Assembly: GCF_030149515.1 (NCBI RefSeq)
Contig: NZ_JASBRI010000029.1
Coordinates: 62,001-126,000, forward strand
DNA from: Maricaulis sp.
GTDB lineage: Bacteria; Pseudomonadota; Alphaproteobacteria; Caulobacterales; Maricaulaceae
DNA: 64,000 nucleotides
Direction of reading: 5' to 3'
Below are positions 1-64,000 of this stretch, in pieces. Positions within the stretch are counted from its first letter, which is position 1; every line of letters starts with the position of its first letter. Below the pieces are notes generated by a model. That model searched no databases and had not been told where the DNA came from. It worked only from the letters and a program-made list of their open reading frames with translations. The translations under genes and the position numbers were made by a program.

Positions 1-533
1 ACGCCCGGATTGACGATGACGGCATGCAGAGCGGGAACATTGTCGATCATCTCGATCCATTCACCGATACCGCGCATGCGCAGGGGCCGCGAATAGACAC
101 AGGCCGGCACGTCGGCCCCCAGGCCAAGACCCAGCTGGGCCAGCCGTTCCGGCGGCCAGTCCAGACCCCATAGCCGGTTCAGCGCGCGCAGCGTCGCGGC
201 CGCATCGGCCGAACCGCCGCCCAGGCCGGCTTCAACGGGAATATTCTTGTGCAGATGAATGCTGGCACAGCGATCGACGCCCGCCTCGCGCTGCAGCGCC
301 ATGGCCGCGCGCAGGACCAGATTGTTGTCGCCGCCGCCGGCGAGCCGCCGCGACGGTTCGCCCGACATGGACAGGAGGAAGGCCGGGCTGTCCTTGACGC
401 GGATCTCGTCGCCCCAGTCGGCGAAGACCACGAAACTGTCCAGCGGATGATACCCATCGGGCCGGACCCGGCCGACGCGCAGGGTGAGATTGACCTTGGC
501 AGGCGCGAGTTCGCTGATTTCCCCGGCACTCAC
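1..533 (-). CDS. ispE: 4-diphosphocytidyl-2-C-methyl-D-erythritol kinase (3' end outside window)
   Basis: GHMP-family kinase of the MEP isoprenoid pathway; it phosphorylates the 2-hydroxyl of CDP-methylerythritol with ATP. About 177 of the usual ~290 residues are present. The start reads VSAGEISELAPAKVNLTLRV, with the family motif APAKVNLTL, then RPDGYHPLDSF, and further on the ATP-binding glycine/serine loop EAGLGGGSADAAATL. The GTG start (533-531) overlaps the TGA stop (532-530) of the upstream TPR lipoprotein gene, giving a GTGA overlap typical of translational coupling. The C-terminus runs off base 1. ispH, which catalyses a later step of the same pathway, is also in the window near 33 kb but is not linked to this gene. 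Confidence 0.93.
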   Translation of the reverse strand, partial: MSAGEISELAPAKVNLTLRVGRVRPDGYHPLDSFVVFADWGDEIRVKDSPAFLLSMSGEPSRRLAGGGDNNLVLRAAMALQREAGVDRCASIHLHKNIPVEAGLGGGSADAAATLRALNRLWGLDWPPERLAQLGLGLGADVPACVYSRPLRMRGIGEWIEMIDNVPALHAVIVNPG

Positions 534-2239
534 GGCTCGCCGGCCCCGGAGACATCGACCGAGGCCATCTCTGGCGTGTGTTCGGGCGGACGGCCATGTT
601 CGAGACGATACTCGATCTGCACAACCTGTTCGGCAGACGGGTCCAGGTCGGCGGCCCGGCGCCACTGGAAACCCGCTTCCAGCCGGCGGCCGACCTGCCA
701 GTAGGCATCGCCCAGATGCAGGTTCGCCGTGGCGCTGCCGGGATTGAGCGCAGCGGCCCGTTCCAACTCCTGCACCGCCAGCTCGTAATGGCCAAGCTGG
801 TAGTAGGCCCAGCCCAGACTGTCGATCACATTGCCGTTTTCCGGGTCCATCTCGGCGGCCCGGGACACCATGTCGAAGGCCCGTTCAATATTCTCGCCGC
901 GCTCGATCCACAGATAGCCCAGATCGTTGAGCACGGTGGACTGGTTGGGGGCGATGTCGAGCGCATCCAGATAGGCCGCCTCGGCATCGTCCCAGCGGTC
1001 CAGCGTGACCAGGCAGGATGCCCGGAAATATTCATACCGCCAGTCCTCGGGACGGCCGCGCGACCGGTTGAGGGCGATGGCACGTTCGTAAAGGGGAACA
1101 GCGGTTTCGCAGCGATTGTGGATCCGCGCCAGATCGGCATGGAGCAGAAGCGCCTCGGGCTCCCCGGACTGTTCCGCCAGATTCTCGGCCGCGGCATAGG
1201 CGGCATCCATCCGCCCCAGCGTCGCCATCAGCACGATCCGGTCGATCTCGGCGCCCAGGCGGAAGGGTCCTTCGGGCACGGCAGCGTATTCGGACAGGGC
1301 AAGATCGTGCAGGCCGATCCGGTCCAGCGTGCCGGCCAGCACCACATGCAGGGGCGCAAGATCGGGATCCAGGCGCTGGACCATGCGCATGTAGACAACG
1401 GTCAGATCCATGTCGGCCTGGGCAGCCAGGTCGGCTGTCGGCCCCAGCACGGCCCGCGCAGCCAGGCCGGCGATGCCCGGCCGGCGCGGCGCCCGCGCTC
1501 CGGACGCCGCCGCTCGGCGTGCAGCCTCGATACTGCTTTCGCCGCGATCGTCGCGAAGATAGGTGTCATAAAGGGCAATGGCTTCGTCGCGCCGGTTCTG
1601 GCGAACCAGGAAGGCGCCGTACATGTCCGTCGCCAGGCGCCGGAAGGTTGATGTAAACACGGCCGACCGATACCCCGCCTCGGCCGCCTCCATCTGGTCA
1701 TCGGCCTCGAACAGCATGGCCTTGTGCAGCCAGAGATGCGGCGCCAGGAATCCCGGTGCCTGCATGGCGCCCGCCGCCTCCAGCGCCTCATCGCTGCGGC
1801 CGGCGCCCATCAGGGCCCATTGCTGCAGGATGTCGCTGAAGAACGCGTTGTAGGGACCGTATTCCGGCCCGGTATCCAGCACGGCGATGGCGCCTGAATA
1901 GCGCTGGCGGGAGATCAGGTCCGCGGCATGATAGAGTGTGGCGAGCCGGCTGGGATCGCCCGCCCCGGCTGCGCCTACAGCCAGATCGGCGGCCCGGTCG
2001 AGATCGCCGGCAATCACCGATGTGATGAAGGCCCGGTCCGTGAGCACGACGTTTCCGGGCATGCGGTCGAGCGCTTCGACATAGTATTCCGCCGCGCCCT
2101 GGGCATCGCGGTTCACACCGGCATAGCGCGCCGCCAGAAAGGCACCATAGGCCGACGCCTCCTCTTCCGGCGGTGTCACGCAAGAGGTAAGCGCCAGTGC
2201 TGGCAACAGCACCGGCAGGGCAAGGGAAAGACGCGTCAT
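530..2239 (-). CDS. TPR-repeat lipoprotein
   Basis: 569-residue protein with a lipoprotein signal: a hydrophobic stretch and lipobox LTSC (Cys20) when translated from the ATG at 2239. An in-frame start 12 codons upstream (2275) would put a longer, less signal-like leader in front, so 2239 is preferred. The body is helical and Ala-rich, with clear tetratricopeptide repeats in the last third, roughly residues 330-560 (for example NDLGYLWIERGENIERAFD, then DSLGWAYYQLGHYELAVQEL). It probably acts as a membrane-anchored protein-interaction scaffold in the envelope; its partner cannot be read from the sequence. It lies between etfQO and ispE and is coupled to ispE by a 4-nt overlap. Confidence 0.85.
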   Translation of the reverse strand: MTRLSLALPVLLPALALTSCVTPPEEEASAYGAFLAARYAGVNRDAQGAAEYYVEALDRMPGNVVLTDRAFITSVIAGDLDRAADLAVGAAGAGDPSRLATLYHAADLISRQRYSGAIAVLDTGPEYGPYNAFFSDILQQWALMGAGRSDEALEAAGAMQAPGFLAPHLWLHKAMLFEADDQMEAAEAGYRSAVFTSTFRRLATDMYGAFLVRQNRRDEAIALYDTYLRDDRGESSIEAARRAAASGARAPRRPGIAGLAARAVLGPTADLAAQADMDLTVVYMRMVQRLDPDLAPLHVVLAGTLDRIGLHDLALSEYAAVPEGPFRLGAEIDRIVLMATLGRMDAAYAAAENLAEQSGEPEALLLHADLARIHNRCETAVPLYERAIALNRSRGRPEDWRYEYFRASCLVTLDRWDDAEAAYLDALDIAPNQSTVLNDLGYLWIERGENIERAFDMVSRAAEMDPENGNVIDSLGWAYYQLGHYELAVQELERAAALNPGSATANLHLGDAYWQVGRRLEAGFQWRRAADLDPSAEQVVQIEYRLEHGRPPEHTPEMASVDVSGAGEP

Positions 2240-2296
2240 GGCCGGTATGCTCGCTCCAGCGGCGATCCGGCGCAAGGGCGTATCGCGGTTAAATGC

Positions 2297-3970
2297 CTAC
2301 ATCCCCGCATACATCGGACCGCCCCCGCCTTCCGGCGTCGTCCAGTTGATGTTCTGGTTGGGGTCCTTGATATCGCACGTCTTGCAGTGGACGCAGTTCT
2401 GGGCGTTGATCTGGAAGCGCTGCTCCCCCGTCGCCTCGTCCTCGATCCACTCATAGACACCGGCCGGGCAATAGCGTGCCGACGGCCCGCCGAACTCGCC
2501 GAGCTCGGACGACTTCTGCAGCGCCGCATCGGCGAGCTTAAGGTGAACCGGCTGGTCCTCCTCGTGATTGGTGTTGGAGATGAATACCGAGGACAGCCGG
2601 TCGAAGGTGAGCACGCCGTCGGGCTTGGGATAGTCGATCTTCTTGAATTTCGAGGCTGGCTGCGTGCTTTGCGCATCGGTCTTGCCATGACCCATCGTGC
2701 CAAAGGGCGACCAGCCGCCGGTGATCGTGTTGATCCACATGTCTATCCCGCCCAGGGCAATACCCAGCACGGTGCCGAATTTCGACCAGAGCGGCTTGGC
2801 ATTGCGCACGCGCTTGAGGTCCTGCGCCACCCAGGACTTGTCGTAGGCGGCCTGGTATTCGGCCAGTTCGTCATGTGCCCGGCCCGCACCTAGCGCCGCA
2901 AACACGCTCTCGGCGGCCAGCATGCCGGTCTTCATGGCGTTATGGCTGCCCTTGATGCGCGGCACGTTGACGAATCCGGCCGAACAGCCGATCAGCGCCC
3001 CGCCCGGGAAGGCCAGTTCCGGCACCGACTGGAAGCCGCCCTCGGTGATGGCCCGGGCGCCGTAGGAAATGCGCTCGCCGCCTTCCAGCACTTCACGGAT
3101 CGCCGGATGCGTCTTCAGGCGCTGAAATTCCTCGAAGGGGGAGATCCAGGGATTCTTGTAGTTGAGGTGAACGACGAAACCGATCGAGACCAGATTGTCG
3201 CCGTAGTGGTACATGAAGGATCCACCGCCGGTGGCGTTGTCCAGCGGCCAGCCCATGGTGTGCTTCACCAGGCCAGGCTTGTGCTTCTCCGGCTTCACGC
3301 GCCAGAGCTCTTTCAGCCCGATGCCGAATTTCTGCGGCTCCTTGCCTTCGGACAGGTTGAAACGCGAGATAAGCTGCTTGGCCAGGGAGCCGCGCGCGCC
3401 TTCCGCGATCAGCGTGTACTTGCCGCGCAATTCAATGCCGGGCTGGTAGCCATCCTTGTGGCTGCCGTCGCGGCCGAGACCGAAATCCCCGGTGACGACA
3501 CCCTTGATAACCCCGTCTTCCTCGACGAGATCGGCGGCGGGAAAGCCGGGATAGATCTCCACGCCCAGCGCCTCGGCCTGTTCGCCCAGCCAGCGGCAGA
3601 CATTGCCCAGCGAGACGATATAGCAGCCGTGATTGCTCATCAGCGGCGGGAAGAAGAGCGTGGGCAGGCTGATCGATCCGGCTTCGCCAAGCACTTCGAA
3701 AATGTCGGTCCTGACCGGTTCGTCGAGCGGGGCGCCCCTCTCCTCCCAGTCCGGGATCAGTTCATTGAGTGCCTTGGGGTCGACCACCGCGCCGGACAGG
3801 ATGTGCGCACCCACTTCCGCGCCCTTTTCCAGGACCGCAATGGATATCTCCTGGTCCGCGTCGGCAGCCAGCTGTTTCAGGCGGATCGCCGCCGACAGGC
3901 CGGCGGGACCGCCGCCGACTATCACCACATCGTATTCCATGGATTCGCGTTCGATCGGTGCGTCGGTCAT
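2297..3970 (-). CDS. etfQO: Electron transfer flavoprotein-ubiquinone oxidoreductase
   Basis: 557-residue membrane-associated flavoprotein that passes electrons from reduced ETF (acyl-CoA and amino-acid dehydrogenases) to ubiquinone. The FAD dinucleotide-binding motif GGGPAG is at residues 19-24. The C-terminal ferredoxin-like part carries four cysteines (C501, C526, C529, C532; CPAGVYEW and CVHCKTCDIKDP) that bind the 4Fe-4S cluster. Length and motif order match the family. The ATG at 3970 has a purine-rich SD (AGGAAGGGG) about 10 nt upstream. The gene is divergent from the UDG gene and shares a 136-bp regulatory region with it, containing a promoter-like element and an ACGT-repeat palindrome. 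The TPR lipoprotein gene follows downstream. Confidence 0.96.
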   Translation of the reverse strand: MTDAPIERESMEYDVVIVGGGPAGLSAAIRLKQLAADADQEISIAVLEKGAEVGAHILSGAVVDPKALNELIPDWEERGAPLDEPVRTDIFEVLGEAGSISLPTLFFPPLMSNHGCYIVSLGNVCRWLGEQAEALGVEIYPGFPAADLVEEDGVIKGVVTGDFGLGRDGSHKDGYQPGIELRGKYTLIAEGARGSLAKQLISRFNLSEGKEPQKFGIGLKELWRVKPEKHKPGLVKHTMGWPLDNATGGGSFMYHYGDNLVSIGFVVHLNYKNPWISPFEEFQRLKTHPAIREVLEGGERISYGARAITEGGFQSVPELAFPGGALIGCSAGFVNVPRIKGSHNAMKTGMLAAESVFAALGAGRAHDELAEYQAAYDKSWVAQDLKRVRNAKPLWSKFGTVLGIALGGIDMWINTITGGWSPFGTMGHGKTDAQSTQPASKFKKIDYPKPDGVLTFDRLSSVFISNTNHEEDQPVHLKLADAALQKSSELGEFGGPSARYCPAGVYEWIEDEATGEQRFQINAQNCVHCKTCDIKDPNQNINWTTPEGGGGPMYAGM

Positions 3971-4049
3971 GTTCGGGCCACCCCTTCCTGTTCAAGTTTC
4001 AGCACTGTCCCGCTTGCAGGCTTCCGGTCATACCTTAGGATCGAACACC

Positions 4050-4078
4050 CATCTAGCGCGTCCGGCTGTCCGGATCAA
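4050..4078 (-). promoter_or_regulatory. Candidate promoter of etfQO
   Basis: On the minus strand, TTGATCC, 14 nt, then GCTAGATG. This is close to the Caulobacter housekeeping promoter consensus as I recall it (TTGACGS, 10-14 nt, GCTANAWC), with 7 of 8 matches in the -10 part. Predicted transcription would start near 4043, about 70 nt upstream of the etfQO ATG. This is inferred from the pattern only. Confidence 0.5.
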
Positions 4079-4083
4079 AATTA

Positions 4084-4103
4084 TTACGTTAACGTGCACG
4101 TAA
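4084..4103. promoter_or_regulatory. ACGT-repeat palindromic operator between etfQO and the UDG gene
   Basis: TTACGT and ACGTAA are perfect 6-bp inverted arms around an 8-bp centre. Inside, ACGT occurs three times at 6-bp spacing (4086, 4092, 4098), so two overlapping 10-bp palindromes (ACGTTAACGT and ACGTGCACGT) are present. The element abuts the UDG start codon (4107) and lies just upstream of the candidate etfQO -35. ACGT-centred palindromes are known for regulators of acyl-CoA and branched-chain amino acid catabolism in proteobacteria (LiuR type, from memory), which would suit etfQO. Confidence 0.5.
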
Positions 4104-4106
4104 GGC

Positions 4107-4985
4107 ATGTCCGACCCAACCGCCTCTCTCGACCCCTGCCAGGAAAAGGCTCTCAAGGCGCTCATCACCTGGTGGGAGGAAGCCGGGATCGAGCTCGACG
4201 CGCCGGTGGTCCGGCCGCGCCCGGCCCCGGCACGGGCCACACCGCCCGCCCGTGAAACCGGAGCCGTGCGCGAAGCGCCGCAGCACAGCCCCGCCCGTCC
4301 GGCAGAACCGGTACGCGCCGCCACCGCCGCATCCGCCCGCGCAGCGGGCTACGGCCAGGTCGAACACGAAGGCCCCGGCGCCCGGGACCTGGCCGCCGGC
4401 GCCGATACGCTCGACGCGCTCCAGGCTGCCATCGAGAGCTTCGAAGGCTGTCCGCTCAAGCGCACGGCGCGCAACACGGTATTCTCGCGCGGCAGCCGGG
4501 AAGCCCGGCTGATGCTGGTCGGGGAGGCGCCCGGCAAGGACGAGGACGAACAGGGCCAGCCCTTTGTCGGGCGGTCCGGACAATTGCTCGACCGCATGTT
4601 CGCCGCGATCGGCATCGGCCCGAACGATCTCTACATCTCCAACATCCTCAACTGGCGCCCGCCCGGCAATCGCACGCCGACCCAGGAGGAGATCGCAATG
4701 TGCCTGCCCTTCATCGAGCGGCACATCGCCCTGAAGGCGCCGGACATACTGATCGTCGCCGGCGGCATATCGGCCCAGTCCCTGCTGCGCACATCGACCG
4801 GCATCACGCGCCTGCGCGGCCAGTGGCAGGACTATGCCGTGCGCGACACGGCGGGCGAGCCGACGGACAAGACCATCCCCGTCCTGCCCGTCTTCCACCC
4901 GTCCTACCTGCTCCGCCGTCCGCCGGAAAAGCGCAAGGCCTGGCAGGACATGCTGGCGCTGGAGGCGCATCTCTCCTCGCTTTAG
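4107..4985 (+). CDS. Uracil-DNA glycosylase, family 4-like, with incomplete Fe-S ligands
   Basis: 292 residues: a ~105-residue Ala/Pro/Arg-rich, low-complexity N-terminal extension followed by the UDG fold. Motif A GEAPGKDEDEQGQPFVGRSG starts at residue 139, then RPPGNRTPTQEE, then motif B VFHPSYLLRRP (His264). The family removes uracil from DNA. Classical family-4 enzymes bind a 4Fe-4S cluster through four cysteines. Here only C115 and C199 are at the expected places; the first ligand position is F112 and the third is W183 (NWRPPGNR). The protein is therefore either a cluster-less branch or binds the metal differently. A weak AAGG lies just upstream of the ATG, inside the ACGT-repeat operator. 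Confidence 0.85.
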   Translation: MSDPTASLDPCQEKALKALITWWEEAGIELDAPVVRPRPAPARATPPARETGAVREAPQHSPARPAEPVRAATAASARAAGYGQVEHEGPGARDLAAGADTLDALQAAIESFEGCPLKRTARNTVFSRGSREARLMLVGEAPGKDEDEQGQPFVGRSGQLLDRMFAAIGIGPNDLYISNILNWRPPGNRTPTQEEIAMCLPFIERHIALKAPDILIVAGGISAQSLLRTSTGITRLRGQWQDYAVRDTAGEPTDKTIPVLPVFHPSYLLRRPPEKRKAWQDMLALEAHLSSL

Positions 4986-5057
4986 ACGACCGTGCGGGAC
5001 GCCACGACCGGCGGCGTCCTCGCGAGGGCTGTTCTGCCGCCGCTCGATCGCAAAAAT

Positions 5058-5089
5058 GTTCTTGATTTGTTCTTTTTCTGAGTCATAGT
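5058..5089 (+). promoter_or_regulatory. LexA (SOS) box overlapping a promoter
   Basis: GTTC-TTGATTT-GTTC at 5058-5072 is an exact match to the alphaproteobacterial LexA direct repeat GTTC-N7-GTTC. A candidate -35 (TTGATT, 5062-5067) lies inside the box. A -10-like CATAGT (5084-5089) follows after 16 nt. The predicted +1 falls at or next to the ATG at 5096, and no Shine-Dalgarno sequence precedes that ATG, so the transcript is probably leaderless. A GANTC site (GAGTC, 5080-5084) lies between the box and the -10. Confidence 0.7.
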
Positions 5090-5095
5090 AGCGCC

Positions 5096-6232
5096 ATGAC
5101 CGAGCGCCCAGGTGGCTACGCCCTAAACGCCCCTTCCACGGCCCCCTCGCCCGACACCCCCACCGCCCCGGGGACCGGCGCCCGGGGCCGGGGCGCTCGG
5201 TCAAACATTTCAGGGCGCTATGAGATGTTCGCACGGGAAGCCTTCGACGACGGATGGACCGAGGCGGATGGCGAGGCACCGCGCCTGGCAACAACCATCC
5301 TGAAGGATGCCTCGCGCTCCATCGTGGCCACCAATTCCTCGCCCGACATCTCCTTCGACCAGTCGATCAATCCCTACCGGGGATGCGAGCATGGCTGCAT
5401 CTACTGCTATGCCCGGCCGAGCCATGCCTATTGGGGATATTCTCCGGGCCTGGACTTCGAAAGCATCATTTTCGCCAAGCCGGACGGGGCGGCCCTCCTG
5501 GAACAGCATTTCAACCGGCCGGGTTACACACCTCGGCCGATCGTGATCGGGGCCAATACGGATGCCTGGCAGCCCGTGGAAAAACAGCTGGAACACACGC
5601 GGGACATCCTCAAAGTCTTCGCCCGCTACAAACATCCGGTCAGTTTCATCACCAAATCGGCGCTCGTGCTGCGCGATCTCGACATCCTCGGGCCCATGGC
5701 CGCGCAGGGCCTGGCAAAGGGCGCCATATCCATCACCACGCTGGACAGGCGGCTGGCGCGGGACATGGAGCCCCGCGCCGCGGCGCCTCACCGCCGGCTC
5801 GATGCCGTACGCGGCCTGGCCGGCGCCGGGCTTCCTGTGACGGTAATGATGGCGCCGATCATACCGGCCTTGAACGACAGCGAGATCGAGGCGGTGTTCG
5901 AGGCAGCCGCCGAAGCGGGAGCGGCCAATGCCTCCTACGTACTCTTGCGCCTGCCGCTGGAGATCCGGGAACTGTTCCGCGAATGGCTGGCCGCAAAACG
6001 TCCCGATGCGGCGGCCCGGGTGATGTCGCTGATCCGCCAGATGCGCGGTGGCAAGGATTATGATGCGCGCTGGGGCGTGCGAGGCCGCGGCGACGGCCCG
6101 CTGGCGCAATTGATTGCCAAACGGATTCGCGCCGCGGTCAAACGCTATGGTCTGACGGCGCCGCGGGCGGAGCTGGATATTTCAAGGTTCGAACGCCCGC
6201 TTGGATCGGCGGGCCAGCCCAGCCTGTTCTGA
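5096..6232 (+). CDS. Spore photolyase-like radical SAM protein (PA0069 family)
   Basis: 378 residues. The radical SAM cluster-binding motif CxxxCxxC is C97, C101, C104 (GCEHGCIYCYA). It is preceded by the family N-terminal motif GRGARSNISGRYE and by SPDISFDQSINPYRG. The family is distantly related to spore photoproduct lyase (SplB); its substrate is not established. The ATG at 5096 has no SD but lies where transcription should start from the SOS-type promoter upstream, and the conserved N-terminal motif needs a start upstream of residue 30. LexA control points to a DNA-damage role. The UDG gene lies just upstream, but this gene has its own promoter. Confidence 0.88.
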   Translation: MTERPGGYALNAPSTAPSPDTPTAPGTGARGRGARSNISGRYEMFAREAFDDGWTEADGEAPRLATTILKDASRSIVATNSSPDISFDQSINPYRGCEHGCIYCYARPSHAYWGYSPGLDFESIIFAKPDGAALLEQHFNRPGYTPRPIVIGANTDAWQPVEKQLEHTRDILKVFARYKHPVSFITKSALVLRDLDILGPMAAQGLAKGAISITTLDRRLARDMEPRAAAPHRRLDAVRGLAGAGLPVTVMMAPIIPALNDSEIEAVFEAAAEAGAANASYVLLRLPLEIRELFREWLAAKRPDAAARVMSLIRQMRGGKDYDARWGVRGRGDGPLAQLIAKRIRAAVKRYGLTAPRAELDISRFERPLGSAGQPSLF

Positions 6233-6248
6233 GCCAGCCGGTTCGCGC

Positions 6249-6276
6249 TTGAATTGCAGAAGGCCGTCTGCATAGT
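6249..6276 (+). promoter_or_regulatory. Candidate promoter of the gene at 6297
   Basis: TTGAAT, 16 nt, CATAGT, ending about 20 nt upstream of the ATG at 6297. The -10 hexamer is the same as at the LexA-boxed promoter. The spacer contains a short inverted repeat (GCAGA / TCTGC). Pattern only. Confidence 0.35.
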
Positions 6277-6296
6277 CCGGGTCGGGGGGCAAATTC

Positions 6297-7160
6297 ATGC
6301 GCGTGTTTCCGATCCTGCTGCTGCCGCTACTGGCAGCCGTCTCGGCCTGCTCAGTTCAGGTCCAGCCCTATCTGCGCGGTCCGACCGCCGACGAGATCGC
6401 CACAATGTCCGACAAGATCGGCGACGAGGTCGATCGCGCCTTCATTCGCGAGATTTACCGGGCCGCGCTGGACCGTGACCGGGCCGTATTGACGAGTGCC
6501 TTCGTCGACGAGATCGGTCAGGCCGATCTGGAAACGGGCTTCACCTCCTTTTACCAATACATGCCCGAAGACCGGCCTGTGCGCTCGGACCTCGTTACGT
6601 GGGTGTTCAACACCCATGTCATGAACGACGCCGACCCGGTCCACACATTGACCGCCGAATACGTGCTGGAGGCGTCCAACGGGCAGTTGCATCACCTCTA
6701 CATGCAGAGCCGGCGCGCCGGCGGCGGAGACCCCCGGATGGCGAGCCTGATCTCGAACCATCTGCCGACGAACGGTTTTGAAATGCCCGATCGGTGGGGT
6801 TGGCTGCGCATGCTGATGGCCGGGCTGGCCATCGCCTCCCCGCTGGTCCTGTTCGCCGCCATCTCGGTGCGCCTGCGAATCCACAATCTGGAAAAGCCCA
6901 TCCTGTGGACCGCGGCCATCCTGATCACTGCGCCAACCTTCACGTTCAACTGGACCAGCCAGGCGATCGACGTGATCGCCCCCTTCGTTCAGACGGGCGG
7001 GACGACGGTCAATGTCAGTCTGTTCAGCTGGATCGTCACAGGCAGCCAGGTCGCCAGGGCCGGTGACTATCATCCCTGGATGCTGACGATCGGCCTGCCG
7101 CTGGGTGCGGCCTGGTTCCTGCTCAGGCACTGGACCGGCGGCCTGAGGCTCAAGACCTGA
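6297..7160 (+). CDS. Predicted lipoprotein with C-terminal membrane helices, function unknown
   Basis: 287 residues. The N-terminus is a signal peptide with lipobox VSAC (Cys18). A soluble, mostly helical region of about 150 residues follows, then three hydrophobic segments at roughly residues 180-202, 205-222 and 258-277. A lipid-modified N-terminus joined to a polytopic C-terminus implies inner-membrane residence with the middle domain in the periplasm. I do not recognise the family. Its stop is only 4 bp from the stop of the convergent c-di-GMP gene. A purine-rich GGGGGG run lies about 8 nt before the ATG. Confidence 0.75.
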   Translation: MRVFPILLLPLLAAVSACSVQVQPYLRGPTADEIATMSDKIGDEVDRAFIREIYRAALDRDRAVLTSAFVDEIGQADLETGFTSFYQYMPEDRPVRSDLVTWVFNTHVMNDADPVHTLTAEYVLEASNGQLHHLYMQSRRAGGGDPRMASLISNHLPTNGFEMPDRWGWLRMLMAGLAIASPLVLFAAISVRLRIHNLEKPILWTAAILITAPTFTFNWTSQAIDVIAPFVQTGGTTVNVSLFSWIVTGSQVARAGDYHPWMLTIGLPLGAAWFLLRHWTGGLRLKT

Positions 7161-7164
7161 GCGG

Positions 7165-9594
7165 TCAGGCCCGGCGGCGTGGCGTCTCTGCTCCTGCGTT
7201 CACGTGCTCGCAAATGCGCAGGCGCAGATCCGCGCTTTCGGCGTCGAATCCGGGCACCTGGCCGCGCGAGATCGGGCGGGAGAGCAGGAAACCCTGCAGG
7301 ACGAGATCGGGCTGGCACCCTAGCGCACCAAGCTCGTCGAACTCTTCCACACCCTCGACAACGACACGGATATTCAGCTCACGCGCCAGGTCGATCGTCG
7401 CCTGCACGATGATCTGGGCTTCGCGGTCCCGGTGGATGCCGGTCATGAAGGACCGGTCAATCTTGATCTTGTCGAAGGGGAAGGCGCGCAGATAGCTCAG
7501 CGAGGAATAGCCCGTGCCGAAATCGTCGATCGCCAGGCCCACGCCCAGCTCCTTCAAGGCGCGCAACACGTTCAGTGCGCGCTCCTCGTCATCGATCAGC
7601 ACGCCTTCGGTGATCTCGATCTCCAGCCGCTCCGGTGCAAGACCGGAAAGCTTCAGCGCCTGCCGGACCGAGAATACCAGATTGCCCTGGCGGAACTGGG
7701 CCGGGGAGACGTTGACCGCAACCCGCCGCCCATCAGGCCAGTTCACGGCCTCGCGGCAAGCCGCCTTCAATACCCATTCGCCCATTTTCAGGATCAGACC
7801 GGTCTCCTCGGCAATCTGAACGAAGTTCGAGGGCGGAACGAAACCGCGGCGCACATCGTTCCAGCGGATCAACGCCTCGTATCCCACGATAGCGCCATCG
7901 CCCAGGCGGGCCTGCGGCTGGAAGTGGAGTTCCAGCAGCTCGTCCTCGATCGCCAGCCCCAGATCGGCCTCGAGCATGCGGCGTTCCTGCATCATCTGGC
8001 CCAGCTTGGGATCGAAATCGCAAACCTGGTTCCGGCCCTGGCCCTTTGCCCTGTAGAGGGCGAGATCGGCCTGGTTCATCAAGCGGTCCGGATCCTCGCC
8101 ATCGAGCGGGAACAGGGTCACGCCGCCGGACGCCGACACCTTGAGGTGCAGTTGCCCCAGCGTCAGCGGAGATCCGACCGTATTGACCACGCGCTGGGCG
8201 ATGGCCAGCACATCCTCGCGGCCCTCGACATCGGGCAGGACGACAGCAAACTCGTCGCCCGACAGACGCGCGGCGATCGCCCCCTTGGGCAGCACGTCGA
8301 GCATGCGTTCCGAAACGGTCTTCAGCAATGCATCGCCTGTGGCATGGCCGTGGACGTCATTGACCTCCTTGAACCGGTCGAGGTCGAAGAACATCAGCGC
8401 GACGATCGTGTCTGCGTGCCAGGCCCGGTCCAGTTCGGCCTCGAAGGCCTCACGGAACTTCAAGCGGTTGGGCAGGCCGGTCAGTGTGTCGTGATGCGCC
8501 AGATGAGTGATCCGCGCGCGGGCGCGCTCTTCGGACGAGACGTCGCGGAAGGTCAGGACCTGGGCAGGGTCGCCGTCGAACTCCATGGTGCGCCGCCGCA
8601 CCTGTACGGTGATCGCCGCGCCATCACGACAGCGCAGCTGGCAGGTGACCGGACGCATCTCGGCCTGCTCGTCGAGGATCTCGGCCAGCTTTCCGTCCAT
8701 GACCACCTTGTTGATCGGGGTGCGGATCAGATCCTGACGGTCGAGCTTGAGCATTTCGCAGAAGCGGGAATTCATGTCCTGCATGATGCCATCGCGCACA
8801 ACGGCAATCCCCTCGAAAGTCGCGTCGGCCAGGGTGCGCATGCGCCGTGCCTCGGCTTCGCGGCGCGTGCCGAGATGCAGGTCCAGTGCCGCCGCGCCCA
8901 AACCGATGGAGACGACGAAGATCACGCCGAGGGCGATGGTCACAGCCAGCAGCTTGGTCGATACACCGTCCGGCTCCACGATCCCCGGTGCGAGGGGAAC
9001 AAGCTGCAACGCTCCCATCGCAATGAAGTGAAGGCAGACCACGCCCAGAACGAAAGCCGCCGCAGCGCCGAACAGGCCGCGGCGGGTCGGGTAACGCACC
9101 ATGATCGTCGCGCTGGCGGCCGCGAACTGCATGCCCAGGACGACAGATGCAATGACAAGGCCGGTATCCCACTGCATGCGCGCACCGACATCCATCGCGT
9201 CGATGCCCATGAAATGCATGGTGGCAATGCCGGCCCCGATGACGGCGCCACCGACCGGCGCGGCAAAGGCATGTTCGGCCCTGACCGCATAGGCCCAGCC
9301 ACAGGCAGAAACGAAGACGGCCAGAAGCAGCGAACCTATCGTGCCGACCATGGCGTAGTGGATGGGAAGCGGCGATTCATAGGCCAGCATGGACACGAAA
9401 TGCGTGCCCCAGATACCGACACCGGTCACGAATCCTGCCACAAGCAGCCACAGCACCTGCCGCTCGGCCGGGGCGGCCATGGCACGCCGCGCCGTACCCA
9501 CAGCGGCGAGGGCGGACAGGGTGCACAGGATGGCGGCGACGGCGACCAGACGCAGGTCGTGTTCGACCGTCAGGCAATAGAATACGCGATACAC
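7165..9594 (-). CDS. MHYT-PAS-GGDEF-EAL membrane c-di-GMP turnover protein
   Basis: About 809 residues from the GTG at 9594. The N-terminal MHYT sensor has seven membrane segments (residues ~12-235) with the repeated His/Met motifs [15 protein letters not shown] and LHFIAMGAL, thought to bind a metal and sense a diatomic gas or redox state. A PAS domain follows, then GGDEF (SGDEF, residues 445-449; no obvious RxxD inhibitory site). The EAL domain (EAL at 573-575) keeps the catalytic set: [34 protein letters not shown]. Both cyclase and phosphodiesterase sites look intact. The GTG start has GAGG 5 nt upstream; an ATG at 9648 would overlap rnhB. The gene is divergent from rnhB. Confidence 0.9.
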
Positions 9595-9615
9595 TCTTGC
9601 CTCGAAGGATCGGCT

Positions 9616-10272
9616 TTGACCCGGACGCTCCCACAAAAAGACAAGCATTACCTTAACGGGACCAAGGGTTTTCCCGCGCAACCGGTGGCCGGTGTGGACG
9701 AGGCTGGACGGGGGCCGCTGGCCGGTCCGGTCGTGGCCGCTGCGGTGGTCCTCGATCCGTCCCGGCCGATCCCGGGCCTCGCCGATTCCAAGACCCTCAC
9801 CGCCCGCCGGCGCGAGGCCCTGGCCGGGCAGATCCGGCAAAACACATGGATCGGTATCGGTATTGCCGAACCCGCCGAGATCGACCGGCTGAATATCCTG
9901 CAGGCGACAATGACGGCCATGGCGCGCGCGGTCTCTCGACTGCCGCGGAGGCCTGTACACGTCCTGGTCGACGGCAACCGGGTGCCCGAGGGTCTGCCCT
10001 GCCCGGCCGAAGCCCTGGTGAGAGGCGATGCCCGCGAGCCGGCGATCGCCGCGGCGTCGATCATCGCCAAGACGCTGCGCGACGCGCTGATGCTGGAGGC
10101 AGCCCGCCGCTGGCCCGGCTACGGCTTTGACGGACACAAGGGCTATCCCAGCGCCGCCCACCGCAAGAGGCTCGCCGAGCTGGGCCCCTGCCCGATCCAC
10201 CGGCTGAGCTACACGCCGGTTCGTCTTGCGGCCGAATCAGCGCAATCCACAGATGCGGCCAGCTGTGGATAA
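9616..10272 (+). CDS. rnhB: Ribonuclease HII
   Basis: 218 residues. Cleaves RNA-DNA hybrids and embedded ribonucleotides. Family motifs: [20 protein letters not shown] near residue 28 (catalytic Asp-Glu), then [14 protein letters not shown], and [13 protein letters not shown] with the later conserved acid. No ATG fits. The TTG at 9616 is chosen because AAGGA lies 6 nt upstream and the motif-bearing domain begins about 25 residues later. The start codon is only 21 bp from the divergent GTG of the MHYT gene, so each promoter must lie inside or next to the other coding region. Confidence 0.9.
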
Positions 10273-10284
10273 CTTGATCGAAGC

Positions 10285-10299
10285 TTAACCGCCCGTTAG
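10285..10299 (+). promoter_or_regulatory. CtrA-like binding site upstream of ccrM
   Basis: TTAA-N7-TTAG (full left half TTAACC) matches the CtrA consensus TTAA-N7-TTAA with one mismatch, 53 bp upstream of the ccrM ATG. CtrA activates ccrM in Caulobacter, so the position fits known biology. No CtrA gene is in the window. Confidence 0.6.
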
Positions 10300-10312
10300 C
10301 CATAAGAGCTGA

Positions 10313-11431
<1,119 letters not shown>

Positions 11432-11499
11432 CCCCGATGCTATATCCTGTGTCCTGCCGCCGATCAGGGCACGCGACATGAAGACTGGGCGAGGCTGAA

Positions 11500-14049
11500 G
11501 TGAGCCGCCATGGCTCCATCGCTTGGATGATCCTTGCGGTCATCGTGCTTACCTCGCTCGTAGTTTCCGGCAGCACGGTCGCTATTACGGCGGTCAGTTT
11601 CTGGCGTGACCTGCAACGCGTGCAGCTGGAACAAATTGAAGACTATGTCGCCGAACGCGGCCGTATCAACGCTGCCCTGTTCGAGCGCATGGCGGCCACC
11701 CAGACAAACGCTATTGCAGCCCTCGACCGGCGCCTGGCCACGCTCGACGATGATTTTGCACGGGCCGAATTCGATCGCCTGTTCCCGCTGCAGGACGACG
11801 GGACACGCCGCAGTATCGACCCGCTTTTCGAAGGCTATACCGCCCCCGATGGAGACACCCATTTTGGCGTCGGCGCCTATCTCAATCCCGAGCGCGAATG
11901 GGATCTGCCGCGCAAACGCTTGCTGGTGGCCGCCTATCTGGTCGTCGACCGGTTCGGCGAGGCGCTGCAGGGCCTGATCGACAACATCTATTTCTTCTCC
12001 GACGACAATGAGCTGGTTATTTCCGCTCCCGCCCGGCCGGACCGTCTGGCCTACTACCGCCGCGAGGCACCGGCCGGCTTCGACATGCGCGAAGCGTCCT
12101 TCTTCCCGCTCGTCCTGCCGGAAAACAATCCCGAAGGCCTCTTCGTCTGCGACGAGCTGGCCCGGCTGCTCTATGTGCAGAGCGGAGAATGGCTGACAAC
12201 CGGATGTTTCACACCCTACCGGCGCAACGGGGAACACCGCGGCGCCTTCGGCACAACCGTGGAATTACGCACCTATTTCGGCGAAGCCATGGCCAATCCT
12301 CCCGCCTATGGCGAAAACATGATTATCGATGCCAACGGCAATCTCATCGCACATGCCGCCCTGCTCGACGCTCCGGTCACACCGCAGGCGGTCGAGGCCG
12401 TCTCGCAGGGCCTCGACACGTCCGGATTTCTCCACGCCATCGAGGCCAGCGGTCAGCCGCACGAGCATGGCGTCGTGGCCACGCCGAACGGCCACTGGAT
12501 CATCGGCTATACATGGCTCGACGGTCCCGGCTGGTATTCCATCTCGCGCATTGACCGGGACGCCCTGCGGCAGGAGCAGGCCGGCCGGGTCCTTGTGGTC
12601 ATCCTGATCGGCATCGCCGGTGTCGCACTGCAATGCCTGCTGGCCTATCTGATCCTGTTCAACCGCCTGGTCCGCCCGCTGGCCGCCATGACACGGCATT
12701 TCGGCACGTCGCGGCCGGATGCCGCCGGACGCAATCCCGCCCTCACCCGCACGCTCCAGGCCCGCAACGAGCTGGGCACGCTGGCCCGCCGGCTCGAGGC
12801 CCAGCGGCGGCGCAATGAGGAGATGATCGACCAGCTCGAGGACCGTGTCGCCGAACGCACCCGTGAACTGGAAGTGGCGAACCAGGCCAAGAGCGAGTTT
12901 CTGGCCAATATAAGCCACGAAATCCGCACCCCCCTGAACGGTGTCCTGGGGCTTGCTCAGATCATCGAACTCAGGGCCAAGGATCCGAATCTACGCGAGC
13001 AGGCCCGCATGATTCATGACAGCGGCGAAATGCTGACAGCGCTGCTCAACGACATTCTCGACATGTCCAAGATCGAGGCCGGCAAGCTGGAGCTGGCCCC
13101 GGCCGCGACCGATCTTCGCACCGTGCTGTTCAACCTCAAGACCCTGTTCGAAAGCGAAGCGCAAGCCAAAGGGCTGGATTTCACCTTCAACATCGACGCC
13201 GGCATTCCTGCGCAGCTAAGTTTCGACCCGCTGCGGGTCAAGCAGTGCGTATCGAACCTGCTGTCGAATGCGATCAAGTTCACTGAGACCGGTTCGGTCC
13301 GCCTGACCGCTCACGCCGAATGCGAAGAAGCCTCGGGCGAAACCGGCGGGACATGCCTCGTCACGATTTCGATTGCCGATACTGGCATGGGCATGGAGCC
13401 GGACGTGCTCGACCGCCTGTTCGCCCCCTTCACTCAGGCCAGCGCCTCGATCGGACAAACCCATGGCGGCACGGGCCTGGGATTGGCCATCACACGCAAT
13501 CTGGCGGAGATAATGGATGGCGGTGTCACGGTCCGCTCGACACCGGGCGGGGGGGCGGTATTCACCCTCACCTTCCGGGCTGCAACAGTCAAAACCGCCG
13601 CTGGCCACCAGGCGCGGGAAGCCCCGTCGGATCTGGCAGCCGCGCCGGAATTCGCGCCGCTGCGCGGGCTGAACATTCTTCTGGTCGAAGACAATCACAT
13701 CAATCAACAGGTCGCCACGGCCTTCCTGGCGCCGCTGAAGGGGCGGATCCACACCGCCATGACCGGCTTGCAGGCGCTGGAAAGGCTGGCCGACAGCGCA
13801 TTCGATATCGTCATCATGGATGTGCGCATGCCCGTCATGGACGGCCTTGAGGCAATCTCGCGAATTCGCAGCGGCGAAACCGCCTATGCCGGCATTCCGG
13901 TCGTCGCCCTCACCGCCAATGCCTCCGAAGAGGACGCACGCATCTGCCTGCAGGCCGGCATGGACGCCTACGTATCCAAGCCGCTGAAACCGAAAGCCCT
14001 CTACAACGCCATGCTGACGGCGCTCTCCCGCAGTAGCGCGCGCCGCTAG
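11500..14049 (+). CDS. Membrane hybrid sensor histidine kinase
   Basis: 849 residues from a GTG start with GAGG 6 nt upstream. TM1 is at about residues 9-31, then a ~330-residue periplasmic sensor region (Cache-like by position, not recognised by motif), TM2 at about 362-386, and a linker/coiled coil. The HisKA box is [11 protein letters not shown] with phospho-acceptor His473. HATPase motifs are NLLSNAIKFTETG, DTGMGME and GGTGLGLAI. The C-terminal receiver domain has Asp774 (IMDVRMPVMDG) and ends in VSKPLKPKALY. No Hpt or response regulator is next to it, so its partner is elsewhere. Its stop overlaps that of convergent mutY in a shared CTAG. Confidence 0.9.
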   Translation: MSRHGSIAWMILAVIVLTSLVVSGSTVAITAVSFWRDLQRVQLEQIEDYVAERGRINAALFERMAATQTNAIAALDRRLATLDDDFARAEFDRLFPLQDDGTRRSIDPLFEGYTAPDGDTHFGVGAYLNPEREWDLPRKRLLVAAYLVVDRFGEALQGLIDNIYFFSDDNELVISAPARPDRLAYYRREAPAGFDMREASFFPLVLPENNPEGLFVCDELARLLYVQSGEWLTTGCFTPYRRNGEHRGAFGTTVELRTYFGEAMANPPAYGENMIIDANGNLIAHAALLDAPVTPQAVEAVSQGLDTSGFLHAIEASGQPHEHGVVATPNGHWIIGYTWLDGPGWYSISRIDRDALRQEQAGRVLVVILIGIAGVALQCLLAYLILFNRLVRPLAAMTRHFGTSRPDAAGRNPALTRTLQARNELGTLARRLEAQRRRNEEMIDQLEDRVAERTRELEVANQAKSEFLANISHEIRTPLNGVLGLAQIIELRAKDPNLREQARMIHDSGEMLTALLNDILDMSKIEAGKLELAPAATDLRTVLFNLKTLFESEAQAKGLDFTFNIDAGIPAQLSFDPLRVKQCVSNLLSNAIKFTETGSVRLTAHAECEEASGETGGTCLVTISIADTGMGMEPDVLDRLFAPFTQASASIGQTHGGTGLGLAITRNLAEIMDGGVTVRSTPGGGAVFTLTFRAATVKTAAGHQAREAPSDLAAAPEFAPLRGLNILLVEDNHINQQVATAFLAPLKGRIHTAMTGLQALERLADSAFDIVIMDVRMPVMDGLEAISRIRSGETAYAGIPVVALTANASEEDARICLQAGMDAYVSKPLKPKALYNAMLTALSRSSARR

Positions 14050-15110
14050 CGCGACCGGGCCGCCACCACTTTTCGCATCACACTGGGCAGGGCTTCGCGC
14101 TCCAGGGCTTTTTCCCTCACCCAGCCGCCCTCATCGGGTTCCCAGTCCGGCAGGGCGGCGGCCTCGCGCACCGACAGGCGCAATTCGAAATGGGTAAAAA
14201 CATGGCGCACCTCGCCGCGATCGGCCCACTCGCCTGCGAAGGGCGGGTCGCCCTCGGGCTCGGCCTCGCCCCAGGGCGTGGAGGGCACTTCCATCATGCC
14301 GCCCAACAGGCCCTTGTCCGGCCGCTGGCGCAGCCAGACGCCCTTGGGACTTCGTACAAGCCAGGCAATGCCGCGGCGCACCGGTTTGGGCTTTTTCTTC
14401 TCCTTGAGCGGATACCGCGACATGTCGCCCGCGGCCCGGGCCTCACAGGCAAAGGCCCAGGGACAGGCAGCGCAGCCGGGGGTGCGCGGCACGCACACCG
14501 TGGCCCCCAGATCCATGATCGCCTGGGCATAATCGCCCGGCCGGTCCGGCGATGCGATGGCGGACGCCAGGCGCCGGATTTCCGGCTTGGCCTTCGGCAG
14601 TGGCGTGTTGATGCGATAAAGCCGCGTGATGACCCGTTCCACATTGCCGTCCACCACGCTGGCCGGCTTGTCGAACGCCGCCGCCAGGATGGCGTTCGCC
14701 GTGTATTCACCGATCCCGGGAAGTGCACGCAGACCCTCGAGCGTGTCGGGGAAGCGTCCGTCATGATCTTCGCTGACGGCCCCGGCGCAGGCATGCAGAT
14801 TGCGGGCGCGGGCGTAATAGCCCAGACCGGCCCACTCGCGCATCACATCCGCGCGCGGGGCTGCGGCCAGATCGTCGACACGCGGCCACAGGTCCAGGAA
14901 ACGGAACCAGTAGGGCGTGGCATGCGGCACCGTGGTCTGCTGCAGCATGATTTCCGACAGCCAGACCGCATAGGGATCGGCCACACGCCCCCTCGCCCGG
15001 TCTTCCGGCCGGACCCGCCAGGGCAGCGTGCGGCCCTCGCGGTCGTACCAGTCGAGCAGGGTGGAACGCAGACGGTCGATCTGATCGGACGGGGTCATGG
15101 GGCTTTGCAC
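14046..15110 (-). CDS. mutY: A/G-specific adenine DNA glycosylase
   Basis: 354 residues. Removes adenine mispaired with 8-oxoguanine. The catalytic Glu is in SEIMLQQT; helix-hairpin-helix LPGIGEYTANAI is followed by the conserved Asp in VVDGNVERV. The 4Fe-4S loop CVPRTPGCAACPWAFAC fits C-x6-C-x2-C-x5-C. The C-terminal NUDIX-like 8-oxoG recognition part begins near residue 235. The GTG start at 15110 is annotated; an in-frame ATG at 15098 gives four fewer residues and is equally possible. Divergent from the DUF721 gene across 36 bp; convergent with the hybrid kinase through a CTAG stop overlap. Confidence 0.96.
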   Translation of the reverse strand: MQSPMTPSDQIDRLRSTLLDWYDREGRTLPWRVRPEDRARGRVADPYAVWLSEIMLQQTTVPHATPYWFRFLDLWPRVDDLAAAPRADVMREWAGLGYYARARNLHACAGAVSEDHDGRFPDTLEGLRALPGIGEYTANAILAAAFDKPASVVDGNVERVITRLYRINTPLPKAKPEIRRLASAIASPDRPGDYAQAIMDLGATVCVPRTPGCAACPWAFACEARAAGDMSRYPLKEKKKPKPVRRGIAWLVRSPKGVWLRQRPDKGLLGGMMEVPSTPWGEAEPEGDPPFAGEWADRGEVRHVFTHFELRLSVREAAALPDWEPDEGGWVREKALEREALPSVMRKVVAARSR

Positions 15111-15146
15111 TTGCGACAGGCCGTCAACACGGCGACACTGGTGAGC

Positions 15147-15680
15147 ATGATGCGCAAACCGTCCCCGTCAACACTGGAAGCTGCCGCAAACGCCTTTATC
15201 AGCAGACGCCGCGGCCGGCCGGCGATCCGGCCCGCTCCCTCGGCGGGGCGCGCGGCCGAGCGTGTTCTCAAACCGCTGGCGAAACAGTTCGGTGTCGGCA
15301 CCGACCAATTGCGCGAGAACTGGGAAGAGATTGTCGGGCCGCGCCTGGCGCAATGGAGTTCCCCGGAAACCATCCGGCGCTCCGGCGGGGTATTCACGCT
15401 GGTGATCCGCGCCCGCGGTCCGGCCGGGGCCATCCTGCAGGCGGAATCGCGCCGCATCCTGGAACGCATTGCCACCTTTGCCGGCCAGCGCGCCCCGACC
15501 CGGCTGCGCATCGTCCAGGGCATGTCCGCGGCCAGGCCGGCTGTGCGCCCATCCACCCGCATGAACACTTCGCAATCCGCTTCACAACTGAGCGAGACGG
15601 TGGAGACTTCGCCCGAGGCCCGTCTATTGTCGGCCCTCGACCGGTTCGGCCGTGCGATCAAGGCACGGGACGAACGCTGA
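15147..15680 (+). CDS. DUF721 (DciA-like) protein
   Basis: 177 residues. The central region from LKPLAKQFGV through ENWEEIVGPRLAQWSSPE to LERIATFAGQRAPTRLRIVQG is the DUF721 domain, the family of the DciA replicative helicase (DnaB) loader found in bacteria without DnaC. The ends are basic and low-complexity, as usual. The start is uncertain: a double ATG at 15147/15150, with a GTG at 15141 also in frame. It lies between mutY and the dsbA-like/smc genes, an arrangement seen in related alphaproteobacteria. A role in helicase loading is inferred from the family. Confidence 0.82.
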   Translation: MMRKPSPSTLEAAANAFISRRRGRPAIRPAPSAGRAAERVLKPLAKQFGVGTDQLRENWEEIVGPRLAQWSSPETIRRSGGVFTLVIRARGPAGAILQAESRRILERIATFAGQRAPTRLRIVQGMSAARPAVRPSTRMNTSQSASQLSETVETSPEARLLSALDRFGRAIKARDER

Positions 15681-15702
15681 TTTTGGCATGGGGAGCCTCC
15701 CG

Positions 15703-16452
15703 ATGAATCTCACACGACGTGCGTTGTCCGCTGTCGCCGTTTCCGCCGCCCTGATTGTTGGCGCCTGCGGCGACAATGACGCGCCCAGCACCGGGCAGAC
15801 CAGCTATGAACGGGCCAGCGATCGCGGCCTGGGCAGTGCGTCTGCACCGGTGACGATGATCGAATACGCCTCGGTGGCCTGCGGGCATTGTGCCCTCTTC
15901 CACGAAGAGGTTTTCCCGACGCTCGAGGAATATATCGAAGCCGGCCAGCTCCGCTTCGTCTTGCGCGAAATGATCACCGGAACGCCGCAATTTGCCATCG
16001 CAGGCTTCGCGCTGGCCCATTGCGTGCCCGAAGATCGCTATTACGACATGATCGATCTGCTGTTCGAACAGCAGCGCGCCATTTTCCAGGCCGCCCAGAC
16101 CCAGGGCAGCGCCCGCGGCCAGTATCTTGCCATCGCCCGGTCGATGGGGCTTAGCGAGCAGGAATTCGTGGCCTGCCTGAACGATGAAGAAATCAATGAG
16201 GCCATCGTTGCCGCCCACGACCGCGCGGTCGAGGAAGGCATAGACGGCACGCCGCGCTTTGTCTTCAACGGACAGATGCTGGAATCGCGCCGTGCGCCGG
16301 GGGATACGGAATACACCTATTTCCTGGGCGGCGAACAGCTGATGATCGATGGCGAGCCCGTGCCGGGCCTGGTGGATGCGGAGACGTTCAGCCGTATCAT
16401 CGATCATCTCGTCGCCCAGTCGGGTGGCGCGGCGGGCGAAGGGGCGGAATAA
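15703..16452 (+). CDS. DsbA-like thioredoxin-fold lipoprotein (CGHC)
   Basis: 249 residues. Lipoprotein signal with lipobox VGAC (Cys20). The DSBA/thioredoxin_4 domain starts at APVTMIEYASVACGHCALF with active-site CGHC, has the long helical insertion, and the cis-Pro loop GTPRFVFNG near residue 185. Predicted periplasmic thiol-disulfide oxidoreductase. The ATG at 15703 has GGGGAG at 7-nt spacing; the in-frame ATG at 15688 lacks this. Its stop overlaps the next ATG by one base (TAATG), so it is translated together with the second DsbA-like gene. No DsbB partner is nearby. Confidence 0.88.
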   Translation: MNLTRRALSAVAVSAALIVGACGDNDAPSTGQTSYERASDRGLGSASAPVTMIEYASVACGHCALFHEEVFPTLEEYIEAGQLRFVLREMITGTPQFAIAGFALAHCVPEDRYYDMIDLLFEQQRAIFQAAQTQGSARGQYLAIARSMGLSEQEFVACLNDEEINEAIVAAHDRAVEEGIDGTPRFVFNGQMLESRRAPGDTEYTYFLGGEQLMIDGEPVPGLVDAETFSRIIDHLVAQSGGAAGEGAE

Positions 16453-17174
16453 TGTCCCTGTCGCGCCTCGTCCCGACGGCCCTGACCTCGGCGGCGCTCC
16501 TACTGGGTACGGCGGCGGCCGGTCTGGCCCAGAACCCGGCCCAGGCGGAACGTCCGGACGATCACGCCATCGGCGCGGCCGATGCCCCGCTGCTGATTGT
16601 CGAATACGCGTCCTATGCCTGCCCGCACTGCGCGCATTTTCAGGAAGATGCGTGGCCGGCCGTGCGCGAGGAGTTTATCGAAACCGGCCAGGTACGCTGG
16701 GTCTATCGCCCGACTCTGACCAACCCGATCCAGCTCGCAGGCGCCGGGATCATCCTCGCCGAATGCGCCGCCGAGGACCGCTTCTTCGATGCCACCGACC
16801 TGTTGTTCGCCGAACAGGCCGCCCTGTTCGAAGCGGCGCGCTCAGGCGGCGATGTGCTGGGTGTCTATAACCGGATCGGCGCCGCGGTCGGCCTCAATTC
16901 GGAGGCCTTCATGGCCTGTTTGCAGGACCCTGCGATGAACGAGGCGGTCAACGCCGCCGCGATCCAGGCCAATGAAGACGGCATCCCGGGCACCCCCTCC
17001 TTCATCATCGGCGGCGAGTTGCTGGCGATCGTCCGGGAAGAGGGCCGCTCGATCTGGCACTGGGGCGGCGAGCCGCTGATGCTCGACGGGGAACGGGTTC
17101 CCGTCGAATTGAACGGAGACTCGTTCAGCCGAATCGTCCTTCACTTCCTGAATAGTTCCGATTCGGAGAACTAG
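16452..17174 (+). CDS. DsbA-like thioredoxin-fold protein (CPHC)
   Basis: 240 residues. Sec signal peptide with probable cleavage after GLAQ (no lipobox), then the same fold as its upstream neighbour, with active-site CPHC (YASYACPHCAHF, the classical DsbA dipeptide) and the cis-Pro loop GTPSFIIGG. Length and layout show the pair arose by duplication, but the neighbour is lipid-anchored with CGHC while this one is soluble with CPHC. Likely a periplasmic oxidant of protein thiols. smc follows 66 bp downstream with a GGAGG-like SD. Confidence 0.9.
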   Translation: MSLSRLVPTALTSAALLLGTAAAGLAQNPAQAERPDDHAIGAADAPLLIVEYASYACPHCAHFQEDAWPAVREEFIETGQVRWVYRPTLTNPIQLAGAGIILAECAAEDRFFDATDLLFAEQAALFEAARSGGDVLGVYNRIGAAVGLNSEAFMACLQDPAMNEAVNAAAIQANEDGIPGTPSFIIGGELLAIVREEGRSIWHWGGEPLMLDGERVPVELNGDSFSRIVLHFLNSSDSEN

Positions 17175-17240
17175 AATCGCATCAGGAAAGCGCCGCATTC
17201 GGGTAGTAAAGGACCCGCCAGGCTGCGCAATGGAGGTCGG

Positions 17241-20200
17241 GTGAAGTTCACACAGCTGAGGCTGGCCGGATTCAAATCATTCGTCGATCCCACCGAGTTG
17301 CGGATCGATCCGGGCCTTACTGGCGTGATCGGACCCAACGGTTGCGGCAAATCCAACCTGCTTGAAGCCCTGCGCTGGGTGATGGGTGCCACCTCGGCCA
17401 AATCCCTGCGCGGCGGCGGCATGGAAGACGTGATCTTCTCGGGCACGGACGCCCGCCCCTCGCGCAATCACGCCGAAGTCGTCCTGACCGTCGACAATGA
17501 GGAAAAGCTGGCCCCGGCCCGGTTCAACGAGGCCGATGTGCTGGAAGTGACCCGCCGCATCACCCGCGGCGCCGGATCGGCCTACAAGATCAACGGCGAG
17601 GAGGTGCGCGCCAAGGACGTCCAGCTCCTGTTCATGGATGCCGGCACCGGCGCCAATTCGCCCGCCCTGGTGCGTCAGGGGCAGATTTCCGAGCTCATCG
17701 CCGCCAAGCCGGAAAACCGCCGCCGGATCCTCGAAGAGGCTGCTGGCGTTTCCGGCCTGCGGGCCCGCCGCCACGAAGCCGAGCTGCGGCTGAAGGGCGC
17801 GGAGACCAATCTCGACCGGCTGCAGGAGGTGATCGACGATGTCACCGCCCGGCACGGATCGTTGCAACGCCAGGCCCGCCAGGCCGCGCGCTACCGCAAA
17901 CTGTCCGCCTCGATCCGCGCCCTGGAAGCCGCCGTCTGGCTCAATCGCTGGCGCGAGGCGGCCACGGCCGTTGAAACCGCCGAGGCCGAGCTCGGCGACA
18001 AGCGCGAAGCAGCCGAGACCGCCACCCGGGCTGCCTCCGAAGCGCGGACCCAGGCCGAAATTCTCGCGGCTGCGCGCGAACCGGCCCGCGAGGCGGAGGC
18101 CGAGGCCGCCGCCGCCCTGCGCCGCCTGGAGCGCGAACGCGACCTCTTGGAACGCGATGCCGCCGAGGTGGAACGCACGATCGAGAGCCTGGAACACCGT
18201 CTGGCGGACCTCGCCTCCGCCGAAGAGCGCGAGACCCATATCGCCGAGGATGCCGAAGCCAGCCGCGACGAAGCCGCCCGCGCCATCGAAGAGCTCGACG
18301 CCGAAATCGAACGCGAAGCGGCCACTCTGGCCGAGGCCGAGAGGCGGGCCCGTGAAGCCGAGGAGCAGCGCCGCGCCAGGGAGGCCGTGCTGGACGAACG
18401 TGCCCGCGAGGCCGCCGACAAGCGCGCTGCAATCGAGGCCGCACGTCGCGATCTGGACCGCTGCCAGACCCGCCTGGAGCAGATCGCGCGCGAAATCGAG
18501 AGTGCCGGGCGCGAACGCGATACCATGCGTACTTCCGCTGCGCTGAGCGATCTGGAAGATGCCGAGATCCGGGCCGAGGCAGCCGAAATGGCGCTGACCG
18601 AAGCACGTGCCGAGCTTGACGCGGCCGAGGCCGTGCGGGCCGCTGCCGATACGGCCCTGGAAACCGCCGCCCAGACCTGGCGCGATCTGTCGACCGAGCG
18701 CGAGACGCTGGAACGCGAGGCCCAGGCACTGGAACGCCTGCTCGCCTCGTCGATGCAGGAAACCGTCTCGCCGGCCCTCGATGCCGTGCGGGCCCGTCCG
18801 GGCTATGAAAAGGCCCTTGCCGCTGCGCTCGGAGACGACCTGGATGCCTCGCTGGACGCCGGCGAAGCACGGCACTGGCGCGAGACCGGCATCAGGGCGG
18901 ACTATCTGCCCGGCGGCTGCGTGCCCCTGTCCGACCATGTCGAAGCACCGGCCGCACTCAAGGCCCGGCTCGACTCGGTCGGCGTGATCAACGCCGGCAG
19001 GGCCGAAGAGGCCGCGGCCAGACTCAAGCCCGGCCAGCGACTGGTCACACGCGAGGGCGATCTGTGGCGCTGGGACGGTCTGATTGCCCGCGCCGACGCG
19101 CCGTCCGCCTCGGTCGCGCGGCTGGAAAACCGTAACCGGCTCGACGCGATCCGCGAGGAACTGGAGGCCGGGGTCGAGGCGTTCGAGACCGCCCGCACTG
19201 CCGAGGCCGAGGCGCGCGAGGCGGCCGACGCCGCGCGTACCCGCGAACAGGATGCCCGTGCCGCCATCGGCCCGGCCGACCGCGCCGTACGCGAAGCCCT
19301 GGCCCAGGTCTCGGGTCTGCGCGAAAAGGCTGCCAAGGATGCCGCCCGGGCCACCGCGCTGGACGAGCGCATCGAACGGTTGGAGGCCGAAGAGAGCGAA
19401 AACCGCACCGCCCTGGAAACGGCGCAGTCGCTGCTGGCCGAGGCGGAGGCAGCCGAAGGCGATACCGACGCGCTGGACGCCGCGCGCGAGGATGCCGAAG
19501 AGGCCCGCCGCACCGCCGCCGATACGCGCGCGGCCCTGGAAAGCGTCCGCCGCGACGGCGAATTGCGGCGCCAGCGCCGTATGGGCTTCAAGCGCGATCA
19601 CGATGCCTGGGCGGAACGCTGCAAATCGGCGCGGGCCCGTATCGAGGACCTTCACCGCCAGGACGCCGAGGCCCGCAAGGCCCTGGAAACGGCCCGCGCC
19701 AGGCCGGACCTGATGGAGGAAAAACTGCTCGCCCTGACCGGCAAGGTCCAGGCTGCCGAACGCGCCGCCTGGGAGGCGCGCGAAAAGGCGTCCACCACGG
19801 AAGGCCAGGTCAAGGAGGCCGACAGCGCGGCACGCCAGGCCGAAGCCGCTGCCTCGGCCGCGCGCGAGGGCCGGGCCGCTGCGGAAGCCCGTCTGAGCGG
19901 TGCCCGGGAGCGCCTGAACGAAACCACTGAACGCCTGCAGGACGCGACGGGCGAAGCGCCCGGCGCCCTCTCCAGGCGTGTCGACGAGGACGAGATCTCC
20001 GAACTCACCCCGGCCGAGCTGGAACGCCGGCTCGACGAGGCCCGCCAGGGCCGCGAACGCCTGGGTGCGGTCAATCTCCGCGCCGACGAGGAGGCCGAGG
20101 ATCTGGCCCGGCGCATGGAGGAAATGACCAAGGAACGCGACGATCTTATCGAGGCGATCGCCCGCCTGCGCAAGGCGGTGGACGAATTGTCCCGCGAAGG

Positions 20201-20687
20201 CCGCGCCCGCCTGCTGGAAGCCTTCGACATTGTCGACGGGCATTTCCGCAATCTCTTCGCCACCCTGTTCGAGGGCGGCCATGCCGAGCTGCGCCTGACC
20301 GAGAGTGACGACCCGCTGGAAGCAGGCCTGGAGATCATGGCCTGCCCGCCCGGAAAGAAGATGGCGACGATGTCGCTGATGTCCGGCGGCGAACAGGCCC
20401 TGACCGCCTCCGCCCTGATCTTCGCGGTCTTCCTGTCCAATCCGGCGCCGGTCTGCGTGCTCGACGAGGTCGACGCGCCGCTGGATGACGCCAATGTGGA
20501 CCGCTATTGCCGCATGCTGGACGAGATGCGCCGCCTGACGGAAACCCGTTTCCTCGTCATTACGCACAACGCACTGACCATGTCGCGCATGGACCGGCTT
20601 TACGGCGTAACCATGGCCGAGCGCGGCGTTTCCCAGCTGGTCTCGGTCGACCTTGTCGGCGCGGAACAGCTGATCGCCGCCGAATAG
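17241..20687 (+). CDS. smc: Chromosome segregation ATPase SMC
   Basis: 1148 residues from a GTG preceded by GGAGG. N-terminal ATPase head with P-loop GPNGCGKSN (residues ~31-39) and the Q-loop region RQGQISELI. Two long Ala/Glu/Arg-rich coiled-coil arms (about 170-505 and 640-990) flank a globular hinge at about 508-635. The C-terminal head has the ABC signature LMSGGEQALTA (~1046) and Walker B VCVLDEVDAPLDD (~1071). It forms the bacterial condensin with ScpA/ScpB (not in this window) and resolves replicated chromosomes. A long open frame on the opposite strand is a shadow of the coiled coil. Confidence 0.97.
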   Translation: MKFTQLRLAGFKSFVDPTELRIDPGLTGVIGPNGCGKSNLLEALRWVMGATSAKSLRGGGMEDVIFSGTDARPSRNHAEVVLTVDNEEKLAPARFNEADVLEVTRRITRGAGSAYKINGEEVRAKDVQLLFMDAGTGANSPALVRQGQISELIAAKPENRRRILEEAAGVSGLRARRHEAELRLKGAETNLDRLQEVIDDVTARHGSLQRQARQAARYRKLSASIRALEAAVWLNRWREAATAVETAEAELGDKREAAETATRAASEARTQAEILAAAREPAREAEAEAAAALRRLERERDLLERDAAEVERTIESLEHRLADLASAEERETHIAEDAEASRDEAARAIEELDAEIEREAATLAEAERRAREAEEQRRAREAVLDERAREAADKRAAIEAARRDLDRCQTRLEQIAREIESAGRERDTMRTSAALSDLEDAEIRAEAAEMALTEARAELDAAEAVRAAADTALETAAQTWRDLSTERETLEREAQALERLLASSMQETVSPALDAVRARPGYEKALAAALGDDLDASLDAGEARHWRETGIRADYLPGGCVPLSDHVEAPAALKARLDSVGVINAGRAEEAAARLKPGQRLVTREGDLWRWDGLIARADAPSASVARLENRNRLDAIREELEAGVEAFETARTAEAEAREAADAARTREQDARAAIGPADRAVREALAQVSGLREKAAKDAARATALDERIERLEAEESENRTALETAQSLLAEAEAAEGDTDALDAAREDAEEARRTAADTRAALESVRRDGELRRQRRMGFKRDHDAWAERCKSARARIEDLHRQDAEARKALETARARPDLMEEKLLALTGKVQAAERAAWEAREKASTTEGQVKEADSAARQAEAAASAAREGRAAAEARLSGARERLNETTERLQDATGEAPGALSRRVDEDEISELTPAELERRLDEARQGRERLGAVNLRADEEAEDLARRMEEMTKERDDLIEAIARLRKAVDELSREGRARLLEAFDIVDGHFRNLFATLFEGGHAELRLTESDDPLEAGLEIMACPPGKKMATMSLMSGGEQALTASALIFAVFLSNPAPVCVLDEVDAPLDDANVDRYCRMLDEMRRLTETRFLVITHNALTMSRMDRLYGVTMAERGVSQLVSVDLVGAEQLIAAE

Positions 20688-20734
20688 CCGATTTTTCCAA
20701 CACGATCAGGGCCTTACCGCACCTGCGGGCTTGC

Positions 20735-20763
20735 TTGACTTGCCGGGGGGGCGTGGATAGTGT
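20735..20763 (+). promoter_or_regulatory. Candidate promoter of the F0 ATP synthase operon
   Basis: TTGACT, 17 nt, TAGTGT, ending about 47 nt upstream of the atpI ATG. The -35 is strong (5 of 6); the -10 is weak. It is the only good -35 match in the 123-bp gap after smc. Confidence 0.45.
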
Positions 20764-20810
20764 GCGCGCGCCTACGGGGGGCTGTTCTTCCGTCGGCGGA
20801 CCGGTCAATC

Positions 20811-21131
20811 ATGTCACGCAAAGACGAAAGCCAGCGCGACCCATCCATCTCCGATCTGGACAGCTTGCAGCAGCGCATCGAGGCGCGGCGCGAGAAATAC
20901 AGACCGAAACAGGACAAGGCTCCGGCGTCCGCCTGGTCGCTCGGCATGCGCTACGGCTCGGAATTCTTTGGCGGTGTGCTGGTTGGCGGGGCCCTGGGCC
21001 TTGTGCTCGACTATTTCGCCGGCATCTCGCCCTGGGGGCTGATGGCCGGAACGATGTTTGGATTTGCAGCCGGCACGCTGAATGTCGTAAGGGCTGCGCG
21101 GGAAATCGGTTCGGAGTCGCAGGACGAATAG
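20811..21131 (+). CDS. atpI: F0F1 ATP synthase assembly protein AtpI
   Basis: 106 residues. A charged N-terminus is followed by two membrane segments (about 48-70 and 75-95) with Gly-rich packing (GGVLVGGALGLVLDYF, GLMAGTMFGFAAGTLNV), typical of AtpI/Gca1. It helps assemble the c-ring and may carry Mg2+. The ATG at 20811 gives the family length; an upstream in-frame ATG would add an Arg/Cys-rich leader that looks non-coding. First gene of the F0 operon; the F1 genes must lie elsewhere, as in other alphaproteobacteria. Confidence 0.9.
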   Translation: MSRKDESQRDPSISDLDSLQQRIEARREKYRPKQDKAPASAWSLGMRYGSEFFGGVLVGGALGLVLDYFAGISPWGLMAGTMFGFAAGTLNVVRAAREIGSESQDE

Positions 21132-21194
21132 GTCCGGCGGCTTCTGGGGAAGACAGGCGGACGATCCGCCCACAAACGTGAAGAGAGGCCGGGC

Positions 21195-21971
21195 GTGGCA
21201 GACACCAACCCGATCAAGCAGTTCGAAGTTCACGAACTGGTACCGTTCGAAGCCTTCGGCCTGAATCTGGCTTTCACCAATTCCAGCTTCTTCATGGTGC
21301 TGACCACGGTGCTGACCATCGTGCTGTTCTCGCTGGCCATGTCGAGCCGCGCGCTGGTGCCCAACCGCTCCCAGTCGGTGGCCGAGATCATCTACGGCTT
21401 TGTCGCCGACATGCTGCGCTCGAGCGCCGGTGCCGAGGGGCTGCGCTTCTTCCCCTTCGTCTTCACCCTCTTCATCTTCATCCTGGTCGCCAACATGCTC
21501 GGCATGTTCCCCTATTTCCCGGCGCCGGGTGCCCACTCCTTCACCGTGACCAGCCATCTGATCGTCACCGTCGCCCTGGCCATGCTGGTGTGGCTGACCG
21601 TGATCATCTACGGCGTTTTCAAGAACGGTCCGAAATTCCTCAAACTCTTCGTGCCGTCGGGCGTGCCGATCTATATCCTTCCCTTCGTCACGCTGATCGA
21701 GGTGATCTCCTTCATCTCGCGGCCGATCAGCCATTCCGTGCGCCTGTTCGCCAACATGCTGGCCGGTCACATCCTGCTGAAAGTGTTCGCGGGCTTTATC
21801 GTCATGCTGGGCGCGGGCCTGGGCGCCGGCGGCTATCTGCTCGGAATTTTCCCGTTCGCCATGACGCTGGGCCTGACGGCCCTGGAATTCCTGGTCGCCT
21901 TCCTGCAAGCCTATGTGTTTGCGGTCCTGACCTGCATCTATCTTTCCGACGCCCTGCACCCGGGTCACTGA
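21195..21971 (+). CDS. atpB: F0F1 ATP synthase subunit a
   Basis: 258 residues, at least five membrane helices. Carries the conserved arginine helix [21 protein letters not shown], whose Arg is essential for proton transfer to the c-ring, and the C-terminal helix [16 protein letters not shown]. Forms the stator half-channels of F0. GTG start at 21195 after a GAGAGG-type SD. Second gene of the operon, 63 bp after atpI. Confidence 0.97.
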
Positions 21972-22034
21972 CCGCAGGCGTCGCACCATCAACCAACCAA
22001 CCGATTGCCAGATATCCTCGAGAGGAGTTTTGAA

Positions 22035-22259
22035 ATGGAAGAAATGGGCAAATACATCGGCGCCGGTCTCGCCTGCCTCGGCATGCTGGGTGCCGCTGTC
22101 GGCGTGGGCAACATCTTCGGGTCCTTCCTGCAGGGTGCCATGCGCAACCCGTCCGCTGCCCAACAGCAGTTCGGCAACCTGATCTTCGGCTTCGCCGTGA
22201 CCGAAGCGCTGGGCATCTTCTCCCTGCTCATTGCTCTCTTGCTGCTGTTCGCTGTCTAA
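22035..22259 (+). CDS. atpE: F0F1 ATP synthase subunit c
   Basis: 74 residues, two transmembrane helices with a polar loop (RNPSAAQQQ). Ion-binding carboxylate Glu in the second helix ([12 protein letters not shown]); helix 1 has the Gly motif LGAAVGVGN. No sodium-type ligand set, so a proton ring is expected. The ATG at 22035 has AGAGGAG 7 nt upstream, a strong SD as expected for the most abundant subunit; this decides against an in-frame ATG 10 codons upstream. Confidence 0.97.
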
Positions 22260-22334
22260 GCATCCGGATTGCGGCCGGGTCCACGGGGCGCGGCCGCATC
22301 CATTGCTCCACAGAACCAAAGGAGCTGGCGTCCC

Positions 22335-22901
22335 ATGACGCACGCACCGCATACCGAAGCGGCACAGCACGCGGCCGATGCCGCCGCCGATCACGCCTCC
22401 GGCGTGTTCCCGCCGTTCGATCCGACCTATTTCTCGTCGCAGCTCTTCTGGCTGGCGATCAGCTTTATTGCGCTCTACATCGCGCTCGATCGCTTCATCC
22501 TGCCGAAGATCAAGACGACCATCGAGGACCGTCGCGACCGGATCGCCGACGATCTCGACGCTGCCGCCCAGGCCAAGGCCGATGCCGAAGCCGCCGGACA
22601 GGCGTATGAGAAGGCACTCGCCGAAGCCCGCTCCAAGGCCCACGGCATCGCCGCGCAGACACGCAAGGCGCTCGACGCCGAGATCGCCAAGGAAACCGCC
22701 GAGGTCGAAGCCGAACTGGCCGCCAAGCAGGAGGCGTCGGAAGCCGCCATCCGCAAGGCCAAGGACAAGGCCTTCGCCGAGGTGCGCGGCATCGCCGCCA
22801 CGGCCACAGCCTCGGTCGTGGAAGCCCTGGCGGGTGTCGAAGTCTCCGAAGCCGATGCCGGCAAGACCGTCGACACTCTGATCAAGTCGAAGGGGGCATA
22901 G
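22335..22901 (+). CDS. atpF': F0F1 ATP synthase subunit b'
   Basis: 188 residues. One N-terminal membrane helix (about residues 35-55, FWLAISFIALYIALDRF) after a His/Ala-rich cytoplasmic leader, then a long Ala/Glu/Lys-rich coiled coil forming the peripheral stalk. Photosynthetic and alphaproteobacteria have two diverged b-type subunits; the longer leader and position before the second copy mark this as b'. ATG at 22335 follows AGGAG. Confidence 0.92.
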   Translation: MTHAPHTEAAQHAADAAADHASGVFPPFDPTYFSSQLFWLAISFIALYIALDRFILPKIKTTIEDRRDRIADDLDAAAQAKADAEAAGQAYEKALAEARSKAHGIAAQTRKALDAEIAKETAEVEAELAAKQEASEAAIRKAKDKAFAEVRGIAATATASVVEALAGVEVSEADAGKTVDTLIKSKGA

Positions 22902-22904
22902 GCC

Positions 22905-23456
22905 ATGATGCTTCGTGCTGAAGACACCGGACACGGCGAAAGCGGGGGCATCATGGAATGGCTGGCCGCCCAGCCGGGCGATCCGTCCTTCTACGCCTTC
23001 CTGGCCCTCATCGCATTCTTTGCCATCCTGCTGCGCTTTGGCGTCCACAAGACCATTGCCAAATCGCTGGACGACCGGGCCGACGCGATCCGCGCGGAAC
23101 TGGACGAAGCCAAGCGCCTGCGCGAAGAGGCCCAGGAAATGCTGGCCTCCTATCAGCGCAAGCAGCGCGAGGCGGAAGCGGAGGCCGAGGCCATCGTCGC
23201 CCAGGCCAAGTCCGAAGCGAAAATGCTGAAGGCGGAAGCGCGCAAGGAAATGACCGAACGCCTGGAACGCCGCACCGCCATGGCCGAACAGCGTATCGCC
23301 CAGGCCGAGGCCCAGGCCGCCGCCGAGGTGAAGGCCGCCGCCGCTGAACTCGCCGCCCAGGCTGCGGAGGAAATCCTCAAGACCCAGCTGAAAAAGACCG
23401 ATCTCAACAAGATCGTCGATGCCGACATCAAGACCGTTGGCGAAAAGCTGAACTAG
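22905..23456 (+). CDS. atpF: F0F1 ATP synthase subunit b
   Basis: 183 residues. N-terminal membrane helix (FYAFLALIAFFAILLRFGV) then a charged coiled coil to the C-terminus; pairs with b' as the peripheral stator stalk. The start may be the ATG at 22905 or the ATG at 22953 (MEWLAAQ), which would remove 16 residues; 22905 is 3 bp after the b' stop and is kept. Last gene of the operon; a strong intrinsic terminator follows. Confidence 0.92.
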   Translation: MMLRAEDTGHGESGGIMEWLAAQPGDPSFYAFLALIAFFAILLRFGVHKTIAKSLDDRADAIRAELDEAKRLREEAQEMLASYQRKQREAEAEAEAIVAQAKSEAKMLKAEARKEMTERLERRTAMAEQRIAQAEAQAAAEVKAAAAELAAQAAEEILKTQLKKTDLNKIVDADIKTVGEKLN

Positions 23457-23478
23457 GTCTCAGCGGACCCCGTATGCG

Positions 23479-23514
23479 AAAAGGCCCGCAGTACATGCTG
23501 CGGGCCTTTTTTTT
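23479..23514 (+). terminator. Intrinsic terminator of the atp operon
   Basis: A perfect 13-bp stem (arms 23479-23491 and 23498-23510, core GGCCCGCAG / CTGCGGGCC) with a 6-nt loop, then a run of T ending at 23514. Starts 23 nt after the atpF stop. The A run on the left arm means it may also end transcription from the convergent serine hydrolase gene. Confidence 0.92.
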
Positions 23515-23538
23515 CCTGGCGGCCTGGCCGGTGCTTGC

Positions 23539-24636
23539 CTACTGCGTCCCGCATCCCTGCATCGCCGCAAGCAGCATCGCCGAGCGGGCGAACATCTCCC
23601 CCTGGCTCTCGTCGACATTCGTCAACATCACCACACTGCCGCCGTGGCCGATCATATGGGCAGACGTGATATTGGTCGCCCCGTTGGATCCGGACTGGGT
23701 GGAAACGCGCTGCGGCCGGCCGCAGATCTCCCAGACATCGTAGCGCCCTCCGAAGCCATAGCGCGCCGACGGCACTTGTACTGTGCGGAACGTCTCGAGA
23801 CTGTCGGCGTTCAACACCTGCCCGTCATCAAGCGCGTGTTCCAGGCGCAGGAGATCGGCCGCCGTCGTGAAACTTCCGGTCAGAAAACGGGGACTCCAGT
23901 AATCTCCGCGCCCTTCCGGATCTGCAGGGTCATGGCCGATCGCGACATCGTCCGAATGCGGGCGGGTTTCGGTGAGGTCATGAGTGTAGACCCCGCTGTG
24001 AACCATGCCGGCCGGCTCGAAGACCAGCGTCTGCAGGACCTCGCCATAGGACTGTCCGGTTACCGTCGCCAGCAGGTGCTGGACGACGAGCCAGTTGGTC
24101 AGCACATAGTCGAACGTCCGGCCGGGATCGTGTTTCAGGTCACCGGAGGCATAGCGCTCCACCGCCTGCCCCGGCGTCAGCGCATCCACCGCAGCACGCT
24201 CCGAACGGAAAGCCTGCAGAATGTCATTGGGCAGCCCGGACTGATTGCTGAGCAGCGCGCGCAGGGTCAGACGGTCTCCGGTATCGGCCCGGAAGCCGGG
24301 CAGATACGTCCGGATCGGTGCGTCCAGGTCCACACGCCCTTGCTCGACCAGGGCGAACACGGCGAGGGCAGCGAAATACTTGTCGACGGATCCGGTCTGG
24401 AACCGGGTTTCGGCAGTTAGTGCACGGCCTGTTTCCGGATCGGCCGTCCCCGACACCCATTGCCAGATCGGGGTGCCATTCCGGCCCGCCATCATGACCC
24501 CGTTGAAATCCCTGGCATCGGCCCAGTCCGCCACCACCTCATCCAGGCTGGCGGCATCGCTCGCAGGATCGGCCAGCGCGCATGCATACATCAGGCCCGC
24601 GATGGCGGTACCGGCCAGGATCATTCGTCTTTTCAT
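23539..24636 (-). CDS. Secreted serine hydrolase, beta-lactamase / PBP4-like fold
   Basis: 365 residues. A signal peptide from MKRRMILAG ends at about CALA. The class-C beta-lactamase-type motif SxxK appears as SVDK (about residue 82), followed by LRALLSNQSGLPND and a tyrosine motif around YVLTNWLV. The fold covers esterases, D-amino-acid peptidases and beta-lactamases; the substrate cannot be told. The ATG at 24636 has GGAG 7 nt upstream; two further in-frame ATGs upstream have no such SD. A TTGCCCG / CGGGCAA palindrome lies just upstream of the start. Convergent with the atp operon. Confidence 0.82.
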   Translation of the reverse strand: MKRRMILAGTAIAGLMYACALADPASDAASLDEVVADWADARDFNGVMMAGRNGTPIWQWVSGTADPETGRALTAETRFQTGSVDKYFAALAVFALVEQGRVDLDAPIRTYLPGFRADTGDRLTLRALLSNQSGLPNDILQAFRSERAAVDALTPGQAVERYASGDLKHDPGRTFDYVLTNWLVVQHLLATVTGQSYGEVLQTLVFEPAGMVHSGVYTHDLTETRPHSDDVAIGHDPADPEGRGDYWSPRFLTGSFTTAADLLRLEHALDDGQVLNADSLETFRTVQVPSARYGFGGRYDVWEICGRPQRVSTQSGSNGATNITSAHMIGHGGSVVMLTNVDESQGEMFARSAMLLAAMQGCGTQ

Positions 24637-24653
24637 TGATTTCTCCATTGCGA

Positions 24654-24669
24654 TTGCCCGCTCGGGCAA
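24654..24669. promoter_or_regulatory. 16-bp palindrome upstream of the serine hydrolase gene
   Basis: TTGCCCG-CT-CGGGCAA: perfect 7-bp arms with a 2-bp centre, 18-33 nt before the ATG at 24636. The 2-nt centre is too short for an RNA hairpin loop without fraying, so an operator for a dimeric repressor is more likely. Confidence 0.4.
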
Positions 24670-24748
24670 CGGCACAGAGGTATCAGGCATGCAGGACCGG
24701 GACAGCTACCGTTCACCGGCCTGTCAGGGCCGTTCGCCGAATCGCGGC

Positions 24749-25054
24749 CTATTCAGCCGCTTCCTTCTCGCCGAAGGCAAAGCGCACCCGCTTCCAAAGC
24801 CAGGGGAAGCGGCGCAGCGTATTGGTGATGTAGGTGTGCAGCGTCTTGGAGGCCGCCGCCACAAGGATCAGGCCGAACAGGAACATCGGCAGGCCGATCG
24901 GAATGAAGGGCGTCACGAAGCCGAGCGGAATCGCCAGCACCATAAGCGCCATACCGAAGGCCACACAGACGGCACGGATCACCAGCACAACGACCGCGCC
25001 GAAGGCGTTCCGCTGAGCCCATCCGTTGAGGGAATCATTCATCGCCGTGACCAT
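24749..25054 (-). CDS. Small two-helix membrane protein, function unknown
   Basis: About 101 residues. Two hydrophobic helices (about 17-40 and 44-66) are joined by a Pro-rich turn (PLGFVTPFIPIGLP), then a basic amphipathic tail (ITNTLRRFPWLWKRVRF) likely on the cytoplasmic face. It resembles small PGPGW-type putative transmembrane proteins, but the signature is not exact. The ATG at 25054 has AGGGG 6 nt upstream; an ATG at 25042 is the alternative. It stands alone, 113 bp from the serine hydrolase gene start. Confidence 0.7.
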   Translation of the reverse strand: MVTAMNDSLNGWAQRNAFGAVVVLVIRAVCVAFGMALMVLAIPLGFVTPFIPIGLPMFLFGLILVAAASKTLHTYITNTLRRFPWLWKRVRFAFGEKEAAE

Positions 25055-25233
25055 CTCCAACCCCTGTCTCGCGTGCAGGGCGCACCGGCAACATGGTGCG
25101 CGAACCGAGACAGACAACACTAAACGCGTAAACGTGACCCCAATGCGAGACAAAAGCGCCGAAATTCGGGCGGCAGTGTCACTCTGCTGCGGGATGTTGC
25201 ATATGCGCACCGATTCTGACGTCAGCTTAATAT

Positions 25234-25247
25234 TGCAAGCGCTTACG
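25234..25247. promoter_or_regulatory. LacI-family operator-like palindrome
   Basis: TGCAAGCGCTTACG differs from the symmetric LacI/GalR-type operator TGNAAGCGCTTNCA at one position. The nearest start it could control is the minus-strand membrane-protein gene (ATG at 25054). No LacI-family regulator or sugar gene is in the window. Confidence 0.35.
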
Positions 25248-25426
25248 GCGCCTTTGAGACCGGTGCCCGGACCGGGCCGCCGTCCCCCTGGGGCGCAGGG
25301 AATAATTTAGTAGCCCGCACACCCGCTGTCAGCGGGGACGCTGCAGAGAAATTTCCCGGCATGGGTTTTCGGGACCGGCCCCACCTCGTCCCTTCCCGGT
25401 CGGAGAGCCGGGATGATGACGCAAAC

Positions 25427-25454
25427 GCGGCCGGCAGAGAGATCCGCCGGCCGC
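25427..25454 (-). terminator. Possible terminator hairpin after the gcv operon
   Basis: Perfect 9-bp arms GCGGCCGGC / GCCGGCCGC with a 10-nt loop, 22 nt past the gcvPB stop. No T run follows on the minus strand, so if it ends transcription it does so without the usual U tract, or it only protects the 3' end. Confidence 0.4.
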
Positions 25455-25476
25455 TGCTTGCGCCGTGTGCGGACGT

Positions 25477-27051
25477 TTACTCGGCGGCTTCCAGCTCGTT
25501 GGCCGGGGGTGACCAGCGCAGGACCGGCTGGCGGGCGGCCCGGGTCTCGTCCAGCCGCTTGGTCGGCGCGTGCACGGGGGCAACCAGGAAGCGGTCCTTC
25601 CCGCCGGCCCGGGCCGCTTCGGCGAGGGCTTCGAGCACTTCGGTAAACCGGTCGAGGCCGCCCTTCGATTCGGTCTCGGTCGGCTCGATCAGCATGGCGC
25701 CGTGGACGACCAGCGGGAAATACATGGTCATCGGGTGATACCCCTCGTCGATCATCGCCTTGGCGAAATCGAGGGTGGAGACACCGGTGTCCTTGAGGAA
25801 GCGGTCGTCGAACAGGGCTTCGTGCATGCAATGGCCCTCATAGGCGGGCGTCATCACATGTTTCAGGCGAGCCAGGATGTAGTTGGCGTTGAGCACAGCG
25901 TCCTCGGCCACCTGTTTCAGACCGTCCGAACCATGGCTCATCATGTAGGTGAGCGCGCGGGTGAACATGCCCATCTGGCCATGGAAGGCAGCCATGCGGC
26001 CGAAGGGTTCGCCGGCTGCCTGCCCGGCGTGCTCGACGAGTTCCCAGGCCCCCTTTTCGGTCTGCTGGACATAGGGCACGGGCACATAGGCGGCCAGCGC
26101 GGCGGAGAAGACCGTGGGGCCGGAGCCGGGGCCGCCGCCACCATGCGGCGTCGAGAAGGTCTTGTGCAGATTGATATGCATGGCGTCGATGCCGAGATCG
26201 CCCGGACGCACCCGGCCGACAATGGCGTTGAAATTGGCGCCGTCGCAATAGAAATACCCGCCCGCCTCGTGGATCAGATCGGCAATCTCGCGAATGTCGC
26301 GTTCGAACAGGCCGCAGGTATTCGGATTGGTCAGCATGATACCGGCGACATCGTCGCCCAGCTTGGCCTTGAAGGCTTCCATGTCGACCCGACCGGTCTT
26401 GTCGGCGGGGATTTCGTCGACGGTGAAGCCGCACTGCACGGCGGTCGCCGGATTGGTGCCATGGGCGCTTTCCGGCACCAGGACACGGCGGCGATGCGTC
26501 TGGCCGTCGGAATCCAGCTTGGCCCGGATTGCCATCATGCCGCAGAACTCGCCATGGGCCCCGGCCTTGGGCGACATCGCCACGGCCGTCGTGCCGGTGA
26601 GCGTCATCAGCCAGTGCGCCAGCTCGCCCATCAGCTGATAGGCCCCCTGCACGGTCGAGGCCGGTTGCATCGGATGAATGTCGGCAAAGCCCGGCAGGCG
26701 CGCGATCTTCTCGTTCAAACGCGGATTGTGCTTCATCGTGCACGAACCGAGCGGATAAAGACCCAGATCGATGGCGTAATTCTTCCGCGACAGGCGGACG
26801 TAATGGCGCATCGTCTCCGGCTCGGCGAGGCCGGGCAGACCGATCTGGCCCTGGCGCTCAAGTCCGCCGAGACGGGTCCGGGTGCCCTTCGGTTCCGGCA
26901 GGTCAACGCCGCAATGCTCCAGATTGCCGCGTTCGAAGATCAGCGGTTCGGCCTGTTCCAGGCCGCGGCTTCCGGAGACGGTATCGGCATAGCCGCCGGT
27001 GGCGGCGTTTTCGGCCATGCGGGTGGGCCGGCCTTGCGTATTCATGCCCAT
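25477..27051 (-). CDS. gcvPB: Glycine dehydrogenase (decarboxylating) subunit 2
   Basis: 524 residues, the C-terminal half of the split P-protein. PLP-dependent; with GcvPA it decarboxylates glycine and loads the aminomethyl group onto lipoyl-GcvH. The PLP lysine is in INLHKTFSTPHGGGGPG; other family blocks are YPLGSCTMKHNPRLNE and ESAHGTNPAT. The ATG at 27051 is one base after the gcvPA stop and uses an AAGGGAG inside the gcvPA 3' end as SD; ATG 27045 is an alternative. Last gene of the gcvT-H-PA-PB operon. Confidence 0.97.
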   Translation of the reverse strand: MGMNTQGRPTRMAENAATGGYADTVSGSRGLEQAEPLIFERGNLEHCGVDLPEPKGTRTRLGGLERQGQIGLPGLAEPETMRHYVRLSRKNYAIDLGLYPLGSCTMKHNPRLNEKIARLPGFADIHPMQPASTVQGAYQLMGELAHWLMTLTGTTAVAMSPKAGAHGEFCGMMAIRAKLDSDGQTHRRRVLVPESAHGTNPATAVQCGFTVDEIPADKTGRVDMEAFKAKLGDDVAGIMLTNPNTCGLFERDIREIADLIHEAGGYFYCDGANFNAIVGRVRPGDLGIDAMHINLHKTFSTPHGGGGPGSGPTVFSAALAAYVPVPYVQQTEKGAWELVEHAGQAAGEPFGRMAAFHGQMGMFTRALTYMMSHGSDGLKQVAEDAVLNANYILARLKHVMTPAYEGHCMHEALFDDRFLKDTGVSTLDFAKAMIDEGYHPMTMYFPLVVHGAMLIEPTETESKGGLDRFTEVLEALAEAARAGGKDRFLVAPVHAPTKRLDETRAARQPVLRWSPPANELEAAE

Positions 27052-27052
27052 C

Positions 27053-28396
27053 TTACAGCACTCCCTTCAGCGCCTTGGCGAAGACGGCAATGTCTTCCGG
27101 CGTGTTGGTCTCGGTCGCAGCGACGATGAGATAATTCTCGAACCGGCCCGGGAACAGACGGCTGGCGGGCACGCCGCCGATCACGCCCACGCGGGCAAGA
27201 TCGTCAACCACCTGGGCGGCCGGCCTGGGCAGTTTCAGGGTGAACTCGTTGAAGAAGGCCTCATTGACCAGTTCCACACCCTCGACCGCACTCAGCGCGT
27301 CGGCAAGTTCGCATGCGGTCTCGTGATTGAGACGGGCCAGCGTGGTGATGCCCTTTTCGCCCAGGAGCGTCATGTGGATGGTCCAGGCCAGCGAGCACAG
27401 ACCGGAATTAGTGCAGATATTCGAGGTCGCCTTGTCGCGGCGGATATGCTGTTCACGTGTCGACAGGGTCAACACATAGCCGCGGCGGCCATCTGCATCC
27501 ACGGTCTCGCCGGCCAGGCGGCCCGGCATCTGGCGGATGAAACGGCGATCGTCCTTGCAGGCGAAAAGACCCACATAGGGGCCGCCGAAATTCAGCCCGA
27601 CGCCGATCGACTGGCCCTCGCCCACGGCGATATCCGCGCCCATGGCCCCCGGGCTTTCCACCAGGCCCAGCGCGACGCATTCGGTAAAGACCGCTATGAC
27701 CAGGGCGCCCTTTTCGTGCGCAGCCTCGGAAATGGCGCGCAGATCGTGCAGACGGCCGAACACGTCGGGCGTCTGCACCACGATGCAGGCTGTCTCATCG
27801 CCGATGGCGGCGATGACCTCGTCCAGGCCGGACGCGGCCGGATCGGTCACCGAGATCTCGACGTCGGAGTATTTCGCCAGCGTCTTCGACGCTTCGATAT
27901 AGTGGGGGTGCACGCCACCGGCCATGACGGCCTTGTTCCGGCGCGTCACGCGGGCGGCCATCATGATGGCCTCGGCACAGGCCGTCGAGCCGTCATACAT
28001 GGAGGCATTGGCCACATCCATGCCGGTCAGGAGCGCGACCTGGGTCTGGAATTCGAACAGGGTCTGCAGCGTGCCCTGCGAGATTTCCGGCTGATACGGT
28101 GTATAGGCCGTGAGAAATTCGGAGCGCTGGATCAGGTGATCCACCGTCGCCGGGATATGGTGCTTGTAGGCCCCCGCCCCCACAAAGAACGGCGCCTGGC
28201 CGGCGGCCACATTTTTCGCCGCCATGGCCGAAAGGGCGCGTTCGACCTGCAATTCGCTCTGCTTGGTCGGCAGGTCGATGAGACCGTCCAGCCGGGCCGC
28301 GTCGGGCACATCGGTGAACAACTCGTCGATGGAGGCAACGCCGATGGTTTCCAGCATCGCCTTCCGGTCGGTATCCGTGTGGGGGAGGTAACGCAT
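27053..28396 (-). CDS. gcvPA: Glycine dehydrogenase (decarboxylating) subunit 1
   Basis: 447 residues, the N-terminal half of the split P-protein, beginning [19 protein letters not shown], standard for this subunit. Family blocks: [33 protein letters not shown] and [19 protein letters not shown]. It lacks the PLP lysine, which is on GcvPB; both form an alpha2-beta2 complex. Follows gcvH by 13 bp and is tightly joined to gcvPB. Confidence 0.97.
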
Positions 28397-28409
28397 GCAG
28401 ATTGGCCTT

Positions 28410-28775
28410 TTAAGCGGTGTGTGCGTTGTAGGCGGCTTCGTCCATCAGCCCGTCCAGCTGGGCCGCGTCGGACAGCTTGATCTTCACGAACCAGCCTGCG
28501 CCGGCAGGATCTTCGTTCACCTTGGCAGGCTCGCCCTCGAGATCGTCATTGATGGCGACGATTTCGCCATCGACGGGCGCATAGACTTCCGAGGCGGCCT
28601 TCACCGACTCGACCACGGCGAACTCGTCGCCCTTGGAGAGCGTCTTGCCGACTTCGGGCAGTTCCACGAACACCACGTCGCCGAGCTGGCCGGCAGCGTA
28701 GGCGGTGATGCCGACCGTGGCGGTATCGCCGTCGACGGTGATCCATTCATGGTCTTCGGTATAGCGGGTAGTCAT
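28410..28775 (-). CDS. gcvH: Glycine cleavage system H protein
   Basis: 121 residues. Lipoyl carrier: starts [10 protein letters not shown], lipoylated Lys in [15 protein letters not shown], and the family block [20 protein letters not shown]. It shuttles the aminomethyl group from the P-protein to GcvT. Lies 21 bp after gcvT. Confidence 0.97.
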
Positions 28776-28796
28776 GGCGTCTCTCCTGCCCCTGAA

Positions 28797-29897
28797 TTAG
28801 CCCCGATAGAAATTCGCCGGCACGAACGGCAGTTTGACGACCGTCGCCGGACGCGGCTTGCCGCGTACGAGAATGTCGACCCCGGTTCCCGGTTCCAGGA
28901 AGCCGCGATCGATATAGCCCATGGCCACCGGACCGTTCACGGTCGGCCCGAAGCCGCCGGAGGTCACGATGCCGATGATGTTTCCGTCCTTGTCGGCGAT
29001 CTCGGCCCCCTCGCGCGCGGGCGCCCCGGCTAGCTTGAGACCGATGCGCTTCTGGCAGGTCTTCTCCTCGATCTGCCGCGCGATCACATCTGCACCCGGG
29101 AAATCGCCCCGGTCGCGCCGCGTTCGCGCCAGCGCCCAGATCAGCGAGGCTTCGACCGGCGTGCGGCTTTCGTCCATGTCATGGCCATAAAGGCAAAGTC
29201 CGGCCTCCAGGCGCAGCGAGTCCCGCGCGCCCAGACCGATCGGCTCGACCTCCGGCTGGGCCAGCAGAAGGCGCGCGATCCGTTCGGCATCGCCCGCCGG
29301 AACGGAGATCTCGAACCCGTCCTCGCCGGTATAGCCGGAGCGGGAGATGAACACCTCGGCACCGTCCAGCTCGAACACGCCGCACTGCATGAAGATCATC
29401 CTGCAGGCATCCGCGCACAGGCGTTCCATCACATCCCTGGCCGCCGGCCCCTGCAGCGCCAGCAGCGCGCGGTCTTCCAGGCGGGTCAGCTTGCCCTTGC
29501 CGGCGACAGCCGCCTCGATATGGGCGAAATCGGCCTCCTTGGTGGCGGCATTGACGACCAGGAAAAGCCCGCCCCCGGACCAGGGACGCGAGACCATCAG
29601 ATCGTCGCGGATGCCGCCCTTGTCGTTGAGCAACAGCGTGTATTTCTGTTCACCCGGATTGAGTGCCTCGAGGTCGGCCGTGATCAGCCTTTCGATGGCC
29701 TTTTCATCGCCCTCATATCGCGCCTGGCCCATGTGGGAGACGTCGAACAGCCCTGCCCCGGTGCGGGTTTGATTGTGCTCGCCCATGATTCCCATGGGGT
29801 ATTGCACCGGCATGTCATAACCGGCGAAGGGCACCATCTTGCCGCCCAGTTCGACGTGGAGGGCATGGAGCGGGGTTTTCTGGAGCGTGTCGGTCAT
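28797..29897 (-). CDS. gcvT: Aminomethyltransferase (glycine cleavage T protein)
   Basis: 366 residues. Transfers the one-carbon unit from aminomethyl-lipoyl-GcvH to tetrahydrofolate, releasing ammonia. Family blocks: GYDMPVQYPMGIMGEHNQTR, DVSHMGQ, SRSGYTGEDGFEI and GARDSLRLEAGLCLYGHD. The ATG at 29897 is chosen: AAGGA lies about 7 nt upstream and it opens MTDTLQKTPLHALHVELGGK. A longer in-frame extension to 30179 would run through the glycine riboswitch and is not real. First gene of the operon. Confidence 0.97.
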   Translation of the reverse strand: MTDTLQKTPLHALHVELGGKMVPFAGYDMPVQYPMGIMGEHNQTRTGAGLFDVSHMGQARYEGDEKAIERLITADLEALNPGEQKYTLLLNDKGGIRDDLMVSRPWSGGGLFLVVNAATKEADFAHIEAAVAGKGKLTRLEDRALLALQGPAARDVMERLCADACRMIFMQCGVFELDGAEVFISRSGYTGEDGFEISVPAGDAERIARLLLAQPEVEPIGLGARDSLRLEAGLCLYGHDMDESRTPVEASLIWALARTRRDRGDFPGADVIARQIEEKTCQKRIGLKLAGAPAREGAEIADKDGNIIGIVTSGGFGPTVNGPVAMGYIDRGFLEPGTGVDILVRGKPRPATVVKLPFVPANFYRG

Positions 29898-29952
29898 GTC
29901 GGGTCCTTGCGTTGAGGCGGCCCTGCACGCCCCGTCCGAGCTTGCAAGCCAT

Positions 29953-30153
29953 GCCCCCGCTGTCCCGATAACCTGAGAGATTCCGTGGACTTCCTCGCCG
30001 CCCGATCGCGGCGGAACCCACTTGCTCCGTCGGTGGGATGGGGCAAACCCCATCCACTTTCCAGCGTTCTGCTCTCCCGCGGTCCTTCGGCCTGAGCGTT
30101 TCCGGGGCGGTTGCGCCTTCGGCGCCGGCCTTTTCGCCGGTCTCTCCCGCGGG
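29953..30153 (-). ncRNA. Tandem glycine riboswitch
   Basis: Two glycine aptamers in series in the gcvT leader. Aptamer 1 (about 30153-30076): closing stem CCCGCGG/CCGCGGG, conserved GGGAGAG near the 5' side, GCCGAAGGCGCAA, and the 3' core CTCAGGCCGAAGGACCGCG. Aptamer 2 (about 30078-29953): GGGAGAGC, ACCGACGGAGCAAG, then AATCTCTCAGGTTATCGGGA. The core sequences GCCGAAGGNGCAA and CTCAGG..AAGGAC are the glycine riboswitch signatures. It ends about 55 nt before the gcvT ATG, so glycine probably activates expression of the glycine cleavage operon. Confidence 0.93.
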
Positions 30154-30203
30154 GAGTTTGATCCCGCGAAGCCGGTCATGAGCCTGCTTCGCGATTGCGC
30201 CGG

Positions 30204-30231
30204 ACTCTATGATTCCGCGGCCGAGAGTCAA
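30204..30231 (-). promoter_or_regulatory. gcv operon promoter overlapped by three GANTC sites
   Basis: Minus strand TTGACT (30231-30226), 16 nt, TAGAGT (30209-30204). Transcription would begin around 30197, about 45 nt before aptamer 1. GANTC sites at 30203-30207 (GACTC, overlapping the -10), 30211-30215 (GATTC, in the spacer) and 30225-30229 (GAGTC, overlapping the -35) are substrates for the CcrM encoded near 10.4 kb. Confidence 0.65.
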
Positions 30232-30400
30232 TGATGCGGGGCGGTTAATCCAGGCGCGGCAAGCAGACGGCCAGCGCGCAGATCCGGCAAGCATGGAACA
30301 AAGTCCGCGGCCATATTGCGAACATGGCAACACCCCTCCCCGGAACAGCGAAGCCAAACAGTCGTGCGGGGAAACCCGGTAGCGTGCTTGTGGGGGTAAA

Positions 30401-32167
30401 CTACATCCGCGCCGGCGCTTCCAGTCCCAGAAGCTCCAGGCAGAGTTCCAGCTGTTTCAGCGTGGCCTCGGCCAGGGCCAGGCGGGAGGTCTTCTCACCC
30501 TCGCCGTCCGCGGACAGGACCGGACAGGCCGAATAGAATTTCGAAAAGGCCTGGGCGAGCGTGAAAGCGTGGTCGCAGATCGCGTTGGGCGCCCGGTTCT
30601 CGCACGCCTGCTCGACTGCGGCGCCGAACGCGTCGAGCGCCAGCACGAGTTCGCGCTCCTCCGGCGTGTCCGCCGAGATCGGCCCCGCCGCAACGCCCGC
30701 CGCCTCCGCACGGCGCATCAGCGATTTCACCCGCACCGCGGCGTAGAGGAGATAGGGGCCGGTCTTGCCCTCGAAACTGGTAAAGCGGTCCAGGTCGAAG
30801 ACATAATTGGTGGTGCGATAGTTCTGCAGATCGGCAAACTTGATCGCCGCCAGCCCGACCATGCGGGCCACCCGGTCATGCTCCTCCGCCCCGACATCCT
30901 CGGCCAGCCCCGCCTCGTGCAGGCGCTCGTCGGCCCGTTTGATGGCACTCGCGATCAGGTCGGCGAGGCGGAACGTACCGCCGTCGCGCGTGCGCAGGCG
31001 CTTGCCGTCCGGTCCGTTCACGGTGCCGAACTTGACGTGTTCCAGCGATCCTTCCGGCGCCAGGCCGGCCTTGTCGGCGGCGCGGAAAACCTGTTCGAAA
31101 TGATCCGACTGGGCCAGGTCCACGACATAGAGTGTCAGGTCAGGACCGATCGTCTGCTTGCGATCGAGAATGGTGGCAAGATCCGTCGTGCCGTAGAGCG
31201 AGGATCCCTCGGACGTCACCAGGATCAGCGGCGCCAGCTCCTTCTTGTCGCCGTCGCGGGCTACGCGGACGACCCACGCCCCCTCGCTCTCCTCGGCCAC
31301 GCCGCGCGCCTTGAAGTCGGCGATCAGCCCGTCGATCAGATCGTTGACGTCGCTTTCGCCCTTCCACAGGTCGAAATGCACGCCCAGCGCCGCGAAGTCC
31401 TTTTTCAGTGCCGCCACCGAAACATCGATGAAATGCCGCAGCAAAGCCCGGTACCCGGCCCGGCCGGCCTGCAATTCCGCCGTTGCCTTGCGGGACTTCG
31501 CCAGGCGTTCCGGATCCTCCTTGGCCTTTTTCGAGGCCTGGGGATACAGACGCGCGAGATCCTCGATATCGACCGGCGGCTGTGACGGATACTCGCCTTC
31601 ATAGTCGGCGTCGAAATAGGGCAGGTCCGGCTGCTCGTCCTCGAGCTCGGTGATCAGGTGGCCCATCTGCAGGCCCCAATCGCCCAGATGGATGTCGGAC
31701 ACGACATCGTCGCCACGGAAGCGGAACAGCCGCTGCAGGCTGTCGCCCAGCACGGACGAGCGCAGGTGTCCAACATGCATCGGCTTGGCGACATTGGGAC
31801 CGCCGAAATCGATCATGACCTTGCGCGGCGCCGCCGTCACAGGGACACCTGCACGCTCGTCGGCCGCGATTTCTGCCGCTCGCGCATTGATGGCGGCCTT
31901 GGCCGGACGCAGATTGACAAAGCCCGGACCGGCGATCTCTGCGGTTTCGATCAATGCATCGCCCGCCACCGCATCGAGCACCGCCTGCGCAATGTCGCGC
32001 GGTGCCTTCCTGGCCTGCTTGGCCGCGGGCATGGCGCCATTGCACTGGAAGGGGAAGACATCCGGATTCTGCCTGGACGGCGTGACACGGCCCAGTTCGC
32101 GCGGAAGCCCAAGGGAAGCAAACGCGTCGCCCAGCCGTTCGCTGAGCTGTTCGGCGATTGAAGGCAT
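30401..32167 (-). CDS. argS: Arginyl-tRNA synthetase
   Basis: 588 residues, class I. N-terminal tRNA D-loop-binding domain, then the catalytic HIGH motif as AKPMHVGHLRS (HVGH 131-134). The KMSKS region is replaced by GKRLRTRDGGTFRL as in many ArgRS of this type. The C-terminal DALR anticodon-binding domain ends in LELLGLEAPARM. Charges tRNA-Arg. The ATG at 32167 is 3 bp after the stop of the upstream lipoprotein gene, so the two are probably co-transcribed. Confidence 0.96.
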   Translation of the reverse strand: MPSIAEQLSERLGDAFASLGLPRELGRVTPSRQNPDVFPFQCNGAMPAAKQARKAPRDIAQAVLDAVAGDALIETAEIAGPGFVNLRPAKAAINARAAEIAADERAGVPVTAAPRKVMIDFGGPNVAKPMHVGHLRSSVLGDSLQRLFRFRGDDVVSDIHLGDWGLQMGHLITELEDEQPDLPYFDADYEGEYPSQPPVDIEDLARLYPQASKKAKEDPERLAKSRKATAELQAGRAGYRALLRHFIDVSVAALKKDFAALGVHFDLWKGESDVNDLIDGLIADFKARGVAEESEGAWVVRVARDGDKKELAPLILVTSEGSSLYGTTDLATILDRKQTIGPDLTLYVVDLAQSDHFEQVFRAADKAGLAPEGSLEHVKFGTVNGPDGKRLRTRDGGTFRLADLIASAIKRADERLHEAGLAEDVGAEEHDRVARMVGLAAIKFADLQNYRTTNYVFDLDRFTSFEGKTGPYLLYAAVRVKSLMRRAEAAGVAAGPISADTPEERELVLALDAFGAAVEQACENRAPNAICDHAFTLAQAFSKFYSACPVLSADGEGEKTSRLALAEATLKQLELCLELLGLEAPARM

Positions 32168-32170
32168 GGT

Positions 32171-32764
32171 CTAGTCCTGGCCGGCCGCCACGCGGAAGCG
32201 CTGACCGGAACGGTTGAAGGCAAGCTGTTCAGGCGTCAGTTCGAACCCGACAATGATTTCGAAATTGGTGCCCGACGTGTTCGCCTCGGCCCGCGGGATC
32301 GAGATCGCGTCGATCGTCTCGGTGAGGTAGACACGGTCCTGGCCCGGATCGAAGCGCACCGTGATCGGAAAGGTTTCCTTGTGGATCACGGCCATGTCGC
32401 GCCGGGTCACCGCGACGAAATACTCGTAGGTGCGGGCCTCGCCCCTGGCCGCCGGGCCGCGGCCGAAGCCCATGTCCAGCTCCAGATTGGCTATAATGGG
32501 CCGCTCGCCATAATAGCTGCACAGCGACCGGACGGCGAGAATCTCGCCGGTGAAACCCACACTCTCGTAATTGACCTCGTCGCCGTGGATATCGACCACC
32601 CGGTGTGCGTCATAGAGCGACAGCGCGGAAGGACACGGACCGGCATTGGGCTCGGGCGACGCCAGCGCCTCCTGCACGGTCGAGCAGCCCGAAACGAGGC
32701 CGGCGGCAAGGGCGAGAGCGGCGAAAGAACGCACGTGACTGGAAAACGCGTGACTGGAGAACAT
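32171..32764 (-). CDS. Predicted lipoprotein, function unknown
   Basis: 197 residues with lipobox VSGC (Cys27). The mature part has two to three cysteines (including [11 protein letters not shown] and SLCSYYGE) and a beta-rich C-terminus; no family recognised. The n-region of the signal peptide carries a 5-codon tandem duplication (FSSHA then FSSHV). Upstream of argS by 3 bp and divergent from ispH across 122 bp. Confidence 0.75.
32734..32763. repeat. 15-bp tandem duplication in a signal-peptide coding region
   Basis: CGTGACTGGAAAA at 32734 and CGTGACTGGAGAA at 32749, a near-perfect repeat with 15-bp period, in frame with the lipoprotein gene (five codons). Confidence 0.7.
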
Positions 32765-32886
32765 TGTGCACTACCTGTCCTGGGAACGGACCCCGCCACT
32801 GGATAGCGGCCGGGCAGTTTGTTAGGACGGTCATACGATGCGTGTGCGGCTTCCGCAACGCCATCGCTGAAGGAGATTGCGAGCCA

Positions 32887-33834
32887 ATGAGCACGCCCCG
32901 CCCGCCCCTCACACTCCTGCTGGCGGCCCCGCGCGGTTTCTGCGCCGGGGTCGACCGGGCGATCCAGATCGTCGAGCGCGCCCTGGAGCGCTTCGGCGCG
33001 CCGGTCTATGTACGCCACGAGATCGTACACAACCGTCATGTCGTCGAACGGCTGGAAGCCATGGGCGCGGTCTTTGTCGACGAGCTGGACCAGTGCCCGG
33101 ACGACCGGCCGGTCGTGTTTTCCGCTCACGGCGTCCCCAAACGGGTGCCGGACGAGGCCCGGCGGCGCAACATGATCTATGTCGACGCCACCTGCCCGCT
33201 GGTCTCCAAGGTCCATGTTGAAGCCCAGCGCCATTTCGCCAATGGCGACGAGATCGTTTTGGTGGGCCATGCCGGCCACCCCGAAGTGGTGGGCACGATG
33301 GGGCAACTGCCCGACGGCGCGATCACGCTCATCGAAACCGTCGACGATGCGATGCGCTTTGCACCGCGCGATCCGTCGCGCCTCGCCTTCGTCACCCAGA
33401 CGACGCTCTCGGTCGACGACACATCGGCGATCGTCGAAACCCTTCAGACCCGTTTTCCGCAGATGAAGGCGCCGCACAAGGAAGACATCTGCTACGCGAC
33501 GACCAATCGGCAAAGCGCCGTCAAGGCCCTGGCACCGCGCAGCGATATCGTCTTCGTGATCGGCGCGCCGAATTCCTCGAACTCGGTTCGCCTGGTCGAG
33601 GTTGCCAGACGCGCCGGCACACCGCGGGCCCAACTGGTGTCCTGTGCCGCCGACGTAGACTGGGATGAGATCGTAGATGTCCAGACCGTGGGCATCACCG
33701 CCGGCGCCTCTGCGCCGGAAGACCTGGTGCAGGGGTTGATCGACGCCTTCCGGGCGCGCTTCGACGTGGTACTGGAAGAAGTGCGGGTGACCGACGAGGA
33801 CGTGGTGTTTAAGCTCCCCCGGGCGGTCGCCTAG
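32887..33834 (+). CDS. ispH: 4-hydroxy-3-methylbut-2-enyl diphosphate reductase
   Basis: 315 residues. Last enzyme of the MEP pathway; reduces HMBPP to IPP and DMAPP with a 4Fe-4S cluster. Cluster cysteines C19 ([10 protein letters not shown]), C103 (ATCPLVSK) and C202 (ICYATTNRQ) are all present, with substrate residues in [17 protein letters not shown] and the SSNS loop. The ATG at 32887 follows AAGGAG. A small metalloprotease-like membrane protein gene lies 23 bp downstream on the same strand. Confidence 0.97.
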
Positions 33835-33857
33835 GCTGCGCAGCATTCGAGGGGAGA

Positions 33858-34400
33858 ATGACACGATCTCGACTGATCGGGCTGGCCGTCCTCACGCCGG
33901 TCGTCGGCGTTTTCGGATTTCTGGCTCACGAAGCCGGGCATTGGAGCATGGGCCGGGCCTTCGGCCTGGACATGTATCTCCAGCTCAACCGGGCGGGACC
34001 GGTCGACCCCGGCATCGATGTCGCCACGTGGCGGCAGGCCACAATCACATCGGCGGGACCGGCCGTGACCTTTGCCCAGGCACTGATCGGCGTGGCGCTC
34101 GCCCGCCGCCTGCCCGTGCTCGGCTTCGCATTGACCTTTTCGGCCGTCTACATGCGGGCCGTGGCGTTCGGGATATCGGTTCTGGTCAATCCCAATGACG
34201 AGGCCCGGCTGGGGGAGATGCTGGGAATCGGCATCTATCCCATCCACATTGCCGTGATGGCTCTCCTCCTGCCTGTGCTGGCACTGGCAACGCTCCGGGC
34301 CCGGGCCGGGTGGTCCGCCTATATCATCGCCTTCGTGGCATCGAGTGCGGCCGTGAGTGCCGTCGTCTATCTTGACCCGGTGATCGGGCGTATTCTCTGA
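33858..34400 (+). CDS. Small membrane protein with HEAGH motif, metalloprotease-like
   Basis: 180 residues, mostly hydrophobic with about four to five membrane segments. The first ends in a zinc-peptidase motif HEAGH (24-28, FLAHEAGHWSMG). A later hydrophobic block contains TSAGPAVTF, reminiscent of the second conserved element of intramembrane M50 proteases, and NPNDEARLGEMLG contains an Asp that could be the third ligand. If active it would cut membrane-embedded substrates; this is inferred from motifs. ATG after GGGGAG. In series with ispH, a DUF1801 gene and rnhA. Confidence 0.7.
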   Translation: MTRSRLIGLAVLTPVVGVFGFLAHEAGHWSMGRAFGLDMYLQLNRAGPVDPGIDVATWRQATITSAGPAVTFAQALIGVALARRLPVLGFALTFSAVYMRAVAFGISVLVNPNDEARLGEMLGIGIYPIHIAVMALLLPVLALATLRARAGWSAYIIAFVASSAAVSAVVYLDPVIGRIL

Positions 34401-34408
34401 GATCTGTC

Positions 34409-34828
34409 ATGAGCACCAACAAGACCCAGCCCACACAGATAGATCCGCGCGACTTTATCGAGTCGGTCGAACATCCCGTCCGCCGGCAGGACGCACTGAC
34501 CCTGCTGGACATGATGACCCGTATCACGGGTGAAGAGCCGGAGATGTGGGGCCCGTCCATCATCGGTTTCGGCCGGTACCACTACAAGTATGAGAGCGGC
34601 CGCGAAGGCGATTTCATGCGCACGGGCTTTTCCCCGCGCAAGGCCAATCTCGTCGTCTATATCATGCCGGGCTATACCGATTTCAGCCCGATACTGGCGC
34701 GGCTTGGCAAACACAAACTTGGAAAATCCTGTCTTTATCTCAACAAGCTGGCGGATGTGGATCTTGATGTGCTCGAAGAGCTGATCCGCGCCGGCCTGGC
34801 CGACATGGCGAAAAAATATCCGGAATGA
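34409..34828 (+). CDS. DUF1801 domain protein
   Basis: 139 residues, soluble. The region [38 protein letters not shown] and then [17 protein letters not shown] is typical of DUF1801 (YdhG-like). Its function is not known. Its stop overlaps the rnhA ATG (ATGA), so it is coupled to rnhA. Confidence 0.82.
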
Positions 34829-35262
34829 GCCAGATCACCATCCACACCGACGGCGCCTGTTCCGGCAATCCCGGGCCCGGCGGATGGGGCGCCATTCTCG
34901 AATGGAACGGTCATCGCCGGGAGCTGAAGGGCGGCGAGGCGGACACGACCAATAACCGCATGGAGATGATGGCTGCAATCCAGGCGCTTGAAGCTCTCAA
35001 ACGCCCCGGCCAGACCGTTGTCCTGATCACCGACAGCGTCTATCTGCGCGACGGTATCACCAAATGGATCCACGGCTGGAAGAAGCGCGGCTGGAAAACC
35101 GCCGACAAGAAGCCGGTCAAGAATGTCGATCTGTGGCAACGCCTGGACGGGCTGAGCGAAAAACACCGCATCGAATGGCGCTGGGTGAAGGGCCATGACG
35201 GCGATCCCGGCAATGAGCGTGCCGACGAACTCGCGCGCGAAGGCCTGGCCGAGGCGCGCTAG
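34825..35262 (+). CDS. rnhA: Ribonuclease HI
   Basis: 145 residues. Removes RNA from RNA-DNA hybrids. Catalytic block [18 protein letters not shown] with Asp9, then the Glu in [13 protein letters not shown], the Asp in VLITDSVYL, and the last Asp near [10 protein letters not shown]. Usual length. Overlaps the DUF1801 gene by 4 nt at the start; its TAG overlaps the convergent kinase stop in CTAG. The window also has rnhB. Confidence 0.96.
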
Positions 35263-38200
35263 GCTCTCAGGCGCCGCTCCATGACCGATCGCAGGGCCGC
35301 GTCGATGCTGGCCAGATCGAGCGGTTTGGCCAGATAACCTGTCGCGCCAGTGTGCAGATAGCGCTCCCTGGCACCGGTTGTCGCGTCGGCCGTGACAGCG
35401 AAGACGGGCATGTGGGCGTAGGGTTTTCCGGAATTGCGGATCCGCGCAATCGCTTCCTCGCCGGACATGACCGGCATCTGGATGTCCATCAGGACGGCGT
35501 CGAAATGGCCTGTCTCCAGCGCCTTCAGTGCCTCATGCCCGTTCGCGGCAGTCTCGACGTCATGGCCGGCCTTGCCCACCAGGGCGGCAGCAACCACGCG
35601 ATTGGTCTCGACATCGTCGACCACCAGGATACGGCCGCGCGGCACCGGGGCCTCCGAACAGGCTACCGTTTCGGCCGGGGCCTCCCGCTCGGCCGCGCCG
35701 GCATCGGGCATGGGCACTTCGAACCAGAAACAGGTTCCCTCGCCGGGTTTGCTGTCGACGCCGATCTGTCCACCGGCGAGTTCGACGATCTCCCGGCAAA
35801 TGGCCAGTCCCAAGCCGGTGCCACCATGCTTGCGGGTCGTCGAGTCGTCGACCTGGGCGAAACGGTCAAAGACATGGTCCAGCCGGTCTTCCGGGATGCC
35901 GGGACCAGTGTCCCGGACCTCGAAGCGGACGACATTGCCCCGAGCGCGTGTGACGCGCACATCGACACGCCCCGTCTCGGTGAATTTGGCCGCATTGCCG
36001 ACGATATTGATGAGCACCTGGCGCATGCGCTTTTCGTCGCCCAGGACGCGGGCCGGCACTGCAGGCGCCAGGTCGAGAGCAACATCAATGCCCTTTTCGC
36101 GCGCGGTCGGATCGACAACGTCGAGCACTTCCCGGACCATGCCCGGCAGGTCGAAGGCCGTTCGGGACAGTTCGGCCATGCCGGACTCGATCTTGGATAT
36201 GTCGAGCACGTCCTCGATAAGCGCGAGCAGCGCACGGCCGGACGATTGAAGCGTCTCCACGAAGCCCGCCTGCTTCTCGTCGAGCCCTGTCATCTTGAGG
36301 ATTTGCGCCATGCCCAGCACTCCATTGAGCGGCGTGCGGATCTCATGGCTCATATTCGCCAGGAACTGGGACTTGGCTGCGTTGGCGGCTTCCGCCTCCT
36401 CGCGCCGGCGATCCAGTTCCTGCGCTGTCGTCACATCGCCCGTAATATCGATATTGGTCCCGCTGATGACCTTCATTCCGTCGAGCCGCGTGCGGGCAAT
36501 CGCGTTGACGCGGATATGGCGTACCTGGTCGCCGGGCAGAACGATCCGGTATTCCAGATTGCACGGCTGACCGGTCTCGATCGCCTGGTCGAAGGCCGTC
36601 ATGACTTTGGGAAGATCCTCGGGATGGACCCGGTTCTTCCAGCTCCTGAAGGTCATCGTGTCGCCCGCACCTTCACGGCCGAACATTTTCGTGCACGCTT
36701 CGTCCCACCAGAAGCTTCCCGGCCCGGTCCGGTACTCCCATACGCCCACACCCGAGGTTTCCAGTGCCAGCGACAGACGGTTGGAAACCGTGGCGAGCTC
36801 CTCTTCGCGCTGCCTGCGGTCGGAAATGTCCTGGAAGGATCCGATCAGCTTGACGGCCTTGCCACGCTCGACGACGGGCTTGCCGACTGTACGGACCCAG
36901 AGCTGGCGGCCATCCAGCCCGTCGAACGGCAGTTCGAGGTCCCAGGGATCGCCCTCTTCGGCAGAGCGCCGATACGCCTCCTGCAGCTGTTCGCGGGCGC
37001 AGTCCGGGAAGAAGCCGAGCGCCGTATCGAGATCGAATTCGATATCGTCATCGATGCCGAAGATGCGCCGCGTGATGCTGTCGCATTCCGAACACCCAGT
37101 CGCGAGGTCGACCTCCCAGCTGCCAATACCGCCCAGTTCCGTGACGGCGCCGAGCCGGGCGCGTATGCGTTCCTCCGATTCGACCAGCCGCATCCGGTCG
37201 GTGATGTCCTCGGCCGAGCCCGCCATCCGGACGGCGCGCCCGTTCTCGTCCCATTCAGCCTGTCCGCGCACGAACAGATGGAGGTAGTGACCGTCGCCAT
37301 GCCGATAGCGATAGGTCATTTCGAAGGGTTTGCGTGTTGCCCAGGTGCGCTTGAGACCGGCATCGACCTTTTCCCGGTCCTGCGGATGGACACGTGAAAG
37401 CAGCAGGTCCAGGCCGTCGGTGGCATAGGTTCCCAGCGCATCGCCCTGGCTGGGTCTCCGGCCGATGATTTCCAGCAGCCGGTCGGATGTGAACAGCGTG
37501 CCCTGAACGAGGTCGAGCTCCCAGATTCCCGCCGTGATCCCATCCATGGCCAGATTGAAACGCCGCTCGGAACTCGCCAGGCGCGCAAGCGCGTCTTCAT
37601 GTGCAATCGCCGAACGCCGGGCGTGAATGAGATTGCCGATCGTCTGGAGCAGCGGGTCGCAGGATTGAATGATGCTGTCGGTGAAACCGCCCGGGCGATT
37701 GGCGATCCCCACCATCGCAACAAGCTCCCCGAGCGAGTAGAGCGGGATGGCGGCAAAGGCATGGATCGGCGGATGGCCGGACGGCAATCCGCCCGCCCGC
37801 TGATCGTGCTCGGGCTCGTTGGATATCACCCGTTCCCCGGTCCGCAGCGCATGGCCAATCAATGTGTCGGGATCGCGAAATTCCAGGCCGCCGCCCTCGG
37901 GCATGGCATAACGCGAACGAATCTCGTCGGTCCACGCGATATCGGTGAAGACGCGCGTACTCAGATAGCGCCCGCGCTCATCTTCCAGAATGTCGCCGAT
38001 GAAACCGTATTCGCTTCCCGTGAAGTCCAGAATGACCCTCAGCAGGCGTTCGAATGCCTGCTCGACCGACGCGACGTCGGCCAGGTAATCGCCCTGTACG
38101 CGGGCGATTGCCTCGAGCAGCTCGTTGGAGGACTTCAATTGCCGTTCGGCGACATGCGATGCGATGCGATCCTCGACCATGCCGGCCAGAGCCGACAGAC

Positions 38201-38624
38201 GCTCCAGGACTGCAGGCCCGAATGTGCGAGGCCGGGTATCCATGACGCACAACGTGCCGATGCGCGCACCGCCCGGCTCGGCAACGGGGATGCCGACATA
38301 GGCCCGGATATGGGGTGCGCATTTTACCAGCGGGTTGCCGCTGAAGCGTTCGTCGGCGCGGGCGTCGGCGACTTCGAACACCTCTGCGGCCTCTATCGCA
38401 TGATGGCAGAATGCGAATTCACGCGGGGTGTGGTCGATATCCAGTCCGACCCTGGACTTGAACCACTGCCGGTCGCTGTCGATCAAAGACAGGGCCGCCA
38501 TCGGGGCATCCGAGACAGACGCCGCCAGGTCGGTGAGAGCGTCGAAAACCGTGTCCTCGCCGGTATCCAGCAAGTTCAGCCGGTGAAGCGCCTTCAGGCG
38601 CCGTTCCTCGTGAACACCCGTCAT
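35259..38624 (-). CDS. Large soluble hybrid histidine kinase (GAF-GAF-PAS-PAS-PAS-HisKA-HATPase-REC)
   Basis: 1121 residues with no membrane segment. Two GAF domains (about 20-165 and 185-335), three PAS/PAC units (about 350-735; PAC blocks such as [18 protein letters not shown] and [17 protein letters not shown]), HisKA with phospho-acceptor His760 ([12 protein letters not shown]), HATPase ([18 protein letters not shown]) and a receiver with Asp1047 ([11 protein letters not shown]). Likely integrates small-molecule, redox or light cues; no LOV cysteine motif was seen. The ATG at 38624 follows GGGGAG at 5 nt. No Hpt or regulator gene adjoins it. Its stop overlaps that of rnhA. Confidence 0.9.
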
Positions 38625-38745
38625 TCCTCTCCCCGCGGCTTCCGCCCACGCCGTCTCCGTCGGCGGCAATCCAGCGGGGAGGCATACCCGATCGCGGTTA
38701 CCGGGCGTTAAACGGGCGTGTTGCCTATTGCGGTCAATTGTTCAG

Positions 38746-38786
38746 TGCAAAGAGAAAGGGGCTGCGACCATGACAGTCGCAGCCCC
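38746..38786 (-). terminator. Intrinsic terminator of the small TonB-like gene
   Basis: Perfect 11-bp stem GGGGCTGCGAC / GTCGCAGCCCC (38758-38768 and 38776-38786) with a 7-nt loop. On the minus strand it is followed by TTTCTCTTT. Lies about 60 nt past the stop at 38849. Confidence 0.85.
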
Positions 38787-38848
38787 CGGCCGAATACCGG
38801 CCGGCTTCGGGGGTCGGGTGAAGCCGGCGCGGACCGTCTGTGTCCGAC

Positions 38849-39196
38849 TTAACGGGACAGACGGAATTCCAGCTCGCGCGAATGGCCGTCGGTCTGAGCG
38901 GCGGCCGGCGCGAAACGCCAGTTTTCAATGGCAGACAGCGCAGCGCGATCGAACACGCCGGCCGGGTTGGCTTCGACGACCTGGGCGTTGACAACCTGAC
39001 CGTCGGCATTGATCGAATACTCGATGCGCACGGTACCTTCGATGCCACGTCGTTCCGCACCACGCGGATATTCCGGGGCTACCAGTTCGACGGCTTCACG
39101 ATCCGGGCCGGTGTTGGCGGCGGCAGGGGCGGTCAAGGCGACCGGAGCGGCGATGGCGGACAGGCAGACCAGGGCGGAGAGAATTTGCTTTTTCAT
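38849..39196 (-). CDS. Secreted TonB C-terminal domain protein
   Basis: 115 residues. Sec signal peptide (MKKQILSAL to about PAAA) and then a single TonB C-terminal domain: YPRGAERRGIEGTVRIEYSI, VVEANPAGVFDRAALSAIENWRF. It lacks the N-terminal membrane anchor and Pro-rich spacer of a true TonB, so it cannot itself couple to ExbBD; such stand-alone domains may bind receptors or peptidoglycan. It has its own promoter and terminator, so it is monocistronic. A 17-bp palindrome overlaps the -35. Confidence 0.85.
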   Translation of the reverse strand: MKKQILSALVCLSAIAAPVALTAPAAANTGPDREAVELVAPEYPRGAERRGIEGTVRIEYSINADGQVVNAQVVEANPAGVFDRAALSAIENWRFAPAAAQTDGHSRELEFRLSR

Positions 39197-39272
39197 GGCT
39201 CACTCGAGACGTTGTTAATTGCGAATGCGAGCGTGGATTTAAGCCGGGTCTATTGCTGCCGCCCTTCCAAAA

Positions 39273-39311
39273 ACGATAAAATTAGAAACATCGCTGTCAT
39301 ATGATATAACA
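39273..39311 (-). promoter_or_regulatory. Promoter and overlapping palindromic operator of the TonB-like gene
   Basis: Minus strand ATGACA (39300-39295), 16 nt, TATCGT (39278-39273), with the start predicted near 39266. TGTCATATGATATAACA (39295-39311) is a 17-bp pseudo-palindrome with one mismatched pair (arms TGTnATAT / ATATnACA) and covers the -35, as a repressor site would. The surrounding 128-bp gap is clearly more AT-rich than the rest of the window. Confidence 0.5.
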
Positions 39312-39324
39312 GGAAAAATTCACC

Positions 39325-39795
39325 CTAATTCGTGTGCGAAGCAATAATCAGTACAACACCTCGCACCTCGGTTACGGTCCAGGTTTCCCCGGCATCAGGA
39401 TCGCTGCCATCCACGGTTTCTGCGGCCCATTCGGAATCGCCATAACGAACCCGCCCGCGGCCGGCAGAAAAATCGGCCACAACCGTCACACGCTGTCCGA
39501 CCATGCGCATGGACCGGTCGTTGAGCCCGCTATTGATGCCCAGCCTGAGAGCCGGGCGCACCCAGCGATCGCCTATCCAGAGCAGGGGAACCGTCAGCAG
39601 GGCGAACACGGCCAGCTGGATGGGCCAGCTCACACCGAACATCTCCATCGCGACGAAGCCGGTCAGGAAGGCCGCTGCCGCGGGCCAGAGCAGATAGGTG
39701 GTGCCGGTCAGCAACTCGGCGATCAGGATCAACCCGGCGATCGCCCACCAGGCCCACATATTCATGCGGTCGAAAACCGAAAGCAGGATATCCAT
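39325..39795 (-). CDS. NfeD-family membrane protein
   Basis: 156 residues. Three membrane segments (about 13-35, 38-52 and 58-75) with Gly/Trp packing, then a soluble OB-fold-like beta domain (MVGQRVTVVADFSAGRGRVRYGDSEWAAE) typical of the short NfeD form. These proteins work with SPFH/stomatin partners, and the SPFH gene is directly upstream (24 bp), so the pair is an operon. Confidence 0.93.
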   Translation of the reverse strand: MDILLSVFDRMNMWAWWAIAGLILIAELLTGTTYLLWPAAAAFLTGFVAMEMFGVSWPIQLAVFALLTVPLLWIGDRWVRPALRLGINSGLNDRSMRMVGQRVTVVADFSAGRGRVRYGDSEWAAETVDGSDPDAGETWTVTEVRGVVLIIASHTN

Positions 39796-39818
39796 GTCTA
39801 GCCTCCCTGGCGAACCGG

Positions 39819-40763
39819 TCAGGACTGGGGCTTGCGCGTGGCTTCGCTGACGGCATCGTGCGCTGCCTTGCCCAGCTCGCCCACGCCGGTGATCGTGCCG
39901 ATAATGTTGGAAAACTCGGCCGGAATGATCACGGTGCGCTGCTGTTCGCTGGTGGCCAGCTTGCCGAAGGCTTCAACATATTTCTGGCCCAGGAAGTAGT
40001 TGATCGCGGACACATCGCCCTTGGCGATGGCGTCGGAGACCATCTGGGTCGCCCGTGCTTCGGCCTCGGCCTCGCGTTCCCGGGCCTCGGCGTCCAGAAA
40101 GGCGCTTTCCTTGCGGCCCTCGGCCTCGCGGATCGCGGCTTCCTTCTCGCCCTCCGCGCGCAGGATGGCCGATTGTTTCGAGCCCTCGGCCTCCAGGATT
40201 TCGGCACGCTTCAGGCGTTCAGCCTTCATCTGCCGGGCCATCGCCTCGGTAATGTCGTGCGGCGGCGACAGGTCACGGATCTCTATACGCGTCACCTTCA
40301 CGCCCCAGGGATTGGTGGCGGCGTCGATCACGGAGAGAAGGCGCGCATTGATCTCGTCGCGCTTCGACAGGGTCTCGTCCAGGTCCATGGCGCCGATCAC
40401 GGTCCGCACATTGGTCAGGGCGAGGTTGATGATGGCAAAGTCGAGATTGTCGACTTCATAGGCTGCTCGCGGCGCGTCGAGCACCTGGATGAACACCACC
40501 GCATCGACCGACACGGTCGCATTATCCTTGGTGATCACGTCCTGATTGGGCACGTCGAGCACGCGCTCGCGCATATTCATCTTGTAGCCAACGCTGTCGA
40601 TGAATGGCACGAGGAAGTGAAGGCCGGGCTTGAGGGTCCGCGTGAACCGGCCGAAACGCTCGACCGTGAATTCCTTTCCCTGCGGCACCGTCTTGATCAC
40701 CGAAGCGATGACGAACAGCGCCAGAAGAAACAGAACACCAATGCCGATCAGACCGAAATCCAT
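39819..40763 (-). CDS. SPFH/stomatin-like membrane protein (QmcA type)
   Basis: 314 residues. N-terminal membrane helix (FGLIGIGVLFLLALFVIASVI), then the SPFH/Band 7 domain: VPQGKEFTVERFGRFTRTL, VPFIDSVGYKMNMRERVLDV and TRIEIRDLSPP. A charged coiled coil (LKRAEILEAEGSKQSAILR onward) and a short tail follow. Forms large oligomers that scaffold membrane microdomains and modulate proteases such as FtsH in other bacteria. Paired with NfeD. Confidence 0.94.
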   Translation of the reverse strand: MDFGLIGIGVLFLLALFVIASVIKTVPQGKEFTVERFGRFTRTLKPGLHFLVPFIDSVGYKMNMRERVLDVPNQDVITKDNATVSVDAVVFIQVLDAPRAAYEVDNLDFAIINLALTNVRTVIGAMDLDETLSKRDEINARLLSVIDAATNPWGVKVTRIEIRDLSPPHDITEAMARQMKAERLKRAEILEAEGSKQSAILRAEGEKEAAIREAEGRKESAFLDAEAREREAEAEARATQMVSDAIAKGDVSAINYFLGQKYVEAFGKLATSEQQRTVIIPAEFSNIIGTITGVGELGKAAHDAVSEATRKPQS

Positions 40764-40811
40764 GCGGACCCTCCTATTTTGCTTTGTTGTCAGGTCGTCC
40801 GGGCGGATTGC

Positions 40812-41309
40812 CTAGACGGTTACGCTGTCGAGCTGACCGAGGATGTGATCGGCCGACGAAACCTTGAACTCGCCCGGCGCCTCGATGTTGAGCTCCGCGA
40901 CGACGCCATCCTTGACGAGCATGGAGAAACGCTGGGCGCGCGTGCCCATGCCAAAGCCGGTACCGTCCATCTCCAGACCCGCCGCCCTGGCAAAATCGCC
41001 ATTGCCATCGGCCAGCATGAGAACCTCGTCGCCGGCATTCTGGGACTTGCCCCAGGCATCCATGACAAAGACGTCGTTGACCGACACACAGGCGATCGTG
41101 TCGACGCCCTTGCCCTTGATCTCCTTGGCCTTCTCGACGAAGCCGGGCAGGTGCTTGGCCGAACAGGTCGGCGTGAAAGCGCCCGGCACGGCAAACAGCG
41201 CAACCGTCTTGCCCTTGAACACATCGTCCGTGGACAATTTGGCGGGACCGTCGGCTGTCATCGTCATGAAGCCGGTTTCGGGAAGGCGATCTCCTACCGA
41301 AAGCGTCAT
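40812..41309 (-). CDS. Peroxiredoxin, Prx5-like (redoxin domain)
   Basis: 165 residues. Peroxidatic cysteine in the block ALFAVPGAFTPTCSAKHLPGF, with the conserved Thr and a later Arg (GTRAQRFSMLV), as in the AhpE/Prx5-type hydroperoxide reductases that use glutathione or glutaredoxin. Cytoplasmic. The ATG at 41309 follows AGGAG by 8 nt. Lies 48 bp upstream of the SPFH gene in the same direction and diverges from yqgE. Confidence 0.94.
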   Translation of the reverse strand: MTLSVGDRLPETGFMTMTADGPAKLSTDDVFKGKTVALFAVPGAFTPTCSAKHLPGFVEKAKEIKGKGVDTIACVSVNDVFVMDAWGKSQNAGDEVLMLADGNGDFARAAGLEMDGTGFGMGTRAQRFSMLVKDGVVAELNIEAPGEFKVSSADHILGQLDSVTV

Positions 41310-41398
41310 GTCATTTCTCCTCTGGGTGAGTATTGGCGGGATTCCGCACGGCAAGATAGCGGGAACATGGCTGGACGCATCCCCTCTTTGGGGCGAAC

Positions 41399-41995
41399 AT
41401 GCCGCCCATGGACCCCGATAGCCCGACAAACCCGGACGACCGCTTTCTCGGCGGAAAACTCCTCGTCGCAACGCCGAGCATCGGCGATCCGCGCTTCGAC
41501 CGCACGGTTATCCTGATGTGCGATCATTCCCCCGAACATGCAATGGGAATCGTGATCAACAAACCGGTGGAAGGCCTGCGCATGCCCGAACTCTTTGCCC
41601 AGTTGGGCATCGAACGACCGGACGACGCCCCCGACAAGCCCGTCCTGCTGGGCGGCCCGGTGGACCGGGATCGCGGTTTCGTGATTCACACGATGGATTA
41701 TGCCACCGAGGACTCCACCCTGCCCGTCTGCGCCGGGCTGGCGCTGACCGCCACCAAGGACGTTCTGGAGGCGATTGCCTCCTGCTCCCCGCCCCGGCGC
41801 AGCCTGCTGGCCCTGGGCTATGCCGGCTGGGGTGCCGGCCAGCTGGAAGAGGAGTTGGCGGCCAATGCCTGGCTGGTGACCGAACCGGACGAAGCGCTGA
41901 TCTTTGATTCTACCGCCGAGACCAAATGGGAGCGCGCTCTCGACCTCATCGGGGTGACGCCGGAACATCTCTCCTTCCTGGCCGGCCACGCCTGA
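41399..41995 (+). CDS. YqgE/AlgH family protein (UPF0301)
   Basis: 198 residues. Family blocks: LGGKLLVATPSIGDPRFDRTVI, HAMGIVINKP, LLGGPVDRDRGFVIH, SLLALGYAGWGAGQLEEEL and KWERALDLIG. A conserved fold of unknown molecular function; AlgH affects virulence and alginate genes in pseudomonads. The start may be the ATG at 41399 or the ATG at 41408 (MDPDSP); neither has a strong SD. Followed 36 bp later by a thioesterase gene. Confidence 0.92.
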   Translation: MPPMDPDSPTNPDDRFLGGKLLVATPSIGDPRFDRTVILMCDHSPEHAMGIVINKPVEGLRMPELFAQLGIERPDDAPDKPVLLGGPVDRDRGFVIHTMDYATEDSTLPVCAGLALTATKDVLEAIASCSPPRRSLLALGYAGWGAGQLEEELAANAWLVTEPDEALIFDSTAETKWERALDLIGVTPEHLSFLAGHA

Positions 41996-42031
41996 CCGGC
42001 TCCATCCTTTCCAATCGAGAAGACCAGATTC

Positions 42032-42457
42032 ATGACGGCACATATTGTCGAAAAGGGCGAGTTTGCCGGCTGGCGCTATTGGCCCGGCGATCCGTTCGAA
42101 CAGACCGCCGGTCCGTTCTTTTTCAAGCAGGAAGACGGCCTGGCCCTGTGCGCCTTCCGCGTGGAGCGCAAACACGTCAACGGCATGGGGTCGGTGCATG
42201 GCGGCTGCCTGATGAGTTTTGCCGACTTTGCCCTATTCGGCATTGCGCACGAGCATCTGGCGCCCTCGGGCTATGGCGTTACCGTAGCCTTCACCTCGGA
42301 ATTCCTCCGCGGTGCCTCGGTCGGCGACTATATCGAAGCGCGCGGCGAGGTGTTGCGGGCGGGCCGCTCGCTGATCTTCGTCCGCGGCGTAATCACGGCC
42401 GAAGGCGAGCCCTGCCTGAACTTCTCGGGAACGATCAAACGGGTCAGGCAGAGCTAG
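42032..42457 (+). CDS. Hotdog-fold thioesterase (PaaI type)
   Basis: 141 residues. The PaaI/YdiI hotdog core is VNGMGSVHGGCLMSFADFALFG, with the HGG loop, followed by VAFTSEFLRGASVGDYIEARGEV and a final beta strand. Hydrolyses acyl-CoA thioesters; substrate unknown. Its TAG overlaps the stop of the convergent EAL gene (CTAG at 42454-42457). Confidence 0.9.
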   Translation: MTAHIVEKGEFAGWRYWPGDPFEQTAGPFFFKQEDGLALCAFRVERKHVNGMGSVHGGCLMSFADFALFGIAHEHLAPSGYGVTVAFTSEFLRGASVGDYIEARGEVLRAGRSLIFVRGVITAEGEPCLNFSGTIKRVRQS

Positions 42458-43590
42458 CGCGCGGGCGGATCGAACCGGCCCTCAATGCCCGACAGGATGG
42501 CCTCTTCGGCGGCATCCGGAGACAGCGCGCCGGCATAGCGATAGCCCTGGGCGAAATGGCAGCCCATGTCCCGCAGCGTCCGCGCTGCTTCCTCGCTCTC
42601 GACCCCCTCGGCCACGACTTTCATGCCGAAATGGCTGGCCAGCTGGATCACGGATTTCACCACCGTGCCCGCGCTTTCATTCCCGGCCATGGCCCGGACG
42701 AAATAGCGGTCGATCTTGACCACATCGAAGGGCAGCATGTCGAGGCGGGCGAGCGAGGAATAGCCGGTGCCGAAATCGTCCAGCGCCAGGGCGATACCCG
42801 CCGCAGCCAGCCGGTCCATGGCCGAGGCGGCCCGATCCGGATCGCGCATGATCTCGGTCTCGGCGATTTCGAGCTTGAAGGCACCTGCGGGCAGTTCGGC
42901 TTCCTCGATCCGCGCGATCAGCGCATCGCAGAATCCGGGATCGACAAGTTCGCTGACCGTCGCATTGGCGGCGACAAAGAGGGCCGAGGCGGCCTCGTGT
43001 GCGGTCCGCCAGGACGACAGGTCCGCAGCGGCCAGGGCGCGCACCTGGGTGGAAATCCGTCCGAGCAGATCGAGATCGTCGGCCATGTCGAGGAAATCGT
43101 CGGGCGACAGAACGCCCAGGCCGGGCCGCTCCCAGCGCGCCAGCGCCTCGAAACCGGCCAGCCGTCCCGTCGGGAGCGCGATGATCGGCTGGTACCAGGC
43201 CAGCACTTCCCCGCTTTCCACACCATTGGCCAGCGCGTGTTCCTCGCTGATCCGGCCAACACCATCCGCCGTGCTGCCCGCCGGCGTCATCAGCCCCTCT
43301 ATTCTGTTGTCCGACACGCGCGCACCGAGCATCCGAACATAGGCGAGCTTGTTGTCGTCCCCGATAAGGCGAACGCGCAGATCGAGACGCGCCCCCGTCA
43401 GCGCCGCATGCAGCCGGGACTGGTCTGCCGGCCCCAACCGCCCGAGAAAGCCGGCCCAATCCAGCTCGTTTTCGGAAATGCCGAACCGCGACGTATCGCC
43501 GGTGAAGCGCAATCGATCCGCTGCAGCATCGTACACGAAGGCGACCGCACCGGCGGCCCTTGCTCCGGTTTCATAATCGCTTCCGGTCAT
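42454..43590 (-). CDS. EAL-domain c-di-GMP phosphodiesterase
   Basis: 378 residues, soluble. N-terminal ~120 residues are PAS-like by position, then an EAL domain. Catalytic elements: FEALARWERP, the Asn in [40 protein letters not shown] and QGYRY. All metal-binding acidic residues appear present, so hydrolysis of c-di-GMP is likely. No GGDEF domain. Its ATG overlaps the stop of the downstream acetyltransferase gene (ATGA), so the two are coupled. Convergent with the thioesterase gene. Confidence 0.92.
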   Translation of the reverse strand: MTGSDYETGARAAGAVAFVYDAAADRLRFTGDTSRFGISENELDWAGFLGRLGPADQSRLHAALTGARLDLRVRLIGDDNKLAYVRMLGARVSDNRIEGLMTPAGSTADGVGRISEEHALANGVESGEVLAWYQPIIALPTGRLAGFEALARWERPGLGVLSPDDFLDMADDLDLLGRISTQVRALAAADLSSWRTAHEAASALFVAANATVSELVDPGFCDALIARIEEAELPAGAFKLEIAETEIMRDPDRAASAMDRLAAAGIALALDDFGTGYSSLARLDMLPFDVVKIDRYFVRAMAGNESAGTVVKSVIQLASHFGMKVVAEGVESEEAARTLRDMGCHFAQGYRYAGALSPDAAEEAILSGIEGRFDPPAR

Positions 43591-44165
43591 GGGCGCGGAT
43601 CGGTGGACAGCATGGCGAAGCGATCATGATCGCGCCATTCGCCAGCGATGTTGAGATATGCCCGCGAGACACCTTCATAGGTGAAGCCGACCTGTTCGAG
43701 CAGGGTTCGGGACGCGGTATTGGCCGGCTGGCAGGCTGCCTCGACCCGATGCAGGCGCAATTCGTCGAACGCAAAAGCCAGCACGCGCCGCACCGCGGCC
43801 TTCGTGTGTCCCTTGCGGATATAGGGGCTGCCGATCCAGTAGCCGATATCTGCACTCTGCAGCACACCGCGGCGTACATTGTTCAGATTGCAGGCGCCAA
43901 GCAGGACATTGTCGCGCGCGCGCAGGACGAAGAAGGGATAGCCCGTTCCGCCGTTGCGGTCAGCGTCATAGCGTTCGATCCGGCGCTTGAACGCCCCTTT
44001 CGACAGCTCGTCGGCCGTCCAGGCCGGCTCCCATGGTTCGGTATGGGCGCGGCTGGCACTGCGCAGCTTTGCCCAGGCTTCATAGTCGTCCAGCCGGGGC
44101 GGGCGAAGGCGGATACCCTCTCCGATAAGCGGTTCGTCCCAGGCTGTCTCGCGCCACACTGCCAC
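43587..44165 (-). CDS. GNAT family N-acetyltransferase (RimJ/RimL-like)
   Basis: 192 residues. Begins with IRLRPPRLDDYEAWAKLRS, the usual first block. Acetyl-CoA-binding turn near RKGHTKAAVRRVLAFAFDE, then LRLHRVEAACQPANTASR and LLEQVGFTYEGVSRAYLNI. It may acetylate ribosomal protein N-termini or small amines; it is closest in layout to RimJ. GTG/ATG choice: 44165 fits the family. In the transcript it comes before the EAL gene. Confidence 0.9.
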   Translation of the reverse strand: MAVWRETAWDEPLIGEGIRLRPPRLDDYEAWAKLRSASRAHTEPWEPAWTADELSKGAFKRRIERYDADRNGGTGYPFFVLRARDNVLLGACNLNNVRRGVLQSADIGYWIGSPYIRKGHTKAAVRRVLAFAFDELRLHRVEAACQPANTASRTLLEQVGFTYEGVSRAYLNIAGEWRDHDRFAMLSTDPRP

Positions 44166-44207
44166 CAGTCAATTCTCCTGTCCGGGCGGCTCTGTTTCCG
44201 CCTTCTC

Positions 44208-44903
44208 TCAATCCTTCGCCCCGCCGGGACGCCCCGGTCCCAGCCGGCCCCGCGCAATATGCAGGGCCAGATAGACCCCGACGAGTGCCAATGCGAGACC
44301 GAACCAGGTCAGCGCATAACCGAAATGGCGGGCGGGCGGTGTCTGTGCAAGACTCGCCGGCAGACCCGTATCGGCCCTCGCCCAGACCGGATGGACCCGG
44401 TCCGGATCGACGCCCAGGGCCCGGGCCATCGCCACAGCATCGAAACGATACCATTGATTGGTATCCGTATCATTGCGCCCGGCGAACCGGCCTGCAGCGG
44501 GAAACGGCTCGATCCGCCATTGCCGCGGCGTTGCCCGCCCCCCGCCGGCAAGGGATTCGAAGGCGGTTTCGACAAACACGTAACCCGGTTCGCCACTGGG
44601 ATCGCAAGCCGGCACCGGCATCAGTCCGACCCGCACCCATCCGGCCTGGTCACGCAGGGCGTACAGGCGCAGTGTCTCGCCGGCCAGCGGCGCGGGACCG
44701 CTCACACTCGGACCAAAGGCGCCGTCGAAATCCGTGCAGATTGCGGTGCGGAAATCGGCCAGCTGGCCCCTCGCCTCGAAGGCGGCGATCCGTTCGGCCT
44801 TCCAGGTCATGCGCTGCACCTGCCAGAAACCCAGGATCACAAGCAGGGCCAGCGCCGGCAGGGAGAAAAGCGTCAGAAGCGGGAAAGGTCGGAAACGGAG
44901 CAT
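44208..44903 (-). CDS. surf1: SURF1-family cytochrome oxidase assembly protein
   Basis: 231 residues with one membrane helix near each end (about 12-28 and 200-218) and a periplasmic middle domain, the SURF1/Shy1 layout. Family features: GFWQVQRMTWKAERIAAFE, VFVETAFESL and HFGYALTWFGLALAL. Helps insert heme a into subunit I. Last gene of the cox gene run. Confidence 0.92.
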   Translation of the reverse strand: MLRFRPFPLLTLFSLPALALLVILGFWQVQRMTWKAERIAAFEARGQLADFRTAICTDFDGAFGPSVSGPAPLAGETLRLYALRDQAGWVRVGLMPVPACDPSGEPGYVFVETAFESLAGGGRATPRQWRIEPFPAAGRFAGRNDTDTNQWYRFDAVAMARALGVDPDRVHPVWARADTGLPASLAQTPPARHFGYALTWFGLALALVGVYLALHIARGRLGPGRPGGAKD

Positions 44904-44931
44904 GGCCTTCGCGTGACGGCGCTGCCGCCTC

Positions 44932-45291
44932 CTATTCGTCGAGCCGGGCTTCCTGGGCGTCGTGGCTGTATTGCAGGGCGAACAGCATGCCCTTGATCGG
45001 CCGCAGGAGCGCGATCGACACGAGCGGCACGAACGGGATCTGGATGATCAGGTGGACCCACCAGGGCGGCCGGAACGCCACTTCGACAAGCAGGTAGAGC
45101 ACGACCGCCAGAAAGCCGGCGATGAACATGACGAAGACGGACGCACCGTCCCCCACATCGGCCTGCCCGAAATCTGCTCCGCACACATCACAGCGCGGCG
45201 CAATCTTCAGGAGACCGTCAAACATGGCGCCCTCCCCGCATTTCGGACAGCGCCCCGAGACGCCGGCCTGGATGGGGGAGGGTCTGACCAT
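44932..45291 (-). CDS. DUF983 membrane protein with zinc-ribbon cysteines
   Basis: 119 residues. Two CxxC pairs (GRCPKCGEGAMF and PRCDVCGADF) near the N-terminus look like a zinc ribbon, followed by two membrane helices (about 50-72 and 78-97). DUF983 genes are commonly found between coxC and surf1 in alphaproteobacteria, suggesting a role in oxidase biogenesis. Lies 12 bp downstream of coxC. Confidence 0.9.
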   Translation of the reverse strand: MVRPSPIQAGVSGRCPKCGEGAMFDGLLKIAPRCDVCGADFGQADVGDGASVFVMFIAGFLAVVLYLLVEVAFRPPWWVHLIIQIPFVPLVSIALLRPIKGMLFALQYSHDAQEARLDE

Positions 45292-45303
45292 GAATGCGTG
45301 TCC

Positions 45304-46155
45304 CTAGCCGAATGTCACGTAGACGAAGGCGAACAGGAAGAGCCAGACCACGTCGACGAAGTGCCAGTACCAGGCGGCCGCCTCGAGACCGAAATGCTTT
45401 TCCGGCGTGAACTGGCCGGCAAGCAGGCGCAGCAGACAGACTGCCAGGAAGATCGTCCCGATCACCACGTGCGCACCGTGGAAACCGGTCGCCATGAAGA
45501 AGGCCGAGCCGTAGAGATTGCCGCCATCGGCCATCGAGAAGGCGAAATGAGCCTCGGAATATTCGTAGACCTGCAGCGCTGTGAAGCAGACGCCCAGTAC
45601 CACGGTGAAGATCAGGCCCAGCGTCGCACCACGGCGGTCGCCATGCTGCAGGGCGTGGTGAGCCCAGGTGACCGTAGTACCCGACAGCAGCAGGATCAGC
45701 GTGTTCATCAGCGGAATGTGCCAGGGATCGAACGTCTCCACACCGGCCGGCGGGAAGGTCGCCAGGGCCGGGTCGAGCCGGACCTCCGGGAACAGGGCGT
45801 ATTCGAAGAAGACCCAGAACCAGGCGACAAAGAACATCACCTCGGAGGCGATGAACATGATCATGCCATAGCGTAGATGAAGGTCGACCACTGGCGTGTG
45901 GTCGCCGCGGCGCGATTCCTTGATCACATCGCCCCACCAGCCGAACATGGTGTAGAGAATGACGGCAAAGCCGATCAGCAGACCGCCCCAGGACCCGTCG
46001 CCATAGGCCCAGGCCAGCGGATGGTCCGCGCCGACCAGGCCCTTCATGTTGCCGACCGCGCCTACGGCCAGCAGAAAGGCGCCCACCGACCCCACAAACG
46101 GCCACGGACTCGGGTCAACCAGGTGGTAGTCGTGCTTAACGGCATGCCCAGCCAT
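45304..46155 (-). CDS. coxC: Cytochrome c oxidase subunit III
   Basis: 283 residues with seven membrane helices. Family blocks: [47 protein letters not shown] and [19 protein letters not shown] short perfect hairpin (GCCCTG-ATA-CAGGGC, 46190-46204) sits in the 68-bp gap before it and may mark a processing point after ctaG. Core subunit of the aa3-type oxidase. Confidence 0.97.
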
Positions 46156-46223
46156 CGCGAATCTCCTGCGATATCAATCAGCCCTTTGCGCCCTGATACA
46201 GGGCGGGCCCAAAAGGTTCAATG

Positions 46224-46787
46224 CTAAGGCGCGGCATCGGACGAGGCCGCATCCCCCTCGGATTCGAAAAACGTATAGGACAGGGTGAGCGTCGTGACAT
46301 CGTCCATGCGCCGTTCCTCGTCGATCAGCGGATCGACAAAGAAAAGGACCGGCATTTCCACGCTCTCGCCCGGATCCAGTGTCTGTTCGGTAAAGCAGAA
46401 ACATTCCAGCTTCGAGAAATAGGAGGCGGCCTTGAACGGCGCCACATTATAGGTCGCCACGCCCGTCACCGGACGGTTCGACGTATTTGTCGCCGTGAAA
46501 TAGGCCAGCGCCGTCTCGCCGACACGCACCGTCATCGAACGCTGAACCGGGCGGAATTCCCAGCCCAGATCGCGGCTCGTATTGGCGTCGAACAGCACGG
46601 TCATCTCGCGGTCGAGAATGGCGCCGGCTTCGCCCATGGCGACAGTGGTTGTCCCGCCATAGCCCGTGACCTTGCAGAACAGGTTGTACAACGGCACAGC
46701 CGCATAGGCCGCCCCGACCATGGTGACCGCCGTCAGTCCGGCGAACAGGGCAACGCGGGCATTCCTGGCTTGCGGCAAACGGATCAT
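46224..46787 (-). CDS. ctaG: Cytochrome c oxidase copper chaperone CtaG/Cox11
   Basis: 187 residues. One membrane helix (VALFAGLTAVTMVGAAYAAVP), then the Cox11 domain with copper-binding cysteines in YNLFCKVTGYGG and in LECFCFTEQTL (CFCF), then FVDPLID. Inserts CuB into subunit I. Its ATG overlaps the coxF stop (ATGA). A longer in-frame open stretch upstream is non-coding. Confidence 0.96.
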   Translation of the reverse strand: MIRLPQARNARVALFAGLTAVTMVGAAYAAVPLYNLFCKVTGYGGTTTVAMGEAGAILDREMTVLFDANTSRDLGWEFRPVQRSMTVRVGETALAYFTATNTSNRPVTGVATYNVAPFKAASYFSKLECFCFTEQTLDPGESVEMPVLFFVDPLIDEERRMDDVTTLTLSYTFFESEGDAASSDAAP

Positions 46788-47032
46788 CCCGCAGCTCCAT
46801 CGGCGATATTCTGGCTCAGGCGCACGACCGTGATCAGAAACACGGCCACCATGAAGCCCACAAGCCCCAGCGCGATGTAGATATTGCGCTTCCTGCGCGC
46901 CTTTTCCTGTTCCGGCGTCAGCGTGACATGCTCGCCCGTCGGACGGCCTTCGCGGTGATGGAAGCCGAAATTGTCCGCGCGTTCCTTCGCTTCGCGTTCG
47001 GCTTCGGTAAGGGTCTCGTTCTCGGTGCTCAT
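46784..47032 (-). CDS. coxF: Small CoxF-like membrane protein
   Basis: 82 residues. An acidic N-terminus, the motif FGFHHREGRPTGEHVTLTPEQEKARRKRN, and a single C-terminal membrane helix (IYIALGLVGFMVAVFLITVV). Position between ctaB and ctaG plus this topology identifies the alphaproteobacterial CoxF small protein, presumed to help oxidase assembly. Overlaps both neighbours by 4 nt (ATGA each side). Confidence 0.85.
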   Translation of the reverse strand: MSTENETLTEAEREAKERADNFGFHHREGRPTGEHVTLTPEQEKARRKRNIYIALGLVGFMVAVFLITVVRLSQNIADGAAG

Positions 47033-48021
47033 CCCGCCACTCCAGGCACGCTGACATAGGCACCAAAACCGTGTTCGGCGATCAATGCGGCAAAAAGCGC
47101 GGCCAGATAGCCGATGGAATAGGCGAAGAGATCGCGCGCCGCCTTGTCGCCTGCGCGCACGGCATAAAGCGCACCCTCCTCTGCCGACCCCGCTTCGCCC
47201 GCACGCGAATTGAACACCCGCCAGGCTAGGAGCAGAAACAGGGCGCCGCCACCCAGCGAGGTCGCCGCATAGGCCAGTCCGCCCAGGCCGGTCAGCACCG
47301 GCGCCCCGGCGAAGACGACCAGCACGAGCGAATAGGCGAGGATCTGCAGGCGGGTCGATTTCGGACCCTTTGCGACCGGCATCATGGGGACGCCCGCAGC
47401 GGCATAGTCGCCGGACTTGTAGAGCGCGAGCGCCCAGGAATGCGGCGGCGTCCACAGGAAGATGATCATGAAGAGGATTACCGCATCGAGCGAGATCGAG
47501 CCGGTCGCGGCGACCCACCCGATCATCGGCGGGAAGGCCCCCGCTGCGCCGCCGATGACGATGTTCTGCGGTGTGCGGCGCTTGAGGATCATCGTGTAGA
47601 TGACGGCGTAGAAGAAAATGGAGAAGGCCAGAAGCCCCGCGGCCAGATAATTGCTCGCCAGAGCCATCATCAGCACCGAGAGCACGGCGGCGACAGTACC
47701 GAACCCGTAGGCGTTCGATACCGATACCGCACCGCGCGGCACGGGCCGCTTGCGTGTGCGCTTCATCGTCGCGTCGATATCGGCATCATAGGCCATGTTC
47801 AGCGCGCCGGCAGCGCCCGCCCCGACCGCCACGCACAGGATCGACATGAAGGCGAGAAAGGGATCGGCATCCACCGGAGCCGCGACCAGACCCGCGAACG
47901 CGGTGAAGACGACCAGCGTCATCACCCGCGGTTTCATCAAGTCGAAAAAGTCGCGGGGCGAGGCTGTCGAAACAGCCCCGCCCTCGGCGCGATTGACGCT
48001 GGTGTCTGTCAGCGTGTCCAA
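47029..48021 (-). CDS. ctaB: Protoheme IX farnesyltransferase (heme O synthase)
   Basis: 330 residues with about eight to nine membrane helices. UbiA-family: first Asp-rich motif NMAYDADIDATMKRTRKRP and second region KSGDYAAAGVPMMP. Farnesylates heme b to heme o. No ATG or GTG gives a suitable start; the TTG at 48021 has AGGTGG just upstream, is 8 bp after the coxA stop, and opens the family-length protein. An in-frame ATG further upstream lies inside coxA. Stop overlaps the coxF ATG. Confidence 0.92.
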   Translation of the reverse strand: MDTLTDTSVNRAEGGAVSTASPRDFFDLMKPRVMTLVVFTAFAGLVAAPVDADPFLAFMSILCVAVGAGAAGALNMAYDADIDATMKRTRKRPVPRGAVSVSNAYGFGTVAAVLSVLMMALASNYLAAGLLAFSIFFYAVIYTMILKRRTPQNIVIGGAAGAFPPMIGWVAATGSISLDAVILFMIIFLWTPPHSWALALYKSGDYAAAGVPMMPVAKGPKSTRLQILAYSLVLVVFAGAPVLTGLGGLAYAATSLGGGALFLLLAWRVFNSRAGEAGSAEEGALYAVRAGDKAARDLFAYSIGYLAALFAALIAEHGFGAYVSVPGVAG

Positions 48022-48029
48022 ATTGCCAC

Positions 48030-49664
48030 CTATTTGATCTTCGGCAGCTCGTTGAACTGGTGGAAGGGCGGCGGAGAGGACAGTGTCCACTCCAGCGTCG
48101 TGGCGCCCTCACCCCACGGGTTCGCGTCGGCCTTGCGGCGCCGGATCATGGCGTCGATCAGGACGAGGAAGAACAGCACCATCCCGACCAGCATGATGAA
48201 GTAGCCATAGGTCGAGATCTCGTTCCAGAAGGCGAACCCGTCCGGATAGTCGACATAGCGGCGCGGCATGCCCTGCAGGCCCAGAAAGTGCTGCGGGAAG
48301 AAGATCACATTGGCGCCCACGAAGAAGAACAGAAATTGCAGACGCGCCAGGATCGAGTTGTACTTCACGCCGAAGATCTTCTCGAACCAGTAGTACCAGC
48401 CCGCGAAGATCGCGAAGACCGCGCCCAGCGACAGCACGTAGTGGAAGTGAGCAACGACGTAATAGGTGTCGTGCAGCGACTGGTCGACGCCGGCATTCGC
48501 CAGCACCACGCCGGTCACACCGCCCACGGTGAACAGGAAGATGAAGCCGATCGCCCACATCATCGGCGTGCGGAATTCGATCGACCCGCCCCACATCGTC
48601 GCGATCCAGGAGAAGATCTTGATGCCGGTCGGCACGGCGATCACCATGGTCGCGGCGATGAAATAGGCCTTCAGATCGACCGGCATGCCGACCGTGTACA
48701 TGTGGTGCGCCCACACGATGAAGCCGATAAAGCCGATCGCCACCATGGCGTAGGCCATTCCCAGATATCCGAAGACCGGCTTTTTCGAGAAGGTCGACAC
48801 GATGTGCGAGATGATACCGAAGCCCGGCAGGATGAGGATGTAGACTTCCGGGTGGCCGAAGAACCAGAACAGGTGCTGGTACATCACCGGGTCGCCGCCG
48901 CCGGCCGGATCAAAGAAGGCGGTGCCGAAATTGCGGTCGGTCAGCAGCATGGTCAGGGCACCGGCCAGAACCGGCATTGACAGCAGCAGCAGGAATACCG
49001 TGACCAGCACAGACCAGACGAAGAGCGGCATCTTGTGCAGCGTCATGCCCGGAGCGCGCATGTTGAAGATGGTGGTGATGAAGTTGATAGCGCCCAGGAT
49101 CGAGCTGATACCCGCAATGTGCAGGGACAGGATCAGGAGGTCCATCGCCGGCCCGTTGTGGCCCGAGGTCGCCAGGGGCGGATAGAGCACCCAGCCGCCA
49201 CCGAAACCCATATCGCCGCCGGCTCCCGGCACGAACATCGACATGAGCGCCAGCACGAAAGAGGCGGGCAGCAGCCAGAAGGAGATGTTGTTCATGCGCG
49301 GGAAGGCCATGTCCGGCGCACCGATCATCAGCGGCACGAACCAGTTGCCAAACCCCCCGATCATCGCCGGCATGACCATGAAGAAGATCATGATCAGGCC
49401 GTGCATCGTCGTGGCGACGTTGTAGTTGTGCTCATTACCGAAGACCGAGCCCCAGAAGGTCTCGTCGCCGGTGAAGAATTGCAGGCCGGGCTCCATGAGC
49501 TCCAGACGCATCATGCCGGACAGGGCACCGCCGATAATCCCCGCGAAAATCGCGAAGACGAGGTACATCGTGCCGATGTCCTTGTGGTTGGTGGACAGCA
49601 CCCAGCGGCGCCAGTCCCACATGCTGGGAGTGTGATCGTCGTGCGTTGCGGCGTCAGCAGACAT
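48030..49664 (-). CDS. coxA: Cytochrome c oxidase subunit I
   Basis: 544 residues, twelve membrane helices. Heme a and a3/CuB ligands occur in [34 protein letters not shown] and [21 protein letters not shown]-channel (GNWFVP region) and K-channel residues look normal, so this is an A-type proton-pumping oxidase. The ATG at 49664 follows coxB closely (14 bp). Confidence 0.98.
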
Positions 49665-49678
49665 GGTTCAGCCCATCC

Positions 49679-50527
49679 CTAGTCGAGTTGCGCCAGGCGC
49701 GTATCCCGCGCGGCAGAGTATTCAGCGATGATGGCATTGGCCGCATCCGAGTACGGATCCTCGGCCTTGGCGGCGATCCAGGCGTCGAAAACATCCCGGG
49801 GAACCGCATGCACTTCGATCGGCATGAAGGCATGGCGAATGCCGCACAGTTCCGAGCACTGGCCATAATAAGTGCCCGCCTCGTCAACGCGGAACCAGGC
49901 TTCGTTGATGCGGCCGGGAATGGCATCCATCTTGGTGCCGAAAGCCGGCATCGCCCAGTTGTGTATGACATCCGCCGCCGTCACCTGCAGGCGGACCGTG
50001 GCCCCGACCGGCACGACCACAGGAAGATCCACCGAAAGATTGCGCAGCTGGCCTTCTTCGAGGTCTTCGTCGGCGATCATGTTGGACACGTATTCGTCCA
50101 CTTCGTGGTCGGGGTATTCATAGCCCCAATACCACTGATAACCCGTCGCCTTGATGGTGAAATCCGCTTCCGGAATTTCGTCCTGGAAATAGAGCAGCGG
50201 GAAAGAGAAGACGGAAATGACCACAAGGATCAGAACCGGCACCGCCGTCCACACCACTTCCAGAAGCGTGTTGTGGCTGTTCTTGGACGGGTTCGGATTG
50301 GCCTTGCGGTTATAACGGATCATAACCCACAGCAGGAGGCCCATCACGAACAGCGTGATAGGAATGATGATCCACAACAGGATGTTATGGAAGTCGTTGA
50401 CCCGCTCCATGATCGGCGTGACGGCGGGCTGGAAGCCCAGGGCTCCGTCGATCGGCTGGCCAGTGGCGGCGAGTGCGCCGGCGGCCGCGGTCGTCCAAAT
50501 GAGCGCAAGTGCGGTCAGGAATCGCAT
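49679..50527 (-). CDS. coxB: Cytochrome c oxidase subunit II
   Basis: 282 residues. Signal peptide (MRFLTALALIWTTAAAG), two membrane helices (about 48-70 and 88-110), then the periplasmic CuA domain with all ligands: the His in IHNWAMP and CSELCGIRHAFM (C-x3-C-x3-H-x2-M). The acidic/aromatic patch YQWYWGYEYPDHE receives electrons from cytochrome c. The ATG at 50527 is preferred; an in-frame ATG eight codons earlier would spoil the signal peptide. First gene of the cox operon, behind a strong promoter. Confidence 0.96.
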   Translation of the reverse strand: MRFLTALALIWTTAAAGALAATGQPIDGALGFQPAVTPIMERVNDFHNILLWIIIPITLFVMGLLLWVMIRYNRKANPNPSKNSHNTLLEVVWTAVPVLILVVISVFSFPLLYFQDEIPEADFTIKATGYQWYWGYEYPDHEVDEYVSNMIADEDLEEGQLRNLSVDLPVVVPVGATVRLQVTAADVIHNWAMPAFGTKMDAIPGRINEAWFRVDEAGTYYGQCSELCGIRHAFMPIEVHAVPRDVFDAWIAAKAEDPYSDAANAIIAEYSAARDTRLAQLD

Positions 50528-50582
50528 GGCTTCCCCATACAAGTCAGGCATTAAGGCGGGAATCCCCCGCCGATGGCGGCGG

Positions 50583-50611
50583 AATATAGAGCCCGTCCCC
50601 GGCCCTGTCAG
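50583..50611 (-). promoter_or_regulatory. cox operon promoter
   Basis: Minus strand CTGACA (50611-50606), 17 nt, TATATT (50588-50583): 5 of 6 matches in each hexamer at ideal spacing, the best promoter match I found in this window. Start predicted near 50576, about 50 nt upstream of the coxB ATG. A GANTC site (50560-50564) lies in the leader. Confidence 0.7.
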
Positions 50612-50775
50612 GCCATCAACGGCATTTTTTGCTCCGGCATTCGCACAATTCGGCAGTGGCAAACACAAGAGACTGATAACAAAAAGGTTTTCCCCGCCCC
50701 ACGGAAAGTTGAACGGTGAGTGGCGGCAATTGATGGTACGTTTAAAGCCTCTACAGTGACCTGAAGGAGCCTGTG

Positions 50776-51333
50776 ATGCGTCCAATCGTCTCACTCCTGT
50801 TCCTCGCGTCCGCAGCGACCGCTGCGCCGGCCAGCGCCCAAATGCTGGTCATCGGGGAACCGGCCGCCGTCGCCTGTTACGAAAACGCCCTTGCACGGCG
50901 ATCCGATCGTGAAGCCCTGGAAGACTGCAATGCGGCGCTCGAACTGCCCACGCAATTGCGCGTCAATCGCGCTGCCTCCTACGTCAATCGCGGTGTCATC
51001 CTGATGCACCGGGGCCGCAGCGAGGACGCCCTGGCCGACTACGACCGCGCCGAAGCTATCGGCCTGCCCGAGCCAACGGGGGTGGCCCTCAACCGTTCCA
51101 GCGCCTTTATCCGGCTGGGTCGAATGCAGGAGGCCCTGGCCCAGACCGATATCATCATCGAGGCTGACGACCGGCATCTGGCGGAAGCCTGGTTCAACCG
51201 CGGCGTCGCCCTCGAATCGCTGGGCGAAACCACGGCTGCATACAATGCCTATTCGCGTGCGCTGGACGAGCGCCCGGGCTGGCGGCTGGCCGAAATCGAA
51301 CTGGAGCGCTTTACGGTACGTTCCGGCAGCTGA
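50776..51333 (+). CDS. Periplasmic TPR-repeat protein
   Basis: 185 residues. Sec signal peptide (MRPIVSLLFLASAATAAPASA) and about three TPR units (for example RAASYVNRGVILMHRGRSEDALADYDRAEAIG, split by short linkers, then AWFNRGVALESLGETTAAYNAYSRALDE). Two cysteines (CYEN and EDCN) near the mature N-terminus may form a disulfide. Role unknown. The ATG at 50776 has AAGGAG 6 nt upstream; the adjacent GTG at 50773 would be too close. Confidence 0.85.
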   Translation: MRPIVSLLFLASAATAAPASAQMLVIGEPAAVACYENALARRSDREALEDCNAALELPTQLRVNRAASYVNRGVILMHRGRSEDALADYDRAEAIGLPEPTGVALNRSSAFIRLGRMQEALAQTDIIIEADDRHLAEAWFNRGVALESLGETTAAYNAYSRALDERPGWRLAEIELERFTVRSGS

Positions 51334-51429
51334 CCGCGGGCGCGACTGCGCTCCGGACGGGCCAGGCATGTTTCCTCCGGCGGCCCGCTCGACTATGTCA
51401 TAGGGTCGAGCCGTACCGGAGTGCCCGCC

Positions 51430-52845
51430 ATGTCAGACGAACCGATCAGCCAATTCGACTTCGACGCCGACGATGTCGCGCCGGTACTGGCCGGCACCAT
51501 GTCGGGCGCCGACGACGGCGAGCTTTTTCTCGAGACGGCCGTTTCGGAAGCGCTGGTGTTCGACGACGGCCGCCTGAAATCGGCCAGTTTCGATTCCAAT
51601 CGCGGCTTCGGCCTGCGCTGTGTCGCGGGCGAGGCTTTCGGCTATGCCCACTCCTCCGATCCCACACTCGACGCCGTAAAGCGGGCGGCCGAAACGGCCG
51701 GCGCCGTCAAGCGCGGCTATGCCGGGGTGATGGCGCCGGCGCCGTCCGGGACGAACCGCAAGCTCTACGATGCCGTGGACCCGGTTGCGCATCCCGGTTT
51801 CGATACCAAGGTGAAACTGCTCCAGGAAATCGACGCCTACTGCCGCACCCGGGATGCCAGCGTGGTGCAGGTCTCCGCTTCCATCGCGGGCGCCAGGCGC
51901 AATATTTCGATCATTCGGGCAGACGGCGACACCAAGACCGATATCCGTCCCCTCGTCCGGCTGAATGTCCAGGTGACGGTCGAGCGCGACGGCCGCCGCG
52001 AAACCGGCTCGGCGGGAGCGGGCGGACGTGCCGAATTCGACCGCTGGATCGCTCCGGATGCCTGGAAACCCCTGGCCGACGAGGCCCTGCGCATTGCCCG
52101 GGTCAATCTCGACGCTGTCGATGCTCCGGCCGGCGTGTTCGACGTGGTGCTGGGCCCCGGCTGGCCCGCCGTGCTGCTGCACGAGGCCGTCGGGCACGGG
52201 CTGGAGGGCGATTTCAACCGCAGGGGCACATCCGCCTTTGCCGGGCGCATGGGCCAGCAGGTCGCGGCCAAAGGGGTTACGGTCGTCGACGACGGCACCA
52301 TGCCCGAGCGCCGGGGGTCGCTGACGATCGACGATGAGGGCACACCGACCGAACGCACCGTGCTGATCGAGGACGGCATCCTGACCGGTTACATGCAGGA
52401 CCGGATGAATGCCCGCCTGATGGGCCAGGCGCCCACCGGAAACGGCCGCCGCGAAAGCTATGCACACGCCCCCATGCCGCGCATGACCAATACCTACATG
52501 CTGGCCGGGGCGCACAAGCGCGAGGAAATGATCGAAAGCCTCAAGGACGGCATTTATGCGGTCAATTTCGGCGGCGGACAGGTCGACATCACCTCGGGCA
52601 AGTTCGTCTTCCAGTGCACCGAGGCCTATCGCGTGAAGGACGGCAGGATCGTTTCGCCGGTAAAGGGGGCCACCCTGATCGGCGACGGCCCGACGGCGCT
52701 GACGCATATCGACATGATCGGCGACGACTTCGAAATGGATCCCGGCGTGGGCGTTTGCGGCAAGGGCGGCCAGGGCGTGCCCGTCGGGGTCGGCCAGCCC
52801 AGCCTGAAGATTTCGGGGCTGACCGTGGGCGGCGCGGGCAGCTGA
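51430..52845 (+). CDS. tldD: Metalloprotease TldD
   Basis: 471 residues. Zinc motif HEAVGHGLEGDFN, then the family blocks DEGTPTERTVLIEDGILTGYM, YAHAPMPRMTNTYM and ECT-like QCTEAYRVKDG, and the C-terminal GDGPTALTHIDMIGDDFEMDPG. TldD pairs with TldE (PmbA) to degrade unfolded peptides and mature ribosomal peptides; tldE is not here. The ATG at 51430 has GGAG 8 nt upstream, preferred over GTG 51421. tldD beside the cox operon is common in alphaproteobacteria. Confidence 0.95.
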   Translation: MSDEPISQFDFDADDVAPVLAGTMSGADDGELFLETAVSEALVFDDGRLKSASFDSNRGFGLRCVAGEAFGYAHSSDPTLDAVKRAAETAGAVKRGYAGVMAPAPSGTNRKLYDAVDPVAHPGFDTKVKLLQEIDAYCRTRDASVVQVSASIAGARRNISIIRADGDTKTDIRPLVRLNVQVTVERDGRRETGSAGAGGRAEFDRWIAPDAWKPLADEALRIARVNLDAVDAPAGVFDVVLGPGWPAVLLHEAVGHGLEGDFNRRGTSAFAGRMGQQVAAKGVTVVDDGTMPERRGSLTIDDEGTPTERTVLIEDGILTGYMQDRMNARLMGQAPTGNGRRESYAHAPMPRMTNTYMLAGAHKREEMIESLKDGIYAVNFGGGQVDITSGKFVFQCTEAYRVKDGRIVSPVKGATLIGDGPTALTHIDMIGDDFEMDPGVGVCGKGGQGVPVGVGQPSLKISGLTVGGAGS

Positions 52846-52966
52846 TCTGCCGGCCGGATAACAGTCCTGTGATGCACCTTACGGATCCTTACGTATGATC
52901 AAGCACTGATCTGTATTACCCCGGGCGCTGAGGGGACCTGGGCAGGCACAAGCGTTAAGGGAAAAC

Positions 52967-55075
52967 ATGCGAGGGAAAGTATTCGGCGTGGTCGCAGGGG
53001 CCGCGACAGCCGCTATATTGGGCAATTCGTGCTGGGCATTCCAGGACGGCGCAGGAGCTGGGCCTGCGATGACTGCCATCGAAAACCGTGCCGGGATAGC
53101 GGTCTACGCTCCGGTCTTCTTCAACTCCTATGCTCCCACGACGGCGCTGGACATGGTTTCGCGCGTGCCGGGCTTCTCGCTGTCCAACGGCGACAGGGGC
53201 AGGCGCGGGCTGGGCGACAGTTTCGGCAATCTTCTGATCAACGGACAGCGCCCGTCCAACAAGTCCTTGTCGCTCCAGACCGTTCTGCAGCGTATACCCG
53301 TGGCGGATGTGCAGCGCATAGAACTGATCCAGGAAGCGCTTCCCGAGTACGAGATGCGCGGTCATTCCCGGCTGGTGAATGTGATCCTGCGCGAGGGTGC
53401 CGGCCGATCCGGTTCCTGGACCGGCCGTGTAATGCTTTCCGATTCGGGCCGCGTCGGAACGCGGCATGAAGGCTCCTACACCTTTCCCGTCGGATCGGCC
53501 GAGATCATCCTGGGTATAGATACCGGGTTTTCCGGCAACCGGCTCAACCGGCGTGAAGCCCGCTATGACGGCGGGGGCGCCCTGACTCGATCCTCGAGCG
53601 ACAGCGATCAGCGCAATTATGCCGAGATCGTTCCGACTGCGACCGTGAACTGGACGGTCGACGACCGCTCCAGCCTGCGTCTGGATACGCGGGCCGAAGC
53701 CTGGACCTGGAATCGCCAACAGGTGAGCTTCACCGACGATGCCGCCGGCGATCCGCTGCTGTTCGAGCGCAGCCAAACCGAGAACCACGGCAGTGCCTGG
53801 TCGGCCACCGGCACATACCATCGCGACTGGACGGATACGATCTCGACAGAAAGCATCCTGCTGGCCCGCCGCGAACGCTGGGAGGACGGACCCGAGCCCT
53901 TCGAACGCTATGATCCGCAAGCCGGTTTTATCGGCGCAACCATCGTCGAATTCGAAGGCCAGTATGAGGAGACCGCCTTCCGGCAGACCCTGTCCTGGGA
54001 CCCGGATGACCGGCACTCCTTCGAGATCGGCGCAGAGACCGCCCTCAATGCCCGCGACACCGACTTTGCCCTGTCCGAGGACGATGGCGCCACGATTACT
54101 CCCATCCCTTTGCCCGTGTCGACAACGCGAGTCGAAGAGACCAGGAGCGAGGTATTCGCCAACCATGTCTGGTCGTTGAACGATCAGCTGAGTCTCGAAA
54201 GCGGCCTGCGCTACGAATTCTCCGAGATCACGCAGACCGGCGATGCCAACCAGTCGCGCTCGTTCACCTATGCCAAGCCAAGCGTGACGCTTAACTGGCG
54301 GAGAAACGCCGAAAACCGCTTCCGCATCACGGCCGAACGCGATGTGGATCAGCTGGAGTTCAGCAAGTTCGCCAGCTCAGTCGATGTTGCCGACAACAAC
54401 TCCACGCTCGGCAATCCCGACTACGTGCCGCAGCGAACCTGGACGGTCGAGGCGGAGTGGGAGCGCCGGTTCGGCGATGACGGATCGTTCTCCCTTCAGG
54501 TCGGCTATGACTGGATCCAGGACCTGGACGGATGGATCCCGGTCGTGACGCCGGACGGCGTGTTCGACGCGCCGGGCAATATCGGCGACGGCACCAATCT
54601 GCGTGTGACCGGCAATCTGACCACACCGCTGGACCAGCTTGGCCTGAGCAATGCCGTCATCGACGTTTTCCTGGAATGGTATGACACGAACGTCGAGGAT
54701 CCGCTCACCGGCGCGGACCGGCACTGGTCGGGCGTCCGTGAATGGGAATTGCGCCTCGACTACCGCCAGACCTTCCCCGAGCAGCAATTCGCTTGGGGCT
54801 GGGACTATTTCTGGCTGTCGGACGGAAACGCATACTTCGCCCAGCGTCAGGAGACCTATGACAATACCGACGGCGATCTGGACATATACGTCGAGACGAC
54901 CCGCTGGTTCGGCGCGACGATCCGGGCCGGCATGGATGCCGTGCTGAATACCGGCGACCAGCGGACCCGGGCCTTCTACGACGGATCGCGCGCCAATGGC
55001 GTGATCCTGGCTACGGAGCACCGCAATGTCTCGATGGGGCGAACCGGCTATATCCGCATCGTGAACACGTTCTAG
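52967..55075 (+). CDS. TonB-dependent outer-membrane receptor
   Basis: 702 residues. Signal peptide (MRGKVFGVVAGAATAAILG to about WAFQ), a short linker, then the plug domain: NSYAPTTALDMVSRVPGFSL, GNLLINGQRPSNKS, IPVADVQRIELIQ and YEMRGHSRLVNVILR. The rest is beta-barrel strands with alternating aromatics ending in a terminal Phe (YIRIVNTF), the outer-membrane insertion signal. The protein is short for a TonB receptor because there is no N-terminal carboxypeptidase or signalling domain. No TonB box is obvious. Substrate unknown. AAGGG precedes the ATG. Confidence 0.88.
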   Translation: MRGKVFGVVAGAATAAILGNSCWAFQDGAGAGPAMTAIENRAGIAVYAPVFFNSYAPTTALDMVSRVPGFSLSNGDRGRRGLGDSFGNLLINGQRPSNKSLSLQTVLQRIPVADVQRIELIQEALPEYEMRGHSRLVNVILREGAGRSGSWTGRVMLSDSGRVGTRHEGSYTFPVGSAEIILGIDTGFSGNRLNRREARYDGGGALTRSSSDSDQRNYAEIVPTATVNWTVDDRSSLRLDTRAEAWTWNRQQVSFTDDAAGDPLLFERSQTENHGSAWSATGTYHRDWTDTISTESILLARRERWEDGPEPFERYDPQAGFIGATIVEFEGQYEETAFRQTLSWDPDDRHSFEIGAETALNARDTDFALSEDDGATITPIPLPVSTTRVEETRSEVFANHVWSLNDQLSLESGLRYEFSEITQTGDANQSRSFTYAKPSVTLNWRRNAENRFRITAERDVDQLEFSKFASSVDVADNNSTLGNPDYVPQRTWTVEAEWERRFGDDGSFSLQVGYDWIQDLDGWIPVVTPDGVFDAPGNIGDGTNLRVTGNLTTPLDQLGLSNAVIDVFLEWYDTNVEDPLTGADRHWSGVREWELRLDYRQTFPEQQFAWGWDYFWLSDGNAYFAQRQETYDNTDGDLDIYVETTRWFGATIRAGMDAVLNTGDQRTRAFYDGSRANGVILATEHRNVSMGRTGYIRIVNTF

Positions 55076-55080
55076 TGCGC

Positions 55081-55106
55081 TCGGGGGACGGTTCGCCCTC
55101 CCCCGA
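55081..55106 (+). terminator. Hairpin after the TonB-dependent receptor gene
   Basis: TCGGGGG / CCCCCGA arms (55081-55087 and 55100-55106), inner GG/CC pairs closing a TTCG tetraloop; starts 5 nt after the stop. No strong T run follows. Confidence 0.5.
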
Positions 55107-55266
55107 TTGCCGCCCTTCTCGCGGCCCCGGAAAACGGGCAGGTGGCGGCACAGGTCCGGTCGACCGGTCGGCAGACGTCACGGGAGCCCACGAGCCCGAC
55201 ATGTCACTCGATATCTTCCGGCCCGCCTTACTGCGCATGTCCGGTACATTCTGATCCGTCCGCACA

Positions 55267-55302
55267 CGAAACCCGGTCTTGTTGCCGCCCGACCGGGTTT
55301 CG
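55267..55302. terminator. Perfect 12-bp inverted repeat in the receptor-protease gap
   Basis: CGAAACCCGGTC / GACCGGGTTTCG with a 12-nt loop. The AAACCC/GGGTTT outer part gives a short T run on either strand, so it may terminate in either direction; it could also act in the leader of the protease mRNA. Confidence 0.5.
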
Positions 55303-55469
55303 TTGCGGCGCCCCGCCGGAATGGAGTAGACTTGGAACTCTAGGCAACAGCAACAAGACGCTGAAAAGGCAGTCGGACACAAACTGGCCAGCGCAGGGGC
55401 AGCTGGCGGATCGCACGCCCGGTTCCATCGGCAGATTGCCGATGCGGGAACGGCAATGGAGCCATGATC

Positions 55470-56414
55470 ATGACGTTCGCCCCCCGCCGGCACGGCCGGT
55501 TTCTCGACCTCCCCGCCATCGCCTGTCTGGCCGTGGCCGCCATGACCAGCCCGCCAGCAGCAGCAAGCCCCGTCGAGCTTCAGCTGCAGCGTGCGAACAG
55601 CGGCCATGTCCTCCTGCCTGTCACCATCGACGGGGATGGCCCCTTTACCTTCCTCCTCGACACTGGCGCTACGCATACCGCGATCGCCGCACCGCTTGCC
55701 GAGCAGTTCGGTTTCGTTTCCGCCTGGGCTCTCTACGGCGATGTACAGGCGCTCACCACCCGTTTCGAAGCCGAGCGCTTCGCGCTGGAAGACGTTCGCC
55801 TGGCCGGCCAGGATCCGATGGATCTGGTCAGTGTCGTGATCCCGGTCGAAGAGGGTCAGCCCATTCCCGTATCAGGACTTCTGGGCGCCGATGCCATCGC
55901 TGCATCGCGCTATGACATCGACTTCGGCGCGGGCCGGCTTACACTCGACGCACATCCGGCCCGCCATGCCGATGGGCAGGTGGCAGACAGCGGCCTGTTG
56001 ATCGGGACGGCGGGTCTGCGCCGCGGCGTGCACCGGATCCACGTCATGCTGGATTCGGGCAGCGCCCGTACTCTGGTCAACCGCAGGCTCCAGCGCCAGG
56101 TTTCCAACCGCACGATGGTGGTGCGCATGGGCGGAACGGGGTCGCGGATCGGCGGCATCGACGGCAATGAACAGGAAGAGGCTCGGCCGGTCATCCTGCG
56201 CCATCTCCAGATCGGTGGATTGTGCATCCCGGCGGTCGCGGCCCTGGAAGCCGACCTGGATATCTTCCGCGCCCTGGGCTGGGAGCATCAGCCGGCCATG
56301 GTGATCGGCATGGATGTGCTGCAGCACGCGCGCGTGCGCGTCGACCGCGAAACCGGCACGTATGAGATCGATGCCTCGGCCGCCAGCGACGCCCTGGCCT
56401 GCGAGCGCGGCTGA
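55470..56414 (+). CDS. Secreted two-domain retropepsin-like aspartic protease
   Basis: 314 residues. Sec signal peptide (to about PAAAS), then two aspartic-protease-type domains in tandem: domain 1 with FTFLLDTGATHTAI (Asp64) and domain 2 with IHVMLDSGSARTLV (Asp195). Each is followed by a hydrophobic-hydrophobic-Gly element (SGLLGADAIA and MVIGMDVLQHARV). Retropepsins normally work as dimers of one-Asp units; here both catalytic Asp are on one chain, as in pepsins. The ATG at 55470 has GGAG at 8-nt spacing; ATG 55464 has only 2 nt. Substrate unknown. Lies between a TonB receptor and a convergent peptide transporter. Confidence 0.85.
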   Translation: MTFAPRRHGRFLDLPAIACLAVAAMTSPPAAASPVELQLQRANSGHVLLPVTIDGDGPFTFLLDTGATHTAIAAPLAEQFGFVSAWALYGDVQALTTRFEAERFALEDVRLAGQDPMDLVSVVIPVEEGQPIPVSGLLGADAIAASRYDIDFGAGRLTLDAHPARHADGQVADSGLLIGTAGLRRGVHRIHVMLDSGSARTLVNRRLQRQVSNRTMVVRMGGTGSRIGGIDGNEQEEARPVILRHLQIGGLCIPAVAALEADLDIFRALGWEHQPAMVIGMDVLQHARVRVDRETGTYEIDASAASDALACERG

Positions 56415-56440
56415 TCGCAAGGTGATCCAGCACGGGTATG

Positions 56441-56473
56441 AAAAGGGCCGCGGAGCGTGATGCTCCGCGGCCC
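56441..56473. terminator. Bidirectional terminator between the protease and POT genes
   Basis: Perfect 12-bp stem GGGCCGCGGAGC / GCTCCGCGGCCC (56445-56456, 56462-56473) with loop GTGAT. AAAA on the left gives a T run on the minus strand, and GTTTC follows on the plus strand. It separates the two convergent genes. Confidence 0.85.
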
Positions 56474-56498
56474 GTTTCACGCCTGACGGCCCGCAGTG

Positions 56499-58511
56499 CT
56501 ACGGCGCGTCGGACGTGCGGTCCATCGACGCTCCGCCCGCCTCGGTCTCCATCGGACGCGGCACACCGCCAACCCGGCCATGACCGAGCTTCTTGAGGAA
56601 GGGTGACAGGATGAAGACCACAATGGCAATGCCGACCGCGACCAGCCCCACATTCCAGTAGACCGAAGCATAATTCGCCTTGGCGGCCGCGAGATCGACG
56701 ATCTCGCCGCCCACGGTCTCTGCCCCCGTCGAGGCCGCGATGACACCGGCGACATAGTTGCCGAAGCCCGAAGCCAGGAACCAGGCCCCCATCATCATGC
56801 CGACCACACGCGGCACCGAGAGCTTGGTCACCATCGACAGCCCGACCGGTGACAGGCAGAGCTCGCCCGTGGTGTGCAGGAGATAGATGAGCACGACCCA
56901 GATCATCGGGGTCAGCCCTTCCGTGCCGGTCATGTTGATGCCCTGGACCAGTACGATGAAGCCGAGGCCGACCTGAAGAATACCCAGGCCGAATTTCACC
57001 ACCGTGTTCGGCTCCATATTGCGCTTGGCCAGCGCGATCCAGAGCCAGGCAAAGACCGGCGCCAGGATGAAGATGAAGCCCGCATTGAGCGACTGGAACC
57101 AGGACGCCGGCACTTCAAACCCGAAGATCACCCGGTCCACGGCACGGTCGGTGAACAGGTTGAGCGAAGAGCCCGCCTGCTCGAACAGCGCCCAGAAGGG
57201 CAGCTGCAGCAGGATCAGGAACAAGGCCAGCAGCATGCGGTCGCGATCGACGGACGGGATCTTGATCACGTCCATCACCACGATGGCCGCCACCATCACC
57301 GCACCTACGGCCAATGGCCACGACGTGATGGCAGAGGGCAGGCCCGACACGTCGACACCGAGCGTCCCGGCCGCCTGGATCACGACCGGCACGGCCATGA
57401 TGATGAAGCCGAGGGCGAAGATCAGCCGTTCGGATGCCGGATTCTTGCCGTCTGCGGGACGCCCGAAGACAAAGAGCGACATGCCGATGATGACGGCCAT
57501 CATCAACAGGCCGAACCCGTTGAGCAGGTCGCCCACAAAGGCTTCGTTCATGATCAGGAGCCAGGAGACAAAGACCATCAGAACACCGCCGAGATAGACG
57601 GCGATTTCCTTGTTGATGGGGCCGAAGGCTCGCTCCTTCAGCTTTGCCGGCTCGGGCGGATCGGCCTTGCCCTGCAGCCAGCCCTGACCGAACTGGAAGA
57701 TCACGAGCCCCAGAAGCATGCCGAAACCGGCCAGGCCGAACCCGTAGGCCCAGCCATAGACCTGGCCGAGATAGCCACAGGCCAGGACCGCGATGAAGGA
57801 CCCCAGATTGATGCCCATGTAGAAGATGGTGAAACCCGCATCCCGCCGCTCATCGCCCGGCTCGTAGAGCGCACCGACAATCGTCGAGATATTGGCCTTG
57901 AGGAAGCCGACCCCGGAAATGATCAGCGCCAGCGACAGGTAGAAGATCATCAGGAAGGTCGGATTCTGGGTGACCGTCATCGCGTATTCGCCGGCCGGCA
58001 GGAGAGCCGGAAGCCCGCTTGCGGCCGGATCGGCCACAACCACACCCTCACCGGTGAAGGAGATCTCGGACTGGCCGCTGTCGGTCACGACGAAACGCTG
58101 GGCATCGTCGCCACGCCCCTCGGTGACCACCTGATAGGCCGCGCCCTGGTATTCGACATGCTGATCGGCCTGATTGCCTTCGAACGCCATGCCGAAATGG
58201 CCGAGCACCAGCAGGATAGCGCCGAAGGTCACGGCCTTTCGCGAGCCCAGATAGCGGTCGGCCAGCATGCCGCCGATCACCGGCATCACATAGACCAGCG
58301 CGGTATAGGCCCCGTAGATCAGGGCCGAGCGCTGGTCGGAAAACAGGAAGTGCTGCGTCAGGTAAAAGATCAGCAGCGCACGCATGCCGTAGTAGGAGAA
58401 ACGCTCCCACATCTCGGTCAAGAACAGGATGGCCAATCCCTTGGGATGGCCGAAGAAGGACGTATCCCTTTTTGCGGGCGCACCGCCCGGCGTTGCGGTT
58501 GTATCCGTCAC
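56499..58511 (-). CDS. Proton-dependent oligopeptide transporter (POT family MFS)
   Basis: 670 residues, about 14 membrane helices. POT signature E33-xx-E36-R37-F (FLTEMWERFSYYGMRALL) on helix 1, the second POT motif FTIFYMGINLGSFIA, and GVGFLKANISTIVG. Takes up di- and tripeptides with protons across the inner membrane. Compared with ~500-residue DtpA-type members it has an extra soluble insertion at about residues 110-180 (beta-rich, periplasmic by topology). Convergent with the retropepsin gene, with a shared terminator. Confidence 0.95.
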   Translation of the reverse strand: MTDTTATPGGAPAKRDTSFFGHPKGLAILFLTEMWERFSYYGMRALLIFYLTQHFLFSDQRSALIYGAYTALVYVMPVIGGMLADRYLGSRKAVTFGAILLVLGHFGMAFEGNQADQHVEYQGAAYQVVTEGRGDDAQRFVVTDSGQSEISFTGEGVVVADPAASGLPALLPAGEYAMTVTQNPTFLMIFYLSLALIISGVGFLKANISTIVGALYEPGDERRDAGFTIFYMGINLGSFIAVLACGYLGQVYGWAYGFGLAGFGMLLGLVIFQFGQGWLQGKADPPEPAKLKERAFGPINKEIAVYLGGVLMVFVSWLLIMNEAFVGDLLNGFGLLMMAVIIGMSLFVFGRPADGKNPASERLIFALGFIIMAVPVVIQAAGTLGVDVSGLPSAITSWPLAVGAVMVAAIVVMDVIKIPSVDRDRMLLALFLILLQLPFWALFEQAGSSLNLFTDRAVDRVIFGFEVPASWFQSLNAGFIFILAPVFAWLWIALAKRNMEPNTVVKFGLGILQVGLGFIVLVQGINMTGTEGLTPMIWVVLIYLLHTTGELCLSPVGLSMVTKLSVPRVVGMMMGAWFLASGFGNYVAGVIAASTGAETVGGEIVDLAAAKANYASVYWNVGLVAVGIAIVVFILSPFLKKLGHGRVGGVPRPMETEAGGASMDRTSDAP

Positions 58512-58646
58512 GCAAATCTCCCCAGTACCCGCCCCACGCGGGCTTTATGCTTGATCGCAATTGACCATGCAGACGGGGAAGGCTCAAGCCTGAGGCGCGG
58601 CTGATACGGCGGGCCGCTTATACTTTTCGGTGTACGGAGTGCGGCC

Positions 58647-60023
58647 CTAGTAGGCACACTCGGTAAACACGGGCTCGATCGAACCGCGCCATTCACCGTT
58701 GAAGCGTTCGATCAACCCTTCCGCTCGGGTACGGCCGGACGCGGCGATCTCGTCGAGATCGTCGAGGAAAAGCGCCTCGTTTTCACCATGCCCGTTCAGA
58801 TACTTACGGGCATTGAGACCGGACCGGGCGATGGCCAGGACTTCCGTGGCGATGTCCTGCAGAGCGCGATCGCGGAACGGGGTCTTCAGACCGAATTGCG
58901 CGGCGCCTAGGCGCAAGCCTTCACGCTCCTGCGCCGTCCAGTCGCGAACCAGGTCCCAGGCCGCATCCAGCGCCGTACCGTCATAGAGCAGTCCGACCCA
59001 GAAGGCCGGCAGGGCGCACAGCGTGTTCCACGGCCCCGAGTCGGCCCCGCGCATTTCCAGAAAGGTCTTCAGCCGCACTTCCGGGAACAGGGTCGACAGA
59101 TGATCTTCCCAATCGCTGACTACCGGCTTCTCGCCCGGCAGGGCCGGCAGTTTGCCGTCGAGAAAATCGCGGAAGCTCTGGCCCGTCGCGTCGAGATATT
59201 TCCCGCCGCGCTTGACGAAATACATCGGTACATCCAGCGCCCAGTCGCGATACCGTTCGAACCCGAACCCCTCGTCGAACACGAAGGGCAGCATGCCGGT
59301 GCGGTGATTGTCGGTATCGGTCCACACATGGGCCCTGTAGGAGAGATAACCGTTCAGCCCGCCATCCTTGAACGGCGAATTGGCGAACAGGGCCGTGGCC
59401 AGCGGTTGCAGCGCCAGCGATACGCGGAACTTCTTCGCCATATCGGTTTCGGACGCGAAATCGAGATTGGTCTGCACGGTGCACGAACGGAACATCATCT
59501 GATGACCCAGCGAGCCCACCTTTGGCATATAGGCCTTCATCAGCTGATAGCGCGCCTTGGGCATCATCGGCGTCTCGTCCAGCGACCATTTCGGTGAAAA
59601 GCCCAGGCCCAGGAACCCGGCGCCGATGCGGTCGGCAACCTCGCGCACTTCGCGCAGATGCCCGTTCACCTCGGCGCAGGTCTGGTGGATGGTCTCAAGC
59701 GGCGCGCCGGAGAGTTCGAACTGGCCGCCCGGTTCCAGCGTGATCGAGGCGCCATTGCGCTTGAGCGCCACAACATGCCCGTCTTCCACCACCGGCTGCC
59801 AGCCGAAGGCCACGAGGCCCTCGAGCATTTTTCTCACGCTCGGCCCGGATCCGTTGTCGTAGGGCAGCGGGGTATGGTCGCCGAGGGCGAAGCCGAATTT
59901 CTCGTGCTCGGTGCCGATACGGAAATCACCGACCGGCTTGCAGCCCGCGGTAAAATAGGCCGTCAGCTGGTCCAGGCTTTCGATGGGAGCACCTTCGCCG
60001 CCCGGGTTGTACGTGCCGCTCAT
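58647..60023 (-). CDS. gshA: Glutamate-cysteine ligase
   Basis: 458 residues. Plant/alphaproteobacterial-type GCS2 ligase: [11 protein letters not shown], then [37 protein letters not shown] and [12 protein letters not shown]. First step of glutathione synthesis. The ATG at 60023 starts [17 protein letters not shown]; a TTG at 60041 would add six residues. Followed downstream only by the POT gene region; upstream is a 101-bp gap to a serine hydrolase gene. Confidence 0.95.
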
Positions 60024-60124
60024 GCCAAGCGCCCCCGCCAATCAAGAATATTGGCAACAAATATGTGGGCACTTCCGCGGGTACAAGGGCGGCGAGGTGC
60101 GTTTCACACCGAAGTGACTGCCGG

Positions 60125-61552
60125 TCAGGGGCTTTCGCCCGTCAGGCCGGGAATGATGTATTGCCCCAACAGCGCGTTGGTGTGGGAGGAGGCGTTGTAG
60201 TTTCCGGCCGTCAGAACGACGACCGCGTCGAGCGCATCAAGAAGGATGATCTTCTGCCCGCCATTGCCGGAGGCCTGCGGGGTTTCGTGGCGCTCGCCGT
60301 CGACGAAGAGATAGCGGCCCCACCAGAAATAGCCGTAGGGCGTTCCCCCGATTTCGGCGTGAGCGGCCGTCATGCGCTCGATCCACTCCGCCGGCAGCAC
60401 CCGGTCGCCATCGAACACGCCGTCATTGGCGATCATCACCCCGATCTTCATCACGTCGCGCGGCCGCAGCCAAGCCTGGCAGAAATTGTCCGTATTCGAC
60501 CTGTCAGGGCTGAAATCCCAGTCATAGTCCGCGATGCCCAGCGGGGCGAACAGCACCTCGTCCGCAAACTCCACCAGCGGCATGCCGACCGCCATTTCGA
60601 CCATGCGGCCGGCCAGGATCACATTACCCGAGCAATAGGCCGCCTCGCTCCCCGGCTGTCTGGCCATGGGCAGGTCGAGGACGAAACGCACCCAGTCATC
60701 GCTCTGCCCCATCAGGACTTCGTTACCCGGTGAGCCGGGATCCCAGTCATCGCAGGCCAGCCCCGAACGCATGGAGAGCAGATCGTCCAGCGTGATCGCG
60801 CGCTTTCGGTCGTCGACATTCTCGAGAGCGTCATAGGCGTCGAAATAGGGCAGCACTTCCACGTCGACCGAGGCGATCGCGCCACGATCGATAGCCGCGC
60901 CGACGAGCAGGGCCACAAGCGTCTTGGTAGCCGAGCGCATCTGGTGCTGCGTGCCGCGGTCGTACTGGTAGAAATATTCTTCGAAGACGAGCGCACCGTC
61001 ACGGTAGACAAGCGCGCTGTGCACATAGGGCCATTCGTCGTCGTAAACGGACTGCGCCAGGGCGCTCACACGCTCGCGCAAGGGATCGCCGTTTGCCAGC
61101 TCAGCCGTAGCCAGACCGTCATCCAGGGTATCCGGCGCTCGATAGGCGTAGGTATCCGGCGCCCCGTCCGGCCGGCCGGTCCAGGCCGCTTCGGGATAGC
61201 GCTCCGTGGAATCGAGCATATGGAAGAGCCGGTTGGTCTCAAGCGGTTGGCTTTCCAGGACGCGATAGCCCGTCACCGCACCCGCCCGGTTACGCACAAA
61301 GTGCACTTCCTGCCCGCCGGAATTGAGAAAGACGTCGTCGCGATCCGGCTCCAGCGGGTAGCGGGCCCCGGAGATCACCGCATAGAGCCGCTCCGCATGT
61401 GGTCCGGCCGCAATCAGCAGCGTGGTGTCCCCCACGTATTCATAGCGGCCCTCATAAACCTCCAGAGGCCCCTCGCCGGACTGCGCGAAAACTCCTCCGG
61501 ACACTGCCAGACAGGCCATCACGCCAATGGCTAACCCATGAAAACGAAACAT
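60125..61552 (-). CDS. Secreted serine hydrolase, beta-lactamase family
   Basis: 475 residues. Signal peptide (to about GVFAQS), an N-terminal beta-rich region of about 110 residues, then the class-C beta-lactamase-type fold: SxxK as SATK (RSATKTLVALLVG), the tyrosine motif YCSGN, and the third motif at GNGGQKIILL. Two such hydrolases are in the window (the other at 23.5 kb) but they differ in length and N-terminal domain. Substrate unknown. Followed downstream by gshA; transcribed in the same direction as rsmE upstream. Confidence 0.88.
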   Translation of the reverse strand: MFRFHGLAIGVMACLAVSGGVFAQSGEGPLEVYEGRYEYVGDTTLLIAAGPHAERLYAVISGARYPLEPDRDDVFLNSGGQEVHFVRNRAGAVTGYRVLESQPLETNRLFHMLDSTERYPEAAWTGRPDGAPDTYAYRAPDTLDDGLATAELANGDPLRERVSALAQSVYDDEWPYVHSALVYRDGALVFEEYFYQYDRGTQHQMRSATKTLVALLVGAAIDRGAIASVDVEVLPYFDAYDALENVDDRKRAITLDDLLSMRSGLACDDWDPGSPGNEVLMGQSDDWVRFVLDLPMARQPGSEAAYCSGNVILAGRMVEMAVGMPLVEFADEVLFAPLGIADYDWDFSPDRSNTDNFCQAWLRPRDVMKIGVMIANDGVFDGDRVLPAEWIERMTAAHAEIGGTPYGYFWWGRYLFVDGERHETPQASGNGGQKIILLDALDAVVVLTAGNYNASSHTNALLGQYIIPGLTGESP

Positions 61553-61602
61553 TGAATCATCCCCGCAACTGGCGCCGATCCCACTGTCGGATTGTGTCCC
61601 AA

Positions 61603-62379
61603 TTAAGACGCTCGGACGGCCCAGTCGCCCACAGCCGCCTGCCAGAGCGTCAGCGCAGCGACCGCGGCGGTCTCCGCTCGCAGCACACGTGGTCCCAGCG
61701 TCACGGGGATGACAAAATCCAGACTGCGCAGACGGGCGCGCTCATCCGGCGAGAACCCGCCCTCCGGCCCGATCAGGATTGCAGCAGGCCCCGGCTCGAT
61801 GGCGGACAGCGCCTCGAGCATCGGCCGTCCCCGGCCGCGGGCGCCGCCCCAGGGCACGCCATCCTCATCGCCCGCCTCGTCGCAATAGATGAGCCGGCGT
61901 GCGGGATCCCAGCTGTCGAGCACGTGGTCCAACCTGTCCAGCTCATGCACGCGCGGCAGATCGAGCCGCTCGGTCTGTTCCGCGGCCTCCTTGGCGATCA
62001 GGCGGAAGCGGTCGGTCTTGATGCGATCGCTCTGGGTGCGGGCAGTGCTCACCGGGCGGATCTCGGCGGCGCCCAGCTCTGTGGCCTTTTCCACGACAAG
62101 ATCGGTCTTCTGGCGCTTGACCGGTGCGAACAGCAGCCAGAGATCCGGCACACTGCACTGTTCCCGCGTCTGCTCGACCGGCTCAAGCAGGGCCGCCTTG
62201 CGGCCTGCCTCGACGATGCCGGCACGCCATTCCCCGTTGCGGCCGTTGAACAGGCGCACCGTGTCGCCTGCACCGCGGCGCATCACATTCACCAGATAGT
62301 GCACATCCTCTTTCGGCAGGGCGACCGCCTGACCGGCGGCAAGATCCTGGCCGACGAAAAGTCTCGGATCGGTTGACAT
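61603..62379 (-). CDS. rsmE: 16S rRNA (uracil-1498-N3) methyltransferase
   Basis: 258 residues. SPOUT-fold methyltransferase: N-terminal PUA-like RNA-binding part (HYLVNVMRRGAGDTVRLFNG), then KATELGAAEIRPV, ILIGPEGGFSPDE and the knot sequence LGPRVLRAETAAVAAL. Methylates U1498 of 16S rRNA. The ATG at 62379 starts MSTDPRLFVG. An in-frame open stretch upstream belongs to the divergent ubiA leader. Divergent from ubiA across 77 bp. Confidence 0.95.
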   Translation of the reverse strand: MSTDPRLFVGQDLAAGQAVALPKEDVHYLVNVMRRGAGDTVRLFNGRNGEWRAGIVEAGRKAALLEPVEQTREQCSVPDLWLLFAPVKRQKTDLVVEKATELGAAEIRPVSTARTQSDRIKTDRFRLIAKEAAEQTERLDLPRVHELDRLDHVLDSWDPARRLIYCDEAGDEDGVPWGGARGRGRPMLEALSAIEPGPAAILIGPEGGFSPDERARLRSLDFVIPVTLGPRVLRAETAAVAALTLWQAAVGDWAVRAS

Positions 62380-62456
62380 GGCTCCGCTTTGGCGGCGCAG
62401 TGGTGCGACGTCAAGTCCGCCTTGAATTGAGTCCCGGCTTTTGCCACACCGCCAGG

Positions 62457-63389
62457 ATGCAGCTGAATTTCGACCGGCGTGTCGCCGACAGCCTACCAAC
62501 AACCTGGGTCGACAGGGCGCCGCTGGCGCTGCGGCCCTATCTGCGCCTTGCGCGCTACGACCGGCCAGTCGGATTCTGGCTGCTCGCCTTGCCCTGCTGG
62601 ATGGGGCTGATGCTGGCGCGCACGGGACAGGGGCTGGGCTGGGTCGACCTGTGGTATGCGGGTCTGTTCGCCATCGGCGCCATCGCCATGCGCGGGGCGG
62701 GATGTACCTATAACGACATTGTCGACCGCGATCTCGATGCCCGGGTCGCCCGTACGGCCGGCCGGCCGCTGCCGGCGGGAACCGTATCGCTGAAACAGGC
62801 CTGGCTGTTTCTTGCCGGACAGGCGCTGGCCGGGCTTGTTGTCCTGGTCCAGCTGCCGCTGGCCGCCATCGGCGTGGGGCTGGGCTCGCTGCTGCTGGTG
62901 GCGGCCTATCCCTTCATGAAGCGCATCACCTGGTGGCCCCAGGCCTGGCTGGGCTTGACCTTCAACTGGGGGATCCCGGTGGGTTATACGGCTGCGGCCG
63001 GCACTGTCGATGCGGCCGCGATTGCGCTTTATGCTGGGGCGGTCTTCTGGACGCTGGGCTATGACACGATCTACGCCCACCAGGACAGCGAAGACGACGC
63101 CCTGGCGGGCGTGAAGTCCACGGCCCGGCTGTTCGGCGAGACCTCGCAATACTGGGTGGCAGGCTTTTATGGCGCCAATGCCGTCCTGGCGGCCCTGGCC
63201 ATTTGGCTGACAGGCGCTTCGCCCTGGGCCGTCCTGCCCTTCACACTCTACACGGCACACCTATTCAACCAGGTCCGCAGGCTGGATATCGAGGACGGGG
63301 CGCGCTGTCTCGCCCTGTTCAGGTCCAACAGGACAAGCGGCCTCCTTCTGGTTGCCACGCTGGCGGCCGGAGCGCTCCTTCCAGCCTAG
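62457..63389 (+). CDS. ubiA: 4-hydroxybenzoate polyprenyltransferase
   Basis: 310 residues with nine membrane helices. Asp-rich motifs CTYNDIVDRDLDARVART and YAHQDSEDDALAGVKSTA, with YLRLARYDRPVGFWLL near the start. Attaches the polyprenyl tail to 4-hydroxybenzoate in ubiquinone synthesis, which feeds the ETF-QO and oxidase chain also found here. The ATG at 62457 has only AGG beside it; an upstream in-frame GTG is possible. Confidence 0.95.
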   Translation: MQLNFDRRVADSLPTTWVDRAPLALRPYLRLARYDRPVGFWLLALPCWMGLMLARTGQGLGWVDLWYAGLFAIGAIAMRGAGCTYNDIVDRDLDARVARTAGRPLPAGTVSLKQAWLFLAGQALAGLVVLVQLPLAAIGVGLGSLLLVAAYPFMKRITWWPQAWLGLTFNWGIPVGYTAAAGTVDAAAIALYAGAVFWTLGYDTIYAHQDSEDDALAGVKSTARLFGETSQYWVAGFYGANAVLAALAIWLTGASPWAVLPFTLYTAHLFNQVRRLDIEDGARCLALFRSNRTSGLLLVATLAAGALLPA

Positions 63390-63486
63390 AAAACGTCCGA
63401 TCCCGCTCATGACCGTTTGACCGCAGGTGCAAGCGGGTCTTTCATGCTGGCTGGCAATGCTTGCCGGGACATGAGCGGGGACCGTT

Positions 63487-64000
63487 ATGCGCATTCTGGA
63501 AGGCCTGGCCGCCGGCATCGGCGCCGTCGCACTGGCCGCGTGCCAGCCAGCCGGGACACCGGGCGAAACGGACGGCGCGGCCCCGCCGGCGGGCGCCGGC
63601 GGCTTCACGGTCGATGTCAGTTATCACAGCCTGGACAACGGTTTACGCGTGGTCCTGTCGGAGGACGATACGGTGCCGACGGCCACCGTGGCGGTCTATT
63701 ACGGGGTGGGATTCCGCAACGAGCCGCGGGGGCGGACGGGGTTTGCGCACCTGTTCGAACACCTGATGTTCCAGGGCTCGCGCAACCTGCCGCACGGCGC
63801 GTTCGACACGTTGATTTACGGCGCCGGGGGCGTGAATAACGGGTCAACTCGCTATGACTTCACCAACTATTACGAAGTCGTCCCCGCCAACGCGCTGGAA
63901 GCGGTGCTGTGGGCCGAGGCCGACCGCATGGCCTTCCCCGATCTCGACGCGGACCAGCTGGACAATCAGCGCGAGGTCGTGCGCAACGAGGTCTTCGTCA
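63487..64000 (+). CDS. M16-family zinc peptidase lipoprotein (5' part only)
   Basis: First 171 residues of a larger gene cut by the window end. Lipobox LAAC (Cys19), then an M16 (pitrilysin/insulinase-like) N-terminal domain: YHSLDNGLRVVLSEDD, GRTGFAHLFEHLMFQGS with inverted zinc motif HLFEH (88-92), and NNGSTRYDFTNYYEVVP. The third zinc Glu should be in VLWAEADRM. M16 peptidases degrade short unfolded peptides; the lipid anchor places it in the envelope. The C-terminal half should contain a second, inactive M16 domain or a separate partner gene. Confidence 0.9.
   Translation, partial: MRILEGLAAGIGAVALAACQPAGTPGETDGAAPPAGAGGFTVDVSYHSLDNGLRVVLSEDDTVPTATVAVYYGVGFRNEPRGRTGFAHLFEHLMFQGSRNLPHGAFDTLIYGAGGVNNGSTRYDFTNYYEVVPANALEAVLWAEADRMAFPDLDADQLDNQREVVRNEVFV

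Follow-up and report, generated by a model that had tools for sequence, protein, structure and literature searches.

What an enzyme resembling spore photoproduct lyase (SPL) might do under SOS control is the question raised by a radical SAM gene of Maricaulis sp. within the window, the whole stretch of 64,000 nucleotides that was analysed (NZ_JASBRI010000029.1, positions 62,001 to 126,000). The gene occupies positions 5096..6232 of the forward strand and encodes a PA0069-family protein of 378 aa with a CX3CX2C motif at residues 97, 101 and 104. The protein scores 495.7 bits against NF033668 (cut-off 360), with profile positions 1–348 of 348 aligned, and PF04055 is its sole Pfam domain at E≤0.001; no photolyase domain was found in it at this threshold, which places it outside the FAD photolyase/cryptochrome family. 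Its second NCBIfam match is to the Rv2578c family (NF038135), at 195.5 bits and below the cut-off of 430. We know of no assigned substrate for the PA0069 family. The reading that we favour, and to which we give a probability of about 0.6, is that the gene encodes an SOS-induced, clamp-recruited DNA-maintenance enzyme of SPL fold, which would be translated from a leaderless mRNA and would use radical chemistry other than that of SPL on a DNA lesion.

The promoter region contains an exact LexA (SOS) box of the form GTTC-N7-GTTC, GTTCTTGATTTGTTC, at positions 5058..5072 of the forward strand, reading GTTC-TTGATTT-GTTC upstream of the radical SAM gene. As the earlier note had described, the box includes the apparent −35 element, TTGATT (5062..5067, forward strand), which is the commonest hexamer at this place among 98 orthologues. 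A spacer of 16 bp separates it from a −10 element, CATAGT (5084..5089, forward strand), whose position fits the profile of orthologues aligned at the start codon; A at −11 and T at −7 match that profile, and position −12 is C. Only six bases lie between CATAGT and the ATG, with no AGGAGG-like stretch among them. From this promoter-to-ATG geometry and the lack of a Shine–Dalgarno (SD) sequence, transcription is predicted to begin at the A of the ATG (position 5096, forward strand), giving a leaderless mRNA.

The gene preceding the radical SAM gene is annotated in the window as a family-4 uracil-DNA glycosylase (UDG). A partnership between the two, hinted at in the earlier note, finds no support: among 80 named loci, searched with flanks of up to 3 kb (shorter upstream in 8), tblastn with the window UDG gave a match in 10, never closer to the gene than about 2 kb, and UDG was rejected as a conserved adjacent partner. 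Phage records with a match to the radical SAM protein number 4 of 50,697, each covering 46–52 % of the protein at 31–35 % identity.

C-terminal tail, fold and active site

The protein ends in the pentapeptide QPSLF (residues 374–378, encoded at 6215..6229 of the forward strand), a putative beta-clamp-binding peptide that the earlier note did not mention. We compared the tails of 128 proteins, these being 131 collected orthologues minus two identical proteins and one fragment. The last residues are Q-x-x-L-F/L, with Q374 present in 128/128 and L377 in 125/128 (127/127 and 124/127 after removal of one gene that is counted twice). A loose pattern, Qxx[L/M][F/L], falls within the final 12 residues in 125 of the 128, the window protein included, against 6.9 in shuffled tails; of 3563 other 12-mers taken from these proteins, only 11 contain it. 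A stricter clamp motif, with a hydrophobic second residue, is found in 105/128 and in half (10 of 20) of the members sampled from other classes; the QPSLF of the window does not match it. Twelve radical SAM matches were found in the genome, and the window protein is the only one with such a tail. In the predicted model residues 371–378 have a mean pLDDT of 53.

The clamp-binding consensus is QL[SD]LF. DnaE of six alphaproteobacterial relatives was used as a control, because the DnaE of this genome runs into a contig end, and all six have QVSLF, QSSLF or QGGLF at residues 898–929 of the fragment read, which we take to be approximately the place of the E. coli DnaE clamp motif. In its sequence the radical SAM tail resembles this motif. 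Two further positive controls, DinB and ImuB of the same genome, have no QxxLF-type motif. The loose pattern is not specific, for it turns up at other places in 4 of the 6 DnaE proteins and inside a conserved ESRAQM stretch of 7/7 DnaE2 proteins, and its presence is not by itself proof of clamp binding; what conservation and resemblance suggest is that the tail would bind the beta clamp. The Qxx[L][F/L] ending is lacking in three SPL-family proteins whose tails are complete (L373, L374 and L381), whereas three actinobacterial homologues, putative members of NF038135, end in QLTLL, QEPLF and QLRLL. In the open-access literature searched we found no report of a C-terminal QxxLF-type pentapeptide on this family, and no paper that joins a clamp-binding motif with radical SAM, or PA0069/Rv2578c with LexA.

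Sequence searches of the PDB with the window protein or its alignment gave no convincing relative; the fold was compared through an AlphaFold2 model (mean pLDDT 76, with residues 1–62 unreliable). The six best PDB fold matches are all SPL entries, with E-values from 3.7e-9 to 2.8e-8 and about 16 % identity; the best is 4fhc, and the first match outside SPL is to SkfB (8.1e-7). The weaker matches include SkfB, lipoyl synthase and MiaB, which act on peptides, proteins or RNA, and for a family with no known substrate they leave some room for radical SAM chemistry that is induced by SOS but directed at RNA, a nucleotide or a protein such as the clamp or a polymerase, and not at DNA. We regard such a target as unlikely, since SPL, the closest fold, acts on DNA (3.7e-9, with 8.1e-7 for the best match outside SPL) and both the SOS control and the clamp-type tail point to DNA.

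SPL (PDB 4fhc and its mutants) is thus the best structural match, and it shares with the window family the CX3CX2C motif and a tyrosine before the last cluster cysteine. Throughout the 128 proteins C97, C101 and C104 are invariant, as is Y103, the tyrosine between the last two of these cysteines. In SPL catalysis Cys140 is the hydrogen donor, and Tyr98 also has a catalytic role. Residue 153 aligns with Cys140 in a register that was obtained by aligning an SPL-family intermediate to the SPL chain and then comparing profiles, with no superposition, and that rests on neighbouring residues, the intermediate itself having no Cys140 equivalent; at this position the 128 proteins have Thr (90), Ala (11), Gly (11), Ile (8), Ser (4), Val (3) or Met (1), and in no case Cys (0/128). 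The window residue is Ala, and no other cysteine column reaches 34 % of the proteins. The residue after the last cluster cysteine, equivalent to Tyr98, is Phe in 101 and Tyr in 27, including the window protein.

Spore-photoproduct chemistry is unlikely for this family because the aligned hydrogen-donor cysteine is absent, and on the same ground true membership of SPL was rejected and SPL kept as a fold relative. This weakens the proposal in the earlier note that the enzyme repairs a UV photoproduct by SplB chemistry. A genuine lyase of the spore-photoproduct type, reversing UV thymine photoproducts directly, without light and by SPL chemistry, would account for the fold match to 4fhc and for the invariant Y103, and the accessible text of PMC3323433 does call the gene product a predicted photolyase. 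We nevertheless think it improbable: the position of Cys140 is never Cys, that of Tyr98 is Phe in most of the proteins, though Tyr in 27 with the window among them, no SPL model appears among the NCBIfam matches of the window protein at E≤0.001, the genome also has an FAD photolyase/cryptochrome domain (PF03441), and spore photoproduct is described as exclusive to UV-irradiated spores in the part of PMC4929162 that is accessible. The genome has no match to TIGR03886, the model of the SPL family.

The LexA box and the start of the message

Scores above the NF033668 cut-off were obtained for 218 of 387 genomes of alphaproteobacteria, and a draw of 299 genomes from the phylum gave 153. The orthologue set of 131 consists of the window gene, the 30 loci with the highest scores and, from the 120 other matches listed, 100 taken one per genus first, with about 70 further matches outside the sample. 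Searched for in the 350 bp before the model match, the exact box is present in 116/131 orthologues (2 of the 131 have less than 100 bp upstream), representing 89/99 genera and 60/63 families, and the 15-mer of the window is unchanged in 33/131. GTTC pairs with spacings of N4–N6 or N8–N10 are found in 1–2 of 131 each, CTTGN7CTTG in 5/131 and CAAGN7CAAG in 0/131. The 15 orthologues with no exact forward box comprise 3 with a reversed box, 7 with one mismatch, 2 with a short upstream region and 3 with nothing close. The reversed box (GAAC-N7-GAAC on the coding strand) is confined, among the 131, to L112, L136 and L209, all of genus g70. In the set from named organisms, which has 5 genes in common with the 131, the box is present at 71/80 loci, including those of Brevundimonas, Caulobacter, Bradyrhizobium, Agrobacterium, Ensifer and Azospirillum.

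Outside the alphaproteobacteria the motif is a different one. Other classes of the phylum supplied 20 family members, sampled one per genus from 57 genomes with a match; none of them has GTTC-N7-GTTC, and in 12 an exact CTGT-N8-ACAG lies no more than 350 bp away. GAAC-N4-GTTC lies upstream of two of three actinobacterial homologues; the third (Arthrobacter) and one Gemmatimonadota homologue have none of the LexA motifs tried. The gene thus appears to be placed under different LexA motifs in different groups.

The search for GTTC-N7-GTTC upstream of alphaproteobacterial PA0069-family genes, which the earlier note had put forward as a check, therefore bears out its SOS link at the level of the box. 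The link is not new in print: PMC3323433 (2012), in its accessible text, predicts that 'splB' of alpha- and betaproteobacteria is preceded by LexA sites, and draws a role in photoreactivation. That gene, likewise SplB-like with LexA sites upstream, probably belongs to the same family as ours, given that NF033668 exceeds its cut-off in 218/387 genomes and the SPL-family model TIGR03886 in 1/241; strains of S. meliloti and P. denitrificans, species that appear in a figure of that paper, have a boxed PA0069-type gene. Its accessible text treats 'splB' as a matter of photoreactivation and makes no mention of leaderless geometry, clamp motif or active site. Related observations come from PMC7739468, where a radical SAM protein belongs to the core Gram-positive SOS regulon, and from PMC3765255, where SplB-like enzymes are linked to ImuB-C operons (both in their accessible parts). 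The terms photolyase, splB, radical SAM and photoproduct are absent from the main texts of PMC6473078, PMC13384398 and PMC4211646, in which the gene may be mentioned by locus tag, and photoproduct and splB are absent from the accessible part of PMC1839093.

The earlier note had placed the transcription start at the ATG by way of CATAGT, with no SD sequence, and here the orthologue geometry agrees with the window sequence. The first in-frame ATG lies 37–42 bp from the start of the box in 86 of the 116 boxed orthologues, and exactly 39 bp in 42; when any in-frame ATG, GTG or TTG is accepted, a start is found at 36–42 bp in 98/116 (77 genera). With one sequence per genus aligned at the start codon, the profile has T at −12 (60 %), A at −11 (65 %) and T at −7 (68 %). 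The TTG of the −35 element falls at −35 to −33 from the start codon in the aligned orthologues, and TTGATT (35) and TTGTTT (18) are prominent hexamers among the 98. At the control loci the box was found for lexA in 24/30 and for recA in 16/30, in both orientations and at varying distances.

It is quite unlikely, in our judgement, that the gene is SOS-controlled with a short ordinary leader, or with another start codon, and that its leaderless appearance is an artefact of start choice. A leader would suit the 18 of 116 orthologues with no start at 36–42 bp (7 at 26–30 bp and 11 fitting neither range) and the 16 of 71 boxed named loci whose ATG is at least 60 bp away (in the other named loci it is at 37–42 bp in 44, elsewhere in 8 and undefined in 3). 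These 16 include Agrobacterium, Rhizobium, Ensifer, Aurantimonas, Aureimonas and Jiella, with distances of 72–132 bp; by eye, the loci of these genera have the same box and a −10-like sequence followed by a leader with SD-like purine stretches, in Rhizobiaceae and Aurantimonadaceae. Against it, the box-to-start spacing is constant among the orthologues whereas the stretch between the start and the first conserved motif of the protein differs in length, the −10 profile occupies positions −12 to −7 relative to the start codon, and only 5 of the 98 have an SD core of at least four bases. A leaderless start for the radical SAM gene is thus well supported by comparison, although the leadered lineages indicate that this geometry is not general across the family, and in the open-access literature searched we found no report of it for this gene.

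Two variants of the upstream region may be noted. At L384, on pSymB of S. meliloti Ak57, a boxed PA0069-family gene has a leader with GGGGAGA before the ATG. At L135, L206 and L208, all of genus g58, the start lies 28–29 bp from the start of the box and TTGACT is found just upstream of the box, which, relative to the promoter, seems to be displaced by roughly one turn of the helix.

In this genome the box is that of an ordinary alphaproteobacterial SOS regulon. The pattern occurs 85 times genome-wide, compared with 33 times for its reverse, and when the surroundings of the 85 boxes are ranked by A+T content the window box comes third, tied with the next. Open reading frames were listed at 13 other box loci and then annotated, and the same box adjoins lexA, recA, uvrA, ruvC, mmcB, comM/yifB and an imuB-like gene. 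Further boxes adjoin genes with no known repair role (glyoxalase-like, response regulator, malate/lactate dehydrogenase-like and pre-peptidase domain protein), so that a box alone is not proof of SOS control. The three boxes in the window are not above chance (1.38 expected, with 17 of 100 shuffles reaching at least three) and their number was for this reason dropped as evidence. That the box at the radical SAM gene is a functionless chance match, as the number in the window and the several genome boxes beside genes with no known repair role would allow, can hardly be entertained when the exact box is conserved in 116/131 orthologues against 0–5/131 for the controls, this conservation being the decisive evidence, and other groups have different LexA motifs at the gene; sequence comparison confirms it as real.

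Other loci of this genome deserve brief mention. A LexA box at C25:100545-100559 (locus L073, 1546–1560) is flanked by a response-regulator gene and a fructokinase-like gene; the latter overlaps at its end with the start of dinB (L073, 2500), so that the box may control a fructokinase–dinB unit. Two exact boxes lie 46 bp apart on the minus strand at C9:15292-15352 (locus L023, 1501–1561); immediately behind them, a 187-codon ORF that matches nothing in Pfam or NCBIfam is probably spurious, and a DnaE gene match begins about 1.4 kb from the pair, at C9:16777. The FAD photolyase/cryptochrome domain (PF03441) is at C14:31826-32425 (locus L382), and light-dependent repair may also be available to this genome.

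Proposed mechanism and meaning for the family

On the reading of an SOS-induced, clamp-recruited enzyme, LexA bound to the box containing the −35 element would keep the promoter silent, and RecA filaments would trigger LexA cleavage and so allow transcription from the A of the ATG, yielding a leaderless mRNA. The C-terminal QxxLF-type peptide would then bind the sliding clamp and bring the enzyme to damaged or stalled replication sites, where it would act on a DNA lesion by 5′-deoxyadenosyl-radical chemistry unlike that of spore photoproduct lyase.

A parallel may exist in archaea, where, according to the accessible part of PMC4929162, SplB-like genes lie beside the gene of the PCNA binder NreB, their substrate is unknown and crosslink repair has been suggested. 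Both systems would join an SplB-like enzyme of unknown substrate to a binder of the sliding clamp, although in the archaeal one described there the link is in the neighbouring NreB whereas in the window family it would be in the tail of the enzyme itself. We therefore offer tentatively, and as one proposal whose parts we judge together to have rather less than an even chance, that the SplB-like radical SAM enzymes of organisms other than spore-formers repair DNA while tethered to the replisome. In bacteria the PA0069- and Rv2578c-like proteins would have their own beta-clamp peptide and be switched on by LexA under at least three LexA motifs; in archaea the tie would be made through the PCNA-binding neighbour NreB; and a non-SPL radical mechanism would act on fork-stalling lesions such as intra- or interstrand crosslinks.

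The feature of most interest that we did not find in print, in the open-access literature, is a clamp-type tail on an SPL-fold enzyme with no aligned hydrogen donor. The conserved leaderless start, set beside the leadered lineages, offers a natural contrast for asking why an SOS gene keeps a leaderless message. For a family as widespread as this one, with members in 218 of 387 genomes within the alphaproteobacteria and in 153 of 299 across the phylum, the SOS promoter and the clamp-type tail turn the label 'radical SAM, unknown' into a testable prediction, namely that of a damage-induced, clamp-recruited DNA enzyme which would work without the hydrogen donor of SPL.
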